Part shown: positions 1 to 56,929 of the stretch, in pieces
Position numbering within the stretch: the first letter of the stretch is position 1
How the letters are laid out: the number at the start of each line of letters is the position of its first letter
Assembly (NCBI GenBank): GCA_016866775.1
Contig: VGLJ01000030.1
Coordinates: 1-56,929, forward strand
Reading direction: 5' to 3'
DNA length: 56,929 nucleotides
Origin: Candidatus Rokuibacteriota bacterium
GTDB lineage: Bacteria > Methylomirabilota > Methylomirabilia > Rokubacteriales > CSP1-6
Made by a program: the position numbers and the translations under genes
Notes under the pieces: generated by a model
Told to the model about the DNA's origin: nothing
Databases searched by the model: none
What the model saw: the letters and a program-made list of their open reading frames with translations, nothing else

Positions 1-83
1 GCGCCCTGCGCCTACTCCAAGAGATCGCGACCAAGAGTTCCAAGAGCACGCGATCGTCGTCGAATGCGAAGCGTAGAGCGACG

Positions 84-140
84 GGATAACTTCGGCATGC
101 AGCCGACGGCCTTCGGCCGCGGCTGATACTGGCGTTCGCC
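84..140 (+). repeat. attC-like recombination site (site 0)
   Basis: Imperfect dyad with the layout of an integron attC site. GGATAAC (84-90) and GTTCGCC (134-140) form the outer boxes, with TT after AAC and GC before GTT. Inside, CAGCCG (100-105) pairs with CGGCTG (120-125). CGGCC (107-111) pairs with GGCCG (115-119), leaving A106 extrahelical. The outer boxes match the RYYYAAC/GTTRRRY consensus only partly. No gene could be identified in the 83 bases before it. The spacing rules are those of three further sites downstream. It could also be an ordinary hairpin or terminator. Confidence 0.4.
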
Positions 141-242
141 GCAACACGGGAGGAGGTAGAGCATTCCGGGCATGGCGGCATGTCAGCAGTCGTCACGGCA
201 CAGCGGCAACACTAACAAGCCATCGCGCGGGCAGGCCTGAAG

Positions 243-1223
243 ATGGCCAGGTGGGCAACCGGCGTCGCCCTCGCCCTTACGCTCCTCGCTCTATCACTCG
301 GTGCCGAGGCGCAGCAGACGATGCGCGGACCCCGAATCGGTGTCGTGACCATGGTTTCTGCTCATACGCCTCGCACGGAGGCTTTCCGCAAGGGCCTGAC
401 CGAACGAGGGTACGTCGAAGGGCAGAATGTCGCCATCGACTGGAAATGGGCCGCGGGAAGCCTCGCGCGGCTTCCCCAACTCGTGAGCGAGTTGCTCGAC
501 GCGCGCGTCGACGTCATCGTTGCCGGCGGGCCGCAGCCGATCGCGGTCGCGAAGAGGCTCACCAGTACGACTCCGATCGTTATGGTCGGCGCGGCTGACC
601 CGGTGGGAGCGGGCTTCGTCAAGACCCTCGCCCGACCTGGCGGTAACCTGACCGGTCTCTCCATCGACGCTACCCCGGAACTGTTTCAGAAGCAGGTTGA
701 CCTCATCAAAGAGGCAATCCCTCGCGTAACCCGTATTGCCGTTATCTGGAACTCGGCCGTGCCCGGCGCCGCAGCGTTCTTGGACCGGCTACGGCAGGCC
801 GCGCAGGTCCTCAAGCTGGAACTCTATTGGGTCGACGTTCAGGGGCGCGACGAGTTCGAGAAGTTCTTTGCAGTGATGAGCCGCGAGCGAGCGGGTGCGG
901 TTCTCGTCGTGACCGATCCGTTCATCTATGTCCATCGAGCTCGGGTGGTAGGACTCGCCGCACGGTATCGTATCCCGGCGATGTACCTCTGAGAGGAGAT
1001 CGTGAGCGCCGGCGGCCTCATGTCCTACGGCCCTGACCTCGCTGACCTCTACGGACGGGCTGCTATCTACGTCGACAGAATTCTCAAGGGCGCTAAGCCC
1101 GGCGAACTCCCGGTCGAGCAGCCCGAGAAGTTCCATCTCGTCATCAACCTGAGAACCGCCAAGGCCCTTGGCCTGACGATCCCGGCGCCACTGCTGCTGC
1201 GGGCCGATCAGCTCCTTGAATGA
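243..1223 (+). pseudogene. ABC transporter substrate-binding protein (ABC_sub_bind family), interrupted by in-frame TGA
   Basis: Predicted exported solute-binding protein of the ABC_sub_bind (TrpX-like) family. It starts with a signal peptide (residues 1-24, ending GAEAQ) followed by the family's opening strand 'RIGVV' and the 'LTGLS' region. The reading frame is stopped by TGA at 990-992 and continues in the same frame to 1223 with the conserved C-terminal block (AGGLMSYGP near 1008, then LRADQ at the end). Restoring the codon gives about 326 residues, the normal family length. CGA to TGA is the simplest change. No other component of a transporter is adjacent, and the gene lies between two attC-like sites, which suggests a mobile cassette. 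The stop is not a selenocysteine codon, since the family has no Cys there. Confidence 0.75.
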
Positions 1224-1266
1224 GCAATTGAGGGAGGCCACGCACCGTGCGCCGTCGCACACGGGC

Positions 1267-1337
1267 GTCGAACTTCACGCTCCGGCGGTCCGGGGGCTCG
1301 CGTTGCTCGCCCTCCGGCGCTGAGCGTGGCGTTAGAG
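1267..1337 (+). repeat. attC-like recombination site (site 1)
   Basis: GTCGAAC (1267-1273) and GTTAGAG (1331-1337) are outer boxes. After a two-base spacer on each side (TT and GC), CACGCTC (1276-1282) pairs perfectly with GAGCGTG (1322-1328). A shorter CCGG/CCGG pairing lies inside (1282-1285 with 1314-1317). The left box and spacer (GTCGAAC-TTC) are identical to those of the site at 2049. It sits 44 bp after the broken substrate-binding gene and just before hicB, which is where a cassette boundary would be expected. Confidence 0.5.
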
Positions 1338-1382
1338 CGACTGACATCAATCAGCGTCGCCCGAAGTAGAATGAGAGGCGTC

Positions 1383-1589
1383 ATGCGTAGCTTCAACATC
1401 GTCGTCGAGCGCGATCCGGATACGGAACTGTATGTCGGATACGTGCCCGGGTGGCCCGGCGCTCATAGCCAAGGGGCCGCCCTCGACGAGCTTCGCACCA
1501 ACCTGCAGGAAGTCCTTGCCATGCTCCTTGAGGATGGCGAGCTACGCCTCGAATCAGAATTTATTGGACAGACGATTCAAGTTGCATAG
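1383..1589 (+). CDS. hicB: HicB-family antitoxin
   Basis: Small (68 aa) partial RNase-H-fold HicB antitoxin. It opens with a beta strand (SFNIVVERDP) followed by 'YVGYVPGWPGAHSQG', the family's hallmark, then an amphipathic helix (LDELRTNLQEVL). There is no obvious C-terminal HTH or RHH domain, so it is the minimal form. I chose ATG 1383 because family members begin just before this strand; a GTG at 1326 and an ATG at 1371 are in frame. HicB neutralises the HicA mRNA interferase and the pair autoregulates. The hicA gene follows two bases after the stop, but antitoxin-first order and the broken toxin mean this antitoxin may now be an orphan. Confidence 0.88.
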   Translation: MRSFNIVVERDPDTELYVGYVPGWPGAHSQGAALDELRTNLQEVLAMLLEDGELRLESEFIGQTIQVA

Positions 1590-1591
1590 AC

Positions 1592-1815
1592 GTGGGCTCC
1601 ATCCCAGTCCTGAAGCCCCGCGAGGTAGCCGCTCTCCTCGAGCGTCTCGGATTTGAGGAAGTTCGACAGCGTGGTGCGCATCGTCAGTATCGGCACGAGA
1701 CGGGCGCGGCACCACAGTCCCCTTTCATGCAGGACGCGATATTTCCCCGACGCTGTCGCGGAAGATGGCGCGTGACATCGGGCTGCGCGTCGAGGAACTC
1801 CCTGGCCGCGAATAG
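1592..1815 (+). pseudogene. hicA: HicA-family mRNA interferase toxin, frameshifted
   Basis: dsRBD-like HicA toxin that would cleave mRNA when free of HicB. From GTG 1592 the frame reads 'VLKPREVAALLERLGF' and 'RQRGAHRQYRH', where the final His is the catalytic residue region. The frame is then lost near 1703. The continuation 'GRGTTVPFHAGRDISP' to the stop at 1813-1815 is one frame over. A single missing base, probably G in the GGG/GCG run at 1702-1706, explains it. The corrected product would be about 74 aa, normal for the family. Either the toxin is inactivated or the base is a sequencing error. It follows hicB by two bases and precedes an attC-like site. Confidence 0.8.
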
Positions 1816-2048
1816 CGAGCGCTCTAACTTCCGTATCTGGACTCCTCGGTCAAGAGCCTCGGGCGCACTGAGGAGCGAAGGTCGCACCGCGCACGTGGCC
1901 ACGTCACGGGCGCCATACTCCGCGTTACGTTTTTCCGCTTTACCCTTTCCGCCTGGTTTATCGGATACGCGGTGAAAGCGTCGAGGTCATCGCCGTCGCG
2001 CACGGCAGACGACGGCCCGGGTATGGGCGGTCTCGTCTCTGATGAGCC

Positions 2049-2117
2049 GTCGAACTTCCGGTTGCATCCGTCCGCGGCTCGCTTCGCTCGCTGCGGCGGC
2101 TGATCCGGGCGTTGGGC
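2049..2117 (+). repeat. attC-like recombination site (site 2)
   Basis: The right outer box GTTGGGC (2111-2117) fits the GTTRRRY consensus exactly. The left box is GTCGAAC (2049-2055). Spacers are TT and GC, and CCGG (2058-2061) pairs with CCGG (2105-2108). A GC-rich dyad fills the centre. Bases 2055-2082 recur at 3582-3609 with 24 of 28 identities. The 233 bp between the hicA stop and this site hold no gene I can support; AAC-TTCCGTATC at about 1829 resembles the left half of another, decayed site. Confidence 0.5.
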
Positions 2118-2157
2118 AGCTTGTGACCCGTAACGTCATGGGTTACACTCATCGTGA

Positions 2158-2436
2158 GTGATCCGAGGATTCCGGCACAAAGGGTTGGCCAGGTTCTTCG
2201 AGACTGGATCGAAGGCCGGCATCCAGCCCCAACATGCCGAACGGCTGCGCCTGATCCTGGGCCGCCTGAGCGCGGCGACGGCGCCACAAGACATGGCTCT
2301 TCCCGGGCTGAACCTTCATCCGCTCCGGGGTGACCGCCAGAACGTGTGGGCTGTGTCGGTAAGCGGGAACTGGAGGGTCACCTTCAAGTTTGTGGAGAAG
2401 GACGCGGATGCTGTCGACTACGAAGACTATCACTGA
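2158..2436 (+). CDS. higB: HigB-like RelE/ParE-superfamily toxin
   Basis: Ribosome-dependent mRNA interferase of the HigB (RelE-fold) family, 92 aa, the usual size. Visible family blocks are '[14 protein letters not shown]' at the start, '[12 protein letters not shown]', '[18 protein letters not shown]' and the terminal '[19 protein letters not shown]'. The C-terminal Arg/Lys and Tyr/His residues are the usual catalytic set. The start is GTG at 2158. Toxin-first order and the adjacent HigA antitoxin, ten bases downstream, are the standard higBA arrangement. The pair lies between two attC-like sites, typical cargo of chromosomal cassette arrays, where it can act as a stabiliser. Confidence 0.9.
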
Positions 2437-2446
2437 CGGAGATCCG

Positions 2447-2734
2447 ATGCGCATGCACAATCCACCTCATCCGGGCGAGATCATCAAGACCCTCTGTCTT
2501 GAGCCACTTGGCATCACCGTCACGCAGGCCGCCGACGCTCTCGGAGTGAGTCGCAAGACGCTGTCCGCGATTCTGAATGGCCGGGCCGGGATTAGCCCCG
2601 AGATGGCGGTCCGCCTTTCCATTGCTTTCGGAACGTCTTCCGAGAGCTGGCTCAATCAGCAGACGCAATACGACCTCTGGCACGCCGAGCAGCGTCGGAA
2701 GCGGCTCAAGGTTGCGAAGCTTGCGCCGGCGTAG
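2447..2734 (+). CDS. higA: HigA-family antitoxin (XRE HTH)
   Basis: XRE-type helix-turn-helix antitoxin of the HigA/VapI family, 95 aa. '[19 protein letters not shown]' is the family opening, followed by an HTH at about residues 24-45 ([20 protein letters not shown]). '[20 protein letters not shown]' comes next, then a basic tail. It binds HigB and represses the higBA promoter through the HTH. I chose ATG 2447 because GGAG at 2438-2441 gives good spacing and homologues begin 'MHNPPHPGE'; an upstream in-frame ATG at 2390 would lie inside higB. Confidence 0.92.
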
Positions 2735-2739
2735 AAGAC

Positions 2740-2809
2740 GCCCAACAACGCGCTACACCGGACCGGAGCTCGCGTCGCTCGCTCCGGCCGGTGACCGCGC
2801 GCGTTGATA
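2740..2809 (+). repeat. attC-like recombination site (site 3)
   Basis: The clearest of the four sites. GCCCAAC (2740-2746) is a perfect left box; GTTGATA (2803-2809) is an imperfect right one. CAACGCGC (2746-2753) pairs with GCGCGTTG (2799-2806). CACCGG (2756-2761) pairs with CCGGTG (2788-2793). CCGGAGC (2763-2769) pairs with GCTCCGG (2781-2787). Unpaired TA and extrahelical A2762 interrupt the stem on one side, as in folded attC strands. It starts five bases after the higA stop, so it would be the attC of the higBA cassette. The next 286 bases show no gene I can support. Confidence 0.55.
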
Positions 2810-3095
2810 TGACTTCCACCGTCAAGCGCGATCTTCGCCATTGGATCGCGCGTGCTGTTCCGGGCTCGGTTTCTACAGAGCGCTCGGATCATCAACGACG
2901 ACGGAGCCTGTAAGTGCGACGGTCGCTCATGCTGATATCCGTGGGTGGGGTACCACCTTACTGGTATCCGTCGCGGTGCCTGCTTCGCTCTAGGCACGAG
3001 GGGCGTCGCCTCGTAACGCTCATCGAAGGTTGCGCCGAGCCCGAGGCTGCGTCCTCGTCGATGACCCGAGTTCATGATCGCGTTCGTCAGTCAGT

Positions 3096-3517
3096 GTGTC
3101 TGCGGTCGCCTGGTTGATCGCCGCGACGGGCGCCCAGCCGGCTACGGCGCAAGGCGGATGGGTCCTCGTTCGTCCGCCCTCGACTATCAACGCCTCGAGG
3201 CGCTCAACACCAGTCCCGGGTTTCTTGCAAAGTCGCTGGACGACCAGGTGAGCGAAGCGCTCTCCGTCGCGATCGACCGCAGCGCACCACTCGCACAGTG
3301 GCAGCGCTGGGTCGAATATCCTTCGGAGGCGGAGTGCGAGGCCGGCCGCCGGAACAGCGAAGCGAACGCCCGGCGCGGCCTCACGGAGTTGGCCCGGCAC
3401 CCCACCGGCGGACCGGAAGTCGAACGGGCTAAACGCAGCGTGCGATTCGAGGGCGAAGTCGATGGCCTTCGCTTCCGGGAGGCTCGCTGTGTCCCGGCCG
3501 TGCAAGCACCACGCTAA
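3096..3517 (+). pseudogene. Decayed small secreted protein, frameshifted
   Basis: Two reading frames together resemble a short secreted protein. From GTG 3096 one frame gives a hydrophobic leader (SAVAWLIAATGAQPATAQ) and then 'GGWVLVRPPS', a likely signal peptide and mature start. From about 3190 a second frame continues with 'APLAQWQRWVEYPSEAECE' and runs to the TAA at 3515-3517. The pattern (short leader, 'WVL', then a W-rich segment and a Cys in 'AECE') recalls small secreted hypotheticals common in uncultivated soil bacteria. I do not know its function. The frame change near 3190 means it is broken or misread. Confidence 0.35.
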
Positions 3518-3581
3518 CGTATGAGGTGCTCAGCGGTGACTGCGCTTCGGTACGATGGCGTGTATCGCAGCGGCTAATTAG

Positions 3582-3609
3582 CTTCCGTATCCAGCCGTCC
3601 GCGGCTCGC
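3582..3609 (+). repeat. Copy of the attC site 2 left half
   Basis: 28 bp matching 2055-2082 at 24 positions, including the identical 15-base block CCGTCCGCGGCTCGC. It lies after the decayed secreted protein and before the DUF4258 fragment, where a cassette boundary would fall. A matching right half is not evident; GGTTCATT near 3615 is a weak candidate. I read it as a decayed or truncated attC-like site. Confidence 0.35.
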
Positions 3610-3619
3610 CGGCCGGTTC

Positions 3620-3800
3620 ATTCCTCGCGAGTCGATCCTCGCCGCCGTGGCCAGCCGCGAACTCGTGGCGGCGTATCCCGACGATAAGTGCCTCCCGAGC
3701 TGCTTGATCCTCGCGCGACACGACCGAGACATGTTTCATGTTCTGTTCGCGCCCGACGTCCGAGGCGAGAGTGTCGGCCGGTCACGGTGTCGTCCGTCGC
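3620..3800 (+). pseudogene. DUF4258-like fragment
   Basis: The open frame reads 'ESILAAV...LVAAYPDDKCLPSCLILARHD..MFHVLFAPDV'. The 'YPDDK..PSCL' and 'HVLFA.D' blocks are those of DUF4258 proteins, small families often found with toxin-antitoxin partners. The N-terminal part is missing and the expected 'V.VVT.Y.P' ending is in another frame after about 3790. No intact start codon fits; GTG 3647 is internal to the conserved block. I treat it as a truncated, frameshifted remnant at the end of the cassette-like strip. Confidence 0.4.
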
Positions 3801-3926
3801 GAGCACCGGTCGCTCGGTCGCCTTCTCGCGGCGCAGTGCCGAGGCGAGGAGCCCGGTCGCCCTCCGGGAAACCGCCCCGGCCACGCCCTTGCCGATGCTC
3901 ACGCCATGAGAAAGGAGGCCCTTCCG

Positions 3927-4127
3927 ATGGACACGAAACTGATCGCGGTGGTGGAGCTTCTGGAGCGAGGGGTGTGGGAGGAGGCGCACGGCATCGTGCA
4001 CACGCTGGAAGGCGATCTGGAGAGCGCCGAGCACTGGTATCGCAACGCGAAGCGGACGTTCCGCGGCCCCGACGCGGTACGGGCGGAGATCGCCACGGCG
4101 CGCGAGCTCCTGGCGCGAACGGGCTAG
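3927..4127 (+). CDS. Small conserved hypothetical protein
   Basis: 66 aa, helical, with 'LLERGVWEEAHGIVHTLEGD' followed by 'SAEHWYRNAKRTF' and a final helix. The arrangement of small and aromatic residues resembles one and a half TPR-like helical hairpins found in short bacterial hypotheticals ('W.EAH.IV...GD...A..WYR.A'). The start is ATG 3927, because AAAGGAGG at 3911-3918 is ideally spaced; ATG 3906 is in frame but overlaps that site. Function unknown. It is 28 bases upstream of the next membrane gene and may be co-transcribed with it. Confidence 0.65.
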   Translation: MDTKLIAVVELLERGVWEEAHGIVHTLEGDLESAEHWYRNAKRTFRGPDAVRAEIATARELLARTG

Positions 4128-4155
4128 AATCGCGACACCGATCACGAGAGCCGAC

Positions 4156-4542
4156 GTGGACCTCAAGAGCGTGGACCGCAAAGTCGTGTGCGGGTATCTG
4201 CTCGGCGCCCTCGCCGCGGTGGCGAGTCTGTGGGCAGGTGTAGAGCTCGGCGGCGCGTGGCAGCTTGCGGTCCTCGTGTGGCTCAGTGGAGCGATCCTCG
4301 GGTGGGTCGTGGGAATCGTCGCGTCGCCTCAGGCGAACGAGAAGCGGGACTTCCTCAAGTACGCAAAGCCGGCATCCGTGTTGGTCGCGGGCTACCTGGT
4401 CTCGAAGCTGGAGATCCTCTTCAGCCGTGCCGTCGAGAGCAAGCTCGCCTTCACGGCCGTATTCCTGGGACACGTGCTCCTGTTCTTCATCGCGTTCGGA
4501 CTTGGGATGCTGTTCACGTACGTCGGGCGGCGGTACGCGTAG
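4156..4542 (+). CDS. Hypothetical integral membrane protein
   Basis: 128 aa with three or four hydrophobic segments: about residues 11-27 (GYLLGALAAVASLWAGV), 33-56 (WQLAVLVWLSGAILGWVVGIV), 72-90 and 100-124 (VFLGHVLLFFIAFGLGMLF). A charged loop (NEKRDFLKYAKP) lies in the middle. Start GTG 4156. No family recognised. It ends eight bases before the convergent livF gene on the other strand. Confidence 0.6.
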   Translation: MDLKSVDRKVVCGYLLGALAAVASLWAGVELGGAWQLAVLVWLSGAILGWVVGIVASPQANEKRDFLKYAKPASVLVAGYLVSKLEILFSRAVESKLAFTAVFLGHVLLFFIAFGLGMLFTYVGRRYA

Positions 4543-4550
4543 GGAGGCGG

Positions 4551-5267
4551 TCAGCGCGCGGTCGCGCCGAGATACGTCTGCGTCAGGAGCGGCTCGCCCT
4601 TCAGCTCGGCGGGCGTGCCCGAGAAGATCACGCTGCCGACCTCCAGCACGTAGCAGCGCTTCACCACGGCCAGCGCCTGCCGCGCGTTCTGCTCGACGAG
4701 GAGGATCGTGGTGCCCTCCTCGTTGAGCCGGCGGATCACCCGCATGATCTCCTCGACCACGAGCGGCGCGAGCCCCCACGTGGGCTCGTCCAGCATGAGG
4801 AGCTTCGGGCGCGCCATGAGCGCGCGGGCGATCGCGAGCATCTGCTGCTCGCCGCCGGAGAGCGTGCCCGCGCGCTGGCCCTGCCGCTCGCGCAGGATCG
4901 GGAAGATCTCGGAGACCCGGTCGATCTCGTGTTTGATCGCGGCCTCGCCGTCGTGACGCGGGTAGGCGCCCATCAGGAGGTTCTCGCGCACGGTCATCGA
5001 CGCGAGGATCCAGCGTCCTTCCGGCACCAGGCCGACGCCCGCGGCCACGACCCGGTCGGGCGCGAGCCCGCCGACGTCGCGGTCCATGAAGCGCACGCGC
5101 CCCGACGTCGGTTTGAGCAGGCCGATCACCGTGAGCAGCGTCGTCGTCTTTCCCGCGCCGTTCGGACCCAGCACGCCGACGATCTCGCCCTTGGCGACGT
5201 CGAGGGAGACGCCCTTCAGCGCGGTCACGTTGCCGTAGCGGGTCACGAGTCCCTCGATGCTAAGCAT
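4551..5267 (-). CDS. livF: Branched-chain amino acid-type ABC transporter ATP-binding protein LivF
   Basis: 238-aa cytoplasmic ATPase of the LivF subfamily. Walker A 'GPNGAGKTT' is near residue 34, the signature 'LSGGEQQML' near 138, Walker B 'LLMLDEPTWGL' near 156 (the usual S/T replaced by W) and the switch His region 'LLVEQNA' after it. Length and order match LivF. It is the last gene of the minus-strand transporter run, overlapping livG by eight bases. It pairs with LivG to drive the LivH/LivM permease. The substrate may be an amino acid or an aromatic or aliphatic acid; sequence alone does not decide. Confidence 0.93.
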   Translation of the reverse strand: MLSIEGLVTRYGNVTALKGVSLDVAKGEIVGVLGPNGAGKTTTLLTVIGLLKPTSGRVRFMDRDVGGLAPDRVVAAGVGLVPEGRWILASMTVRENLLMGAYPRHDGEAAIKHEIDRVSEIFPILRERQGQRAGTLSGGEQQMLAIARALMARPKLLMLDEPTWGLAPLVVEEIMRVIRRLNEEGTTILLVEQNARQALAVVKRCYVLEVGSVIFSGTPAELKGEPLLTQTYLGATAR

Positions 5268-6003
5268 TGGCGTGCTCTCGCCCGAGGTACGCCTCGATGA
5301 CGCGCGGGTCGGCCTGGATCTCCTTCGGGGTGCCCTCGGCGATCTTCTCGCCGAAGTTCAGGACGGCGATGCGGTCGGCGACGTCCATCACGAGGTGCAT
5401 GGTGTGCTCGATGAGGAAGATGGTCTTGCCGAGCTCACGCAGGCGCCGGATGTCCCGGACGAGGCGCGCCAGCTCGACCGCGCCCATGCCGGCCGCCGGC
5501 TCGTCGAGCAGCAGCAGCGAGGGGTCCGTGGCCAGCGCGCGCGCCGTCTCCAGGCGGCGCTGCTCGCCGAAGTTCAGGTTTTCCACGAGCTCGTCGCGGC
5601 GCGCGGACAGCCCCGTCAGGGCGAGCAGCTCCTCCACCCGTTCCCGCTCGCTCCTGGCACCGTTGCCCGAGCGCGGCTGACGCCGCATGGCGACCCAGAC
5701 GTTGTGGAAGACGCTCATGCGCGTGAACAGGCGGATGTTCTGGAACGTGCGGCCGATCCCGCGGCGCACGATCTCGTGCGTCGGCATCCCCGAGATCGGC
5801 GCCCCGTCGAAGACCACGGTCCCCGCCGTCGGCGCCAGCGCGCCGGTGATCACGTTGAACAGCGTCGTCTTGCCGGAGCCGTTCGGCCCGATGAGGGCGA
5901 AGATCGAGCCGCGCGGCACGTCGAAGCTGACGTCGTTCACGGCACGCAGCCCGCCGAAGTGACGCGCGAGCTTCCGGATGGAGAGGATCGCGCCGTCGGT
6001 CAT
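5260..6003 (-). CDS. livG: Branched-chain amino acid-type ABC transporter ATP-binding protein LivG
   Basis: 247-aa ATPase of the LivG subfamily. It shows 'LARHFGGLRAVNDVSF' at the N-terminus, Walker A 'GPNGSGKTTLFN', the shortened signature 'NFGEQRRLE' typical of LivG, Walker B 'LLLLDEPAAGM' and the terminal 'EAYLG' motif of LivG proteins. I start it at ATG 6003, which overlaps the livM stop (ATGA); an in-frame start at 6045 would extend into livM. With LivF it forms the heterodimeric motor. Confidence 0.93.
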   Translation of the reverse strand: MTDGAILSIRKLARHFGGLRAVNDVSFDVPRGSIFALIGPNGSGKTTLFNVITGALAPTAGTVVFDGAPISGMPTHEIVRRGIGRTFQNIRLFTRMSVFHNVWVAMRRQPRSGNGARSERERVEELLALTGLSARRDELVENLNFGEQRRLETARALATDPSLLLLDEPAAGMGAVELARLVRDIRRLRELGKTIFLIEHTMHLVMDVADRIAVLNFGEKIAEGTPKEIQADPRVIEAYLGREHANA

Positions 6004-6917
6004 GGCGCCTGCACCGGCTCGCGCGGCGCGCGCGGCGAGAGCCACGACTTCACGCGCAGCACGAGCGCCTCGTCGACGATCCCCCGCGGCCGGAAGATCA
6101 TCATCAGGATGATGAGGCCGCCGTAGACAAACTCACGCATTCCCTGCAGGCCGCGCAGTCCCTCGGTGAGGCCCACCAGCACGATCGCGCCCAGCAGCGT
6201 GCCGACGAAGCTGCCGAGGCCGCCGAGCAGCGGATACGTCACCGACGCGATCGCCAGCGGCAGCGCGACCATGTCGTGGTCGATGTAGGTCGAGTAGTGG
6301 ATGAAGAGCCCACCACCGAGCCCCGCCACCGCGGCGGCCGCGGCGAACGCGACCACCTTCACCCGCGTGACGTTGATCCCGATCATCGCCGCGGCCGTCT
6401 CGTCCTCCTCGACCGCGCGCAGCTTGGCGCCCACCTTCGATCGCTCGAGGAGGAAGAAGAGGATCACGACGACGACGAGCACGACCAGGATGACCGCGAG
6501 GTAGTGCAGACCCGTGAAGCCGCGGTCGTAGACGTAGCGGACGTGCCGGAAGCCTTCGGCCCCGTTGGGGCCGACGACGCGGCCGCCGATGTTCTCCGTG
6601 TAGCGGACGTTCAAGAAAGCGAGGCGAACGATCTCGCCGAAGCCGAAGGTGGCGATGGCGAGGTAGAGCCCGCGCACGCGCAGGGCGGGGAATCCCACGA
6701 CAAACCCCATGGCGCCCGCGACCAGTGCGCCCAGCACCAGCGCCGGCACGAGGCCCAGGCCCCACATCGCCGTCGACATCCCGGCCAGGTAGGCGCCGAT
6801 GGCGAAGAAGCCCTGCTGGCCGAACGACATCTGCCCGCTGATGGCGACCACGTACACGCTGAGGCCGAGCAGCGCGTGGATGCCGATGATCGAGGCGATC
6901 GCGACGTAGTAGTCCAT
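6000..6917 (-). CDS. livM: Branched-chain amino acid-type ABC transporter permease LivM
   Basis: 305-aa permease with eight or more hydrophobic segments. LivM hallmarks are visible: 'GQMSFGQQGFFAIGAY' near residue 28, 'LRVRGLYLAIATFGFGEI', 'GRVVGPNGAEG', and the cytoplasmic coupling-loop stretch 'VEEDETAAAMIGINVTRVK'. The end is 'IFRPRGI' plus a hydrophilic tail. It starts four bases after the livH stop and overlaps livG, so the four genes are one transcription unit. Confidence 0.92.
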   Translation of the reverse strand: MDYYVAIASIIGIHALLGLSVYVVAISGQMSFGQQGFFAIGAYLAGMSTAMWGLGLVPALVLGALVAGAMGFVVGFPALRVRGLYLAIATFGFGEIVRLAFLNVRYTENIGGRVVGPNGAEGFRHVRYVYDRGFTGLHYLAVILVVLVVVVILFFLLERSKVGAKLRAVEEDETAAAMIGINVTRVKVVAFAAAAAVAGLGGGLFIHYSTYIDHDMVALPLAIASVTYPLLGGLGSFVGTLLGAIVLVGLTEGLRGLQGMREFVYGGLIILMMIFRPRGIVDEALVLRVKSWLSPRAPREPVQAP

Positions 6918-6921
6918 GGCG

Positions 6922-7791
6922 TCAGGTCGTGCGCGTGCCGACGAGGCCCTGGGGACGGAACACCAGGACGAGGAAAAGGATGACGAAGGCGAGGATGTCC
7001 CGGTAGGTCGCGCCGAGGAACCACGTGGCCTCGAACTCCAGCACGCCGAGGACGAGGCCGCCCACGATGGCCCCGGGGAGGCTTCCGAGCCCGCCGAGCA
7101 CCATGACGACGAGCCCCTTGCCCGTCACGAAGAACGCCATATCCGGCCGTGCGGAGCCCACGCTCACGGCCGCGAAAAAGCCGATGACGCCCGCGAGCGC
7201 GGAGGTGAGCACGAACGTCAGGACGTTCACGCGGCGCACGCTCACGCCGAGGATCTGCGCGGCCTCGGGCCGCTCGGCCACCGCGCGCATCGCGCGGCCG
7301 AAGCGCGTCCGGTAGAGCAAGAGGAAGATCAGCGTGAAGCACACGACGCCCGCGACGAGCACGGCGAGGTAGTCGCGCCGCACGAGGAACTGGCCGAGCT
7401 CGAGCGCCACGTCGCCGAACGGGCTCGGGTACTTGAGCCCGACCGCGTCCGTCGCGTGCACGATCGCCTCGTTGATGACGATCAGCATCCCGATCGTGGT
7501 CATCAGCGGCGCCAGCTCGTGCCCCTTCTTGATGAAGCGGAAGCAGCAGAACTCCACGAGCAGGCCGACGAGCACCGCGGCCGCGATGCCCGTGAGGACC
7601 ATGAGCCAGGCCGGCGCGCGGAAGAGGTAGACGGGCACGAGCGCGACGTACGCGCCGGCCATGATCGTCGAGCCGTACGCCATGTTGAACCGGCGCATGA
7701 CACCGAACAGGATCGTGAAGCCGCCCCCGATGAGGGCGTACAGGCAGCCGAACATCAGCCCGTTGATGAACTGCTCGGTCGCGTCGAGCAA
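6922..7791 (-). CDS. livH: Branched-chain amino acid-type ABC transporter permease LivH
   Basis: 289-aa permease beginning 'LLDATEQFINGLMFGCLYAL', which aligns with the normal LivH start. I therefore chose TTG 7791, preceded by GGAGGA on the minus strand (7795-7800). A longer frame reaches 7878 but runs through a GC-rich hairpin element. Later motifs include 'VMRRFNMAYGS', the coupling loop 'RAVAERPEAAQILGVSVRRV', 'GGLGSLPGAIVGG' and the terminal 'VFRPQGL'. The operon continues directly into livM. Confidence 0.9.
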   Translation of the reverse strand: MLDATEQFINGLMFGCLYALIGGGFTILFGVMRRFNMAYGSTIMAGAYVALVPVYLFRAPAWLMVLTGIAAAVLVGLLVEFCCFRFIKKGHELAPLMTTIGMLIVINEAIVHATDAVGLKYPSPFGDVALELGQFLVRRDYLAVLVAGVVCFTLIFLLLYRTRFGRAMRAVAERPEAAQILGVSVRRVNVLTFVLTSALAGVIGFFAAVSVGSARPDMAFFVTGKGLVVMVLGGLGSLPGAIVGGLVLGVLEFEATWFLGATYRDILAFVILFLVLVFRPQGLVGTRTT

Positions 7792-7800
7792 GGGTCCTCC

Positions 7801-7880
7801 AAGCACCCGCGGAGGGCCCGGATTCACTCCGGGCCCGGAGCGCGGGGGGTTGGGGGGGGCCGCCTCGGCCCCCCCCATGG
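7801..7880 (-). terminator. Two-hairpin 3' element, copy 1
   Basis: Read on the minus strand it begins eight bases after the substrate-binding gene stop. It has a 10-bp GC stem (7852-7861 with 7867-7876, loop 7862-7866) and a 9-bp stem (7814-7822 with 7828-7836, loop GTGAA). The same two stems, the same GTGAA loop and nearly the same linker occur in sense orientation after the gene ending at 55392. There is no U run, so it may be a processing, stabilising or attenuating structure between the abundant binding protein and its permease genes rather than a classical terminator. Confidence 0.6.
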
Positions 7881-7887
7881 AGTTGAT

Positions 7888-9132
7888 CTAGTTACCCTTC
7901 AGGTGCGGCGGCGCCCAGAAGACCGACCACTTCGCGTTCTTGACCTGCACGAGGAGCATGTCCTTGTCCACGTCCCTCGGCTTCACCGGATGGTCTTCCG
8001 GATGCAGCGTGATCTTGCCGATCACGCCCTGGAAGGTGCCCACCTTCGCGAGGAGGTCGCGGACCTTGCGGCGGTCTTCGAGCAGCGACTCCTCGGTGTT
8101 CTTGAGCTGCGCCTTTTCGATCAGACCCTTGATCAGGTGCACGTTCTCGTAGGCCGGCACGCTGTGGATGTTGCTGTCGGCCTTGTACTTCTCCCACGAC
8201 TTGTCGGCGATCTGCTTCGCCTTCGGGTTGATCGGCGCGAAGTTCGTGGGGCTGATCACGCCCTCGGCGAGGTCCGGGCAGTTGATCAGCACTTCCGTGC
8301 CCGCGAGGCTGGTGATGCCGATGATCATCTTCGGCCGCACGCGCTGGCTCTTCATCTCCTTGAGCGACGGGCACATGCTGGTCGTGTGGGCGAGCGCGAA
8401 GTACACGTCGGCGTTCGCGCGGCGGAGCTTCGTGATCTGCGCGCCCATCTCGGTGTCGAGCCACCGCCAGTCGACCACTTCCTTGATCTCGTGGTGGCCG
8501 TACTTCTTCAGCGCCGGCTCGAGCGCGCCCTTCCACGTCGCCGCGGAGTGCGCGAAGTCCGACTCGTAGGACACCATCACGGTCTTGAGCTCGGGCTTGG
8601 TCTCTTTCAGATACTTCACGATGAAGTCGTACATCGCGGGCTCGTCCGGCGTGTTGCGGAACACCCACGGCGAGAGCTTCGCGAGGCCGAACTTGGTCGC
8701 GGTGTCCGTGAAGAACAAGAGCTGCAGCCCGGTGTCGCCGGAATCGCCGAGCTTCTTCTGCAGCGTGCCGAAGACCGGCTCGGCGACGGACGAGCACGTC
8801 GGCCCGAGCGAGAACAGGACCTTGTCGACGGTGGCCAGCCGGCGCACCGCGGCCAGGCCTTGCTCGGCGTTGCACGCGTCGTCCTGCGGATGCATCGTGA
8901 TCTTCACCCGCTTGCCCGCGACGGTGACGCCGCCCGCCTCGTTGATCTCGTCGGCGGCGAGGGTGGCGAGCCCCAGCGCGGCCTTGCCGAAGAACGCGGC
9001 ACCGCCGGACAGCGCCCACATACCGCCGATGCGCAGCGTCCCCTCACCCTGGAAGGCGGGCGCCGCGACCGGGCCGAGCAGGAGGGCGACCGCGACGAGC
9101 GCGATCACCTTGAATCCCGTCAGTCGCTTCAT
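7888..9132 (-). CDS. ABC transporter substrate-binding protein (Leu/Ile/Val-binding type)
   Basis: 414-aa periplasmic binding protein of the Peripla_BP_6 (LivJ-like) family. The signal peptide is residues 1-29 (VIALVAVALLLGPVAAPAFQ), then 'LRIGGMWALSGGAAFFGK', 'LAADEINEAGGV' and 'ITMHPQDDACN', the usual first lobe. ATG 9132 has AAAGGAG upstream at good spacing; the longer open frame has no leader. It precedes livHMGF and supplies the substrate specificity. A 77-bp gap separates it from the exported-protein genes upstream. 'IRSLK' style details for ligand prediction are not visible, so the substrate is open. Confidence 0.92.
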   Translation of the reverse strand: MKRLTGFKVIALVAVALLLGPVAAPAFQGEGTLRIGGMWALSGGAAFFGKAALGLATLAADEINEAGGVTVAGKRVKITMHPQDDACNAEQGLAAVRRLATVDKVLFSLGPTCSSVAEPVFGTLQKKLGDSGDTGLQLLFFTDTATKFGLAKLSPWVFRNTPDEPAMYDFIVKYLKETKPELKTVMVSYESDFAHSAATWKGALEPALKKYGHHEIKEVVDWRWLDTEMGAQITKLRRANADVYFALAHTTSMCPSLKEMKSQRVRPKMIIGITSLAGTEVLINCPDLAEGVISPTNFAPINPKAKQIADKSWEKYKADSNIHSVPAYENVHLIKGLIEKAQLKNTEESLLEDRRKVRDLLAKVGTFQGVIGKITLHPEDHPVKPRDVDKDMLLVQVKNAKWSVFWAPPHLKGN

Positions 9133-9209
9133 CGTGATCTCCTTTGACCGCTTGATGTCGAACGTTCCCCGATCCGGACCGGACACTCCTCGAACCGCCC
9201 TCACCTCCT

Positions 9210-9527
9210 TCAACGTCCGCCGCCGAGCACGAGGACCGACTCCGCCCGGGACGGGCTTCCCACTTTTTCCACGTACTTCACGCGGACCAGCGCGCCTGCG
9301 CTCACGGCCGTGAGCCCGGGCACCGCGCGGCACGCGAGCGCTTCGGTCTCCGGCGTCATCTCGAGCCGCCGGCGCTCGCCGCCTTCCGCGCCCACGACCA
9401 CCAGGCGCTTGCGCGCGACGTCGATCGTTTCGACCTTTCCGAGGAGCAGTCGCTCCTCGTGCGCGGCCGCAGGCGCGGCGAGCAACGCGCAGAGGCACAG
9501 CAGCGCGGTTCCCCAGACGGCCTTCAT
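9210..9527 (-). CDS. Small exported beta-rich protein
   Basis: 105 aa with a signal peptide (residues 1-22, ending APAAA) and a mature domain of short strands: 'LLLGKVETIDVARKRLVVV', 'RRLEMTPETEAL', 'GALVRVKYVEK', 'AESVLVL'. This is the pattern of small periplasmic OB-like or DUF5666-like domains that bind metal or other ligands. Only one Cys is present, so a metal site is not obvious. It overlaps the gene upstream by four bases and is the last of six small exported or membrane genes. Confidence 0.72.
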   Translation of the reverse strand: MKAVWGTALLCLCALLAAPAAAHEERLLLGKVETIDVARKRLVVVGAEGGERRRLEMTPETEALACRAVPGLTAVSAGALVRVKYVEKVGSPSRAESVLVLGGGR

Positions 9528-9844
9528 CGTTCGGGCTCGGTCATGATGAGGTTCGCGATGCCTTCGCTGCCGACGACTTCGTAGAACACGCCGAGCGGCG
9601 TTCCCGCCCGCAGCCGATCGACATCCACGCGCTCGCCGGAGCACGCGAAGATCGTGCTCGCCGGCCCCGCGGTGACCTCGACGCGCCACGTCCGGCCTCG
9701 AAATTCGCGAACGATGACCATCCGTCCCGACACCGCATCGAACGACTCGACGCGGCCTTCGACCTCGCGCTGCACCGCACCGTTCGCATCGGCATCCGTC
9801 GCCGACGCGCACATGATGGCCAGTGCCGCCAGGAGCGTCTTCAC
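9524..9844 (-). CDS. Small exported beta-rich protein
   Basis: 106 aa starting at GTG 9844, which overlaps the stop of the gene upstream (GTGA). The signal peptide is residues 1-20 (TLLAALAIMCASATDA). The mature part has strands 'VEGRVESFDAVSGRMVIV', 'GRTWRVEVTAGP', 'LRAGTPLGVFYEVV', 'IANLIM'. It looks like a divergent paralogue of the next gene (9210-9527), with the same order of strands and a single Cys in mid-domain. Function unknown; periplasmic location inferred. Confidence 0.72.
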   Translation of the reverse strand: MKTLLAALAIMCASATDADANGAVQREVEGRVESFDAVSGRMVIVREFRGRTWRVEVTAGPASTIFACSGERVDVDRLRAGTPLGVFYEVVGSEGIANLIMTEPER

Positions 9845-10539
9845 GAGCGGGCCCTCGATTCGGTGAGCACGCGGACGAGACGCGCGCGCTGGCGCGCGAA
9901 GGCTTCGGGCGCGGGCGGCGCGCCGGTTTCGGAGTCCCCGAGCGCACGCGCGAGCGCCGCGAGCGTTGCCTCCGCCGCGGCCGCGGCACCCGGATCGCGC
10001 ATGTTCAGGTGCCCCTGGAGGTTCACCGCGTAGTACCGGAGCACGAACGGATAGAGCCGCTCGACGGTCTCGACGTCGTCCAGGCGCGTCCACACGGCCT
10101 CGAGCAGCTCGCCGAGGAGCACCACGTACATCTCGCGCAGCGCCGTCTTCACCTGATCGCGGTTGCGTTGCGCGAGGCCCGCATCGATCCGCGTGGCGAG
10201 CATGGTGCCGTGCCGCTGATCGATCCGGGCGGCTTCGGCCTTCAGGCTGCCGGACCAGCGATGCACCTGGTAGTCGCCCTTGAACACCATCCCCGGCTCG
10301 CCCGGCCGCACGAGCCATTTCCGGAACCCGCCGGGTTTGACGCGCACGCGCGTCGTGCCATCCCACACCTGCCGCGCGAGGTCGAACCGCTCCGCGGGGT
10401 CGTCGAGGATGAGCTGGAGCAGGCGCGTGTCGCGCGTGAGCTGGTTCTCCGGCGGCTCGTACATCCTGTGGAAGAGGTGCGCGTCCGCGAAGGACGGCAC
10501 GAGCGTCGCGAGCACGAACGCCCCGATCGCGAGCTTCAT
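9841..10539 (-). CDS. Exported helical protein of unknown function
   Basis: 232 aa with a short signal peptide (MKLAIGAFVLATLVPSFADA) and a mature, mostly helical domain starting 'HLFHRMYEPPENQLTRDTR'. A Trp-rich stretch (VWDGTTRV..GGFRKWLV) and helix-forming segments follow (TALREMYVVLLGELLEAVW; AEATLAALARALGD). The His residues just after cleavage (H..H) could bind metal, but this is speculation. ATG 10539 overlaps the stop of the upstream membrane gene. No family recognised. Confidence 0.7.
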   Translation of the reverse strand: MKLAIGAFVLATLVPSFADAHLFHRMYEPPENQLTRDTRLLQLILDDPAERFDLARQVWDGTTRVRVKPGGFRKWLVRPGEPGMVFKGDYQVHRWSGSLKAEAARIDQRHGTMLATRIDAGLAQRNRDQVKTALREMYVVLLGELLEAVWTRLDDVETVERLYPFVLRYYAVNLQGHLNMRDPGAAAAAEATLAALARALGDSETGAPPAPEAFARQRARLVRVLTESRARS

Positions 10540-11075
10540 GGCTCGCCGAGCCTTCGCCCGCGGAGGAGCGCGACGAGATAGCAGGCGAGCGTGCCCCAGA
10601 TCGCGAGGATCGCGGCGCCGCCGAAGGGCACGAAGAACATCCACTCGACGGGGCCGCGCAGCCGCGCGAGGCCCCACGTGGGAATGAGCCAGCCGAGGGC
10701 GAGCCACCCCGGCGGATAGAGCGCGCCGAGCGACACCAGCACGCACAGCCCGTGCTTGAGCGGCTCCGGGATCGGCAGGTTCACGATGGTGAGCGACACG
10801 AGCAGGATCAGCATGCCGAGCCCGAGCCCGTGCACGTGCAGCATCCGCAGCGCGTTGTTCGACTGCTCGACGATCTCGGCGATGCGCGCCTCGTCGATCA
10901 CCTCGGCGCCGGCGAAGCCGTGCACGTCCGGGCGCTTGACGACCTCCCGCCGCGCGGTGTCGTAGAGCCCGTCCTGGAAGCGGATGAGGAGACCACCCAT
11001 CGAGGAGCCGAGCGCGAACATGCAAAGGCTCGCGATCAGCGCGATCGTCGGCGGCCGGCGGAGCGCGTCAGGCAT
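10536..11075 (-). CDS. Hypothetical four-helix membrane protein
   Basis: 179 aa from ATG 11075 (a GTG at 11081 is also possible). Four hydrophobic segments are visible: near residues 11-30 (IALIASLCMFALGSSMGGLL), 82-104 (HGLGLGMLILLVSLTIVNLP), 110-133 and 145-170. A conserved-looking His pair (HVHGLG) precedes helix 2. A glycine-rich 'MGGLLIRFQDGLYD' follows helix 1. The layout resembles small membrane subunits in respiratory or methyl-type clusters, but I cannot name the family. It overlaps neighbours on both sides, so it is translated as part of the operon. Confidence 0.68.
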   Translation of the reverse strand: MPDALRRPPTIALIASLCMFALGSSMGGLLIRFQDGLYDTARREVVKRPDVHGFAGAEVIDEARIAEIVEQSNNALRMLHVHGLGLGMLILLVSLTIVNLPIPEPLKHGLCVLVSLGALYPPGWLALGWLIPTWGLARLRGPVEWMFFVPFGGAAILAIWGTLACYLVALLRGRRLGEP

Positions 11076-11223
11076 GCTCACGCGGCTCCGAGCGCCGCTT
11101 CCCGCGACCCTCGAAATAGATCGTCAGCGCCCACGCCGCGGCGAAGACCAGGACTGCGGCGATGATCAGCAGCAACCACGGCACGTTCGTTCCGGCCGCC
11201 GGATGAGCGGCGAGGACCCCCAA
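11068..11223 (-). CDS. Small single-span membrane protein (51 aa)
   Basis: Short gene between two operon members. TTG 11223 lies three bases after the upstream stop in the same frame. The product has a short N-terminus, one strong transmembrane helix (VPWLLLIIAAVLVFAAAWAL) and a basic C-terminal tail (RGKRRSEPREHA), so N-out/C-in by the positive-inside rule. It ends at 11068, overlapping the start of the next membrane gene by eight bases. Tight coupling on both sides is the main support. It could also be the product of stop readthrough of the upstream gene, but nothing suggests that. Confidence 0.55.
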   Translation of the reverse strand: MGVLAAHPAAGTNVPWLLLIIAAVLVFAAAWALTIYFEGRGKRRSEPREHA

Positions 11224-11226
11224 CGC

Positions 11227-11787
11227 TCACCGGTCGGGCGTGGGGCGCTCGACTCCGTCGAGCGCCTCTCGGAAGCGGGGATTGAAGTAGAACGCCATCG
11301 CGCGGCTGAGCGCGGACTGGAGCTTCTGACGGTCGTCCAGGTTTTCGTCGGACACGAAGATCGCCGCCGGCGAGACGTGGACGTCCGGATGCTTGCGGAG
11401 ATCGGACTCGAGCCAGCGGAAGATCCGCCGGCGCCCGCCCTCGCCGAAGCGGGCCATCTTCGCGTCGCTCACGAAGACCAGCGGCAGCGCGTCGATGGGA
11501 ACGGCGGGCTTGGTGTGCTGGCGGAGCAGGCTCGCGTAGGTGTCGTCGACCAGCGTGAGCTCGAAGGGGCCGTTGACGCGGGCGTCGTGATTGAGCTGCA
11601 CGACGACGCCATAGCGCGGTGAGCTGTGACGGACGCCCGCGAAGTTCGACTCCTGCGGCGCGACCTTTCGGCCGCCGATGGTGAACTGGGCGGCCGCCGG
11701 ACAGGGATCGAGCACGCCGGCGGCGGCACATGCCACCACCAGGAGCAGGACCGCTCGAACCGCATACCTGGAGCGGACGTGACGCAT
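11227..11787 (-). CDS. Exported protein of unknown function
   Basis: 186 aa. The signal peptide covers residues 1-34 (basic start RHVRSRYAVR, hydrophobic core, cleavage after PAAAQ). The mature part carries 'GVVVQLNHDARVNGPFELTL', 'PLVFVSDAKMARFGEG', 'IFRWLESDLRKHPDVHV' and 'AIFVSDENLDDRQKLQ'. The two similar 'FVSD' segments suggest an internal repeat or a Rossmann-like fold. ATG 11787 has GGGAGG upstream. It is the first gene of the minus-strand run and shares a 144-bp divergent region with the acyl-CoA ligase. Confidence 0.7.
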   Translation of the reverse strand: MRHVRSRYAVRAVLLLVVACAAAGVLDPCPAAAQFTIGGRKVAPQESNFAGVRHSSPRYGVVVQLNHDARVNGPFELTLVDDTYASLLRQHTKPAVPIDALPLVFVSDAKMARFGEGGRRRIFRWLESDLRKHPDVHVSPAAIFVSDENLDDRQKLQSALSRAMAFYFNPRFREALDGVERPTPDR

Positions 11788-11848
11788 GCGGGACCTCCCC
11801 GACGCGTGCGCCCGGATGCTCGCCCAAGGCCGGCGTGCTGTCAATCCC

Positions 11849-11901
11849 GCCACGGGTTGATCCGGCCACGGGTTGAGGGCGCGGGGTCCGGAGGCTACAG
11901 T
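11849..11901 (+). promoter_or_regulatory. Candidate sigma70-type promoter with a 12-bp direct repeat
   Basis: In the divergent region before the acyl-CoA ligase, GCCACGGGTTGA occurs twice (11849-11860 and 11865-11876) with a 16-bp period. The second copy overlaps a -35-like TTGAGG (11873-11878). A -10-like TACAGT (11896-11901) follows after 17 bp. The ligase ATG is 30 bp downstream of the -10. The repeat could be an operator. Confidence 0.4.
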
Positions 11902-11931
11902 ACGGCCGGTCGAGACTCGAAGGAGGGCGCC

Positions 11932-13440
11932 ATGCTGGGTGACATCCTTCCCCGCGCCGCCGCACGTCACGGCACCAAGACCGCGCTGGTCACCGACACG
12001 CGCTCGCTCACGTACGCCGAGCTCGACCGGCTGTCCGATCGCGTGGCCGCGGCGCTCGCCGTCCGGGGCATCGCGCCCGGGGATCGGGTCTCGATCTACG
12101 CGCAGAACCGGTGGGAATGGATCGTCACCTACCACGGAATCCTGAAGGCCGGCGCCGTGGTGAATCCGATCAACGTCATGCTCACGCCGAGCGAGGTGCG
12201 CTACGTGCTCGGCGACTGCGACGCGCGGGCGATCTTCTGCGGCGGCGACAAGGCGGCGGCCGTGCTCGACGTCGCGCGCGCCGTGCCGGGGCTCCAGCAC
12301 GTCGTGAGCTTCGGCGAGGCGCCGGCGGGTGCGCTCGATTTCGCGCAGCTCCTCGCCACCTCCGCTCCCCGCCCGGACGTCCCGCGGCCGGCGCCGACCG
12401 CGCTGTCGACGATCGCGTACACGTCGGGCACGACCGGGCATCCCAAGGGCGCCATGCAGAGCCACCGCGCCGTCTTCCTCAACTGCGCGCTGACGGGAAC
12501 GATGCACGTCCGGACCGAGCGGGACATCGTGGTGACCGCGCTGCCCGCGCCCCACGTCTACGGCAACGTCGTGATCAACAGCCTCTTCATGGCGGGCGGC
12601 ACCGTCGTGCTCATGGAGCGCTTCGATCCCGAGGCGGCCCTCGAGCGGATCGCGCGGCATCGCGCCACGCTCTTCGAGGGCGTCCCCGCCATGTACATGA
12701 CGATGCTCGCGCATCCGTCGCTCGGGCGCTTCGACCTCTCGTCGCTCACGCGCGCGACGGTCGGCGGGCAGACGATCGCCGAGTCCGTCATGCGCGCGTG
12801 GGAGGAGCGCTCGGGCGCGCCGCTGATCGAGCTCTGGGGCATGACGGAGCTCGCCGGGCTCGGCACGACGCACGCGCTCTACGCGCCGAACGTGCACGGG
12901 ACCATCGGCGTGGCGCTGCCGGGGATCGACGTGCGCGTGGCGGCGTTCGAGGACGTGACGCGCACGATGGCGCCCGGCGAGCCCGGCGAGCTGATGGTGC
13001 GCGGGCCGCTCGTCATGCAGGGCTACTACGGCAACGAGAAGGCGACGCAGGAAACGATCGAGCCCGACGGATGGCTGCACACGGGCGACGTCGCCACCGC
13101 CGACGAGGCCGGCTACTTTCGCATCGTCGACCGGCGCAAGGACATGATCATCACCGCCGGCTACAACGTGTATCCCGCGGAGATCGAGCGTGTGCTCGCG
13201 GCCCATCCGGCGGTCGCGCTCTCGGCCGTGGGCGCGATCACGGACGAGGTGAAGGGCGAGCTCGCGCGCGCCTACGTCGTGCTCCGTCCCGGCACGAGCG
13301 CCACGGAAGGCGAGCTCGTCGAGTTCTGCCGGCCCCGTCTCGCGGCGTACAAGCTGCCGCGCTCGGTGCGCTTCGTCGCCGACCTGCCGAAGACCTCGAC
13401 GGGCAAGATCATGCGTCGCGAGCTCCGCACGCTCGACTGA
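11932..13440 (+). CDS. AMP-dependent acyl-CoA synthetase/ligase (class I adenylate-forming)
   Basis: 502-aa ANL-superfamily enzyme activating a carboxylic acid to its CoA thioester with ATP. Motifs in order: P-loop-like 'YTSGTTGHPKGAM' near residue 164, 'LWGMTELAGLGT' (A5) near 302, 'GWLHTGDVATADEAGYFRIVDRRKD' region (A7/A8; split here only by reading) near 383, and the catalytic Lys in 'PKTSTGKIMRRELR' at the end. ATG 11932 has AAGGAGG at ideal spacing. It is first in an operon with a proline-racemase-family enzyme, an inositol-phosphatase-family enzyme and an LLM oxidoreductase. Acid substrate unknown; medium- or long-chain fatty acid or aryl acid are both possible. Confidence 0.9.
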   Translation: MLGDILPRAAARHGTKTALVTDTRSLTYAELDRLSDRVAAALAVRGIAPGDRVSIYAQNRWEWIVTYHGILKAGAVVNPINVMLTPSEVRYVLGDCDARAIFCGGDKAAAVLDVARAVPGLQHVVSFGEAPAGALDFAQLLATSAPRPDVPRPAPTALSTIAYTSGTTGHPKGAMQSHRAVFLNCALTGTMHVRTERDIVVTALPAPHVYGNVVINSLFMAGGTVVLMERFDPEAALERIARHRATLFEGVPAMYMTMLAHPSLGRFDLSSLTRATVGGQTIAESVMRAWEERSGAPLIELWGMTELAGLGTTHALYAPNVHGTIGVALPGIDVRVAAFEDVTRTMAPGEPGELMVRGPLVMQGYYGNEKATQETIEPDGWLHTGDVATADEAGYFRIVDRRKDMIITAGYNVYPAEIERVLAAHPAVALSAVGAITDEVKGELARAYVVLRPGTSATEGELVEFCRPRLAAYKLPRSVRFVADLPKTSTGKIMRRELRTLD

Positions 13441-13447
13441 GCGAGCC

Positions 13448-14473
13448 ATGCGCCTCGGCCGGATGATCCAGGCTGTCGACGCGCACGCCGCCGGCGAGCC
13501 CGGCCGCGTGATCGTCGGGGGCGTCCTCGACGTCCCCGGGAGCACGATGCTCGAGAAGGCGCGCCACCTCGAGGCGCACGGCGACGCGCTCCGCCGGCTG
13601 ATGCTGCGCGAGCCGCGCGGCTATCCGGCGGCGAACTGCAACGTCATCCTGCCGCCCACGCGTCCCGAGGCCGACGCGGGCTTCGTGATCATGGAGCACG
13701 TCGAATACCCGGGCATGTCGGGCACGAACACGATCTGCACGGTCACCGTGCTGCTCGAGACCGGGATCGTGCCGATGCGCGAGCCGGTCACGGAGCTCAC
13801 GCTCGAGGCGCCGGCGGGCCTCATTCGCGTGCGCGCGGCATGCACCGGGGGGAAAGTCACGAGCGTGACGTTCCGCAACGTGCCCGCGTTCGCCGTGCAT
13901 CTCGACCGCAAGATCGAGGTGCCACGGCTCGGGACGCTCGCCGTCGACGTCGCGTGGGGCGGGATGTTCTACGTGATCGCGGATGCGCGCGCGCTCGGTC
14001 TCGCGCTGACGCCGGACGAGGGGCGCGACATCGTGCGCGTGACCGAGATGATCAAGGCGGCGGCGCGCGAGCAAGTGCCGGTCACGCATCCCGAGCAGCC
14101 GGCGTTCACGGGGCCGACGATCGGTCAGCTCTCGGGGCCGCCGTCGCGGTCCGACGCGGACATGAAGAACGTGGTGACGGTTTCGACGGGCACGCTGGGC
14201 GTCATCGACCGCTCGCCGTGCGGCACCGGAACGTGCGCGCGGATGGCGACGCTCCACGCGCGGGGCACGCTCGGTCTCGACCAGGATTTCAGGCACGAAG
14301 GCATCCTCGGGACGATCTTCACGGGACGGCTCGTCGAGGAGACCACCGTCGGTCCGTATCGCGCCGTCGTCCCCACGCTGAGCGGACAGGGCTGGATCAC
14401 GGGCTTCGCGACCTACGTGGTCGATCCGAGCGATCCGTTCCCCGAAGGCTTCACCGTGGGCGACATCTGGTAG
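13448..14473 (+). CDS. Proline racemase/hydroxyproline epimerase family enzyme (Ser91/Cys258 pair)
   Basis: 341 aa, full length for the proline racemase superfamily (PF05544). The opening 'IQAVDAHAAGEPGRVIVGG' is typical. The first catalytic position reads 'YPGMSGTN', so Ser91 replaces the usual Cys. The second reads 'DRSPCGTGTCARMA', with Cys258 kept. Ser/Cys members are known among hydroxyproline epimerases, Cys/Cys in proline racemases and Thr/Cys in trans-3-hydroxyproline dehydratases, so a hydroxyproline epimerase-type reaction is a reasonable guess. It starts seven bases after the ligase stop and overlaps the next gene by one base (TAGTG). Confidence 0.85.
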   Translation: MRLGRMIQAVDAHAAGEPGRVIVGGVLDVPGSTMLEKARHLEAHGDALRRLMLREPRGYPAANCNVILPPTRPEADAGFVIMEHVEYPGMSGTNTICTVTVLLETGIVPMREPVTELTLEAPAGLIRVRAACTGGKVTSVTFRNVPAFAVHLDRKIEVPRLGTLAVDVAWGGMFYVIADARALGLALTPDEGRDIVRVTEMIKAAAREQVPVTHPEQPAFTGPTIGQLSGPPSRSDADMKNVVTVSTGTLGVIDRSPCGTGTCARMATLHARGTLGLDQDFRHEGILGTIFTGRLVEETTVGPYRAVVPTLSGQGWITGFATYVVDPSDPFPEGFTVGDIW

Positions 14474-15249
14474 TGGGCGCCTGGGATCGCGAGCTGCAGG
14501 TCGCCGTGAACGCCGCGCGCGCGGGCGCGGATGCCGCGCTGCCGTTCTACGAGAAGCAGTCGCGCGTGACGTGGAAGGAGGACAACTCGCCCGTCGGCGA
14601 AGCCGACCACGCCGCGGACGCGGCGATCCAGCGTGTGATTCGGGCCGCGTTCCCCGACGACGCGATCCTGACCGAGGAATCCGGCCAGCTCGCCGGCACG
14701 CGCGACCGGCGCTGGATCGTCGACCCGATCGACGGCACGCGCGACTTCCTGCGCGGGCTGCCGTACTGGGCGAACCTGATCGCGCTCGAGACCGAAGGCG
14801 ACGTCGTCGTGGGCGTGCTGCACCACCCCGCGCTCGGCACGCTGTACGCCGCGGCGCGCGGCGCGGGCGCGTGGCGCGACGGGCAGCGGCTGCAGGTGGC
14901 CGACGCGCCGCTCTCGCGCAGCCTGCTCGTGCTCGGTGAGGTCAATTGCCTCCTCGAGGCGATCGACGCGGCGACGCTCGGCCGGCTCTGCGAGGCGGTC
15001 GGGTCCGCGCGCGGATTCGGCGCCCCCTACGGCGCGGCCGCGATGCTCGACGGCAAGGCCGAGATCTGGACCGAAGGCATCGTATCGCTGTGGGACATCG
15101 CGCCGTTCGTCGTCCTGCTCGAGGAAGCGGGCGCGCGGTTCACGGACCTCACGGGCGCGCGGACGTGGCCGTCGCGTTCGGGACTGGCCGCGGCGCCGGC
15201 GCTCCACGACGCGGTGCTCGACGTGCTCGGGAGGAGCGACCCTCGATGA
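14473..15249 (+). CDS. Inositol monophosphatase-family phosphatase (HisN-like)
   Basis: 258-aa Mg-dependent phosphatase of the IMPase/FIG superfamily. Metal-site motifs are present: 'ILTEESG' (Glu), 'WIVDPIDGTRDFLRG' (D-P-I-D-G-T) near residues 78-92, and 'SLWDIAPFVVLLEEAG' (W-D) near 204. Spacing and the Phe-Leu after DGT resemble histidinol-phosphatase-type HisN more than inositol enzymes. Start GTG 14473 overlaps the upstream stop by one base. Substrate not determined by context. Confidence 0.85.
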   Translation: MGAWDRELQVAVNAARAGADAALPFYEKQSRVTWKEDNSPVGEADHAADAAIQRVIRAAFPDDAILTEESGQLAGTRDRRWIVDPIDGTRDFLRGLPYWANLIALETEGDVVVGVLHHPALGTLYAAARGAGAWRDGQRLQVADAPLSRSLLVLGEVNCLLEAIDAATLGRLCEAVGSARGFGAPYGAAAMLDGKAEIWTEGIVSLWDIAPFVVLLEEAGARFTDLTGARTWPSRSGLAAAPALHDAVLDVLGRSDPR

Positions 15250-16244
15250 AGATCGGCGTGCAGGTCGGACACGTCGTCGCGCCGGGCCATGACATTCAGC
15301 GGCAGTGGACGGAGCAGCTCGCGCACTTTCGCGCGTGCCGCGACGCGGGCTTCGACTTCGTCTCGTGGGGCCACCACTGGCTCATCCATCCGTTCCAGCA
15401 CTTCCAGCCGATTCCCGTGCTCGCGCGCTTCGCGGCCGAGTCCGGTGACATGGACCTCGTCACGGGCGTGCTGCTGACGCCGCTGCTGAATCCGGTGCAG
15501 GTCGCCGAGGACGTCGCCACGCTCGATCACATCTGTCGCGGCCGGCTGGTGTTCGGCATCGGCCTCGGTTACCGGCCGGAGGAATTCGAGGCGGCGGGAT
15601 CGCGGATGGCCGAGCGCGTGCCGCGCTTCGAAGAAGGTCTCGCGCTGATGAAGCGCCTGTGGACCGACGACGAGGTCACGCATCAGGGCCGCTTCTACCG
15701 GGTCACCGGCGCGCGGCCCACGGCGCGGCCGTATCAGACACCGTGGCCGCGGATCTGGGTCGCCGGCATGACGGAGCCCGCGATCAAGCGCGCCGGCCGC
15801 CTCGGCCACCCGTTCTACGCGATCGGCACGCTCGGGCTCGAGCAGCTCGGCCACGCGATGGCGGTCTGGCGCGCGGCGCTCGCGGACGCCGGACATCGCG
15901 TGCCGTCGGAGATCCCGGTGCACCGCGAGTTCTACGTCGCGCCCACGCGCGAGGAAGCGCGCGCGAAGGCGCGGCCGGCGGTGGAAGCGAAGTACAAGGG
16001 CTACGCGGAGCACGGCCTGCCGGGCGTGAGCGGCGCGTCGGGCGACGTGGTCGAGCGCTTCATGAACGATCCCTTCGTGATCGGCTCGCCCGACGAATGC
16101 CTGGAGAAGCTCGCGCGTCTGCGCGAGCTCGGCGCGACGCACGTCGCGCTCCGCCTCTTCTGGCCGGACATGACGCACGCCGAGGCGCTGTCGATGATCG
16201 AGCTGACCGCCTCGACGCTGTTGCCCGCGCTGCACAAGCTGTAG
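15246..16244 (+). CDS. LLM class flavin-dependent oxidoreductase
   Basis: 332-aa luciferase-like (TIM-barrel) flavin enzyme using FMN or F420. It shows '[16 protein letters not shown]' at the first strand, '[11 protein letters not shown]', '[20 protein letters not shown]', then '[20 protein letters not shown]', the classical LLM block near residue 102. '[17 protein letters not shown]' follows. ATGA overlap with the phosphatase gene shows coupling. Oxygenase and F420-dependent dehydrogenase functions cannot be told apart here. It ends the operon that starts at 11932. Confidence 0.88.
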
Positions 16245-16387
16245 GTCCGCAGCGGAACATCTCCCTGCCCCGCGGGAGCTTCTCCTACCCTCGCGCGTTT
16301 TCCGTTCTTTCAACGGCGTGACGGCGTGCACGTACGCGGCAGGGGACCGTGGCACTTCCGTTGCCAACCGAACGCGCGGTGAATCGC

Positions 16388-17048
16388 GTGAAGCTCCTCA
16401 TCGTCACGACGCCGCTCATCGTGCTCGGTCTCGCGCTCCCGGTGCCGACGGCGATGTCACCGGTTCCCGCCGCGCCGCCGCCGACGGCTGCCTCGGCGCA
16501 CGTCGCACTTCCAGCGCTTCCCCAGGCCCATGGCGCGCTCCCGCAGCCGATGCTGCCGCTCACCTGGGACCTGCCCGTCACGCGCAACGAGCGTGTCGAC
16601 TTCTGGATTCGCTGGCTCAGCCGCCACAACCATCACCGGACGGCGCTGTGGCTCGAGCGTTCGGGCCGGTTCGGGCCGATGACACGCGAGAAGCTCCGCG
16701 CGCGCGGGCGATCGGGCTCTGGCAGTTCATCGCCGAGACGGGCCGGCGCTACGGTCTCAGGGTCACGCCGTACGTCGACGACCGCTACGACCCGGTGAAG
16801 TCGACCGACGCCGCGCTGACGTACCGCTCGCGTACGACACCGTGCGCGCGCCGGGCGGCACGTCACTCCACGTGATTGCGCGAGCGAGCGGGGTGAGCGC
16901 GCGCGACGTCTTCGAGCTGAACCAGCACTACGTCCGCGGCGTCACCCCGCCGGGCCGCCCGTCACACGTCCGCATCCCGGAAGGGCATGCCCGGCTCTTC
17001 GAGTCGAACTTCGCGCGCGTGTCGCGCGGCGCGCAGCAGGCGCCCTAG
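16388..17048 (+). pseudogene. MltD-type lytic transglycosylase with LysM, internally deleted
   Basis: Remnant of a murein lytic transglycosylase. The first frame has a signal anchor ([18 protein letters not shown]), a Pro/Ala-rich linker and '[29 protein letters not shown]', the N-terminal helix block of MltD relatives. After 'KLRARG' (about 16700) the sequence jumps to '[17 protein letters not shown]' in another frame, so the 'ESGF' segment with the catalytic Glu is gone. After 'DAALTY' (about 16825) it jumps again to '[22 protein letters not shown]', a LysM-like repeat, in a third frame. Two internal deletions and two frame changes make function very unlikely. Confidence 0.72.
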
Positions 17049-17072
17049 TCCCGGTCCCCTAGTGATGCGGCG

Positions 17073-18152
17073 TCACTCGAACATCAGGACGCTGCGGGCG
17101 ACCTCGCCCGCCTTCATCGCGCGGAACGCCTCGTTCACGTCCTCCAGCTTGCCCCGGCGGGTGATCATTTCGTCCAGCTTCAGGCGGCCCTGCCGGTAGA
17201 ACTCGATGTAGCGCGGCATGTCGACCTTGAAGCGGTTCGAGCCCATGCTGCAGCCCTGGATCTTCTTCTCGCGCAGGAAGGCCGGTCCGTCGAGCTCGAT
17301 CTTCTGCCCGACCGGGATCATGCCGATCACGGTCGCGGTGCCACCGGGGCGGATGCAGTCGAAGCACTGCTCGGCGGCGATCTTCAGGCCGATCGCCTCG
17401 AACGAGTAGTCGACGCCGCCGTTGGTCATCGCGCGGATCCGCTTCACGGGGTCGTCGTCCTTCGCGTTCACCGTGTGCGTCGCGCCGAGCTCCTTCGCCT
17501 TCGCGAACTTCGACTCGACGGTGTCGACGGAGATGATCATCCGCGCGCCGGCGATGCGCGCGCCCTGGATCACCGAGAGCCCGACGCCGCCCGCGCCGAA
17601 CACGGCGACCGTGGACCCCGGCTCGATCCGCGCGGTGTTGAGCACCGCGCCGACGCCGGTGGTCACGCCGCAGCCGATGAGCGCGGCCTGGGCGAGCGGC
17701 ATCTCGTCGTCGATCTTCACCAGCGCGTTTTCGTGGACGAGCATCTGCTCCGCGTACGCCGAGAGGCTGGCGAACTGGTTGACCGGTGTGCCGTTCCACG
17801 TGAAGACCGGCGGCTCGTCCTTCCCGCGCGCGGGGCGCTTCGGGCAGAGATGGGTCTTGCCGGTGAGGCAGTACTCGCACGCGCCGCAGAACACCGAGAG
17901 GCACGCGATCACGTGGTCGCCCGGCTTGAACTCGCTCACCTGCGGGCCGACGGCTTCGACGATTCCGGCCGCCTCGTGGCCGAGGATAGCCGGCGCGGGG
18001 AACGGATAGTAGCCGTCGACGAAGTGCAGGTCGCTGTGGCAGACGCCCGAGGCGACCGTGCGCACGAGGACCTCGCGCTTGATCGGCTTCGCGATGTCGA
18101 CGCTCTCGATCGTCAGCGGCTTGTGCGGTCCGTGGAAGATCGCCGCCTTCAT
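17073..18152 (-). CDS. Zinc-dependent alcohol dehydrogenase (class III/MDR)
   Basis: 359-aa medium-chain dehydrogenase. Catalytic zinc ligands are visible: Cys in 'ASGVCHSDLH', 'GHEAAGIVEAVG' (His-Glu) and the later 'IGCGVTTGVGAVLN' (Cys). The structural zinc set is 'CGACEYCLTGKTHLC'. The Rossmann motif 'VAVFGAGGVGLSVIQGA' is near residue 184. The Asp of 'IISVDTVESK' suggests NAD preference. The layout is like glutathione-dependent formaldehyde or aryl-alcohol dehydrogenases. ATG 18152 overlaps the upstream gene stop (ATGA), so it is co-translated with the neighbouring dehydrogenase. Substrate unknown. Confidence 0.9.
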   Translation of the reverse strand: MKAAIFHGPHKPLTIESVDIAKPIKREVLVRTVASGVCHSDLHFVDGYYPFPAPAILGHEAAGIVEAVGPQVSEFKPGDHVIACLSVFCGACEYCLTGKTHLCPKRPARGKDEPPVFTWNGTPVNQFASLSAYAEQMLVHENALVKIDDEMPLAQAALIGCGVTTGVGAVLNTARIEPGSTVAVFGAGGVGLSVIQGARIAGARMIISVDTVESKFAKAKELGATHTVNAKDDDPVKRIRAMTNGGVDYSFEAIGLKIAAEQCFDCIRPGGTATVIGMIPVGQKIELDGPAFLREKKIQGCSMGSNRFKVDMPRYIEFYRQGRLKLDEMITRRGKLEDVNEAFRAMKAGEVARSVLMFE

Positions 18153-19051
18153 GCCTCCCCTCCCTTGGACACCTGCACGCACGCGAGCCGCTCGATGACG
18201 AGCATCGCGGCGGTCGTGTTCTGCTCCTCGAGCCCCGCCGCCATCGCCGCCTGCTGGTAGCGCTGCGCGACGTTGGCGAAGCTGACGGGGACGTGGAGCT
18301 CCTTGGCGATGGTGTTGAACGTCTCGAGGTCCTTGTTCATCAGCGCGACCTTGAATCCGGGATCGAAGTTGCGCGGCACGATCGATCGCGGGATGCCTTC
18401 GAGCGCCTTGCTCGCGCCGCTGCTCGCCTTCACGACTTCGTAGATCGTCATCGGGTCGAGGCCGGCCTTCACGCCGAGGGCCAGACCCTCCATCATCGCA
18501 AGCGAGTTCACCGACGCCATCATGTTGTTGATCGCCTTGACCGTGTTGCCGGCGCCGGGCGGCCCGACGTGGAAGATGTTCGGGCCGATCGGCTTGAGCA
18601 CGGGCTCCGCGCGCTTCAGCGTCTCGGCATCGCCGCCGACCATGATGGCGAGCGTCCCGGCCGCCGCGCCGGTGACGCCGCCGCTGACGGGCGCTTCGAG
18701 GAACCCGACGCCCTTCGCCTTCGCCTTCGGCTCGATCTTCCGCGGGGTGGACGGCAGCACGCTGCTCAGGTCGATCAGGATCGTGCCGGCCTTCGCGCGC
18801 TCGACGAGGCCGCCGGGCTCGAGATAGGCCTTCTCGACATCCGGCGAGGCCGGCAGCGAAGTGAACACGACCTCCGATCGCTCGACGACCTCCGCGGCCG
18901 ACCCGGCGGCCTTCGCGCCGGCCTTGACGAGGTTCTCCATCGCCTTGGGATCGAGGTCGAAAACGGTCATCGGGAAGCCGGCTTTCAGCACATTGCCGGC
19001 CATGGGATTCCCCATGTTGCCGACGCCGATGAACCCCACGGAAGTGGCCAT
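18149..19051 (-). CDS. NAD(P)-dependent 3-hydroxyisobutyrate dehydrogenase-like oxidoreductase
   Basis: 300-aa beta-hydroxyacid dehydrogenase. N-terminal 'VGFIGVGNMGNPMAGNVLKAG' holds the GxGxxG NAD site. 'FLEAPVSGGVTGAAAGTLAIMVGG' is the substrate-binding signature near residue 122. The catalytic Lys lies in 'GAGNTVKAINNMM'. ATG 19051 is preceded by AAAGGAG; upstream is a leader motif shared with another gene in this window (28412). The family covers 3-hydroxyisobutyrate, tartronate semialdehyde and succinate semialdehyde reductases; the substrate is not certain. Confidence 0.9.
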   Translation of the reverse strand: MATSVGFIGVGNMGNPMAGNVLKAGFPMTVFDLDPKAMENLVKAGAKAAGSAAEVVERSEVVFTSLPASPDVEKAYLEPGGLVERAKAGTILIDLSSVLPSTPRKIEPKAKAKGVGFLEAPVSGGVTGAAAGTLAIMVGGDAETLKRAEPVLKPIGPNIFHVGPPGAGNTVKAINNMMASVNSLAMMEGLALGVKAGLDPMTIYEVVKASSGASKALEGIPRSIVPRNFDPGFKVALMNKDLETFNTIAKELHVPVSFANVAQRYQQAAMAAGLEEQNTTAAMLVIERLACVQVSKGGEA

Positions 19052-19058
19052 CTCATCT

Positions 19059-19097
19059 CTCCTTTGGACATGGGGCCCCACAACTGAAGGACCCCAA
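19059..19097 (-). promoter_or_regulatory. Conserved leader motif with TGGGGCCCCA palindrome, copy 1
   Basis: Directly upstream of the dehydrogenase start on the minus strand. It contains GGGGTCCT, AGTTGTGGGGCCCC, ATGTCCAAAGGAG, ending in the ribosome-binding site. The same order and near-identical sequence precede the unrelated gene at 28412. TGGGGCCCCA is a perfect 10-bp palindrome, and GGGG/CCCC pairings could form a hairpin just before the ribosome-binding site. It may be an operator, an RNA leader or a mobile small repeat. Confidence 0.45.
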
Positions 19098-19179
19098 ACC
19101 CCTCGAGACAGGGTTGCTCGCAGGACTGATACCACAGATCATGACCGGCACCGAAAGAGGGGGTTTCAAGGAGGCCGGC

Positions 19180-20073
19180 ATGCCGGGGAAGGTCGGATTC
19201 ATCGGGCTCGGAAACATGGGCGGACCGATGGCGCTCAACCTGGTCAAGGCGGGGTTCGCGCTCGTCGTCCACGACCTCGACGCGACGAAGGTGGCGCGGC
19301 TCACCGCGCGCGGCGCGGCGAAGGCGGACTCGGCCGAGGCCGTCGCCGCCGCCGCGGACCGGACGATCGTGATCGTCGAGACGACCGCGCAGGTGCAGGA
19401 CGTCGTCATGGGCGAGCGCGGCCTCGTCAAGAGCGCGAAGGCCGGCCACATCGTGGTCTGCATGAGCACGATCGACCCGCTCGTCGTCCAGCGGCTCGGC
19501 GCCGAGCTCAAGGAGCGCGGCATCGCGATGCTGGACGCGCCCGTGAGCGGCGGCACCGAGCGCGCGGCGACCGGCGAGCTGTCGATCATCGCCGGCGGTG
19601 CGAAGGAGACGTACGCCGCGTGCGAGGACCTCTTCCGCGCGATGGGCACGAACCTCTTCCACGTCGGCACGCTGGGGCAGGGCCTCGCGATGAAGCTCGT
19701 CAACAACATGCTGGGCCAGATCACCATGGTCGCCGTCGCCGAGGCGCTCGTGTTCGGCGTGAAGGCCGGGCTCGACCCGCAGACGATCTACGACGTCGTC
19801 CGCGTCAGCACGGGTACCAGCAACACGTTCGAGCGCCGCGTGCCGAAGATCCTCAGGCGCGACTTCACGCCCGGCGGCACCGTCGACATCTCGTTCAAGG
19901 ACCAGGAGCTCGAGACCGCGTACGCGAAGGCGCTCGGCGTCCCGCTCTTCCTGGCGAACGTGAGCCAGCAGGTCTACCAGATGGCCCGCGCGGCGGGCCT
20001 CAACAAAGAGGAAGGGTCCGCCGTCGTGAAGGTGCTCGAGCGCCTCGCCGGCGTGACCGTCGGAAAGGCGTAA
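19180..20073 (+). CDS. NAD(P)-dependent 3-hydroxyisobutyrate dehydrogenase-like oxidoreductase
   Basis: 297 aa. It starts 'GKVGFIGLGNMGGPMALNLVKAG' (Rossmann NAD site). 'MLDAPVSGGTERAATGELSIIAGG' is the family substrate signature. Catalytic Lys in 'GLAMKLVNNMLGQ'. ATG 19180 has AAGGAGG at good distance; an in-frame start at 19114 lies in the divergent leader. It is divergent from the paralogue at 18149-19051 and heads a + operon with a hydrolase, a cyclase and a cupin enzyme. The paralogues differ widely in sequence, so they are not a recent duplication. Confidence 0.9.
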   Translation: MPGKVGFIGLGNMGGPMALNLVKAGFALVVHDLDATKVARLTARGAAKADSAEAVAAAADRTIVIVETTAQVQDVVMGERGLVKSAKAGHIVVCMSTIDPLVVQRLGAELKERGIAMLDAPVSGGTERAATGELSIIAGGAKETYAACEDLFRAMGTNLFHVGTLGQGLAMKLVNNMLGQITMVAVAEALVFGVKAGLDPQTIYDVVRVSTGTSNTFERRVPKILRRDFTPGGTVDISFKDQELETAYAKALGVPLFLANVSQQVYQMARAAGLNKEEGSAVVKVLERLAGVTVGKA

Positions 20074-20076
20074 GGA

Positions 20077-20766
20077 ATGGCCACGTACGTTCTCGTTCAC
20101 GGCGCGTATCAGGGCGGATGGATCTGGAAACCCGTGGTGGAGCGACTCCGGGCCGCTGGCCACGTCGTCTACGCGCCGACGCTCGACGGCTGCGCGGAGC
20201 GGCAGCACCTCGTCCGCGCCGGCATCACGGTGGCGACGCACGCCGAGGAGATCGCGCGGCTCCTCTTCTACGAAGACCTGCGCGACGTGGTGCTCGCCGG
20301 CACCAGCGCCGGCGGCATGGTGATCCTGAAGGCCGCCGAGCAAGCGCGCGATCGCATCGCGCGGCTCGCCTTCGTCGACGCGCTCGCGCTGCTCCCGGGC
20401 GAGCGCGTGGACGCGATCGTCAAGCGCCCGGCACCGAACCGCGTCGGCGATCTGACGACCGGCCCGACGAAGGAAGACGCCGCCAACCGCATGTTCAAGG
20501 ATCTCCAGCCCGCGCTGCGGACCTGGGCGCTCGACCGCATCACGCCGCACCCGGTCGCCGCGCTCGAGGCGCCGATGGTGGCGACGACGTTCTGGGAGCA
20601 GAAGTGGAAGGCGTCGGTGATTCGCTGCACGCTGGCGGCAAACCCGCCGGAAGCGCACCAGCGCCGCACGGCGGAGAAGCTCGGCGCCCCGTACGTGGAA
20701 ATGAACACCGGCCACTACCCGATGCTGAGCGCGCCGGACGAGCTGACGAAGCTGCTGCTGGGGTGA
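20077..20766 (+). CDS. Alpha/beta fold hydrolase (MenH/esterase-like)
   Basis: 229-aa alpha/beta hydrolase. The oxyanion strand 'YVLVHGAYQGGWIWKPV' is near residue 4, the nucleophile elbow 'LAGTSAGGMV' at about 73 (Ser in GTSAG), and the late His in 'MNTGHYPMLSAPDEL'. This is the short, plant-esterase-like layout (salicylic-acid-binding protein/hydroxynitrile lyase group). It starts four bases after the dehydrogenase stop and overlaps the next gene, indicating an operon. Substrate unknown; small esters are likely. Confidence 0.85.
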   Translation: MATYVLVHGAYQGGWIWKPVVERLRAAGHVVYAPTLDGCAERQHLVRAGITVATHAEEIARLLFYEDLRDVVLAGTSAGGMVILKAAEQARDRIARLAFVDALALLPGERVDAIVKRPAPNRVGDLTTGPTKEDAANRMFKDLQPALRTWALDRITPHPVAALEAPMVATTFWEQKWKASVIRCTLAANPPEAHQRRTAEKLGAPYVEMNTGHYPMLSAPDELTKLLLG

Positions 20767-21835
20767 GCACGACCAGACTCCAGGTCACCGCGATCCTGAA
20801 GACCGACCTGTCGGGGTCGACGCCGCGGTTCCGGGCGACCGCCGAAGCGGATCTCGCGCCGTTGTTGCGCGAGCACCGCGCCTTCGTCGAGCGCGTCGCC
20901 GCCGCGCACGACGGACGCATGGTGAAGCCCGAGGGCGACGGCTTCTGGCTGGCATTCCCGAGCGTCACCGCGGCAGCGCTCGCGGCGATGAGCATGCAGG
21001 AGGAGCTCCGGCTCGCGCAGGCCAACGCGGGCGAGGATCGGCTCGCGATGCGCATCGTCATCGCGCTCGGCGACGCGCTCCACCAGGACGGCGCGCTCGT
21101 CGGCGACACGGTCGTCCTCACGACGCGCATCGCGGCTCACACGCCGCCCGACGAGATCTATCTGACCGCCGCGGCGTGGCTCGCGATGAACCACGCGGAG
21201 ATCCGCACGTCGTTCGTGAGCGCCCTCGCCCTCAAGGGCTTCGCGGAGCCGGCGGCGGTCTACCGCATCGAGCAGCGGCATCGCACGCACGTGATCGCGG
21301 ACCAGTACGTGGTCGTCGCCGATCTCAAGGGCTTCACGACGCTGACCGAGACGCGGCCGGCGACGCTGGTCGAGACGGCGCTCGACGCGCTTCACGAGAT
21401 CGTGGCCACGGCCTGTCACGACTTCGGCGGCGTCGTGCGCTTCAGCGCCGGCGACGCTTACTGCCTCACCTTCACGGACGCCGAGCGCGTGATGGCGGGC
21501 GTGGAGCACCTCGCGACGGCCTGGGCGCGGTTTTCGCGCGAGGCGGACGTCCGCTGTGCGATCAACGTCGCGGTCCACAAGGCCACGCTGCACGCGTTCC
21601 GCTCCTATCTCTGGGCCCCGACCTCAATCTCGTCTTCGGCATCGAGCGCGCGACGTCGCGCGGCATGGCCGGAACGTTCGTGAGCGGTCGCGTGCAGCGC
21701 GATCTGGTCGGGACCGCCTGGGAGACGCGTCTCGAGTCCGTCCACCTCGACGCGATGCCCGCGGACCTCAAGGAAGCCGGGATCTATCGGCTGCGGTACA
21801 CTTCGCGCGCGGACAGCCAAGGAGACACACGATGA
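20763..21835 (+). CDS. Tandem class III nucleotidyl cyclase-domain protein, frameshift at about 21613
   Basis: Two class III cyclase homology domains in one chain. Domain 1 (from residue 7) has 'ILKTDLSGSTPRF' and 'VKPEGDGFWLAF', giving both metal-binding Asp. Domain 2 (from about 181) has 'YVVVADLKGFTTLTE' and 'VRFSAGDAYCLTF', again with both Asp. A tandem pair could form an intramolecular cyclase making cAMP or cGMP. After 'RSYLW' the frame is lost at a GGG run (21613-21615). The continuation 'GPDLNLVFGIERA' to 21835 is one frame over, and adding one G restores about 357 aa. The stop at 21833-21835 then overlaps the next ATG (ATGA), which favours a sequencing error over a true break. Confidence 0.75.
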
Positions 21836-22815
21836 GCATCCGAGCGACGACGGCGGCGCCCGCCCTCGACCAGTGGATCAGGAAGCTCGACCACGCGGCG
21901 CTCGACGCGCCGTGGACGCAGCCCGGACCGCTCATCAAGCCGAAGAAGTCCGCGATGGAGCCGAAGCTCTGGCGGTGGCGCGAGATCGAGCCGCTGCTGC
22001 GCCAGAGCCCGGAGTTCATGAAGCCGGGGCGCGGCGCGGAGCGGCGCATCCTCAGGCTCGACAATCCCGGCGTTCCGGAGCGCACCGCCGCGCACACGAT
22101 CTCCGTCGCGGTCCAGTACCTGCTGCCCGGTGAATGCGCGCCCGCGCACCGGCACACGCCCGACGCCATCCGCTTCATGCTGCACGGCGAAGGCGCCTTC
22201 ACGACGATCGAGGGCGACAAGTTCCGCATGCGGCGCGGCGACCTCGTGGTGACGCCGAGCATGACGTGGCACGACCACGGCAACGAAGGGAGCGAGCCGG
22301 TCATCTGGACCGACGGCCTCGACTCGCCCGTGGTGCGCTATCTCGAGAACCTCCTCGGCCAGGAGTTCGAAGGCGACGCCCAGCCGATCCGCACGGGCCC
22401 GCCGGCGCGTCACCTCCACTACACGTGGGAGACCGCGTACGCGGAGCTCATGACCCGCGCCAAGGGCGACGCGGATCCGTTCGACGACGTGATCATGGAG
22501 TACCTCGATCCGGCGACCGGACGCTCCGTCGTGCCGACGATCGGCTGCTATCTGCAGATGCTGCGGCCCGGCGTGCGGACGCGGGCGCACACGCAGACGT
22601 CGAGCGCGGTCTATCACGTCGTCGCGGGCTCGGGCGCGACCGACATCGGCGGCACGCGCTACGCGTGGGGCGAAGGCGATTTCTTCGCGATCCCGCCGCG
22701 CGTCGCCCACGCGCACGCCAACCCCGGCGACGCGCCCGCGATCCTGTTCTCGTTCCAGGACGTCCCGCTGCTGAAGACGCTCGGCTTCTATCGGGTGGAG
22801 GATTCGCCGGCCTGA
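21832..22815 (+). CDS. Gentisate 1,2-dioxygenase-like bicupin
   Basis: 327-aa bicupin. Cupin 1 shows 'CAPAHRHTPDAIRFMLHGEG', with the HxH iron ligands near residue 103-105, and 'TWHDHGNEG' with the third His. Cupin 2 shows 'TRAHTQTSSAVYHVVAGSG' and 'PPRVAHAHAN'. This matches gentisate or 1-hydroxy-2-naphthoate dioxygenases, which open aromatic rings with Fe(II) and oxygen. Length is slightly short of typical gentisate dioxygenases (about 345). ATG 21832 has AAGGAG upstream. Its place after hydrolase and dehydrogenase genes suits aromatic degradation. Confidence 0.85.
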   Translation: MSIRATTAAPALDQWIRKLDHAALDAPWTQPGPLIKPKKSAMEPKLWRWREIEPLLRQSPEFMKPGRGAERRILRLDNPGVPERTAAHTISVAVQYLLPGECAPAHRHTPDAIRFMLHGEGAFTTIEGDKFRMRRGDLVVTPSMTWHDHGNEGSEPVIWTDGLDSPVVRYLENLLGQEFEGDAQPIRTGPPARHLHYTWETAYAELMTRAKGDADPFDDVIMEYLDPATGRSVVPTIGCYLQMLRPGVRTRAHTQTSSAVYHVVAGSGATDIGGTRYAWGEGDFFAIPPRVAHAHANPGDAPAILFSFQDVPLLKTLGFYRVEDSPA

Positions 22816-22876
22816 CCCTCCAGGTCGACGTCCCCGACAGCTCACCGGGTCGACCCGCGAGAGGGTACTGCTGGAC

Positions 22877-23143
22877 GTGAAGCTGACGGTGACCGTGTTC
22901 GCGACAGTCTTCCTGGCCGAGCTGGGCGACAAGACGCAGCTGGCCACGCTGCTCTTCGCGTCGTCACCGGCTCACGGCAAATGGGCGGTCTTCGTGGGAA
23001 CGGCGCTGGCGCTCGTCGCGTCGGCCGCGCTCGGCGTGTTCGCGGGAAGCGTCCTTGGAGCTCGCCTCGACACGCGGCTGCTCTCTCGCATCGCCGGCCT
23101 CACGTTCGTCGCGATCGGAGTGTGGACCTTCCTGAAAGCATAG
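22877..23143 (+). CDS. GDT1/UPF0016 (TMEM165) family cation transporter, single-domain form
   Basis: 88 aa with three transmembrane helices and one copy of the family motif ExGDKT (AELGDKTQ near residue 16). Most members carry two such repeats in about 200 aa; this one carries one, like bacterial half-size versions that are thought to work as dimers. The family moves Mn2+ or Ca2+. Start GTG 22877, 61 bases after the cupin stop. There is no second half-size gene next to it. Confidence 0.8.
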   Translation: MKLTVTVFATVFLAELGDKTQLATLLFASSPAHGKWAVFVGTALALVASAALGVFAGSVLGARLDTRLLSRIAGLTFVAIGVWTFLKA

Positions 23144-23159
23144 AGTCCGTCGAGATCCC

Positions 23160-25339
23160 ATGAGTCCCGAACCGGACGCCCCGCGCGCGCGCCTCTCCAC
23201 CGCGGAGCTCGCCTTGCGTCACGCGGCGCGGCTGCGCGCGGAGCTCGTGCGCGTGCTCTACGCCAGCCCGGGCATCGCCCTGATCACGACGCCGCTGGCC
23301 GCGATCACGCTCGCGGTCATCGGGTGGACGCGCGCGCCGGCCGGGCTCGTCGTGGCGTGGCTCGGCTACGTGCTCGCGGTCTCGCTCGCGCGGGCGCTGC
23401 TGGTGCGCCGCTTCCGTCGGTTGCCGGCCGGGCAGGCCGACGTCACGACGTGGTCGCGACGCTTCGTCGCCGGCGCGGCGGCCGCCGGGCTCGGGTGGGG
23501 CGCGGCCGGACTGCTGTTCTTCTCGGAGACGTCGTCCGCCGCCTGGCAGATGTTCCTGGCGCTCGTCCTCGCCGGCGTGGCCACCGCCGCCGGGCCCGTG
23601 CTCGCGCCGCTGATGAGCGCCTTCCTCGCGTTCGCGCTCCCGACGCTGCTGCCGATCATCGGCCGCTTCTTCTTCGAGGGCTCGCCCGTCGGCTTCGCCG
23701 TCGGGACGCTCGGCGTGGTCTTCGGCGCCGGCCTCGGGGTGAGCGCGTGGCGGATGCATCAGGCCATCGTCGGCGCGCTCGTCCTCGCGTTCGAAAACCA
23801 CGATCTGTCGCGGAGCTCCCGGTGGAAGTCGAGGAGCGCGCCCGCGCCGAGGCGGGGCTGCGAGGCGCGCGCGACGAGCTCGAAGCGCGCGTGCGCGAGC
23901 GCACCGAGGACTTGCGGACGCTCATCGAGGCCTCGCCCCTCGCGATCATCGCGCTCGACACCGAGGGCAAGGTCAGGACCTGGAATCGGGCCGCGACCGC
24001 GATGCTGGGGTGGACCGAGCACGAGGTGCTCGGGCAGTCCTATCCGATCGTGCCGGACGACGAGACACGGCTGAAGCGCAAGGACGGCACGCTGATCGAC
24101 GTCGTGCTGTCCGTCGCTCCGCTGCTCGGCGCCGATGGCCGGCCGCGCGGGACCATCGCCGTCATCACCGACGTCACCGAGCGGAAGCGTCTCGAGCGCG
24201 ATCTCCGCCAGTCGCAGAAGATGGAAGCCGTCGGGCGACTCGCCGGGGGCATCGCGCACGACTTCAACAACCTCCTCACGGTGATCATCGGCCGCGGGGA
24301 GTCCGTGCTGGGAAGCCTGGAGCGCAGCGACCCGGCGCGCTGGGACGTCGAGCTCATGCTGGCGACGGCCGAGCGGGCGGCGACGCTCACGCGCCAGCTG
24401 CTCGCGTTCAGCCGGCGGCAGGTCCTGCAGCCGAAGGTGCTCGCGCTCCACGAGATGGTCGGCAACGTCGTGCCGATGCTGCGGCGTCTCATCGGCGAGG
24501 ACATCGAGATCCACACGGTCGCGGGCGCCGCGTCCGGGCGTGTCCGCGTCGATCCCGCGCAGATCGAGCAAGTCATCATGAACCTCGCGGTGAACGCGCG
24601 GGACGCGATGCCGCAGGGCGGTGTGCTCATGATCACGACGACCACCGCCGACGTGACCGACGTGCAGGCTAGGCGGCTCGGCGGCATCCAGAGCGGCCGC
24701 TGGGCGATCCTTTCGGTGAGCGACACCGGCGCGGGGATGGACGAAGAGACGCGCGTCCGCGTGTTCGAGCCGTTCTTCACCACGAAGCCGCTCGGGCAAG
24801 GCACGGGCCTCGGCCTGTCGATGGTCTACGGCATCGTGGAGCAGCACGGCGGAACGATCACGGTCGAGAGCGCGCCGGGGCGCGGCACGACATTCAGGAT
24901 CTATCTCCCTCGCGTCGACGACGCCGCGGCGGAGACGGAGACGACGGAGCGCGCCGACCCCACGGCGCTCGGGACCGAGACGATCCTGCTCGTGGAAGAC
25001 GAGGACGAGGTGCGCGAGCTGGTGGCGCGGATGCTCCAGCGCTCCGGGTACACGGTGCTCGTCGCCGCGGATCCGCGCACGGCGCTCGAGCTCAGCGGGC
25101 GACACACCGGGCCGATTCACCTCTTACTGACGGACGTCGTGATGCCCGAGATGAGCGGCCGCGAGCTGCGCGATCGGCTGAGCGCGCTGCGCCCCGAGAC
25201 GAAGATCGTCTACATGTCCGGCTACACCGACGAGGCGCTCGGCCGGCACGGCGTCCTCGAGCCGGACGTCGTGCTCCTACAAGAACCGTTCCGGTTCGCC
25301 GAGCTCGCCGACCGGATCCGCGAAGTCCTCGACGCCTAG
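23160..25339 (+). CDS. Hybrid sensor histidine kinase (MASE-like, PAS, HisKA, HATPase, REC), frameshift at about 23806
   Basis: Membrane sensor kinase of about 726 aa once corrected. The N-terminal part (first frame to about residue 216) has six hydrophobic helices. At 'AFENHDL' the frame is lost. The other frame continues '[19 protein letters not shown]', a coiled coil leading to a PAS domain ([16 protein letters not shown]), HisKA '[14 protein letters not shown]', HATPase motifs '[11 protein letters not shown]', 'DTGAGMD' and 'GTGLGLS', then a receiver domain with '[13 protein letters not shown]' (phospho-Asp). One missing base near 23805-23807 explains the break. It starts 16 bases after the GDT1 gene. 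Without its own output domain it probably signals by phosphorelay. Confidence 0.8.
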
Positions 25340-27060
25340 ACCTCCCACTCCTGGTCCCACGTCGCGTCGGCGCCGATGCCCTCGCGCGCGACGGAGATGT
25401 CGAGCAGGTACGGCTTGTTCCCGCGCGTGACGCGGTCGAGGCCCCGGCGGAGCGCGGTCTCGAGGTCCTTCACCTTCGTCACGGCCTCGCCGTCGACGCC
25501 CTGCGCGCGCGCGAGGCCGACGTAGTCGACCATCGGCGAGCCGAGCATCAGGCCCGGATACTTGCCGTCGCGCACCATCTTGCTGTCCGGCATCTGCCGC
25601 GCCCAGTTGTGGCGCACGACCTGGTAGCTCTCGTTGTTGGAGACCACGATGAGCATCGCGGCGTTGTAGCGCGCGATCGTCCAGAAGCCGATCGCGCTGT
25701 AACCGAGCGCGCCGTCGCCGAGGTGGAGGATGACGGGCTTCTCGCGCCCGACGGCGACCTTCGCGCCGATCGCCGCGCCGACGCCGAAGCCGAGCGAGCC
25801 GCCGCCGCTGCGCGTCCACGTCATGCCGCCGTGGCCGAACGACATCAGCGTGGTGCGCGCGGTCGAGCTCTCCTGCACCATCACCGCGTTCTTCGGCAGC
25901 AGCGCCGCCATCTGCGCCTCGAGCACGGCGGGGTGGACGATCTCGTCGTGCTCGTGCTCGCGGACCAGCTTCTCCTCGCGCTCGATCACCGTCGTCGCGA
26001 AGGCGCGCACCCTCCCGCGTTCGCGCGACCACCGGTCACGCCCCTGCGCGCGGCCGAGCGCGGCGACGAGACCCTGCAGCGTGCCCTTGACGTCGCACTG
26101 CGCGGCGAGGTCGAGCGGATAGTGACGGCCCATGAGGACCGGGTTCGGACCGATCTGGATCACGTACGGCTCGGCCACGGGGCCGTGCACGCCCTGGCAG
26201 CCGGCGAGGAAGATCAGATCCGGCGTGAGCCCGGTGGTCTTCGTGAAGTCGTCGGCAACGGGATAGTTGCCGCAGTAGAGCGGATGCCGGTTCGGGAAGT
26301 TGATGAAGATCTGCCGCGACGCGAACACCGGCGCTTCGAGCAGCTCGGCGAGCTGCACCGCTTCCGCCGCAGCACCGCCGCGCCACACGTCGTCGCCGAA
26401 CATGAGCACCGGACACTTCGCCTCGGCGAGCTTGCGCGCGATCGCCTCGACGGTCTGGGCACGCGCGGCCCGTGGCGGCTCGATCCGGTAGCGCGCCTCT
26501 TCGCCGATCTGCGCTTCGAGCCCCTCGCGGTTCAGCAGCTCCGCGCTGATCGAGAGGTACACCGGGCCCGTCGGCGGGATCATCGCTTCGCGCAGCGCGC
26601 GCGTCGTCGCGACGGGGATCGCGGCGGAATTCGCCACGACCGTGTACGCCGCGCGCGCGTCCTTGGTGATCGGCCGCATGGACTCCGCCTGGCTCACCCC
26701 CGGGTACGGCGCGAGGCCGCGATAGTCCTGCAGCTCCGACGCCCAGTCGCCGGCGATCACGAGCATCGGCGTGCCCGCCACCTGCGCGTTGAAGAGCTGG
26801 CCGGCGAGCTGGTACGAGCCACCCATCACGTGCGCGATCACCACGCCGACCTTGTCGCTCAGACGCGCGTACCCGTCGGCCATCGCGGCCACGAGGCCTT
26901 CGTGCTTGCCGATCACGAGCCGCTGGTCCTGGTCCTCCGCGAGCGCCGCGAAGATTCCGGTTTCGGCGGAGCCGGGGTTCGTGAAGAGGTAATCGACGCC
27001 CGCGTCCTTCAGCGTCTGGATGAGGAGCATGCCGCCGGTGCCGGTGATCGTCTTGCGCAT
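25336..27060 (-). CDS. Thiamine diphosphate-dependent enzyme (acetolactate synthase/benzoylformate decarboxylase-like)
   Basis: 574-aa ThDP enzyme. The PYR domain has 'VDYLFTNPGSAETGIFAAL' and the activating Glu in 'IGKHEGLVAAMADGYARL' near residue 50. The PP domain has the ThDP/Mg motif 'GDGALGYSAIGFWTIARYN' through 'VVSNN' near 440-470. 'SGGGSLGFGVGAAIGAKVAVG' precedes it. No FAD-specific anchor is obvious, and the pattern suits 2-keto acid decarboxylases or sulfoacetaldehyde/oxalyl-type relatives. ATG 27060 has GGAGGGAG upstream; the frame is open to 27081. It overlaps the tail of the histidine kinase gene on the opposite strand by four bases. Confidence 0.88.
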   Translation of the reverse strand: MRKTITGTGGMLLIQTLKDAGVDYLFTNPGSAETGIFAALAEDQDQRLVIGKHEGLVAAMADGYARLSDKVGVVIAHVMGGSYQLAGQLFNAQVAGTPMLVIAGDWASELQDYRGLAPYPGVSQAESMRPITKDARAAYTVVANSAAIPVATTRALREAMIPPTGPVYLSISAELLNREGLEAQIGEEARYRIEPPRAARAQTVEAIARKLAEAKCPVLMFGDDVWRGGAAAEAVQLAELLEAPVFASRQIFINFPNRHPLYCGNYPVADDFTKTTGLTPDLIFLAGCQGVHGPVAEPYVIQIGPNPVLMGRHYPLDLAAQCDVKGTLQGLVAALGRAQGRDRWSRERGRVRAFATTVIEREEKLVREHEHDEIVHPAVLEAQMAALLPKNAVMVQESSTARTTLMSFGHGGMTWTRSGGGSLGFGVGAAIGAKVAVGREKPVILHLGDGALGYSAIGFWTIARYNAAMLIVVSNNESYQVVRHNWARQMPDSKMVRDGKYPGLMLGSPMVDYVGLARAQGVDGEAVTKVKDLETALRRGLDRVTRGNKPYLLDISVAREGIGADATWDQEWEV

Positions 27061-27221
27061 GGGCTCCCTCCGGGCGGTCATTCTCCCACAGGCTCGTATA
27101 AGCTACGCGCGGACCCTCCGGCCCTCGCCCAGGAGACGCCGGAAACACATCCCCCTGGGAGGCGACGACATGCCGCGCCGCACCGGCCGAGGCGGCCCCG
27201 CAAGCCTTCCTGTACGAAGTC

Positions 27222-27851
27222 ATGGAGAACCTCACGCAGGACCTCACCGCGACGACGCCGCGTCTGTCGCACTGGGCCGCGCAGGGCACCGCGAGCGCCG
27301 GCTCACCCTTCTGCCCGAAGGCACTCATCGACAAACTGAAAAGACTGAATCTCGTCTCGGGCACACCGGCGTCCTGCACGATCACCGCGTTCGGTGAGGA
27401 CGCGATCGACCCGACCTTCACGGGAACGGTCGGCGTTCCGGAGTTCGCGATCGTCATCAACACCGACAGCGTCGTGGATGCGCCGGAGCGCGGGGTCATG
27501 ACGGGAAACCTCACCGGCGATCTGGTGATCGTTCCGTTCGGTCCCGGTGGCGTCACCCCCGATCTGAACGTCAAGAAGGCGGTGCTGGGACCGAGCGTCC
27601 CCTTGATCCTCGTGCAGAACGGCGTCTTCACGCCCAACCCCGCGTTCGGCGTGTCATTCAAGCCGTCGTGCTTCACGGGCACGTTCCGGTTGCCGTTCCA
27701 GGTCACCAGCGCGGGGGAGCCGACGAAGCCCGCGCGCGGCGGCCAGGCGTTCTATCTCGGCGACGACGGCAGCCTGATCACGGTGCGGCCGGAGGAGGTC
27801 GCGTTCGGCTTCCCGATGCTCCGGGCCGAGGTGACGTTCGCGAAGTGCTAG
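27222..27851 (+). CDS. Hypothetical, probably secreted beta-rich protein
   Basis: 209 aa, mostly beta strands, with three Cys ('GSPFCPKAL', 'ASCTITAFG', 'PSCFTGTF') that could form disulphides. 'QAFYLGDDGSLITVRPEEVAFGFPML' lies near the end. The frame is open upstream of ATG 27222 as far as about 27102 without a start; the bases just upstream encode 'APAEAAPQAFLYEV', which looks like the end of a signal peptide and the start of a mature domain. The leader may be out of frame, so the true start may be lost or misread. Family not recognised. Confidence 0.6.
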   Translation: MENLTQDLTATTPRLSHWAAQGTASAGSPFCPKALIDKLKRLNLVSGTPASCTITAFGEDAIDPTFTGTVGVPEFAIVINTDSVVDAPERGVMTGNLTGDLVIVPFGPGGVTPDLNVKKAVLGPSVPLILVQNGVFTPNPAFGVSFKPSCFTGTFRLPFQVTSAGEPTKPARGGQAFYLGDDGSLITVRPEEVAFGFPMLRAEVTFAKC

Positions 27852-27864
27852 GCTTGGTGGCGCC

Positions 27865-28365
27865 GTGATCCACGTCGTCACGTACGTCGAGGTGAGACCC
27901 ACGTCCCGGCAGGACGGAGTCTCCGGGCTCGTGCGCTATCGCGAGCTCACGCGCACGGACGACGGCAATCTTCGGTGTGAGGTGCTGAGCCGGATCGGCC
28001 AGCCGCATCAGCTCGTGGTTCTCGAGGTCTGGAAGGATCAGCAGGCGTTCGAGGCGCACCGCGGATCCGCGCACGCGATCGGGCTGCGCGAAGGGATCGA
28101 TCCGATCCGCAACGCGCCGATCGACGAGCGCGTCCACGGCGGCGTTTCCGTCGGGCCGGCGCATCCGGGGCCCGCGGGCGACGCCGTCTACGTCGTGACG
28201 CACGTCGACGTCATTCCCCCGCGCAAGGACGACGGTCTCGCCGCGCTCGAGCGGCTCGCCGCGGCGAGTCGCGGCGCGGCCGGCAACGTGCGGAAGTTCC
28301 GTGACACGCTCGGGCCGATGTCCGGCGCGCTCTACGACGAGCGACTCTTCAACGCGGTCGACTAG
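27865..28365 (+). CDS. Two-domain ABM (antibiotic biosynthesis monooxygenase-like) protein
   Basis: 166 aa with two ferredoxin-like ABM domains. The first has 'VVTYVEVRPTSRQDGVSGL', 'RCEVLSRIGQPHQLVVLEVWKDQQAFEAH', the family core. The second (from about residue 108) has 'YVVTHVDVIPPRKDDGLAAL' and ends before its own 'W.D..A..AH' helix is complete. Start GTG 27865. Such proteins are cofactor-free oxygenases or small-molecule binders. A second, single-domain ABM gene follows after a shared leader motif. Role in the aminotransferase/SelA-like operon unknown. Confidence 0.75.
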   Translation: MIHVVTYVEVRPTSRQDGVSGLVRYRELTRTDDGNLRCEVLSRIGQPHQLVVLEVWKDQQAFEAHRGSAHAIGLREGIDPIRNAPIDERVHGGVSVGPAHPGPAGDAVYVVTHVDVIPPRKDDGLAALERLAAASRGAAGNVRKFRDTLGPMSGALYDERLFNAVD

Positions 28366-28370
28366 GGGGG

Positions 28371-28406
28371 TGGGGTCCTGAGTCGTGGGGCCCCATGTGC
28401 AAGGAG
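28371..28406 (+). promoter_or_regulatory. Conserved leader motif with TGGGGCCCCA palindrome, copy 2
   Basis: Lies between two ABM genes and ends in the ribosome-binding site of the second. TGGGGTCCT, AGTCGTGGGGCCCC, ATGTGCAAGGAG match the leader at 19059-19097 in order and spacing. TGGGGCCCCA (28386-28395) is a perfect palindrome 16 bases before the ATG. Confidence 0.45.
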
Positions 28407-28411
28407 GTCGT

Positions 28412-28702
28412 ATGGCGATCCGGCTCGTGGTCACCATCACCGCCGCGCCGGGCAAGGGCGCGGAGCTCGCGAAGGCGTACGGCCCGCGCTGCGCGGATGC
28501 GATGAAGGAGCCCGGCTGCGAGCAGTTCGAGATCTTTCAGAGCCCGGGCAACCCCGACAAGCTCGTGCTGCTCGAGAAGTGGAAGGACAAGGCCGCGCTC
28601 GCTGCGCACGCGGAGCTGAACAAGACGCGCCCGCCGCTGCACCCGGAGTGGCGCCTGGGCGCGGGCGAGCGCGAAGACTACGAGTACAACCGCACACGGT
28701 AA
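28412..28702 (+). CDS. ABM-domain (putative quinol monooxygenase-like) protein
   Basis: 96-aa single ABM domain. 'IRLVVTITAAPGKGAELAKAY' opens it, 'EPGCEQFEIFQSPGNPDKLVLLEKWKDKAALAAHAEL' gives the strand-helix core with the diagnostic 'W.D..AL.AH', and 'RPPLHPEW' closes it. YgiN-like quinol monooxygenases and related dimeric barrels share this layout. ATG 28412 has AAGGAGG and the conserved leader upstream. It ends ten bases before the aminotransferase gene. Confidence 0.85.
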   Translation: MAIRLVVTITAAPGKGAELAKAYGPRCADAMKEPGCEQFEIFQSPGNPDKLVLLEKWKDKAALAAHAELNKTRPPLHPEWRLGAGEREDYEYNRTR

Positions 28703-28712
28703 GGAGCACGCG

Positions 28713-30062
28713 ATGAAAGTCCAGGACGCCTACGTCGACGCGCTGAAGACATCGCGGGCGCTGTGGGAGCGGGCACGCACGCTCTTCCCCGACGCGGTCA
28801 CGCACGACAACCGGCGGATGCAGCCGTTCCCGCTCTACGTCGACCGCGCGGACGGCGCGTACAAGTGGGACGTCGACGGGCATCGCTACGTCGACTACTG
28901 GATGGGCCACGGCGCGCTGCTGCTCGGCCACAACCCGCCGGTCGTGCGCGACGCCGTCGCCGCGCAGGCGATGAAGGGCACGCACTACGGCGCCTCCCAC
29001 GCCAAGGAAGTGGAGTGGGGCGAGTGGGTGCAGCGCCTCGTCCCGAGCGCGAAGCGCATCCGCTTCACCGGCACGGGCACGGAAGCGACGCACCTCGCGC
29101 TGCGCCTCGCGCGCGCGTCCACCGGCAAGAAGCACGTCATCAAGTTCGCCGGCCACTTCCACGGCTGGCACGAAGGCCTGGAGATCGGCGTGCGCCCACC
29201 GTACAAGGCGGAGCCGGAAGCCGGCCAGCTCGACGAGGTCGTGCAGCTCGTCTCCGTGATCGCGCCGAACGACATCGACGGCGTGCGGGCGCGGCTCGCC
29301 ATGGGCGACGTCGCCGCGGTGATCCTCGAGCCGACCGGCGGCCACTTCGGCGCGGTGCCGGCGCCGCCCGAGTTCGTCGCGGCGCTCCAGGATGAGACCC
29401 GGCGGGCGGGCGCGGTGCTGATCTTCGACGAGGTCGTCACGGGCTTCCGCGTGTCGCCCGGCGGCGCGCAGGCGAAGCTCGGCATCACGCCGGACCTCAC
29501 GACCCTCGCGAAGATCCTCTCGGGCGGCCTGCCCGGCGGCGCGGTCGTCGGACGCGAAGACGTGCTCGCGTATCTCACGACCAAGCCCGATCCGGAGGAG
29601 AACCGCCGCTCGAAGATCGCGCACGCCGGCACGTTCAACGCGAACCCGCTGTCCGCCGCGGCGGGCGTGGCGATGCTGTCCTCGATCGCCGACGGCGCGG
29701 CCATTCGCGACGCCGACCGCCAGGCGGCGAAGCTTCGCCGCGGCATGAACGAGGTCCTCGCGCGCGAGCGCGTGGCCTGGAAAGTGTACGGCCAGCACAG
29801 CGACTGGAAGATCTGGTTCGGCGCGGACGCGCCGCCGCGTGACGGCGCGGATCAGTCGGTGGCCGACGTCGACTGGCGCCGCCTCGACGCGAAGGATGCG
29901 GGGCGCAGCAAGGCCCTCCGTCAGGCCCTGATCCTCAACGGCGTCGACTTCAACGGGGCGCGCGCGCTCGTGAGCCCCTGCCACACCGACGCGGTCATCG
30001 ACGAGACACTGGCCGCCTTCACGAGCGCGGTACGGGCGATGAAAGGGGAGGGGCTCGCGTGA
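28713..30062 (+). CDS. Class III aminotransferase (glutamate-1-semialdehyde aminomutase-like)
   Basis: 449-aa PLP enzyme of fold type I, class III. It shows 'DGHRYVDYWMGHGALLLGHN', 'RFTGTGTEATHLALRLARA', the PLP-binding Asp in 'VLIFDEVVTGFRVSPGG', and the Schiff-base Lys in 'DLTTLAKILSGGLPGGAVVG' near residue 268. The Gly-rich Lys motif is like HemL. A housekeeping hemL is unlikely in this setting, with ABM, SelA-like and amidohydrolase genes around it, so a catabolic aminomutase or transaminase is more probable. The next gene starts within its stop codon. Confidence 0.88.
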   Translation: MKVQDAYVDALKTSRALWERARTLFPDAVTHDNRRMQPFPLYVDRADGAYKWDVDGHRYVDYWMGHGALLLGHNPPVVRDAVAAQAMKGTHYGASHAKEVEWGEWVQRLVPSAKRIRFTGTGTEATHLALRLARASTGKKHVIKFAGHFHGWHEGLEIGVRPPYKAEPEAGQLDEVVQLVSVIAPNDIDGVRARLAMGDVAAVILEPTGGHFGAVPAPPEFVAALQDETRRAGAVLIFDEVVTGFRVSPGGAQAKLGITPDLTTLAKILSGGLPGGAVVGREDVLAYLTTKPDPEENRRSKIAHAGTFNANPLSAAAGVAMLSSIADGAAIRDADRQAAKLRRGMNEVLARERVAWKVYGQHSDWKIWFGADAPPRDGADQSVADVDWRRLDAKDAGRSKALRQALILNGVDFNGARALVSPCHTDAVIDETLAAFTSAVRAMKGEGLA

Positions 30063-31204
30063 TGCACGGCGAACCGGCGATCTATCGGCGACTCGGCGTT
30101 CGGCGGGTCATTCACGGCTCGGGCACGACCACGCGCTACGGCGGCTCGGTCCTGCGCCCCGAAGTCTTCGACACGATGCGCGAGGCGTCGCAGACGCTCG
30201 TCAACGTCGACGAGCTCAACGAGGCGGCCGGCGCGGCGATCGCGAAGATGGTGGGTGCGGAGGCGGCGTTCGTGACTGCGGGCGCGAGCTCCGGCCTGAT
30301 CCTCCAGTCGGCCGCGTGCATCGCCGGCGACGATCCGGCGAAGATCACGCGGCTGCCCGACACGCGCGGGATGAAGAACGAGATCGTCATCCAACGTGCG
30401 CATCGCTTCGCCTACGACCAGGCCTATCGGATCCCCGGCGGCGTGCTCGTCGAGATCGGCCTCGCGCGCCGCACGCAGGCCTTCGAGCTGGAGGACGCGA
30501 TCACCGAGCGGACGGCCGCCGTCGCGTACCTGATCTCACCGTTCACGAGCCCGCCCGGCGTGCTGCCGCTCGACCAGGTCATCGCCATCGCGCACACGCG
30601 CGGCGTGCCGGTGATCGTCGACGCCGCGTCGATGCTTCCGCCGCGCGCGAACCTGACGAAGTTCATCCGGATGGGCGCCGACCTCGTGAGCTTCAGCGGC
30701 GGCAAAGGTATCCGCGGGCCGCAGAGCACGGGCATGCTGCTCGGCCGCCGCGATCTCATTCGTGCCGTGGCACTCAATGCCAGTCCGAACCAGGCGATCG
30801 CCCGTGCGGCGAAGACGTCGAAGGAGGAGATCGCGGGCCTCGTCGTCGCGCTCGAGCTGTTCCTGAAGGAGGACGAGGCCGCGGAGATGAAGCGCTACGT
30901 CGACGTCTGCCAGGTCATCGTCGGCTCGCTCGGCGAGATCCCGGGGCTGCGCATGGTCGTCGAGCACGATCCGGTGAATCGCGTGATCCCGCACGCGTGC
31001 GTCTACTTCACCCCGGAGTGGCGGGGCCCCTCGGGCCGCGCGGTCCAGCTCGCGCTCGCGGCGGGCGACCCGCACATCTACGTCCAGCAGGGCCCGCACC
31101 AGGGCGGCTACTTCGACGAGATCGCGATCGACCCGATCAACCTCCAGCCGGGCGACGAGAAGATCCTGGCCACGCGCCTGCAGGAGGAGCTGACCCGGCG
31201 CTAG
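30062..31204 (+). CDS. SelA-like PLP-dependent enzyme (not the canonical selenocysteine synthase)
   Basis: 380-aa fold type I PLP enzyme of the SelA-like group (COG1921), which includes D-glucosaminate-6-phosphate ammonia-lyase. It shows 'VINGSGTTTRYGGS'-like opening (here VIHGSGTTTRYGGS), 'AGASSGLILQSAACIAG' and the Lys motif 'LVSFSGGKGIRGPQSTG' near residue 218. True SelA is longer (about 460 aa) and has an N-terminal tRNA-binding domain that is absent here. ATG 30062 overlaps the aminotransferase stop (TGATG); GTG 30059 is possible. A lyase or racemase role on an amino sugar or amino acid is inferred. Confidence 0.82.
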   Translation: MHGEPAIYRRLGVRRVIHGSGTTTRYGGSVLRPEVFDTMREASQTLVNVDELNEAAGAAIAKMVGAEAAFVTAGASSGLILQSAACIAGDDPAKITRLPDTRGMKNEIVIQRAHRFAYDQAYRIPGGVLVEIGLARRTQAFELEDAITERTAAVAYLISPFTSPPGVLPLDQVIAIAHTRGVPVIVDAASMLPPRANLTKFIRMGADLVSFSGGKGIRGPQSTGMLLGRRDLIRAVALNASPNQAIARAAKTSKEEIAGLVVALELFLKEDEAAEMKRYVDVCQVIVGSLGEIPGLRMVVEHDPVNRVIPHACVYFTPEWRGPSGRAVQLALAAGDPHIYVQQGPHQGGYFDEIAIDPINLQPGDEKILATRLQEELTRR

Positions 31205-32442
31205 CCGCCCTCGCGTGAGAGCCGGCGCATGCTCGCCTGGTCCACGAGCGTGCCCCGGCTGATCACGGCCACGGGTGCGGCGTGCTCCCGCAGCGCCTCC
31301 AGCACGTCGGGCGCGTCGAGCACCACGAGGTTGGCCGGCGTCCCGACTTTCAGCGCGTGGTCGCGCACGCCCATGGCTCGCGCGGCCCGCGTCGTGATCA
31401 TGCCGTACAGCGTCTCCATCTCGGGACGCGTCGTCATCCAGAGCAGGTGGGACGCGAGGAACGCCACCTCCAGCATGCTGTTGCGCCCGAAGGGATAGAA
31501 GGCGTCCGAGATGTCGTCCTGGCCGAGGCACACGGTGACGCCGCCGGCCAGGAGCTCTCGCACCCGCGCGTGCAGCGGACCGGTGTGCGGATCGGTCACG
31601 AGCCCGAGATCCGCCTGCTTCATCAACGCGATCACCCGGTCGAGGTACGGGGCGTCGTACAGCGCCATCGCGCGCGCGTGATGCGCGAGCACGCGGCCGC
31701 CCCAGCCGCGCGCGATGCCGGCCTCCGCCATCGCCTCGAGCGTCCGGAGGCTCGCGTCGCCGACGTCGTCCACGAGCATCGAGACGTCGGCACCGAAGTC
31801 ACGCGCGAGATCGAAGCAGAACGCGATGTGCGCGGCACGGTCGGCGTCGGTGGCTTCGATCCAGGGAATGCCGCCGACGACGCCCGCCCCGAGAACCATC
31901 GCCTGGCGCATCAGGTCCGCGGCGCCGGGCTCGCGCACGAGCCCATCCTGGGCGAAGGCGACGACCTGGATGTCGACGATGCCCTTGAACTCGTCGCGGG
32001 CGCGCAGCAGCGCCTTCACGCCTTCGAGCCGCGCCTTCGTGTCGACGTCGGCCAGCGCGCGCATGTGGGTGGTGCCGTGGTACGCCGCGGCCGCGACCGC
32101 GCGCCGGACGTTGCCGATGATCCACGACTCGTCGTACGCCGCCTTGACGCGCGCGGCGAGCTCGATCGCCGACATCGCCTGCGTCATGCCCGCGCCGTGG
32201 TACGCGCGCAATGATTCGTCGTCCATCATCGGGAGCGTGTGCACCTTGCAGAGATGCAGGTGCGGATTGACGAACGACTCGGTGGCCAGTCCGCCGCGGG
32301 CGTCGATCTCGACGGCCGCCGTGGCGTCCACGCGCGGGCTGATGGCGGCGATGCGTCCCGCCTGCACCGCGATGTCGTGGAGCGTGTCGCCCCGGCCGCG
32401 CACTCGCGCGCCGCGGACGAGCAGATCGGCGCTGCCGGTCAC
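31201..32442 (-). CDS. Cytosine deaminase-like amidohydrolase
   Basis: 413-aa metal-dependent hydrolase of the cytosine deaminase/N-isopropylammelide group. It has an N-terminal composite strand ([20 protein letters not shown]), HxH in '[15 protein letters not shown]' near residue 62, a middle His in '[12 protein letters not shown]', and the catalytic Asp in '[17 protein letters not shown]' near 313, close to the CodA pattern. The C-terminus carries '[20 protein letters not shown]'. Start GTG 32442 overlaps the ring-opening hydrolase stop (GTGA). The pair suggests successive steps on a pyrimidine or triazine ring. The 3' ends of this gene and the SelA-like gene overlap by four bases. Confidence 0.85.
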
Positions 32443-33533
32443 TCGCCGACGTCGACGATCGCGACGACCGGGCCGCCACCGTGCGGCCCCTGGTGCATGG
32501 CGTCGACGGACACGAAGACCGCCGGGTCGCCGAGCGCGGTCGCGGCCACCGCGCCGACCGCGGCCTTGGAGTGCCGATGGTGGTGGACGTCGGAATCGTC
32601 GAGCATGATCTGGCGCCGGCCGCGCAGGGTGCCGCGCCGGTCGGCTTCGCACTTCAGGAAGCAGTTGACCACGCGCCCCTTCAGGTCGTCCGCGCGGGCG
32701 CGCGGAGGGAGCTCGAGGCCGGCGTCGCGGATCGCGTCGTAGATGCCGTCGATGTCCAGCGCGTCCTTCATCACGCTGTGGCCGATGCGGTAGCGCCCGC
32801 CCGCGCCCGGGCGGTTGCCGAGGATGACGATCTGCGCCTGCGTGAGCTCGACGCCCGACGAGCACGAGGCCACCGACGAGTAGAGATCGAGGTCGCGGCA
32901 GATCTGCTCGGCGCGGGGCATCGCGATCTCGCCGAGCGCGACGCCGATGCCGAGCGCCGTCGTGCCGTTCGAGACGCCCATCGACTCGTGGACCTCGCAC
33001 GCGACGTGCTTGCCGCGTGACTCGGCGTCGCGCACCGACTCGATCGTGAGGAGCGGCGTCTTGGTCTGCACGTAGTGCACGTCGCGCGGGTTGTCGATGC
33101 CGGCATCGCGCATCGCGCGCTTGACGCCTTCGGCGACCTTCTCGACCATCGCCGGCCGGCCGATGTCCTCCGGCAGGAGCTCGACGCTGAGCGCGGTGCC
33201 GATCGTCAGACGCGCTCGATCCGCCGGGCCGGTGCGTGCGTTGCGGGCGAACACCGTCGCGTGCGGCGTGATGACGCCGTCACACCCGCCCGACCAGACC
33301 ATCGGGATCTGCGCGATCTGCTCGGCGCTCCGCGTGCCGTGCTGCTGGAGCGCGCGGCGGAACGCCTGGTCGGCGAGGATGCGGGTGAAGTCGTTGACAC
33401 CGCCGTTCCCTTCGGTCTTGCCGATGACGGCGACGACCTCGTCGGCCTTCATCCGCCCGGCGCGGATGAGCTCTTCGAGGCCGGACGCGTCCTGGACGGT
33501 CTTCAGCTCGACCTTCGCAGCGTCGATCGCCAT
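32439..33533 (-). CDS. Ring-opening amidohydrolase (barbiturase/cyanuric acid hydrolase family)
   Basis: 364 aa, the standard length. The family has three homologous repeats, each with a Ser/Lys pair. Visible Ser motifs are '[13 protein letters not shown]' near residue 81, '[18 protein letters not shown]' near 222, and the late '[15 protein letters not shown]'. Lys-bearing segments include '[16 protein letters not shown]'. The family opens barbiturate or cyanurate rings. With the overlapping cytosine-deaminase-like gene this could form part of an oxidative pyrimidine or s-triazine route. Start ATG 33533; a longer frame to 33608 lacks a good ribosome-binding site. Confidence 0.85.
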
Positions 33534-33582
33534 CGCGCCGAGAGTATAGGAGATCGAATGATCCTGCACGACGCATGCGACA

Positions 33583-33924
33583 ATGACGAGCATGCCGCCG
33601 GCCGTCATTCACGACCTCGACGAGCTGAAACGACGCCTCGCGCCCCATCTTCGTGGTGCGCGGAAGGCGATCGTATTCGGATCAGTGGCCCGCGGAAGCG
33701 CCGACGAGTGGAGTGATCTCGACCTCGTCATCGTCGCCGACACACAGCGGCCGTTCCTGAAACGGTACCTGGACTTCGAGGGCATCTACGACGTCTGGCC
33801 CCGTCTCGATCTGCTTGTCTATACGCCGGACGAGTTCGTGGAGATGCAGCGACAGGGACGGCCGTTCATCGAGCACGTTCTCCAGGAAGGCGTCGTGATC
33901 CATGAGGCCGAACCCGAGAGCTGA
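33583..33924 (+). CDS. MNT-type minimal nucleotidyltransferase (antitoxin of MNT/HEPN pair)
   Basis: 113-aa nucleotidyltransferase. The core is '[25 protein letters not shown]', i.e. GSxxRG...SDxDL with both metal-binding Asp. '[16 protein letters not shown]' follows with the third acidic position. In MNT/HEPN systems this enzyme modifies (AMPylates) the HEPN ribonuclease and blocks it. ATG 33583 and ATG 33592 are both possible. It overlaps the HEPN gene by 23 bases. The pair sits divergent from the ring-opening hydrolase. Confidence 0.88.
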
Positions 33925-34306
33925 AGCCGAGCGCCGGCTGGCGCAGGCACGGAGCGACCTCGTCTCTGCTCGCGTCCTCGCGCGCGAGGGCCTCTACGCG
34001 CAGGCATGCTTCCATTGCCCGCAGGCGGCGGAGATGGCGCTGAAGGCGGTTCATTACCTCCGAGGAGCGCGGTTCGTGGTCGGGCATTCGGTCGTGGATT
34101 TGCTCGCGGGCCTCATCGAGGTCTACCCATCGCTCGAGCACCTGCGCCGCGCCGCCGCCAGCCTGGACCGGCTCTACATCCCGACGCGCTACCCGAACGG
34201 TCTGCCTGGCGGAGTCCCTGCAGAGGTCTTCGCCGAGGAAGACGCTGCGGACGCGACGCAGCAGGCAACACTCTTCGTCGAGCAAGCCGCGACGATCATC
34301 GGCTAA
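33902..34306 (+). CDS. HEPN-domain protein (toxin of MNT/HEPN pair)
   Basis: 134-aa helical HEPN protein. 'LAQARSDLVSARVLAREGLYAQACFHCPQAAEMALKAVHYL' region (read in parts) is the conserved four-helix start, and 'RGARFVVGHSVVDLLAGL' provides the R...H pair expected of HEPN RNases, although the spacing (R-x7-H here) is longer than the usual Rx4-6H. Overlap with the upstream nucleotidyltransferase indicates translation coupling. It may be an RNase toxin or a catalytically weak partner. Confidence 0.86.
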   Translation: MRPNPRAEAERRLAQARSDLVSARVLAREGLYAQACFHCPQAAEMALKAVHYLRGARFVVGHSVVDLLAGLIEVYPSLEHLRRAAASLDRLYIPTRYPNGLPGGVPAEVFAEEDAADATQQATLFVEQAATIIG

Positions 34307-34316
34307 CGATGGGGGC

Positions 34317-35456
34317 TCAGGCGATAGCGCTCGAGCCGCGTAGCGCGGCGAGCTTCGCGGCGTCGTAGCCGAGGAGCTTGCCGAGCACCTCGTCCGTGTG
34401 CTGGCCGGGCGTCGGCACCGGGCCGATGCGCGCCGGGGTCTTCGACAGCTTGATCGTCGCGCCCGGGAGATACATCTCGCCGGCGACCGGATCGTCCATC
34501 TTGACCAGCATCTCGCGCTCCCAGACGTGCGGGTCCTTCGCCACCTCGGGAATCGTGCGTACCGGCGCGGACGGGATGCCGGCATCGAGCAGAGCCTTGC
34601 AGATCTCGTCCATCGTGTGCGCGGCGCACCACGTCTCGATCGCGATGCGGCGATCGGCCGCGGGCGAGCTGCCCGCGAGCGGCGTGTCGTCGTCGGGGCC
34701 GCCGACGATCTTCATCAGCGTTCGCGCCATCTCGCGACCCGCGGCCGCGATGACGACCCAGCCGTCCTTCGTGCGGTACGGCGGGCGGCCGCCTTCCCCG
34801 CCCTCCTGGCCGGTCGCGAGGTAGTACGACGTCGGGATCTCGACCATCGTCAGGCCGGAATCGAGCAGACACACGTCGACGAGCTGCCCTTCGCCGGTGC
34901 GCTCGCGATGCCGGAGCGCGGCGAGCGTGCCGATCGTCGCGTGCAGCGACGTGTAGCGGTCGACGAGCGACGTCGCCGTGCCGATGGGGTGGCCTTCCTG
35001 CTGGCCGGTGAGCGTCATGAGGCCGCTCATCGCCTGGCCGAGCGAATCGAACGCCGGGCGATCGCGATACGGGCCGTACTGTCCGAATCCAGAGACGGCC
35101 ACGAGGATGATGCCCGGGTTGATCGCCTTCAGCCGCTCGTAGTCGAAGCCCATCGCCTTCATCACGCCGGGACGGAAGTTCTCGAGGACGATGTCCGCCT
35201 TCTTCACGAGGTCCGCGAACACGTCCTTCCCCTGCGCGCTGCGGAGGTCGAGACAGATGCTCTTCTTGCCGCGGTTGTAGACCGAGAAGTACACGCTCTG
35301 GCCGCGGACCATCGGCGGATGCTTGCGCGTCTCCTCGCCGCCGAGCGCCTCGATCTTGATGACCTCGGCGCCGAGGTCAGAGAGGATCATGCCGCCGCGC
35401 GGTCCCGCCTGGAACCGCGCGAGCTCGAGCACCCGCACGCCGTCGAGCGCCAGCAT
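34317..35456 (-). CDS. CaiB/BaiF CoA-transferase family protein (class III)
   Basis: 379-aa class III CoA-transferase. 'VRVLELARFQAGPRGGMILSDLGAEVIKIE' is the family start (residues 7-36). 'YFSVYNRGKKSICLDL', 'ADIVLENFRPGVMKAMGFDYE' and 'VAVSGFGQYGPYRDRPAFD' follow; the Asp of the last motif is at the position of the catalytic Asp. It moves CoA between carboxylic acids. ATG 35456 overlaps the aminotransferase stop (TGATG); GTG 35459 also fits. The acid substrate is unknown. Confidence 0.9.
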   Translation of the reverse strand: MLALDGVRVLELARFQAGPRGGMILSDLGAEVIKIEALGGEETRKHPPMVRGQSVYFSVYNRGKKSICLDLRSAQGKDVFADLVKKADIVLENFRPGVMKAMGFDYERLKAINPGIILVAVSGFGQYGPYRDRPAFDSLGQAMSGLMTLTGQQEGHPIGTATSLVDRYTSLHATIGTLAALRHRERTGEGQLVDVCLLDSGLTMVEIPTSYYLATGQEGGEGGRPPYRTKDGWVVIAAAGREMARTLMKIVGGPDDDTPLAGSSPAADRRIAIETWCAAHTMDEICKALLDAGIPSAPVRTIPEVAKDPHVWEREMLVKMDDPVAGEMYLPGATIKLSKTPARIGPVPTPGQHTDEVLGKLLGYDAAKLAALRGSSAIA

Positions 35457-36373
35457 CACGGCAGCCGCTTCAGGTACTGCGCGACGAAGTCGAAGTCGAC
35501 GAAGCGCACGTACGCCTCGGTGAGCTGCCGCGTGACCGGTCCTGGCAAGCCGTCGCCGATACGCGAGCCGTTGACGCTCGCCACCGGGCAGATGCAGAGG
35601 CTGGTCGACGTGAGGAAGCACTCGTCGGCGTTGTACGCGTCGTAGAGGTCGATGTCCTTCTCGACGACGGTGAGCCCCGCCTCGCGCGCGAGGTCGATCA
35701 CGGTCTCGCGGCTGATGCCGGAGAGCACGGTCTGCTCGCGCGGCGTCAGCAGCGTCCGGTCCTGGACGAGGAAGATGTTGCTGCCGAGCCCCTCGCCGAG
35801 GTTGCCGTCACGGTCGAGCAGGACGGCCCACGCGCCCGGGTCCTGCGCGCTCACTTCGAGGCCGCCGGCGATGAGGTTCAGGTAATTGTGCGTCTTCACG
35901 CGCGGCGAGAGCGACTCGGGCGGCGTGCGCCGTACGGACGGCGTGAGGATGCGGATCCCGTCGCGATAGAGCGACGCCCGCTCCTTCAGCGGGAGCGGAA
36001 TGCACTCGACGATCACGGTCGCGCCTTCCTGGGCCCACACTTCGCGCGCGGAGGGATCGAGCCCGCGCGACACGCGCTGCGTCACCCAGTAGTCGTCGTC
36101 GGGAGCGATCAGCGGCAGGTTCTGCCGGAGGACCTCCTCCGTGACCTCGATCATCTTCGACTGGCTCAGCCCGGGATCGATGCGCAGGTACCGCATCGAG
36201 CGGTAGAGGCGCTCGACGTGCTCCTGCAGCTTGAAGACGCGATGGCCGAACGTGCGCGTGGTGTCGAAGACGGCGTCGCCGTACTTGAACCCGCGATCCC
36301 GGAAGGGGACGAGCACCTCGCGCTCCGGCACGAAGCGGCCGTTGAAGTAGGCAATCCGGTCGACTGCACCCAT
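35456..36373 (-). CDS. Class IV aminotransferase (branched-chain/D-amino acid type)
   Basis: 305-aa fold type IV PLP enzyme. It shows 'RIAYFNGRFVPEREVLVPFRDRGFKYGDAVFDTTR' (read in parts; standard start), the Schiff-base Lys in 'LSPRVKTHNYLNLI' near residue 163, 'GNLGEGLGSNIFLVQD' with the cofactor Glu, and 'SGISRETVIDLA' phosphate contacts. The pattern suits branched-chain or D-alanine aminotransferase-like enzymes and not aminodeoxychorismate lyase. It is followed without a gap by the CoA-transferase and preceded by an LLM enzyme in the same direction. Confidence 0.88.
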   Translation of the reverse strand: MGAVDRIAYFNGRFVPEREVLVPFRDRGFKYGDAVFDTTRTFGHRVFKLQEHVERLYRSMRYLRIDPGLSQSKMIEVTEEVLRQNLPLIAPDDDYWVTQRVSRGLDPSAREVWAQEGATVIVECIPLPLKERASLYRDGIRILTPSVRRTPPESLSPRVKTHNYLNLIAGGLEVSAQDPGAWAVLLDRDGNLGEGLGSNIFLVQDRTLLTPREQTVLSGISRETVIDLAREAGLTVVEKDIDLYDAYNADECFLTSTSLCICPVASVNGSRIGDGLPGPVTRQLTEAYVRFVDFDFVAQYLKRLP

Positions 36374-36383
36374 GAGAGACCTC

Positions 36384-37292
36384 CTATGCGACGGCCTTGC
36401 GCACTTCCGCGAGCCGGATGTATGAGGCTAACACCTGCGCCTGGTCGTCGACGAGATGGCGAATGATGACGTCGGTGTAGCCCATCTGCGCGAGCTCGCG
36501 GAACTTCGCGGCGACGGCGGCGACGGATCCGTACACCGGCGCGTCCGGAGAAAAGCCGCGGTACCCCCCGCGCACGCGCGTCCCGCCGACCTTGTCCGCC
36601 TCCGCGTCGCTCTCGCCGACGTAGATGTCGCGCCGGATCGCGATGGTGGCCGGCGCCTTGCCGTGCGCGCGGCACCGGTCCTTGTAGTAGCCGATGAGCG
36701 CGCTCGCCTGCTTCGGCGTCAGGCCCGGCGAGGCGAGCCACGCGTCACCGAGACGGGCGGCACGATCGATCGCCGGCTCCGCGGTGCCGCCGAGCCAGAA
36801 GTGGACGGCCTCCGCGGGCCGCGGCGACACGCGGCCGTCGCGGAACTGGAAGCGCCCGGACGACGACACGACTTCGCCGCGGAGCATGCGGCGCACCAGA
36901 TCGATCGACTCTTCGAACATCGACACGCGCGCCTTCACCCGCGCGCCCATCGCCGCGAACTGATCCTCGCCGTCGCCGAGCCCGGTCTGGACGATGAAGC
37001 GTCCGGGCGCGAGCGTGGCGAGCGTCCCGACCTGCTCGGCGAGGAGCACCGGGTTCCAGAGCGGCAGGAGGAACAGCGCGCCGTACGGCGCGTCGCCCCA
37101 CTCCGCGAGACACCGCGCGAGGATCGGCACGTTCTGGTAGTACGGGCCCGGTGTGGCGTGGTGGTCGCCGACGAACAGCGAATCGAGCCCGGCACGCCGC
37201 GCGGCGCCCGCGCGCTCGATCATCATCCGGGCGCCGGCACGTCCGTCGGTGCCGGCGCTGAAGCTACTGGTGAGCGAGACGCCGATCTTCAT
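36384..37292 (-). CDS. LLM class flavin-dependent oxidoreductase
   Basis: 302-aa luciferase-like protein. 'MKIGVSLTSSFSAGTDGR' starts it, 'GLDSLFVGDHHATPGPYYQN' gives the second strand with His-His, 'GRFIVQTGLGDGEDQFAAMG' is the family core and 'FWLGGTAEPAIDRAARLGD' follows. ATG 37292 overlaps the stop of the dehydrogenase upstream. Coenzyme (FMN or F420) cannot be told. It belongs to a minus-strand run of four genes from 38191 to 34317. Confidence 0.86.
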   Translation of the reverse strand: MKIGVSLTSSFSAGTDGRAGARMMIERAGAARRAGLDSLFVGDHHATPGPYYQNVPILARCLAEWGDAPYGALFLLPLWNPVLLAEQVGTLATLAPGRFIVQTGLGDGEDQFAAMGARVKARVSMFEESIDLVRRMLRGEVVSSSGRFQFRDGRVSPRPAEAVHFWLGGTAEPAIDRAARLGDAWLASPGLTPKQASALIGYYKDRCRAHGKAPATIAIRRDIYVGESDAEADKVGGTRVRGGYRGFSPDAPVYGSVAAVAAKFRELAQMGYTDVIIRHLVDDQAQVLASYIRLAEVRKAVA

Positions 37293-38191
37293 TTCGTCGC
37301 CCTCACTTTCACGCCGGCGCGCTCCTCCTGGATCAGCCATGGCGCCGTGGAGTCCTTGTCGCCCCAGCCGCGCGACATCGCCTCCACGAGGAGCTGCTCG
37401 CCCACGTTCGCCATCGCCATCGGGACGTCGAGCTCGCGCGCGAGCGCGGTCGCGAGCCCGACGTCCTTGCGCGCGAGCTTGAGGCCGAAGCGCACGGTGT
37501 CGAAGTCGCCCTTGAAGACGATGTCCGGAATGTGATGCGAGAGCGTGTAGCCCTTGCCGAACGACGCGCCGCGCAGCGCTTCGAGGATCGCCTCCGGCTT
37601 CACGCCGGCCTTCACGCCGAGCGTGAAGCCCTCCGCGATCAGCGCGCGCGAGAGGATGCTGATCATGTTGTGGACGAGCTTCGCGACGGTGCCCGCGCCG
37701 ATCGCGCCCATGTAGCCGACGTTGCTCCCGATGGCGCCGAGGACGCCCTTCACCTCGTTGAAGACGCCCTCGTCCCCGCCGACCATGACCTGCACCGTGC
37801 CGTCACGCGCGCCGATCACCCCGCCCGAGATCGGCGAGTCCAGGACGTGCACGCCCTTCGCCTTGAACGCCGCGTAGATCTTCCGCATCACGAGCGGCGA
37901 GTTGGTCGACAGGTCGGCGTAGATGCTGCCCGGCTGGGCGTTCTCGAGGATGCCGCCCTTTCCGAGGGCGACCGCCTCCACTTCCGCCGGGCCCGGCAGC
38001 GACGTGAAGATCAGCTCGCCGGCGCGCGCGGTGTCGGCGACGCTGTCCGCCCAGGTGGCGCCGGCGTCGAGGTGCGGCTTCGCCAGCTCCCGGCGCAGGT
38101 CGTGGACGACCAGCGTGTGACCGCCCTGCTTGATGAGGTTGAGCGCCATGGGGCCGCCCATGTTGCCGAGTCCGATGAACCCGATGCGCAT
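37289..38191 (-). CDS. NAD(P)-dependent 3-hydroxyisobutyrate dehydrogenase-like oxidoreductase
   Basis: 300 aa. 'MRIGFIGLGNMGGPMALNL' is the Rossmann start, 'HVLDSPISGGVIGARDGTVQVMVGG' the substrate signature and 'GTVAKLVHNMISI' carries the catalytic Lys. This is the third member of the family in the window and shares no close sequence identity block with the other two. It heads the operon with LLM, class IV aminotransferase and CoA-transferase, and is divergent from the enolase-superfamily gene across 60 bp that include a GGTATACC palindrome (38231-38238). Confidence 0.9.
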   Translation of the reverse strand: MRIGFIGLGNMGGPMALNLIKQGGHTLVVHDLRRELAKPHLDAGATWADSVADTARAGELIFTSLPGPAEVEAVALGKGGILENAQPGSIYADLSTNSPLVMRKIYAAFKAKGVHVLDSPISGGVIGARDGTVQVMVGGDEGVFNEVKGVLGAIGSNVGYMGAIGAGTVAKLVHNMISILSRALIAEGFTLGVKAGVKPEAILEALRGASFGKGYTLSHHIPDIVFKGDFDTVRFGLKLARKDVGLATALARELDVPMAMANVGEQLLVEAMSRGWGDKDSTAPWLIQEERAGVKVRATK

Positions 38192-38251
38192 CGCGCGATC
38201 CTCCTGGGCAGCGTCGTGCCGCGCGGCAAGGGTATACCATCGGGAGCCACC

Positions 38252-39406
38252 ATGAAGATCACCGGCCTCGAGACCTACTCGCTCTCCGCACCCCTCCCGC
38301 AGCCCGTGCGCACCTCGACCATCGCGATCAGCCAGGTCAGCGAGGTGATCGTGAAGCTCGCCACCGATGAGGGTCACGTCGGCCTCGGCGAGGCGCACGG
38401 CCCGTTCCTGTTCCAGGGCGCGGAGGGGCTGCGCGCGGTGAAGAAGATCCTCGACTCGATCACGCCCCTCGTCGTCGGCCGCGACCCCTTCGAGACCGAG
38501 CGGATCTGGCAGGACCTGTTCGCGCTGACGTACACGAGCGTGCGCGGCATCCCGCCGCTCGCGCGCCAGCAGCGCGTGCTCGTCACCGCGATGAGCGCCA
38601 TCGACATCGCTCTGTGGGACCTGAAGGGTAAGGCGATCGGCCGCCCCGTCCACGCGCTGCTCGGCGGCGCGTTGCGCGAGCGCGTGCCGGCCTACGTGAC
38701 GGGCTTCTACTATCGCGACGGCGAGAAGCCGGACGACGTCGTGCGCGAAGCGGCGAGCTACGTGGAGCTCGGCTATCGCACGCTCAAGGTGAAGGTCGGC
38801 GGGCTCACGCCCGAGGACGACGCCGCGCGCGTCGGCCGGATCCGGCGAGCGGTCGGCAAGGACGTCGCGCTGATGCTCGACGCGAACCAGGGGTGGAATC
38901 TGCCCACCGCGATCGAGGCCGCAAAGCGCTGCGAAGCGCACGACATCTTCTGGCTCGAGGACCCGATGCCGTGGTTCGACGAGCGCCGGACGCTGGCGCG
39001 TCTGAAGGAAGAGACGTCGATCCCGATCGCCGCGGGCGAGACCGAGTACACGCCGTTCGGTCTCAGGACGATGGTGACCGAAGGCCTCGTGGACTACCTG
39101 ATCATCGATTCGACGTGGGCCGGCGGCCTGACGACCTGGCGCAAGGCGGCGGTGCTGGCCGAGCTCTACCAGATCCCGATGGCGGCGCACCACGACCCGC
39201 AGATCCACGTCCACGCGGTCGCCGCGAGCCCGACCGGCTTCATCCTCGAGTCGTTCGCGGACGCCTCACGCGATCCGCTCTGGTTCGAGCTGTTCCGCGA
39301 GCGGCCCCAGATCGTCGACGGGTTCATGGCGGTTCCGGACCAGCCTGGCCTGGGCCTGGAGCTACGTCAGGAGACGCTGGAGAAATACGGCGTGAAGCTC
39401 GGGTGA
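38252..39406 (+). CDS. Mandelate racemase/muconate lactonizing enzyme family protein (enolase superfamily)
   Basis: 384 aa. The N-terminal capping domain runs to about residue 120. The barrel has the catalytic KxK in 'YRTLKVKVGGLTP' near residue 190, then metal ligands in 'LMLDANQGWN', 'FWLEDPMPWFD' and 'IAAGETEYT', and a His in 'MAAHHDPQIHVH' near 310. The KxK plus late His arrangement is that of the mandelate racemase subgroup, so racemisation or dehydration of a hydroxy acid is likely. A TATACC -10-like sequence lies 14-20 bp before the ATG, so the leader may be very short. Confidence 0.9.
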   Translation: MKITGLETYSLSAPLPQPVRTSTIAISQVSEVIVKLATDEGHVGLGEAHGPFLFQGAEGLRAVKKILDSITPLVVGRDPFETERIWQDLFALTYTSVRGIPPLARQQRVLVTAMSAIDIALWDLKGKAIGRPVHALLGGALRERVPAYVTGFYYRDGEKPDDVVREAASYVELGYRTLKVKVGGLTPEDDAARVGRIRRAVGKDVALMLDANQGWNLPTAIEAAKRCEAHDIFWLEDPMPWFDERRTLARLKEETSIPIAAGETEYTPFGLRTMVTEGLVDYLIIDSTWAGGLTTWRKAAVLAELYQIPMAAHHDPQIHVHAVAASPTGFILESFADASRDPLWFELFRERPQIVDGFMAVPDQPGLGLELRQETLEKYGVKLG

Positions 39407-39578
39407 TCGGGCGCCGCGCGATCGCCTTCTGCCTCGACGTCCTGTGCAGGCGCTGCTCCTCGTCGTGACCGGCATCGCGTGGGTGCCGCTCGCGCTGGGC
39501 GCGGCCGTCATCCTCGGGCGCGAGCGTGGCTGGGAAGGCTGGGGCACGGGATTCGCGATCGTCATCGTCCCGCCGTGA
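39404..39578 (+). pseudogene. Short hydrophobic gene remnant
   Basis: From GTG 39404 the frame gives 'IGRRAIAFCLDVL'. One base over, from GTG 39444, a 44-aa stretch reads 'QALLLVVTGIAWVPLALGAA' and 'ERGWEGWGTGFAIVIV' to the TGA at 39576-39578. Joined, this looks like the start of a small membrane protein (RDD-like 'GRR..AF.LD'). It has no intact continuation, and I take it as debris. Confidence 0.25.
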
Positions 39579-39635
39579 TCGCGGTCACAGCGGCGTACGC
39601 GATTCGTGGCGTTCGCAACGGAGGGCGAACGCGCA

Positions 39636-39790
39636 TGAACGGCGGCCGACGTCGCTTTCTCGGTGCCACCGCCGGTTTCGGTGTCGGCGTGACGCTCGGG
39701 CGGGAATCCAGCGCGCAGCAGGCTCACGGCTGGGCGCCGCTCGGCCCGAGCGGCGGCCCCGCGCTCGCCGCCGCCGTCTCGAACGCGTGA
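39636..39790 (+). pseudogene. Tat-like signal sequence remnant
   Basis: 51 aa starting 'MNGGRRRFLGATAGFGVGVT', with twin arginines and 'FLGA' as in Tat-exported binding proteins or oxidoreductases. A plausible cleavage region follows (ESSAQQA), but the frame stops 18 residues later. No continuation of a mature enzyme is found in other frames nearby. It may be a truncated gene. Confidence 0.3.
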
Positions 39791-39887
39791 GCGCTGGGAA
39801 CGATGGCGCTGTGGACGCTCACTCCCGACGAGGCGCGCGCGAGTTGCGAGCGTTCGGGCGGCCACCTCGAAGCCGTTTGCCGTGGGT

Positions 39888-40040
39888 GATGGACGAGGCG
39901 GGTGTCGTGCCCGTCATCGCGGCCGGAGGGATGGGGACGGCGGCGACATCCGGCGTGTTCTCGCTGCCGGGGCCTCGGGCGCGATGCTGGGCACGCGCTT
40001 CGCCGACGCGCCCGGCGGGCCACGCCCCACGCGGGCCTGA
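39888..40040 (+). pseudogene. Nitronate monooxygenase C-terminal fragment, frameshifted
   Basis: From 39888 one frame reads 'VVPVIAAGGMG', the FMN phosphate-binding strand of nitronate monooxygenase/NMO-like barrels. From about 39930 another frame continues 'DIRRVLAAGASGAMLGTRFADAP' to the TGA at 40038-40040, the next strand-helix of the same family. The N-terminal two thirds are absent. Together with the two remnants before it, the region 39407-40074 holds only gene debris. Confidence 0.55.
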
Positions 40041-40074
40041 AATCCTCCGAGGAGGCTCGGCTGCAGAGGCTCCA

Positions 40075-41145
40075 TCAGGGCCCGCGAAACCCCGGCATCA
40101 CGGCCTCGGAAAACCGGCGCATCGACGCGACGATCTTCCCGTGCGGGAGATAGCCGAAGCTGAGCTGGCAGAGCAGGTGCTCGACGCCCGCCTCGCGAAG
40201 CTCGGCGACCCGGTCGGCGACGCGCTTGGGCGTGCCGTAGAGCGCGCCGGTCTCCAGCGACCAGCGCGTGCCCTCTTCGTGCGACACGGACGGATCGGCG
40301 AACGGGTTCAGGAACGCGCTGTCGACGTGGAAGTCGGGCGGGTTGTGCGCGGTGCGCGCGTGGATCATGTGCTCCCGCGTGTGGAGCACGGCCGCGCCGA
40401 GCGTATCCTCCGCCTCGGCGTCGCTCTCGCCGACGTACACGTGGCGCCACACCGCGGCCTGCGCGCGCAGCCGCGCGCGTGTCGCCGCGTCGTGGCCACC
40501 CTCCTCGAGACCCTGCTCGTAGAACCCGAGGCGCTCGGGCAGGCGTGCGAGCGGAATGCGCGGCGTCAGGATCGGCACGCCCTGCCGGCCGGCCTCGAGG
40601 AACGACGGCGGCGTGACGACGCTGCGCCAGAGCGGCGGGTGCGGCCGCTGCAGCGGCCGCGGGCGCAGCTCGGGGAGCGAGAGCTGGAAGAACTGGCCTT
40701 CGTACTCGAACGGCGCCTCGGTCCAGGCCCGCGTGAGGATCTCGAGCACTTCCGTGGCGCGCTCCCGCGCGTCGTCGCTGCGGAGGCCGTAGCCCACGAA
40801 CTCGTACTCGTTGTAGATCGAGCCGCGCCCGACGCCCACGTCGAGCCGGCCGCCGCAAAGGTTGTCGAGCAGCGCGAGCTGGACGGCGAGCCGGATGGGA
40901 TGACGGAGCGCGAGCTGGATCACCGCGAAGCCGATGCGCACGCGCGTCGTCCGCATGGCGAGCGCGGCGGCGAACGGGATCGGGTCGGAATAGACGGCCT
41001 CGCCCGTGAAGTTGTGCTCGGTGAGCCACACGCCGTCGAAGCCGAGCGCGTCGGCGAGGCACGCCTGCTCGAGCTGCTGCGCGATCGCCGCGTGGTCCTG
41101 CGCCGGGCCCGGCGAGTGCGCGAGCGTCAACCAGCCGAAGCGCAT
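40075..41145 (-). CDS. LLM class flavin-dependent oxidoreductase (alkanal monooxygenase-like)
   Basis: 356-aa luciferase-like enzyme. 'MRFGWLTLAHSPGPAQDH' starts it, then 'GFDGVWLTEHNFTGEAVYSDPI' (typical of bacterial luciferase alpha-type relatives), 'VRIGFAVIQLALRHPIRLAVQ', '[22 protein letters not shown]' and the long insertion 'HTREHMIHARTAHNPP'. ATG 41145 lies five bases after the upstream BNR gene stop. Oxidation substrate unknown. Confidence 0.87.
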   Translation of the reverse strand: MRFGWLTLAHSPGPAQDHAAIAQQLEQACLADALGFDGVWLTEHNFTGEAVYSDPIPFAAALAMRTTRVRIGFAVIQLALRHPIRLAVQLALLDNLCGGRLDVGVGRGSIYNEYEFVGYGLRSDDARERATEVLEILTRAWTEAPFEYEGQFFQLSLPELRPRPLQRPHPPLWRSVVTPPSFLEAGRQGVPILTPRIPLARLPERLGFYEQGLEEGGHDAATRARLRAQAAVWRHVYVGESDAEAEDTLGAAVLHTREHMIHARTAHNPPDFHVDSAFLNPFADPSVSHEEGTRWSLETGALYGTPKRVADRVAELREAGVEHLLCQLSFGYLPHGKIVASMRRFSEAVMPGFRGP

Positions 41146-41150
41146 CGGTG

Positions 41151-42152
41151 CTAGACGAGCGGCCAGATGGACATCACCGAGGGCAGACCGCTCGCGAGGC
41201 GCGTCCACCGGCGGTCGTCGCCGACCCTCCACACCTCGCCGGTGTCCGTCCCGACGATCACGCCGCCCGGCGACGTCGGATCGGGGACGAGCCCGTGGAA
41301 GTTGGCGGCGGACGGCGAATGCGCATCGTCGCAGAGCGAGCGCCACGTGGCGCCGCGGTCGTCCGAGCGAGACAGCATCGCCTGCGCGCCGCCCTCGTCC
41401 TTGTAGTGTGAAAACGCCGTGGGCGCGCTCGCGACCGTCACGCCGTACGGCGGACGCGGATCGATGCAGAGCGGCCGCGCGTACCTAGGCGTCACGCCGC
41501 GCCACGCGTAGACCCAGCTCGCCCCCGCGTCGTCCGAGCGGAACATGCCCGCGTTGCCCTCGATGTGCTCGGCGACGCCATCGATGCGCCCGTAGCCCGT
41601 GGACGCGAAGAGCACCGACGGCTCGGCCGGATGCGCGACCATCATGTGAATGTCGGGATTGTTACCGGGCAGGTCGACACGCCACGTCACCCCGGCGTCC
41701 TTCGTGCTCACGACGCCGCCCACTTCGACGCCCACCCAGATGCGCTGCGGATCGGCGCGATCCACGACGAGCGCGCGCGCACGCCCCGGCTGGCGCGGCT
41801 TCACCGGCACACACCAGCGCTCGGCGTCCGGCGCGTGCGCGAACGAGTCGATCTCCTGCCACGTGCGTCCGTCGTCCTTGCTGTGGAAGAGCCCCGCCGG
41901 CTGCGTGCCGACGTACACGTCGCGGGCGTGCGGTCCCGTGAAGATCTGCCAGACCGTGCGGCCCTCGACGCCGCTCGCGTGCCATGTGCGCCCGCCGTCC
42001 TCGGACGCGAAGAGTCCGGTCTCGGCACCGGCGAGCAGACGTCCTCCGCTCGCCTTGAGATCGCGCACGGTCCCCGCGGCGAGGACCACCACCGCCTCAC
42101 GCGCGTCGTCGACGGCGAAGAGCCCCTTGGTCGTTCCGGCCAGCAGTTTCAT
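41151..42152 (-). CDS. BNR/sialidase-like beta-propeller protein
   Basis: 333 aa without signal peptide. Asp-box motifs recur: 'ASEDGGRTWHASG', 'HSKDDGRTWQEID', 'STKDAGVTWRVDL', 'RSDDAGASWVYAW', 'RSDDRGATWRSL', giving five or six propeller blades. Proteins annotated as exo-sialidase or photosystem II stability-factor-like share this, but no sialidase catalytic Arg triad or Tyr/Glu is obvious, so enzymatic activity is doubtful. It lies between two LLM genes in the same direction. A second BNR protein of similar length is at 54346-55392. Confidence 0.83.
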   Translation of the reverse strand: MKLLAGTTKGLFAVDDAREAVVVLAAGTVRDLKASGGRLLAGAETGLFASEDGGRTWHASGVEGRTVWQIFTGPHARDVYVGTQPAGLFHSKDDGRTWQEIDSFAHAPDAERWCVPVKPRQPGRARALVVDRADPQRIWVGVEVGGVVSTKDAGVTWRVDLPGNNPDIHMMVAHPAEPSVLFASTGYGRIDGVAEHIEGNAGMFRSDDAGASWVYAWRGVTPRYARPLCIDPRPPYGVTVASAPTAFSHYKDEGGAQAMLSRSDDRGATWRSLCDDAHSPSAANFHGLVPDPTSPGGVIVGTDTGEVWRVGDDRRWTRLASGLPSVMSIWPLV

Positions 42153-42164
42153 GGCATTCCCCCT

Positions 42165-43295
42165 CTAGAGCTTCGCGATCGCCGGGATGACCTTCGCGCC
42201 CATCAGCTCGATCGACCGCATGGTGGTGGGGTGATCCATGCGCGACTCCTGCGCTTCGAGCAGCAGATGACCGCACCCGAGCTTCTGGTGGACGAGCGCG
42301 AACCTGTCGGCGACCTCGGCGGGCTCGCCCGCGATGATGAAGTGCTCCGCCACCAGCTCGTCGTAGCTCATCTGCGCGAGCGAGCGCGGGCGCGCCTTCA
42401 GCGCGAACTGCTTGCCCGCCTTCGAGCGCATGCCGACGGGCTGGAACCACTCGATCGGCCCGCGCAACGTCGGGCCCATGCGCCACACGAAGTGACGCCC
42501 GGCTTCGAGCGCCTTCGCTCTGGTGTCGGCGGTGACCGCGCAGATCAGGAAGCCGAGGTTGTCGGCGGTGACCGTGCGGCCGACTTCCGCGGCGCCTTGA
42601 CGGTAGAACTCGAACAGCTCGCGCGCGATGTCGAACGGCACGAGGAACGGCACGTAGGTGTAGCCACGGCGCCCCGCCCACACTGCGGTCTCGGGGCTCG
42701 CCGTGCCCGGGATCCAGATCGGCGGATGCGGCTGCTGCAGCGGCAGACACCACGGGTTCACGTGACGGAAGTGGTAGTGCTTGCCTTCCCACCGGAACGG
42801 GCCGGGATCGGTCCAGCACTTGAGGATCAGGTCGTGACATTCCTCGAAGCGCTCGCGGTTGTGGACCGGGTTCGCGTTCGCCCACCACTGCTCCACGCCG
42901 ACGCCGCGCACGAAGCCCGAGAGCACGCGGCCGCCGGAGATCAGGTCGGCCATCGCGATCTGCTCGGCCATGCGCACGGGGTTGTCCTCGATCGGCAGGA
43001 TGTTGCCGAGCAGCAGGATCTTCGCGCGCGTGGTCGTGCGCGCGAGCACGGCCGCCGTCATGTTCACGCCGACGTCCACGCACGACGGCGTCGAGTGATG
43101 CTCGTTGATCATCAGCCCGTCGTACCCGACCTGGTCGGCGAACTCGTACTCGGTCAGGTAGCGCTGATAGTTCGCCGCCGCCTTGCCGCGGTCGAAGAAC
43201 CGGTTGGGGAACGCGAGCCGCAGCGACGGGTACTTGTCGCCCTCGGCGTCCGGGTACTCGTGGTGCGGCATCTCGCTGAAGTAGTAGAGCTTCAT
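42165..43295 (-). CDS. LLM class flavin-dependent oxidoreductase (luciferase-like)
   Basis: 376 aa. 'MKLYYFSEMPHHEYPD' opens it; 'GYDGLMINEHHSTPSCVDVG' holds the conserved NEHH; 'KILLLGNILPIEDNPVRMAEQ' and 'SGGRVLSGFVRGVGVEQ' form the central barrel; 'PPIWIPGTASPET' follows. This subfamily is frequent in soil bacteria. Its ATG overlaps the hydrolase stop (ATGA), so the hydrolase, this enzyme, the BNR protein and the LLM gene at 40075 form one minus-strand run. Confidence 0.88.
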   Translation of the reverse strand: MKLYYFSEMPHHEYPDAEGDKYPSLRLAFPNRFFDRGKAAANYQRYLTEYEFADQVGYDGLMINEHHSTPSCVDVGVNMTAAVLARTTTRAKILLLGNILPIEDNPVRMAEQIAMADLISGGRVLSGFVRGVGVEQWWANANPVHNRERFEECHDLILKCWTDPGPFRWEGKHYHFRHVNPWCLPLQQPHPPIWIPGTASPETAVWAGRRGYTYVPFLVPFDIARELFEFYRQGAAEVGRTVTADNLGFLICAVTADTRAKALEAGRHFVWRMGPTLRGPIEWFQPVGMRSKAGKQFALKARPRSLAQMSYDELVAEHFIIAGEPAEVADRFALVHQKLGCGHLLLEAQESRMDHPTTMRSIELMGAKVIPAIAKL

Positions 43296-44071
43296 GCCAG
43301 GAACTCCGTCACGATGCGGGCGAACGTGTCGGGCTGCTCGATCGCCACGAGGTGGCCGCACGTGTCGAGCACGGTGAGCGTCGCGTTGGGCAGGAGCCGG
43401 CGGTACTGCTCGCCGCACACGACGGGAACGATCCGATCCTCGCGGCCCCACACGATCAACGCGCGGTTCGTCACGCGCGGCAGGAACCGCTCGAGCGTCG
43501 GGTTGTGCATGTAGGGCTTCCATCCGAGCCGGGCCGTCATCTCGCGATTGCGCTCGGCGATCTCGAGCTCGGCCGGCGTCGGCGCCCGGCCGAACAGCTC
43601 GTCCCACTCGGGGATCGTGGTCTTGTCGTAGACGTTGAGCTCGCGAAGCTCCGCGGGCGAGTGGAAGAAGACGTCGAGGATCTCGCCTCGCTCCGGCTTG
43701 AGCCCGGCGGCCGAAACGAGGACGAGCTTGTCGATGGCGCCCGGGCTCATCGCGGCCATCTCCGCCGCGGTCCAGCCGCCGAGCGACGCGCCGAGGAGAT
43801 GCGGCCGCCGGAGTCCCGCGGCCTCGATGAACCAGAGGTGGAAGCGTGCGAGATCGGCCACGCCCTCCATCCACTCGGCGTCGCCCGACTGGCCGAAGCC
43901 CGGATGCGTCGGCGCCCACACCGTGTAGCGCTCCGCGATCTGTGTGAGCGAGCGCGTGAAGCCGCGGTTGCCGCCCGCGCCGTGGAGCACGAGCAGCGGA
44001 TCGCCCTGCCCGCCGATCCACGTGTGCACCGCGAGACCACCGACCGAGATCGTCTCCTCACGGATCTTCAT
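43292..44071 (-). CDS. Alpha/beta fold hydrolase
   Basis: 259 aa. The oxyanion 'LLVLHGAGGNRGFTRSL' is near residue 25, nucleophile elbow 'LLGASLGGWTAAEMA' (Ser in GASLG) near 95, an acidic 'WGREDRIVP' near 208 and the terminal His in 'LDTCGHLVAIEQPD'. The full triad suits meta-cleavage-product hydrolases or haloalkane/epoxide-type relatives. ATG 44071 is divergent from the DsrE-family gene, with only 25 bp between the two start codons. Confidence 0.88.
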   Translation of the reverse strand: MKIREETISVGGLAVHTWIGGQGDPLLVLHGAGGNRGFTRSLTQIAERYTVWAPTHPGFGQSGDAEWMEGVADLARFHLWFIEAAGLRRPHLLGASLGGWTAAEMAAMSPGAIDKLVLVSAAGLKPERGEILDVFFHSPAELRELNVYDKTTIPEWDELFGRAPTPAELEIAERNREMTARLGWKPYMHNPTLERFLPRVTNRALIVWGREDRIVPVVCGEQYRRLLPNATLTVLDTCGHLVAIEQPDTFARIVTEFLA

Positions 44072-44096
44072 GCGCCGTATTATGCTCTCCTTCGCG

Positions 44097-44459
44097 ATGA
44101 GCCGGATTCTCGTCAAGAGCGCGTGGGGCTCGGACGATCCCACGACAGCCGCGTTCGCGTTTCTCCACGCGAATGCGCTGGCCGAAGCCGGGCACGAGGC
44201 GCAGATCTTCCCGCTCGGCGAAGCCGTGGCGCTGATGCGCGCGCCCGTCGCGCAGGCGGTCGTGCCCGTGGGCTGGCCGCCGCTCGCCGAGACGCTGCGG
44301 GCCACCGTCAAGCTGCGCGTACCCATCCACGTCTGAGGCGCGTGCTCGAGGGCCCGTGGGGTCCTCGATGGCGACCTCGAAGGCAAGAACGCCGCGTTCG
44401 CGAACCCGACCATCCTCGTCCCGCTCGTCGAATGGGCGGACAAGATCCTCACCGAATGA
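44097..44459 (+). CDS. DsrE-family selenoprotein with Sec80 (UGA at 44334-44336)
   Basis: DsrE/DsrF-like sulfur-relay fold, 120 aa if the internal TGA is read through. 'RILVKSAWGSDDPTTAAFAF' and 'HANALAEAGHEAQIFPLGEAV' are the family's first strand and helix. The TGA at 44334-44336 falls exactly where relatives have Cys in 'CGAC..ARG': it gives U80-G-A-C83, a UxxC redox motif. The frame continues to 44457-44459, where the stop overlaps the next ATG (ATGA). A 10-bp hairpin with a GTG loop follows the TGA (44346-44368). ATG 44082 and 44070 are alternative starts. If UGA stops, a 79-aa truncated protein lacking the active site would result, which is unlikely. Confidence 0.85.
44346..44368 (+). 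promoter_or_regulatory. Candidate bacterial SECIS element of the DsrE-like gene
   Basis: Ten consecutive pairs (44346-44355 with 44359-44368, one G-T wobble) closed by the triloop GTG. The loop G at 44356 is 20 nt from the last base of the TGA, inside the range known for bacterial SECIS hairpins, which carry a G or GU at the start of a small apical loop for SelB binding. It lies within the coding sequence, as expected in bacteria. Confidence 0.78.
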
Positions 44460-45232
44460 GCGGGCGGCTCGCGGACAAGGTCGCGCTCGTCACCGGCGGC
44501 GCCTCCGGGATCGGGCGTGAGATCGCGCGGTGCTACGTCGCCGAAGGGGCCAGCGTGGTGATCGGCGATCGCAACGCGACGCTGCTCGCCGAGGTGGAGA
44601 AGGCGCTCGGGGCCGCCGCCGTCGAGATGGACGTCACGCGCGAGGCGGACGTCGAGCGCGCCGTCGGCCTCGCGCTGTCGCGCTTCGGCCGGCTCGACAT
44701 CGGCGTGAACTCCGCCGGTCTCGGCTTCGGCGTCTCCGTCCTGGAGCAGACCGAGGCGCAGTGGGACACCGTGGTCGACGTGTGTCTCAAGGGCGTCTTC
44801 CTGTGTCTCAAGCACGAGGCGAGGGCGATGGTGAACGCAGGCCATGGTGGCGTGATCATCAACATCGCGTCGATCAGCGCGCGCCAGCCCGGCGAGGGTC
44901 TGTCCGCCTACTGCGCGGCCAAGGCCGGCGTCGAGATGCTCACGCGCTGCGCGGCGATGGAGCTGGGTCCTCAGCGCGTGCGCGTGGTCGGCATCGGCCC
45001 GGGGCTGATCGACACGCCGCTGACGACCTTCCAGCAGGACCGCCCGCACGTGCGCGAGGCGTTCCTCGCCAACATCCCGCTCGGACGCGTCGGGGTGCCG
45101 CGCGACATCGCGAACGCGGCCGTGTTCCTCGGCTCCGACGAGGCGAGCTGGATCTCCGGTGACACGCTGTTCGTGGACGGCGCGGAGCTGACGAAGAAGT
45201 ACCCCGAGCTCGGCCGCTTCCGACGGTCATGA
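44456..45232 (+). CDS. SDR family oxidoreductase
   Basis: 258-aa classical short-chain dehydrogenase. TGxxxGIG is present as 'VTGGASGIGREIA' near residue 14. 'VVIGDRNATL' has the acidic residue of NAD-preferring members. 'VNSAGLG' replaces NNAG. Catalytic Ser in 'NIASISARQPG', Tyr-x3-Lys in 'YCAAKAG', and the C-terminal 'SWISGDTLFVDGAELT'. ATG 44456 overlaps the stop of the selenoprotein gene, so its translation depends on ribosomes passing the upstream UGA. Substrate unknown. Confidence 0.9.
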   Translation: MSGRLADKVALVTGGASGIGREIARCYVAEGASVVIGDRNATLLAEVEKALGAAAVEMDVTREADVERAVGLALSRFGRLDIGVNSAGLGFGVSVLEQTEAQWDTVVDVCLKGVFLCLKHEARAMVNAGHGGVIINIASISARQPGEGLSAYCAAKAGVEMLTRCAAMELGPQRVRVVGIGPGLIDTPLTTFQQDRPHVREAFLANIPLGRVGVPRDIANAAVFLGSDEASWISGDTLFVDGAELTKKYPELGRFRRS

Positions 45233-45906
45233 GCGCGGTGTTGACGCCGACGGATGCCTGGCGCGCCGCCTGGCCCGGCGCGGCCGCCGGGGTGCTCGTG
45301 ATGGACAAGGTCGCGAACCCGCCGTCGCATCCCGAGCTCGACCGCCGCAAGGCCGCGCTCGAGACGGCGCTCCGCGAGCGGTACGGGCACATGACACGCG
45401 CCGAGCTCCTCGCTCTGCACAGCCTGCAGGCCTACGCGGACTACTATCGGCGGTTCAAGAAGGTGTACCACGTCCAGCTCCAGCTCGAGTCGGTCGCGCT
45501 CAAGGGCAAGGCCGTGCCGCGCGTGGCCGCGCTCGTCGAGGCGATGTTCATGGCGGAGCTCGAGAGCCAGCTCCTCACGGCCGGCCACGACGGCGCGACG
45601 CTCGACCTCCCGATCCGCGTCGACGTCGCGGGCGAGGGCGAAAGCTACGTCCTCCTGAACGGCCGGCCGCAGCCGCTCACCGCCGGAGACATGGTGATGC
45701 GAGACGGCGCGGGCGTGATCTCGAGCGTGCTCCACGGCCCCGACGGGCGCAGCCGCATTCGCCCGGAGACCACGCGCGCGGTGTTCGCGGTCTACGCGCC
45801 GCCGGGTATCGGGGCGGAGCTCGTGGCCGCGCACCTGCGCGCGATCGCGGGGAACGTCGTCGTCGTCGCGCCGGCGGCCAACATCACCAGCCTGGAGGTC
45901 TATTGA
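45229..45906 (+). CDS. B3/B4 tRNA-binding domain protein (COG3382-like)
   Basis: 225 aa resembling the stand-alone B3/4 domain of phenylalanyl-tRNA synthetase beta. 'AAWPGAAAGVLVMDKVANPP' opens it, then a helix with 'LRERYGHMTRAELLAL', 'YADYYRRFKKVYHVQLQLESV', 'PLTAGDMVMRDGAGVISSVLHG', and 'ETTRAVFAVYAPPGI'. Stand-alone B3/4 proteins may edit mischarged tRNA or bind a related ligand. It is wedged between the SDR gene (ATGA overlap) and the second selenoprotein gene (TGATG overlap). A link to selenocysteine is not shown. Confidence 0.8.
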   Translation: MSAVLTPTDAWRAAWPGAAAGVLVMDKVANPPSHPELDRRKAALETALRERYGHMTRAELLALHSLQAYADYYRRFKKVYHVQLQLESVALKGKAVPRVAALVEAMFMAELESQLLTAGHDGATLDLPIRVDVAGEGESYVLLNGRPQPLTAGDMVMRDGAGVISSVLHGPDGRSRIRPETTRAVFAVYAPPGIGAELVAAHLRAIAGNVVVVAPAANITSLEVY

Positions 45907-47096
45907 TGCCGCGACTCGACCGCCTGCCCGAAGCCAATCGCAAGAATCTCCTCAACCTCCCGATGCAGGCGAACGACTCGGCGCCGTTCACGCGGCTCGC
46001 GAAGCCGCTGACCGCGTGCCGCCTGGCGATCGTGACCACCGCCGGCCTGCACCGGCGCGGTGACACGCCGTTCGGCCCGGGCGAGCAGACGTATCGCGTG
46101 ATCCCGGCCGACACGCCCGCCGCCGACATCGTCCAGAGCCACACGAGCCTCGGCTTCGATCGCACGGCGATCATGCGCGACGTCAACATCTCCTACCCGA
46201 TCGACCGGCTCCGCGAGCTCGTCGACCGCCGCGCACTCGGCGGTCTCGCGCCGAACGGCTACTCGTTCATGGGCGCGCAGCGCGAGCTCACGAAGATCGC
46301 CAACGAGACCGGGCCGGAGGTCGCGGGCCGGTTGCGCGCGGACGGTGCCGACGCCGTGCTGCTGACGCCGACCTGACCGTTCTGCACGCACACCGTCGGT
46401 GTGCTGGCCCGCGCGCTCGAAGCGCACGGCATCGCGACGACGTCGATCAGCCTGGTGCGCGAGCACACGGACAAGGTGAAGCCGCCGCGCGCGCTCTTCG
46501 TGCCGTTCCCCTTCGGGCACGCGCTCGGCCGTCCGAACGCGCCGGACCTGCAGCATCGCGTGCTGCGCGCGGCGCTCGACCTGCTGACGGAGCCGGCGGG
46601 GCCCGTCTTGCGCGACTTTCCCGACGACGCGGAGCCCGGCGATCAGCCGCCCGCGCCGCGCCAAGCGTCGGTCATTCCCGTCGCGTCGAACGCCGCGGGC
46701 GACGCCGTCGCCGAGGTGCGCGACCTCCGCGAGGGGCATGCGCAGCGGCTCGCGAAGCACGGCGGGCGCACGGCCTTCGGATTGAGCGGCGTCGACGTCG
46801 CGCGCTTCGACGACGTCGTGCCCTTCCTTCAGCGGTTCGCCGAGAGCGGCGATGCGGAGCTCGCCGGCCGCCCCGCCGTCGCGCTGCCCGCGTTCGTTCG
46901 CTGGTGCGCCGACGACCTCAAGGCGCTCGCCTTCGAGAGCTTCATGGCGATGCGGCCCGAGGCCGGCGGCGACGAAGTCGCGCGCTGGTTCTGGAGCACG
47001 ACGGCCGCGGGCCAGCTCCTGCGCCGCGTGCGCGATCGGCTCGACGCCTCCGACGACCCCGCCTGGAAGGCGGCGGCGTTCGGCGTCGCCCGGTGA
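45906..47096 (+). CDS. GrdB/PrdB-like reductase selenoprotein with Sec157 (UGA at 46374-46376)
   Basis: Relative of the glycine/sarcosine/betaine/D-proline reductase selenoprotein B family, 396 aa if UGA is Sec. The first part reads 'LAIVTTAGLHRRGDTPF', 'YRVIPADTPAADIVQSH', 'PIDRLRELVDRRALGGLA'. At 'LLTPT' the TGA follows, then 'PFCTHTVGVLARALEAHGIAT' (read in parts), so U157-P-F-C160 makes a UxxC motif exactly at the family active site. 'LVREHTDKVKPPRALFVPFPFG' and a helical C-terminal domain to 47096 continue in the same frame. ATG 45906 overlaps the B3/4 stop. A hairpin follows the TGA (46388-46404). Stand-alone proteins of this family occur outside Stickland fermenters; the substrate is unknown. 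Confidence 0.87.
46388..46404 (+). promoter_or_regulatory. Candidate bacterial SECIS element of the GrdB-like gene
   Basis: GCACACC (46388-46394) pairs perfectly with GGTGTGC (46398-46404) around the triloop GTC. The loop G at 46395 lies 19 nt from the last TGA base. Loop size, GU start and distance match the hairpin after the other in-frame TGA (44346-44368). Confidence 0.75.
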
Positions 47097-47596
47097 TCGG
47101 GCCGCCCACCCCACGCCTGCTCGCCACGCCGCTGGCGCCCGGAGACTTCGGGCTGCTCTGCGCGATGCATCGCGATCCGGACGTGATGGCGACGCTCGGC
47201 GGCGTCCGCACCGACGAGCGCACGCGCGCCTACCTCGCCGAGAACCTCGCGCACTGGGACGAGCACGGCTTCGGGATGTGGATCTTCCGCGACCAGAAGA
47301 CCGGCGACTTCGTCGGCCGCGGCGGCCTCCGCCACGTCGTGCTGGACAACCGCCCGGAAGTCGAGATCTTCTACGCGCTCGTCCGCGACGCGTGGGGCAA
47401 GGGGTTCGCCACCGAGATCGCGGCGGCGAGTCTCCACGTCGCGTTCCGCCAGCTCGCGCTGCGCGACGTGGTCGCGTTCACGTTGCCCGACCACGCCGGC
47501 TCCCGGCGGGTGATGGAGAAGGTCGGTCTGCGCTACGAGCGCGACATCATGCACCACGACGTGCGCTGCGTCCTGTACCGGATCCTGGCTCCGTGA
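47093..47596 (+). CDS. GNAT family N-acetyltransferase (RimJ/RimL-like)
   Basis: 167 aa. 'TPRLLATPLAPGDFGLLCAMH' is the RimJ-type start. 'GFGMWIFRDQKTGDFVGRGGLRH' follows, then 'EIFYALVRDAWGKGFATEIA', where the usual acetyl-CoA loop (Q/RxxGxG/A) reads 'AWGKGFA', and 'AGSRRVMEKVGLRYERDIMHH'. It may acetylate a protein N-terminus or small amine. Start GTG 47093 overlaps the selenoprotein stop (GTGA), so the operon continues. Confidence 0.88.
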   Translation: MIGPPTPRLLATPLAPGDFGLLCAMHRDPDVMATLGGVRTDERTRAYLAENLAHWDEHGFGMWIFRDQKTGDFVGRGGLRHVVLDNRPEVEIFYALVRDAWGKGFATEIAAASLHVAFRQLALRDVVAFTLPDHAGSRRVMEKVGLRYERDIMHHDVRCVLYRILAP

Positions 47597-47964
47597 CACC
47601 CGCGGCGACGTCGCTCGTGCCGATGGCGTTCGTCGCCAGCGTCCCGCGCGCGGTCGCGTTCTACGAGACGCTCGGCTTCACGGTCGGCAACACGTTCACG
47701 CCGCCCGACGCCGCGGAGCCGTCGTGGGCGTGGCTCGAGAGCGGCGCCGCGAAGCTCATGGTGGCGCGCGCGACGGCACCGGTGATTCCCTCGCAGCAAG
47801 CCGTGCTCTTCTACGTCTCCTGCGAGGACATCAGGGCGATGCGCGCGGATCTTCAGGCGGCGGGCGTGCACGCGGGGCCGATCCAGTTCCCGTTCTATGC
47901 CGCGCCCGGCGAGTTCCGCCTCGAAGATCCGGACGGCTACGTCGTGATGGTCATGCAGCCGTGA
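47593..47964 (+). CDS. VOC family (glyoxalase/bleomycin-resistance fold) protein
   Basis: 123 aa with two babbb modules. 'LVPMAFVASVPRAVAFYETLGF' is the first, 'PSWAWLESGAAKLMVARA' gives the second strand pair, 'AVLFYVSCEDIRAMRADLQAAGV' the second module and 'GEFRLEDPDGYVVMVMQP' the diagnostic end with the metal-ligand Glu position. Function is not predictable within this diverse superfamily. Start GTG 47593 overlaps the GNAT stop (GTGA). Confidence 0.85.
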   Translation: MTPAATSLVPMAFVASVPRAVAFYETLGFTVGNTFTPPDAAEPSWAWLESGAAKLMVARATAPVIPSQQAVLFYVSCEDIRAMRADLQAAGVHAGPIQFPFYAAPGEFRLEDPDGYVVMVMQP

Positions 47965-49130
47965 CGCGCACCGCGGACGTCGTCATCGTGGGCGGCGGCG
48001 TCACCGGCGTCTCGATCGCGTTTCATCTCGCCGGGGCCGGCGTGCGACGTGTCGTCGTCCTCGAGCGCCGCTTCCTCGCCAGCGGCGGCACGGGCCGGAG
48101 CGTCGGGATCGTGCGCCAGCTCTATCCGACGACGGAGACGAGCGCGATGGTCCGGCGCTCGCTGAGCGTGTTCCAGGACTTCGCGAACGTGGTCGGCGGC
48201 GACGCCGGGTACGTCGCGTGCGGCGCGCTGATCGGCGTGGCGCCCGCGATGCGGTCCAAGCTCGAGGCGAACCTCGCCATGCAGCGCGGCCTCGGGATCC
48301 GCGCGGAGATCCTGGAGCCCGCCGACGTCGCGCGGGTCGAGCCGGCGATCGATCCGGCGGGGCTCGGCGCGGTGCTCTGGGAGCCGGAGTCCGGCTACGG
48401 CGACCCGACCGGCGTCACCCTCGCGTACGCCGACGCCGCGCGCCGCCGCGGCGTCGTGATCGAGCAGGGCGTGGAGGTCACGGCGCTCGACGTCGACGGC
48501 GATCGCGTGCGCGGCGTACGGACCGCGAGCGGCGATCGCATCGACGCGCCCGTGGCGGTCAACGCGGCCGGCTTGTGGTCGCCCGCGATCGCGCGGCTCG
48601 CCGGCGTCACGCTGCCGATCATCGTGGGCCGCCACCCGGTCTTCACCATCGAGCGCGGGCCCGCGCTGCCCGCGCATCGCGTCTACCTCGACCTCGCCGG
48701 CGGCAGCTACGTCCGTCCGGAGACGGGCCACCTCACGCTGACCGGCTCGCTCACCGACGACGAGACCGAGCATCCGATGGATCCGGAGCTGCTCGGCGCG
48801 GAGGCCGGCTTCGAGGAAGCGGCGGCGGTGCTCGAACGCACGGGGCGCGCGGTGCCGAGCCTCGCGGACGCGAGGTATCGACGCGGATACGCCGGCGCCT
48901 TCGACATCACGCCGGACTGGATGCCCGTGCTCGACCAGACGGGTCCCGCCGGGCTCTTCACCGCGGCGGGCATGAGCGGCCACGGCTTCAAGCTCGCGCC
49001 GTCCGTCGGCGAGATGATGGCGGCGCTGATCACCGGCGCGACGCCGCCCGTGAGCGCCGCGCCGTTCCGTCTCGACCGCTTCGCGGCGATCGAGGCCGGC
49101 GGCACGTTCGTCGCCTCGTACTTGCGCTGA
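47961..49130 (+). CDS. FAD-dependent oxidoreductase (DAO family, sarcosine oxidase beta-like)
   Basis: 389-aa D-amino-acid-oxidase-fold flavoprotein. The dinucleotide motif 'VVIVGGGVTGVSIAFHLAGAG' is at residues 7-27 (VIVGGG core). 'SGGTGRSVGIVRQLYPT' resembles the flavin-contact segment of sarcosine oxidase beta and dimethylglycine oxidase. 'NAAGLWSPAIARLAGV' and 'GYAGAFDITPDWMPVLD' come later, and 'GMSGHGFKLAPSVGEMMA' is the C-terminal FAD block. It likely oxidises a secondary or N-methyl amine. Start GTG 47961 overlaps the VOC gene stop. It closes the operon begun at 44097. Confidence 0.88.
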   Translation: MTRTADVVIVGGGVTGVSIAFHLAGAGVRRVVVLERRFLASGGTGRSVGIVRQLYPTTETSAMVRRSLSVFQDFANVVGGDAGYVACGALIGVAPAMRSKLEANLAMQRGLGIRAEILEPADVARVEPAIDPAGLGAVLWEPESGYGDPTGVTLAYADAARRRGVVIEQGVEVTALDVDGDRVRGVRTASGDRIDAPVAVNAAGLWSPAIARLAGVTLPIIVGRHPVFTIERGPALPAHRVYLDLAGGSYVRPETGHLTLTGSLTDDETEHPMDPELLGAEAGFEEAAAVLERTGRAVPSLADARYRRGYAGAFDITPDWMPVLDQTGPAGLFTAAGMSGHGFKLAPSVGEMMAALITGATPPVSAAPFRLDRFAAIEAGGTFVASYLR

Positions 49131-49161
49131 CCGCACCCCGCGCCTATCGTCGACGAACCCC

Positions 49162-49668
49162 ATGATCACCGAGGTCGTCCGGAACCTCTACGACTACAAC
49201 GCGTGGGCGAACGCGCGCATCCTCGACACGGCCGCCGCGCTCACGCTGGAACAGCTCCCCGCGCCCGGCGGCGCGAGCTTCGAGTCCGTGCGCGACACGC
49301 TCGTGCACACCATGGGCGCGCAGTGGCTCTATCTCGAGCGCTGGCGCGGGCGCTCGCCGCGTGCGCTGCCCGATGCGGCGGCGTTCGCCGACCTCGCGGC
49401 GATCCGCGCGCGCTGGGACGAGATCGAGCGCGAAACCCAGGTGCTCGTGGCCGCGCTCGACGACGCGCGGCTCATGGCGCCGCTGTCGTACGTCAACATG
49501 CAGGGCGAGACGTGGACCTATCCGCTCTGGCAGCAGATGATCCACCAGGTGAATCACGCGACCCAGCACCGCAGCGAGGCCGCCGTCCTCCTCACCCAGC
49601 ACGGCCACTCGCCGGGGTGGCTCGACCTGCTGTATTTCGTCGATCTGCGTAACGCCGCCACGCTATAG
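49162..49668 (+). CDS. DinB-family putative metal-dependent hydrolase
   Basis: 168-aa four-helix DinB/YfiT-like protein. 'LYDYNAWANARILDTAAAL' is the characteristic first helix. His ligands are in 'RDTLVHTMGAQWLYLERW' and the C-terminal 'HQVNHATQHRSEAAVLL', giving the metal-binding His triad. 'SPGWLDLLYFVD' ends it. Some members are thiol-dependent transferases (bacillithiol or mycothiol). Start ATG 49162, 31 bases after the flavoprotein stop. Confidence 0.87.
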   Translation: MITEVVRNLYDYNAWANARILDTAAALTLEQLPAPGGASFESVRDTLVHTMGAQWLYLERWRGRSPRALPDAAAFADLAAIRARWDEIERETQVLVAALDDARLMAPLSYVNMQGETWTYPLWQQMIHQVNHATQHRSEAAVLLTQHGHSPGWLDLLYFVDLRNAATL

Positions 49669-49704
49669 TCATTTGCCCGACTCTGGAGGAGGCAGGAACC
49701 ACCC

Positions 49705-51978
49705 ATGCTGACGATCGAATCGACCCCCGACATGGCCGCGCAAGTCTACGCCGCGATGGAGAAAAACATCGCCGTCGTGCGCCGGCGCCTCGGCCGTCCG
49801 TTGACCCTCGCGGACAAGGTGCTGCTCGGCCATCTCGACGACCCCGAGCACCAGGACATGGAGCCCGGCAAGAGCTACCTCTTCCTGCGTCCGGATCGGG
49901 TCGTGCTGCAGGACGTGCTCGGGCAGACGGCGATGCTCCAGTTCCGGCAGACGCGCCGCGAGAAGGTCGCGGTGCCGACCACGGTGCATTGCGATCACCT
50001 GATCCAGGCGCGCGTGGAAGGCGAGCGTGACCTGCGCGAATCGCTCGCGGAGAACACCGAGGTCTATGACTTCCTGAAGGCCGCCGCCGCGAAGTACGGC
50101 GCCGGCTTCTGGAGCCCGGGCGCGGGGATCATCCACCAGGTCGTGCTCGAGAACTACGCCTTCCCCGGCGCGCTGATCATCGGCACGGATTCGCACACGC
50201 CGAACGCGGGCGGGCTCGGCGCGTGCGCGGTCGGTGTCGGCGGCGCGGACGCCGTCGAGGTCATGGCGGGGCTGCCGTGGGAGGTGCTCTATCCCCGGCA
50301 CATCGCGGTGTTCCTGAAGGGCAAGCTGAGCGGCTGGACGGCGCCGAAGGACGTGATCCTCTACGTCGCCGGCAAGCTCACCGTCGCGGGCGGCACCAAC
50401 GCGATCGTCGAGTACATCGGGCCCGGCGCGCGCACGATCAGCGCCACCGGCAAGGCGACGATCACGAACATGGGCGCGGAGCTCGGCGCGACGACGTCGA
50501 TGTTCCCCGTCGACGAGAAGATGGCCGCGTACCTCGCGGCGACGGGCCGCGCGGCGCTCGGGCCGCTCGCGCTCACGCATCAGGCGCTGCTGTCGCCCGA
50601 CGCCGACGTCGAGGCGCATCCCGAGAAGCACTACGACACCGTGATCGAGCTCGACCTGTCGACGCTCGAGCCGCACGTCGTCGGCCCGCATTCGCCCGAC
50701 CGCGCCCGGCCGATCAGCAAGCTCGCCGCCGAGGTGCGTGACCCGGGCAACGGCTTCCTCGACAAGATCTCGAGCGCGCTCATCGGCAGCTGCACGAACT
50801 CCTCCTACGAGGACATGAGCCGGGCGGCCGACGTGGCCGAGCAGGTGAAGGCGCACGGTCTCAAGGTCACGACGCCGTTCATGGTGACGCCGGGCTCCGA
50901 GCTGGTCCGCGCGACGATCGAGCGCGACGGGCAGCTGAAGTCGCTGCGCGACGTCAACGGGACGGTCCTCGCCAACGCGTGCGGGCCGTGCATCGGGCAG
51001 TGGCGCCGCGCGAAGGACCAGGCGGCGGTCGCGAACACGATCGTGACCTCGTACAACCGCAACTTCCCGGCGCGCAACGACGGCGAGCGGACGACGATGA
51101 ACTTCATCGCCAGCCCCGAGATCGTCACCGTGCTGGCCGTCGCGGGGCGGCTCAGCTTCAACCCGATCACCGACACGCTCGTGGGCGCCGACGGCAAGCC
51201 GTTCAAGCTCGAGGCGCCGAAGACCGCGCCCGAGGTGCCCGCGCGGACCTTCGATCGCGGCCGCGACCTCTACGTCGCGCCGCCGGCCGACGGCAGCGGC
51301 GTCACCGTCTCGGTGAGCCCGCAGAGCGAGCGGCTGCAGATCATGGAGCCGTGGCCGGCGTGGGACGGCAAGGACTTCACCGACATGCCGGTGCTGCTCA
51401 AGGCCAAGGGCAAGACGACGACCGACCACATCTCTCCGGCCGGCGTCTGGCTCCGCTATCGCGGGCACCTCGACAAGTTCAGCGACAACCTGCTGCTCAC
51501 GGGGATCAACGCCTACACCGGCGAGCCGGGCAAGACGATCAACGTGCTGACCGGCGAGCGCGGCGTGATGGTGTCGAAGGTCGCGCGGGACTACAAGGCG
51601 CGCGGCGTGAAGTGGGTCATCGTCGGCGACAGCAACTACGGCGAGGGATCGAGCCGCGAGCACGCGGCGCTCTCGCCGCGGCTGCTCGGCGGCGCCGCGG
51701 TCATCGTGCGCAGCTTCGCGCGCATCCACGAGTCGAACCTCAAGAAGCAGGGGCTGCTCGCGCTGACGTTCAGCAACCCGGCGGACTACGACCGGATCCG
51801 CGAGGACGATCGCATCAGCCTCGTCGGCCTGCGGGATCTCGCGCCGGGCAAGCCGGTCGAATGCCGCATCGTCCACGCGGACGGCACCACCGAGGTCATC
51901 CAGCTCGGGCACACGTTCGCGGCGTCGCAGCTCGAGTGGTTCCGGCGCGGCTCCGCGCTGAACCTCTTCCACAAGTAA
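49705..51978 (+). CDS. acn: Aconitate hydratase (mitochondrial-type)
   Basis: 757 aa, the size of the mitochondrial-like aconitases rather than the about 890-aa AcnA. [4Fe-4S] ligands are Cys363 in '[10 protein letters not shown]' and Cys426/Cys429 in 'CGPCIGQW'. '[11 protein letters not shown]' and '[15 protein letters not shown]' are substrate-site segments, and the C-terminal swivel domain carries '[21 protein letters not shown]'. It interconverts citrate and isocitrate in the TCA cycle. GGAGG lies upstream of ATG 49705. It is followed after six bases by a cupin gene. Confidence 0.95.
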
Positions 51979-51984
51979 GCCGCG

Positions 51985-52632
51985 ATGCGCCTCGCCCTCC
52001 TCGAGGATCGCCTCGAGGAGGGCGCGCGTCTCTCGCTTCCCTCCGCCCCGCGCGTGCTCTACGTCGTCAGCGGCCGCGTCGTCGTCGAGGGCGACGGCTC
52101 GCGCGTCTTCCTCGCGGACGATCACGCGTGGCATGGGACCTCGGCCGTCGTCGTGCACACGGAGCGCACCGCACGACTCTGGCGTTGGGAGCTTCGGCGG
52201 GAGGACGGCGCGACGGAGGCGCACGACCCTGCGTTACGCACGACCGTGAAGCTCAGCCACGCGATCGACCTGCCGTCAGGCGGCGCGCTCATGCGCGCGG
52301 ACCGCGTCGACTTTCCGCCGCGAGGCATCGCGTACACGCACACGCACCAGGGTCCCGGGATCCGCGTCCTGCTCGAGGGGCGCTTCCGCGTCGACACGAA
52401 CGGACACACGATGGTCGTGGCGCCGGGCGAGGCGTGGTTCGAGCGCGGTCCCGATCCGGTCTATGCGGAGTCGACCGCCGACGAGCCGACGAGCTTCGTG
52501 CGCGTGATGGTGCTTCCGGTGGCGCTCCTCGGGAAGAGCTCGATTCGCTACGTGAAGCCGGAAGACCAGGCGCGGCCGAAGTCGCAGCGGTACACGGTCC
52601 TCGTCGACGCGCCCCTCGAGGAGGCCGGATGA
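51985..52632 (+). CDS. Cupin-domain protein
   Basis: 215-aa small bicupin-like protein. The first half has a strand-rich 'RVLYVVSGRVVVEGDGSRVFLADDHAWHG'; the second has 'RGIAYTHTHQGPGIRVLLEGRFRVDTNG', with a His-x-His pair near residue 114, and 'VVAPGEAWFERGPDPVYAES'. Metal binding is plausible only in the second cupin. The next gene starts within its stop codon (ATGA). Function unknown. Confidence 0.8.
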   Translation: MRLALLEDRLEEGARLSLPSAPRVLYVVSGRVVVEGDGSRVFLADDHAWHGTSAVVVHTERTARLWRWELRREDGATEAHDPALRTTVKLSHAIDLPSGGALMRADRVDFPPRGIAYTHTHQGPGIRVLLEGRFRVDTNGHTMVVAPGEAWFERGPDPVYAESTADEPTSFVRVMVLPVALLGKSSIRYVKPEDQARPKSQRYTVLVDAPLEEAG

Positions 52633-53153
52633 TACGCGCGGTGGCCGCCGGTCTCCTCGTCGTGGTCCTCGCCGCGCATGTCGCCCACGCCGCGCCGTCC
52701 GGGCCCGACATGCAGGGCACGTGGGTGCTCGATCCCGGCGCGAGCGACAACGTCCACCGCGCGATCGACGCGCTCGACGCGCAGATGGGCGGACTGCGCG
52801 GACCGATCGCGCGGATGCGCCTGCGCGACGTCAACCAGCCGCCCCAGCGTACCGAGGTCGCGTACACGGCGACCGACGTCAGCATCACCACCGACGGCCA
52901 GGACACCATCCGCACGCCGTTCGACGATCGCCCGGTGAGGTGGAAGGCGAGCGACGGCGAGGAGTTCACGATCCGGACGGTCTGGGACGGTCGCACCATG
53001 AAGCGCGTCTTCGTCGCCGACGACGGCCAGCGCGCGAACACCTACGTCTTCAGCGACGACGGGACCACGCTCCGGATGAGCGTCGTGCTCACGAGCCCGC
53101 AGCTGCCCGGGCCGCTCGAATACACGCTCGTCTACAAACGCGACGTCCAGTGA
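52629..53153 (+). CDS. Exported protein of unknown function
   Basis: 174 aa. Signal peptide residues 1-22 (AVAAGLLVVVLAAHVAHA). The mature part begins 'MQGTWVLDPGASDNVHRAID', resembling small lipocalin-like or DUF-type 'GTW.LD...S' domains that occur in exported soil-bacterial proteins. Then come strands 'TEVAYTATDVSITTDG', 'RTMKRVFVADDGQ', 'TTLRMSVVLTS', and the terminal 'YTLVYKRDV'. It overlaps genes on both sides (ATGA with the cupin gene; GTGA with the PCMT gene). Confidence 0.78.
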   Translation: MIRAVAAGLLVVVLAAHVAHAAPSGPDMQGTWVLDPGASDNVHRAIDALDAQMGGLRGPIARMRLRDVNQPPQRTEVAYTATDVSITTDGQDTIRTPFDDRPVRWKASDGEEFTIRTVWDGRTMKRVFVADDGQRANTYVFSDDGTTLRMSVVLTSPQLPGPLEYTLVYKRDVQ

Positions 53154-54323
53154 CCGATCCCACGGCGCTCCGCGCGGCGCTCGTCGAGATGCTGCGGCAG
53201 AAGGGCGCCGCGCGTACGCCCGCGATTGCCGACGCGTTCGCCGGGGTGCCGCGGCACTTGTTCGTGCCCGACGTCTCCATCGAGGAGGCGTACCAGGACC
53301 GCGTGATTGCCACCAAGCGTCTCGACAGCGGCGAGGTCGTGAGCTCGTCGTCGCAGCCCGAGATCATGGCGATCATGCTGGAACAGCTCGACGTGCGGCC
53401 GGGCCACCGCGTGCTCGAGATCGGCGCGGGCACCGGCTACAACGCCGCGCTGCTCGCTCACCTCGTGGGACCGGCCGGCCCGGTGGTCGCGGCCGACATC
53501 GACGAGGCCATCGTGGCCGGCGCGCGCGCGCATCTCGCCGCGGCCGGTGTCGGCGGCGTGCGGGTCGTGTGCGCGGATGGCTGGGCCGGAGTTCCGGATG
53601 GCGCGCCGTACGACCGCATCGTGCTCACCGTCGGCGCTCACGACATCGCGCCGGCGTGGCGCGCACGGCTGGCGCCGGGCGGACGCCTCGTCCTTCCGCT
53701 GGCGCTGCCCGCCGTGCAGGCGGCAATCGCGTTCGACGAGCGCGAGGGCGGCCTCGAGAGCGTATCGGTGCGCGGCTGCCTGTTCATGCGCCTTCGCGGC
53801 TCCTCGGCGATGGCGAGGCGCCGCGTCGCCGTCGGACCCGAGCCCGCGCCGGCGGTGTGGCCACGCGGCGATCACACGATCGACGGCGCCGCCACCCATG
53901 CGCGGCTGCTCACGCCTCCGAAGGAGCTCGCCACCGATCTCGGAGTCCGGAACTGGGATCTCTATGACCGCCTCGTGTTCTGGCTCGCCCTTCACGCGCC
54001 GAGCTCGGCGTGGCTCACCGCGGAGGGCCCCGCCCTCTCCACGAAGCTCGTCCCCGCGCTCTTCGACGGCGGCGGCGAGCAGGCGGCGACCTTCGGTCTC
54101 TTCGAGCGTGAGAGCGTGGCGCTGCTCGTCCGGCGCGCGACCATTCCCGGCGAGCGAGGCTCGCGCCGTCTGGGCCTGGGACGGCGCCGGCCGACGGGGT
54201 CTCTCGGGGCTGCGCGTCCGCGCGCTCCCGATCGAGCAGCCGTACGCGCCGCGTCCGGCCGAGATCGCGCTCCCGCGCGACTGCACGCGGCTCGTGCTCG
54301 ACTGGCCGGCTGTGGCACAGTAA
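53150..54323 (+). CDS. Protein-L-isoaspartate O-methyltransferase-like enzyme with C-terminal extension, frameshift near 54150
   Basis: SAM-dependent methyltransferase of the PCMT family. It shows 'VPRHLFVPDVSIEEAYQD', 'SSSSQPEIMAIMLEQLDV', motif I 'RVLEIGAGTGYNAALLAHL' and 'YDRIVLTVGAHDI'. The PCMT core ends near residue 200, after which a long extension follows, as in actinobacterial-type PCMT homologues. In this extension the frame is lost near 54140-54160. The other frame gives 'EARAVWAWDGAGRRGLSGL' and 'LDWPAVAQ' to the stop at 54321-54323, a more natural ending than the long Arg-rich tail. The GTG start 53150 overlaps the upstream stop. Confidence 0.8.
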
Positions 54324-54345
54324 GGGCCCTCGAAAGGAGTCTTCC

Positions 54346-55392
54346 ATGAGCCAGGGCACCCAGGTCTTCGTCGGCGCGGGACAGTGGACGTCCACCAAGA
54401 AGAGCGGCGCGCTCCATCGCGGCAGCGGTGACGGCGACTGGGAGCAGCTCACGAAAGGACTCCCGCAGCCCGTGTCGGTCCAGGCCATCACGATCCACCC
54501 GACGAACCGCGACGTCATCTTCGTCGGCACGCAGGACGGTCCGTACCGGAGCACCGACGGTGGCTCGACCTGGGAGCGCACGGGTTTTCCGAGCGGGCTG
54601 CAGGTGTGGTCGATCACGTTCCATCCGCGGGATCCGCGCGTGGTCTTCGCCGGCACGTCGCCCGTCGCCGTCTTCCGTAGCGACGACGGGGGCAGCACGT
54701 GGCGCAAGCTGCCGAACGCGAAGCAGGACCGCGACCGCATCACGATGGCGTTTCCCAGCCGCGTGATGCGCATCGCGATCACGCCGGGCCACCCGGACGC
54801 GATCTACGCGGCGCTCGAAGTGGCGGGGGTGCTCCGAAGCGTGGACGGCGGCGAGACGTGGGAGGACTGCTCCGATCCGCTGGAGAAGCTGGCCGAGCGG
54901 CCGAACCTCAAGAGCAAGATCCAGAGCGACAGCGAGGCGGAGGGCATGCTGGACGCTCACGCGCTGCTCGTGAGCGACGCCGCGCCGAGCTCGGTCTTCC
55001 TCGCCGTGCGCATGGGCCTCTTCCGCAGTGACGATCGTGGCAAGACGTGGCAGGACATGGAAGTCGGCCGCTTCTCGCCGCTCACGTACGGGCGCGACAT
55101 CCGCGTCTCACCGCAGGATGCGAACGTGCTCTACGCCGCGCTCAGCCCCGCGGCGCGCAGCCAGGACGGCTCGGTCTATCGCAGCGCGGACCTCGGGCGC
55201 ACGTGGACCCGGTTCGATCACGGGGTGAAGGCGCACGCCACGATGATGTCGCTGGCGCTGCATCCGCGCGACGCGGCGCAGGTCTACTGCGTCTCGCGCT
55301 GCGGGCAGGTCTTCGGCACGCGGGACGGCGGGAAGAGCTGGCGCGAGTCTCCGCTCCCGGTGGACGACGTCTACGCGATCGCCTGTTCTTAG
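54346..55392 (+). CDS. BNR/sialidase-like beta-propeller protein
   Basis: 348 aa, no signal peptide. Repeated Asp-box motifs are 'RSTDGGSTWERTG', 'RSDDGGSTWRKLP', 'RSVDGGETWEDCS', 'RSDDRGKTWQDME', 'RSADLGRTWTRFD' and 'GTRDGGKSWRESP', i.e. six blades. It resembles the protein at 41151-42152 in size and motif type. No catalytic sialidase residues are evident. AAAGGAG precedes ATG 54346. A two-hairpin element follows its stop directly. Confidence 0.84.
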   Translation: MSQGTQVFVGAGQWTSTKKSGALHRGSGDGDWEQLTKGLPQPVSVQAITIHPTNRDVIFVGTQDGPYRSTDGGSTWERTGFPSGLQVWSITFHPRDPRVVFAGTSPVAVFRSDDGGSTWRKLPNAKQDRDRITMAFPSRVMRIAITPGHPDAIYAALEVAGVLRSVDGGETWEDCSDPLEKLAERPNLKSKIQSDSEAEGMLDAHALLVSDAAPSSVFLAVRMGLFRSDDRGKTWQDMEVGRFSPLTYGRDIRVSPQDANVLYAALSPAARSQDGSVYRSADLGRTWTRFDHGVKAHATMMSLALHPRDAAQVYCVSRCGQVFGTRDGGKSWRESPLPVDDVYAIACS

Positions 55393-55469
55393 ATGGGGCG
55401 GTGCGAGACGCACCCCCCAAGCCCCCCGCGCTCCGGGCCGGGAGTGAATCCCGGCCCTCCGCGAGTGCT
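55393..55469 (+). terminator. Two-hairpin 3' element, copy 2
   Basis: Starts at the stop of the BNR gene and fills the space to the convergent FIST gene. Hairpin one: GGTGCG (55400-55405) with CGCACC (55409-55414), loop AGA, extended by GGG/CCC across a mismatch. Hairpin two: nine pairs (55435-55443 with 55449-55457) around the loop GTGAA. Sequence, order and orientation relative to the preceding gene match 7801-7880. In hairpin two a C-G pair of copy 1 is a G-C pair here, a compensatory change. Between convergent genes a bidirectional terminator role is plausible. Confidence 0.62.
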
Positions 55470-56336
55470 CTAGACCTCCCGGGACGAGGGATCGCCGAGC
55501 GCGGCGATGACGAGCGCCCCCGGGACGTCGACCGGGTGCACGCCGCGTCCGTACGCGCCGACTTCCTCGCAGAGCCAGCCGACGCACGGGCCCGCTGACG
55601 GGCCGTCGTGCTCGCGGACCTGTTCGCGGATCGCAGCCCACTCGCGCTCCGCGGCCGAGCCGAGCGCGCGGAACCGGGCCATGCTCTCCAGTGCGAACAC
55701 GATCCGCGCCGGCTTGCCTTCGAGCCACTTGAGCGCGGTGCGCGTGGCATCGACGCTGCCGTGGATCATCATGTCGGCATCCGGCGCGCCCTCCGTCAGG
55801 CCGAGGCCCATGAGGTACGCCGCCTCCAGCCAGCCGACGCTCGCGAGCGCGGGCGTCGACGCGGCGCCGAAGACCTCGGCCGCCATCGTTCCGCACGCGG
55901 TCCGCATCTTCGGCCCCATCAGCTCGCGCCACGGGGTCAGGAAGCCCGCGGCCGGTGCGCCGCTGGCGTGCGTGCTGAAGCCGAGCGCGAAGCCGCGCGG
56001 ATAGCGGCCACGGAACGGCCAGCCGGCGAGCACGAGGCGCGCGGCGGCCTGGGCGGCATCCGCGAGACGGCGACCCGACGTCGCGGCGACGCCGCTGGTC
56101 GCGCCCTCGGCGTTGCTCACGCACACGACCATCGCCCCATCCGTGACGAGACCCTGATCGGTCAGCAGGCCGGCGGTCACGCCGCCCGTCACGCCGATCG
56201 GTCCCAGCACGCCGCGGATCGCGCGCGTCACGTCGCCACCGGGCGACGCCGTCGCGAGCACGATCGCGAGGTGCGGCGTGACGCCGTCGAGATCGGCTCG
56301 CGCCGTCGCGGCAGCGGCGAGGATGGCCTTCAGCAT
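55470..56336 (-). CDS. FIST-domain (FIST N/FIST C) sensory protein
   Basis: 288 aa. The family's signal-binding FIST modules are visible: 'PHLAIVLATASPGGDVTRAI', 'GVTGGVTAGLLTDQGLVTDGAMVVCVSN' in the N-terminal part, and the C-terminal segment with 'GKPARIVFALESMARFRAL' and 'GPCVGWLCEEVGAYG'. 'CEEVGAYG' corresponds to the 'GEI...G' end of FIST_C. FIST proteins bind small ligands such as amino acids and are usually tied to signalling, here perhaps with the HisKA protein 222 bases upstream on the same strand. Start ATG 56336. Confidence 0.78.
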   Translation of the reverse strand: MLKAILAAAATARADLDGVTPHLAIVLATASPGGDVTRAIRGVLGPIGVTGGVTAGLLTDQGLVTDGAMVVCVSNAEGATSGVAATSGRRLADAAQAAARLVLAGWPFRGRYPRGFALGFSTHASGAPAAGFLTPWRELMGPKMRTACGTMAAEVFGAASTPALASVGWLEAAYLMGLGLTEGAPDADMMIHGSVDATRTALKWLEGKPARIVFALESMARFRALGSAAEREWAAIREQVREHDGPSAGPCVGWLCEEVGAYGRGVHPVDVPGALVIAALGDPSSREV

Positions 56337-56558
56337 GTCGGTACCTCGCTCGATGCCGACACCGACGGGGAGGAGAGGATCGAGCTCGTCTGGCGCGGAC
56401 GGGTCATTGTCTGGAGCATGGCTTTTGCGGGCTGCACCGCCGGTGCCAAACGCAACTATCTGTAATTCGAGACTTTCTCAGGTGGCTCACCCGGAAAACG
56501 ATGCCGGGTGGACACGTGGTCGAGGGCACTTCGGCACGGATGTGACGCTCCCCGGCAG

Positions 56559-56929
56559 TCAGGGCCCTTCCGAGCTTCCGCAGCGGCGGAGATCGAGCAT
56601 CGCAGGCAGGTCGGCGGACGCCGGCACGCTCTGCAGGCGCGTGATCCGTCGCATGCTCCTGACGATCTGCGCGATCCGGCGCCCGGCGGCCAGCATCGCG
56701 TCGATGCGGCCGGCCACGCCGGGAGCGACGTCCGGGCGCCGCGCGAACATCTCGAGATTCCCCTGGATGATCGCGAGCGGGTTGTTGATCTCGTGCGCCG
56801 CGGCGGCCGCGAGCGCGGCCACGGAGGACAGGGCGGCCGCCTGACGGCGCGCTTCCTCACTTTCGCGCTGGGCGAGCTCCGCGCGCTTGCCCTGGGTGAC
56901 GTCGACCATGACGCCACGCAGGTGGTGAA
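56559..56929 (-). CDS. Sensor protein with PAS end and HisKA domain, partial; lacks ATPase domain
   Basis: The coding frame runs off the right edge. At the edge it reads 'HLRGVMVDVTQGKRAEL', the usual end of a PAS/PAC module, followed by a coiled stretch and 'AAAAHEINNPLAIIQGNLEMF', the HisKA box with phosphoacceptor His. It stops about 66 residues later, after 'RITRLQ' and 'LPAMLDLRR', with no HATPase domain. Proteins of this shape (PAS plus HisKA only) exist and may be phosphorylated by or pair with another kinase. The 222 bases after it hold only a 7-bp hairpin (CACCCGG/CCGGGTG, 56488-56510) and no gene. Confidence 0.78.
   Translation of the reverse strand, partial: HHLRGVMVDVTQGKRAELAQRESEEARRQAAALSSVAALAAAAAHEINNPLAIIQGNLEMFARRPDVAPGVAGRIDAMLAAGRRIAQIVRSMRRITRLQSVPASADLPAMLDLRRCGSSEGP

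Follow-up and report, generated by a model that had tools for sequence, protein, structure and literature searches.

A predicted DsrE-family selenoprotein gene with a UGAC active-site motif and a downstream bacterial SECIS-type hairpin in a Rokubacteria genome

DsrE-like selenoproteins with a UxxC motif have been known since 2005, with examples described from the Sargasso Sea metagenome (PMC1088965) and from Desulfovibrio vulgaris (PMC1794560), and a 2026 review lists the group under PF02635 with a UxxC motif and one Sec (PMC13188914). That review also sets out the form of the bacterial SECIS element (bSECIS) as an apical loop of 3-9 nt, a stem of 4-16 bp, a G at loop position 1 or 2 and a spacing of 16-37 nt from the UGA. 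The gene described here adds another member to this group, with which it shares the Pfam family, the UxxC motif, a UGA followed by a downstream bSECIS, and the existence of Cys homologues; the original prediction, which held that such proteins were already known from metagenomes, is borne out by the Sargasso Sea report. What distinguishes the present case, likened to the known proteins at the level of family and motif, is its occurrence in Rokubacteria/Methylomirabilota and several other soil lineages. A literature search returned no report of Rokubacteria DsrE selenoproteins, although a Methylomirabilota MAG with 63 predicted selenoproteins is cited in the review (PMC13188914) and the source on that MAG lay outside the search. 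The evidence presented here widens the range of predicted DsrE selenoproteins to Rokubacteria/Methylomirabilota, and beyond them to soil MAGs scattered over other phyla.

The gene lies in the window (the whole 56,929-nt stretch of DNA that was analysed), where its principal features are as follows.

44097..44459, forward strand: predicted DsrE-family selenoprotein gene, 120 aa when read through, stop TGA at 44457-44459
44334..44336, forward strand: in-frame UGA, codon 80, predicted Sec and U of the UGAC motif; TGA or a Cys codon in 68 loci
44343..44345, forward strand: Cys83 (TGC), second residue of the UxxC motif; column invariant in 32 aligned proteins

The frame comprises 79 codons, the TGA, 40 sense codons and a TGA stop. 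Under translation table 11 it ends at codon 80, so that standard annotation would yield a 79-residue fragment without the active site, a gene shortened at its most important residue. The read-through protein is assigned by Pfam to PF02635 (DsrE) with 43.6 bits against a gathering threshold of 22.7 (E = 3.9e-11), in agreement with the family originally proposed, and the further 40 codons of family-like sequence that had been claimed are found in an open frame encoding a conserved downstream protein.

Our scan of genome contigs for homologues recovered 73 loci, of which 68 align over codon 80. At that position the codon is TGC in 34 loci, TGT in 20 and TGA in 14 (the window included) and nothing else, giving 54 Cys and 14 UGA loci, with the qualification that two of the 54 (L098 and L100) are poor alignments and that L098 in fact has a TGA a few bases on. 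The original reading, in which the in-frame TGA replaces a Cys and leaves U-G-A-C, agrees with both the frame and this alignment: every aligned homologue carries Cys or UGA at position 80, and the homologues continue past it rather than ending there. In the downstream part, Cys83, Ala86, Arg87, Asp93, Leu94, Pro104 and Glu120 are invariant in the 32 aligned proteins. Among the UGA loci, identity downstream of the hairpin is 0.69 at first, 0.74 at second and 0.41 at third codon positions; conservation of the first two positions with a free third is the pattern expected of a translated protein.

The gene tree, built from short rows, has well-supported branches that force at least three Sec/Cys changes. 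Within it a Sec clade of Acidobacteriota and one Myxococcota-labelled MAG (the comparison genomes are draft MAGs whose organism labels may be wrong) is nested in a large Cys clade, and the exchange between Sec and Cys has therefore occurred more than once. The window's own place in the Rokubacteria/Methylomirabilota group is judged from its nearest relatives. At least 38 of the 95 Methylomirabilota genomes in the collection carry UGA-containing DsrE relatives. Further single-UGA DsrE subfamilies with UGRC/UGKC, UTPC and UGAC motifs (L108-L118, L121-L124 and L146-L155) were observed in Rokubacteria-type genomes, several of which hold two or more predicted DsrE selenoprotein genes each. SECIS-like sequence is also kept in some Cys loci (L030, L058 and L074; for example GGGCCCGCGGGGTC in L030), possibly as a relic of a Sec-to-Cys change.

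Immediately downstream of the UxxC codons, the transcript would fold into a hairpin with the following parts.

44346..44368, forward strand: bacterial SECIS-type hairpin, 10 bp with a GUG triloop, 23 nt, from folding, constraint and covariation
44351..44363, forward strand: hairpin core, conserved and covarying, 5 bp plus loop, from third-position identity and compensatory changes
44356..44358, forward strand: apical loop GUG, its first G following 19 intervening nt from the UGA

The 10-bp hairpin with a GTG triloop that had been proposed is real: the 56 nt surrounding it have a minimum free energy of -32.4 kcal/mol, which relative to dinucleotide-shuffled sequences gives a z of -3.05, and its GUG loop, 10-bp stem and 19-nt spacing fall within the published bSECIS ranges (PMC13188914), the loop beginning where the original prediction had placed its G relative to the TGA. 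A search of the window against Rfam gave no match. Synonymous freezing is confined to the codons of the hairpin core, and to the UGA loci: third-position identity over codons 85-89 (RARGV) is 0.93 in UGA loci vs 0.28 in Cys loci, and the mean z of the hairpin against synonymous-codon shuffles is -2.6 in UGA loci vs 0.04 in Cys loci. Arg87 is encoded by CGT in 13 of 13 UGA loci vs 8 of 50 Cys loci (p = 1.9e-8) and Val89 by GTC in 13 of 13 vs 15 of 40, while covariation of the helix across 29 sequences from several subfamilies amounts to 33 both-side changes, a level reached by 0 of 500 shuffles and far above that of slid versions of the helix; relatedness among the sequences inflates these shuffle counts and codon tests, and the Cys control is without the same pattern. 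Compensatory changes were found at alignment pairs 18-30 and 21-27. The outer pairs of the hairpin vary and are poorly kept, the inner helix (44351-44363) being its conserved part.

The original prediction called for a search of the genome for selA, selB, selC and selD, and all four were found; with the homologue results above, none of the three outcomes that it had named as refuting was observed. In the genome profile search they scored 592, 381, 70 and 335 bits, respectively, each above its curated cut-off, with selA, selB and tRNA-Sec (anticodon UCA) clustered on contig 43 of the same genome. The selD gene (G000 contig 31, 24695-25639) itself has an in-frame UGA in a CAGU motif and is of the Sec type. 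Across the genomes of the loci tested, selB scored above cut-off in 11 of 13 with UGA and in 4 of 11 with Cys (one-sided p = 0.02); the two UGA genomes in which it was not found are MAGs of 1.7 and 2.8 Mb, and the miss probably reflects genome incompleteness. A weak SelA-like (PLP-dependent) match of 57.9 bits, well under the selA cut-off, was seen within the window at 30095-30886 on the forward strand; the true selA sits on contig 43 and not in the window.

An AlphaFold model of the read-through protein has a pLDDT of 94.9, and the predicted model adopts the DsrE/YchN fold, its top PDB fold matches all belonging to the DsrE family (3mc3, Z 14.5; YchN, 1jx7, Z 13.4; DsrF, 2hy5_B, Z 11.7; TusD, 2d1p_A, Z 11.6). 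A sequence search of the PDB with the single protein returned chance matches only. In a profile alignment with weak scores, Sec80 aligns with the first Cys of the YchN CKTC motif and with the active-site Cys of TusD. YchN of E. coli thus shares the fold and a CxxC motif aligned with UGAC, and differs in having Cys where the window protein would have Sec, at about 21% identity. The TusD and DsrE subunits of TusBCD and DsrEFH share with the window protein the fold and the position of the persulfide Cys78, but are without the second Cys three residues on. In A. vinosum this DsrE-Cys78 is an essential persulfide carrier (PMC3397948), and the fold and the alignment together suggest that Sec80 occupies the position of the persulfide-carrying Cys of DsrE/TusD, with Cys83 as a putative resolving residue. 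Since Sec80 is placed at the end of a strand and Cys83 in the helix that follows, the site is best read as one for sulfur relay or thiol redox, a role towards which we lean. The TusD/DsrE equivalog (TIGR03012) was considered and rejected at 16.3 bits against a cut-off of 89.25, and there is no TusB/TusC-type gene among the scanned neighbours of the window gene.

The gene is flanked as follows.

43292..44071, reverse strand: divergent alpha/beta hydrolase gene (PF00561, E = 7.4e-27)
44456..45232, forward strand: short-chain dehydrogenase/reductase (SDR) gene, its ATG overlapping the selenoprotein stop as ATGA (PF13561, E = 4.1e-63)

The overlap between the stop and the SDR start was part of the original prediction and can be seen in the window, but it is only local and is absent in close relatives. 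More generally, neither the SDR nor the hydrolase recurs beside the gene in relatives, which display only lineage-local gene orders, and a conserved neighbourhood was rejected as a clue to function because no recurring neighbour pointed to a pathway. Six Cys-type relatives in Acidobacteria (L076-L080 and L090) adjoin CcdA-, DsbD-like and TlpA-like thiol-disulfide genes, these neighbours having been named from sequence by the analyst rather than by profile search. One of the six (L078) has an apparent twin-arginine-type signal sequence ahead of its DsrE domain, which suggests that this relative may be exported.

The reading of codon 80 as Sec has to be weighed against two other accounts of the UGA. 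Were it a true stop, the gene would be a pseudogene or would yield a truncated protein of 79 residues, and the similarity beyond it would be decay that has yet to be erased. The table 11 stop and the two UGA genomes in which selB was not detected speak for such an account. Against it, the same UGA recurs in 14 loci, and dozens of the phylum's genomes have it, with conservation of the protein past that point; the codon-position pattern given above indicates purifying selection beyond the UGA, and constraint on the hairpin is seen in UGA loci but not in Cys loci. We therefore regard termination at codon 80 as exceedingly improbable. That the frame is open only when UGA is taken as sense would equally suit insertion of Trp, Cys or another non-Sec residue through a near-cognate tRNA, release-factor competition or a reassigned code. 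This is also very improbable, given that the UGA exchanges solely with Cys codons and that every component of the Sec pathway is encoded in the genome, among them a tRNA-Sec whose anticodon is UCA; moreover, UGA terminates the same gene at 44457, and the code is therefore not reassigned.

A third alternative accepts the selenoprotein and changes its role: in place of sulfur relay or thiol redox, it would handle selenium or metals by binding or delivering Se, As or Hg species. A DsrE domain is indeed present in YedF, a protein linked to selenium (PMC5322559), several of the recently described selenoprotein families have a link to metals (PMC13188914), and no conserved sulfur-pathway neighbour was found. 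We nonetheless consider selenium or metal handling unlikely: close Cys relatives reside in genomes in which no selB was found, which argues that the role does not need selenium, and the six Acidobacterial Cys loci adjoin thiol-disulfide genes as named by the analyst.

On the evidence of these comparisons, 44097-44459 is very probably a selenoprotein gene in which UGA80 is read as Sec, and we infer insertion of Sec at that codon. The product would be a 120-residue selenoprotein of the DsrE/YchN fold, with SelB-tRNA(Sec) decoding UGA80 under the direction of the hairpin that lies just 3' of it. Sec80 would replace the catalytic Cys at the end of a beta-strand and the start of a helix, with Cys83 one turn into that helix. 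In the most probable chemistry, the selenolate would attack a sulfane-sulfur or disulfide substrate and Cys83 would then resolve the adduct, forming a selenenyl-sulfide that a cellular reductase would reset. The protein would act in sulfur relay or thiol redox, with a faster active site. Because one and the same active site exists in closely related Cys and Sec forms, what selenium adds to sulfur-relay chemistry can be tested directly.

The genome also contains a paralogue with two in-frame UGAs, a UxxU type that is absent from the list of the 2026 review (PMC13188914).

G000 contig 12, 69175-69528, reverse strand: second DsrE gene with two in-frame UGAs, UGGU (L130, L002)

Its UGAs are nine nucleotides apart (VYVUGGUAKTRGVL), and the two-UGA gene occurs in 17 of the 95 Methylomirabilota genomes of the collection, always with both UGAs present. 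In this genome the gene immediately ahead of it encodes a 2-oxoacid dehydrogenase E1-beta. Among 16 distinct sequences, an invariant synonymous codon at conserved residues was found at 0 of 48 positions upstream vs 6 of 9 within 33 nt past the second UGA (p = 2e-6, a value that treats codons as independent), and two of the three variable codons after that UGA fall exactly in two predicted loops. These belong to hairpin A, at columns 14-34 from the first UGA with its loop reached after 19 nt, and hairpin B, at columns 25-45 from the first UGA with a GGAYG loop reached 20 nt after the second. The two overlap and are mutually exclusive, the 3' arm of A being the 5' arm of B. Hairpin B has a moderate synonymous-shuffle z of -1.5 (all 15 sequences), a signal that the Cys loci do not show.

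When the first 12 or 21 nt are removed from the own-genome sequence, a rough proxy for ribosome occupancy of the first or the second UGA, it folds as A and then as B. Several relatives fold as B already with the first 12 nt removed, and this preference for B in the first-UGA case weighs against a simple switch. We tentatively propose, as a possibility somewhat short of an even chance, that the paralogue and its orthologues encode a two-Sec DsrE protein in which the overlapping, exclusive hairpins would serve as one SECIS per UGA, a ribosome advancing by nine nucleotides melting A and letting B form in a SECIS strand switch. The two-UGA paralogue makes the decoding of two close Sec codons testable, as one hairpin cannot meet both spacings. 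A separate UxxU DsrE subfamily, with UGGU and UTGU motifs, was observed in two further genomes, at L119 and L120 (G117 and G092); after the first hairpin these loci have a distinct second hairpin (CCGACCAG..CTGGTCGG), the loop of which lies 27 nt after the second UGA.

Follow-up and report, generated by a model that had tools for sequence, protein, structure and literature searches.

An in-frame TGA almost certainly encodes selenocysteine in a two-domain PrdB-like protein of a Rokuibacteriota bacterium

The window analyzed here, which comprises 56,929 nucleotides of contig VGLJ01000030.1 from a Candidatus Rokuibacteriota genome, contains a PrdB-like gene whose apparent stop codon almost certainly encodes selenocysteine (Sec). 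Selenoproteins of this family are already known from metagenomes, and the apparently new part is a two-domain form in which an extra helical domain follows the Sec domain. At the level of sequence, the Sec residue, the SECIS element, the family assignment, the two-domain architecture, the Sec machinery of the genome, and the absence of a linked partner gene all find support. The host is presumably a soil bacterium.

Results

A conserved reading frame continues through the TGA

The PrdB-like gene occupies positions 45906-47096 of the forward strand. Its frame runs from an ATG at 45906 through a TGA at 46374-46376, corresponding to residue 157, to a terminal TGA at 47094-47096, and its translation yields a product of 396 aa in which the Sec residue lies within the motif TPTUPFCTH (context VLLTPT-U-PFCTHTVGVLARALE). 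An earlier note on this DNA had joined two same-frame ORFs (45906-46376 and onward to 47096) across the TGA, and the translation bears out this single frame. Mechanical ORF calling with Table 11 instead returns two separate ORFs of 157 and 231 aa, as would suit a TGA that is an ordinary stop, a sequencing error, or the mark of a pseudogene, with the product truncated at 156 aa. We consider such a reading extremely improbable given the conservation of the TGA and of the residues beyond it, together with the covarying SECIS hairpin and the complete Sec machinery described below. The opposite strand of this very GC-rich region also carries a 404-aa ORF (45900-47114), which was taken as a shadow ORF.

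Ten full-length sequences of 396-397 aa, the window protein included, were compared. All ten come from separate genomes and carry a TGA at residue 157 within the motif TPTUPxCTH, where x is F, N, or L, and the full-length orthologues are 66-73% identical. Across the phylum, 67 of 95 genomes have a PrdB-like match, with a TGA in every match that spans residue 157; among GTDB contigs, the relatives that bear names come from Rokuibacteriota and Methylomirabilota MAGs. Among the ten full-length sequences, median dN/dS was 0.21 for residues 1-25, 0.27 for residues 26-156, and 0.19 for residues 158-229, followed by 0.33 and 0.22 for the C-terminal segments (residues 230-290 and 291-396, respectively). 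To judge from these ratios, which fall between 0.19 and 0.33 in all segments, purifying selection acts both upstream and downstream of the TGA. The earlier note would have abandoned its reading had homologues stopped at this position; instead, the ten sequences retain the TGA and remain constrained beyond it.

U157 does not vary among 31 homologues, and C160 is nearly invariant. Plasmid-borne homologues from Haematobacter and Roseomonas have an uninterrupted frame with Cys at the aligned Sec position (NCPIC and NCPVC, respectively), and the position thus provides the classical Cys/Sec pair. By alignment, then, Cys replaces Sec at position 157 in homologues of aerobic Alphaproteobacteria, and the TGA coincides with both the Sec of the PrdB UxxC motif and the alphaproteobacterial Cys, just as the earlier note had proposed in placing it at the active-site Cys/Sec position of the family (U-P-F-C). 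The alphaproteobacterial proteins, annotated as "Glycine/sarcosine/betaine reductase selenoprotein B family protein," share the domain and the active-site position with the window protein. They differ from it in having Cys for Sec, in their length of about 300 aa, and in lacking the C-terminal domain, and they are closest to a paralogue on contig C13 of the genome rather than to the window protein. These Cys forms of the C13-type protein are found on NZ_CP035511.1 (L110) and NZ_CP061179.1 (L111), where the genes adjoin cob genes in Haematobacter and selO in Roseomonas.

A covarying bSECIS hairpin follows the TGA

The 7-bp hairpin with a GTC loop reported in the earlier note was located at 46388-46404 on the forward strand (GCACACC-GTC-GGTGTGC). 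It starts 11 nt past the TGA, and its GNN triloop lies 18 nt after the UGA with G as the first loop base. The published bSECIS model calls for an apical loop of 3-9 nt, an upper stem of 4-16 bp, a G within the first two loop positions, a UGA-to-loop distance of 16-37 nt, and an energy of -7.5 kcal/mol or lower (PMC13188914). The window hairpin falls within all of these limits, with a 3-nt GTC loop, 7 bp, 18 nt, and -9.9 kcal/mol when folded alone. One of the ten orthologues (G054) has a weaker hairpin of 6 pairs and -6.5 kcal/mol. Folded singly, sequences scored no better than shuffles (z 0.02 for that of the window gene), and the case for the RNA element therefore rests upon conservation rather than energy. 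An Rfam search gave no match at gathering thresholds.

Synonymous variation in codons 159-167, which coincide with the hairpin, is lower than in any other stretch of nine codons in the gene (observed/expected 0.35, rank 1 of 387). Within them, a GGT codon is kept in nine of the ten sequences, even though GGT accounts for a minority of the Gly codons in each of the ten. Among the 31 homologues, the stem positions pair in 94.8% of cells, compared with 23-41% when the partners are slid, while cells changed on both sides of the stem number 43 versus 14.2 in shuffles. The stem covariation score (0.470 versus 0.108, 31 homologues) is likewise abolished by sliding the partners. For 28 of the 31 homologues, the best hairpin agrees in spacing and triloop. 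A better-scoring hairpin overlaps the triloop hairpin in L029 and L031, where the latter can form as well, and L002 has a 5-nt loop at 17 nt.

The earlier note had suggested a search of the genome for selABCD, and we found SelA, SelB, SelD, and tRNA-Sec all above their curated cut-offs. SelB is encoded on contig C43 (30823-32703) and scores 381 bits (cut-off 242), with SelA (592 bits, cut-off 268) adjoining it and tRNA-Sec (70 bits, cut-off 47) located on the same contig. SelD scores 335 bits (cut-off 125), and selD itself contains an in-frame TGA.

The protein is PrdB-like but distinct from PrdB and GrdB

The window protein matches PF07355 (GRDB) with 35.3 bits, over the gathering cut-off of 22. 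Its best NCBIfam model is PrdB (TIGR04483), which aligns with residues 26-229 at 146 bits versus a cut-off of 300, and the GrdF, GrdH, and GrdB models score below it. As a positive control, the Peptoclostridium acidaminophilum PrdB reached 310 bits in the same TIGR04483 test, which indicates that the window protein is PrdB-like and not an equivalog. Against TIGR01918, it scores 34.8 versus a cut-off of 65.45, aligning with profile positions 204-419 of 431. These profile scores place it within the PrdB/GrdB superfamily, as PrdB-like rather than GrdB-like. The assignment to the GrdB/PrdB family in the earlier note therefore holds for the superfamily, whereas the protein remains below both the PrdB and the GrdB-type cut-offs.

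It shares with PrdB (TIGR04483) a Sec within UxxC at the aligned position, although this motif is UPFC in the window protein and UGTC in Peptoclostridium PrdB. The window protein also has an extra C-terminal domain of 165 aa, and there is no PF09338 or PrdA-type gene on its contig. Relative to the selenoprotein B group of GrdB, GrdF, and GrdH (TIGR01918, PF07355), it is homologous to the C-terminal half of GrdB and lacks the N-terminal ~200 residues of that protein, whose full length is ~430 aa; the GrdB-like paralogue of the genome that does pass the TIGR01918 cut-off sits on contig C11, not in the window. Global Ocean Sampling data yielded abundant "proline reductase PrdB" UxxC selenoproteins of PF07355 outside the clostridia (235 Sec and 110 Cys forms), and the portion of that report available to us mentions no C-terminal helical domain for them (PMC2398784).

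In the structural model, a strand at residues 150-154 and a helix at 158-173 both have pLDDT > 90, and U157 is placed at the N-terminus of the helix. The resemblance of TPTUPxCTH to GCTHYP led us to consider an Asp/Glu-racemase-like fold for the PrdB domain, an idea that found no support, as a Foldseek comparison of the whole model against the PDB returned nothing at E <= 0.001. A PDB sequence search with the window protein also found nothing relevant.

A C-terminal helical domain sets the protein apart

The feature that sets the window protein apart is its C-terminal domain of ~165 aa, which was absent from the earlier note. This domain (residues ~230-396, forward strand 46593-47093) is predicted to be all-helical. 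Six helices were predicted in the model built from 31 sequences (mean pLDDT 85, pTM 0.63), and six were again obtained when the domain was modeled alone without an alignment (pLDDT 70). The domain has no match in Pfam or NCBIfam, and its separate model found no fold match in the PDB.

Among the 95 genomes of the phylum, the domain was detected in 13, as ten full-length fusions and three partial matches. A broader set of 388 genomes revealed it beyond the phylum, in four distant genomes. The four distant proteins are likewise PrdB-like fusions whose TGA (in UPLC or UPNC) occupies the corresponding position, with identities of 50%, 50%, 38%, and 38%; a fifth distant fused sequence (G389) shows 65% identity to the G188 protein throughout its length. 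In both genome sets, the complete domain was seen only as a fusion to the PrdB-like domain. A maximum-likelihood tree of the N-terminal domain places 14 fused proteins on one side of a branch with a modest support of 88/40, which favors a single fusion without proving it. In G063, a member of the same genus as G062, only residues 294-396 of the gene are kept (L073, contig C179, 9721-10146). This fragment is likely a remnant of a gene that lost its Sec domain, or else an assembly fault.

The gene neighborhood includes a second selenoprotein gene

The PrdB-like gene is the fourth in a string of five overlapping forward-strand genes. The first encodes a DsrE-like selenoprotein (44097-44459; TGA at 44334-44336, motif UGAC), the second a short-chain dehydrogenase (SDR; 44456-45232) whose start and stop both overlap the neighboring genes (ATGA), and the third a B3/4-domain protein of 225 aa (45229-45906) whose stop overlaps the PrdB-like ATG. 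The last gene encodes a GNAT acetyltransferase (47093-47596), and its GTG start overlaps the PrdB-like stop. B3/4 and GNAT genes were not found beside orthologues of the PrdB-like gene, where the string is not conserved; the flanks of the orthologues include MFS, Rieske, Mo-hydroxylase, SDR, HAD, DUF3500, SoxYZ, and others, with no common theme.

The DsrE-like gene is thus a second Sec gene, located 1.4 kb upstream and not mentioned in the earlier note. Its product matches PF02635 with 42.9 bits, and homologues occur in 43 of the 95 phylum genomes, most of them with an in-frame TGA. About 20 DsrE-like matches across the phylum genomes contain two TGAs, and the sequence was read in five of these. 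One is a paralogue in the same genome as the window (contig C12, 69241-69528; L101) with the motif UGGU, hence two selenocysteines, and the others are L102, L103, L104, and L105. A review lists DsrE-like selenoproteins only as UxxC forms with one Sec (PMC13188914). By eye, we also noted candidate BNR/sialidase-like repeat propellers with DGG-TW-type repeats at 41151-42152 (reverse strand) and 54346-55392 (forward strand) of the window, and a similar candidate near the C13 paralogue (L005).

Grd-type genes reside on another contig

Contig C11 of the genome carries a grd-like cluster (43307-56332; L006), in this case within a non-clostridial genome. The cluster encodes a Sec-containing GrdA, two PF09338 GrdE-like proteins, and two GrdB-like Sec paralogues, and C11 is the only contig of the genome with PF04723 and PF09338 matches. 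A profile for PrdA (TIGR04480) had no match either in this genome or in any control genome. The earlier note had stated that no grd or prd partner is nearby, which is correct for the locus but does not extend to the organism, given the grd genes on C11. Four genomes (G040, G054, G062, and G070) carry an orthologue of the window gene but have no match to PF09338 or PF04723 (GrdA). The window protein is therefore apparently independent of that system, although these four are MAGs with an estimated completeness of 91-100% and a gene could have been missed in some of them. These genomes provide the strongest support for the view of the earlier note that the protein is probably not a classical Stickland reductase.

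Discussion

How might such a protein function? Known PrdB and GrdB proteins are parts of multi-subunit complexes that also contain a carbonyl/pyruvoyl subunit, in which the selenolate is thought to attack the substrate held by the carbonyl subunit and a thiol then frees the Se-carbon adduct as a selenenylsulfide (PMC10298544). This precedent makes a partner in trans possible for the window protein as well. In that case, it would provide the Sec component of a Grd/Prd-type reductase whose pyruvoyl or GrdE-like partner comes from another locus, for example on C11, and would reductively cleave C-N or C-X bonds via a Se-carbon intermediate. Membership in the PrdB/GrdB superfamily is consistent with this arrangement, as is the presence of GrdA and two PF09338 genes in the same genome. 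Furthermore, a GrdB/GrdE-like pair of Cloacibacillus porcorum has been proposed, on the grounds of its induction by fluoroacetate, to cleave the C-F bond of fluoroacetate without a proprotein-derived pyruvoyl group (PMC10838667), which suggests that GrdB-like proteins may be re-targetable and that a proprotein-derived pyruvoyl partner may be dispensable. However, the PF09338 genes of C11 adjoin GrdB-like Sec paralogues of their own, four genomes have the orthologue in the absence of PF09338 or GrdA, and the window protein scores below both the PrdB and GrdB cut-offs. We therefore regard a partner in trans as unlikely.

Another reading is that of an antioxidant or detoxifying peroxidase or disulfide reductase, which would use the PrdB fold in the manner of Trx or Prx and be paired with the DsrE-like selenoprotein. 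The UxxC motif is typical for redox selenoproteins, and the DsrE-like UGAC gene lies within the same overlapping string. This pairing is not conserved, however, as the two genes are on separate contigs in genomes such as G055 and G070, while the invariant H79, D92, P98, E172, and R195 of the 31 PrdB-like homologues suggest a specific substrate pocket. Such an antioxidant role strikes us as quite improbable.

Since no carbonyl subunit is linked to the gene, we favor over both of these readings a stand-alone UxxC selenol/thiol reductase that employs the helical domain as a binding module, a proposal to which we give about an even chance. It accords with the four genomes that carry the orthologue but no PF09338 or PF04723 match and with the lack of conserved neighbors. 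SelB and tRNA-Sec almost certainly recode the UGA, directed by the downstream hairpin, and in the modeled structure U157 and Cys160, three residues further on, would constitute a UxxC redox pair. In such a stand-alone enzyme, the U157 selenolate would most likely attack an electrophilic small molecule, or possibly a disulfide or peroxide, and Cys160 may resolve the resulting Se-adduct to a selenenylsulfide, which cellular thiols would recycle with no pyruvoyl subunit involved. In place of the absent partner, the helical C-terminal domain might then bind the substrate or a partner protein. More speculatively, the fused proteins could represent a separate two-domain selenoenzyme family that reaches beyond a single phylum. 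In such a family, the PrdB-like Sec domain would need no pyruvoyl, GrdE, or GrdA partner, as the helical domain would supply the missing function; this broader view is doubtful at present.

In ocean metagenomes, few selenoproteins are more common than PrdB-like Sec proteins (PMC2398784), and a Methylomirabilota MAG has the largest predicted bacterial selenoproteome, with 63 predicted selenoprotein genes (PMC13188914). The literature searched, which largely excluded subscription titles, contained no description of the two-domain form and no assigned function for PrdB-like Sec proteins without prdA or grdA, and work on Rokubacteria/Methylomirabilota selenoproteins included nothing about the window protein. 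Genes of this type exemplify how standard-code ORF calling makes two false ORFs from one gene. The two-domain form, which by genome content needs no known partner, offers a compact single-gene system for functional testing. If the existence of a separate two-domain family were true, reductive selenol chemistry of the glycine/proline reductase type would operate outside amino-acid fermentation.
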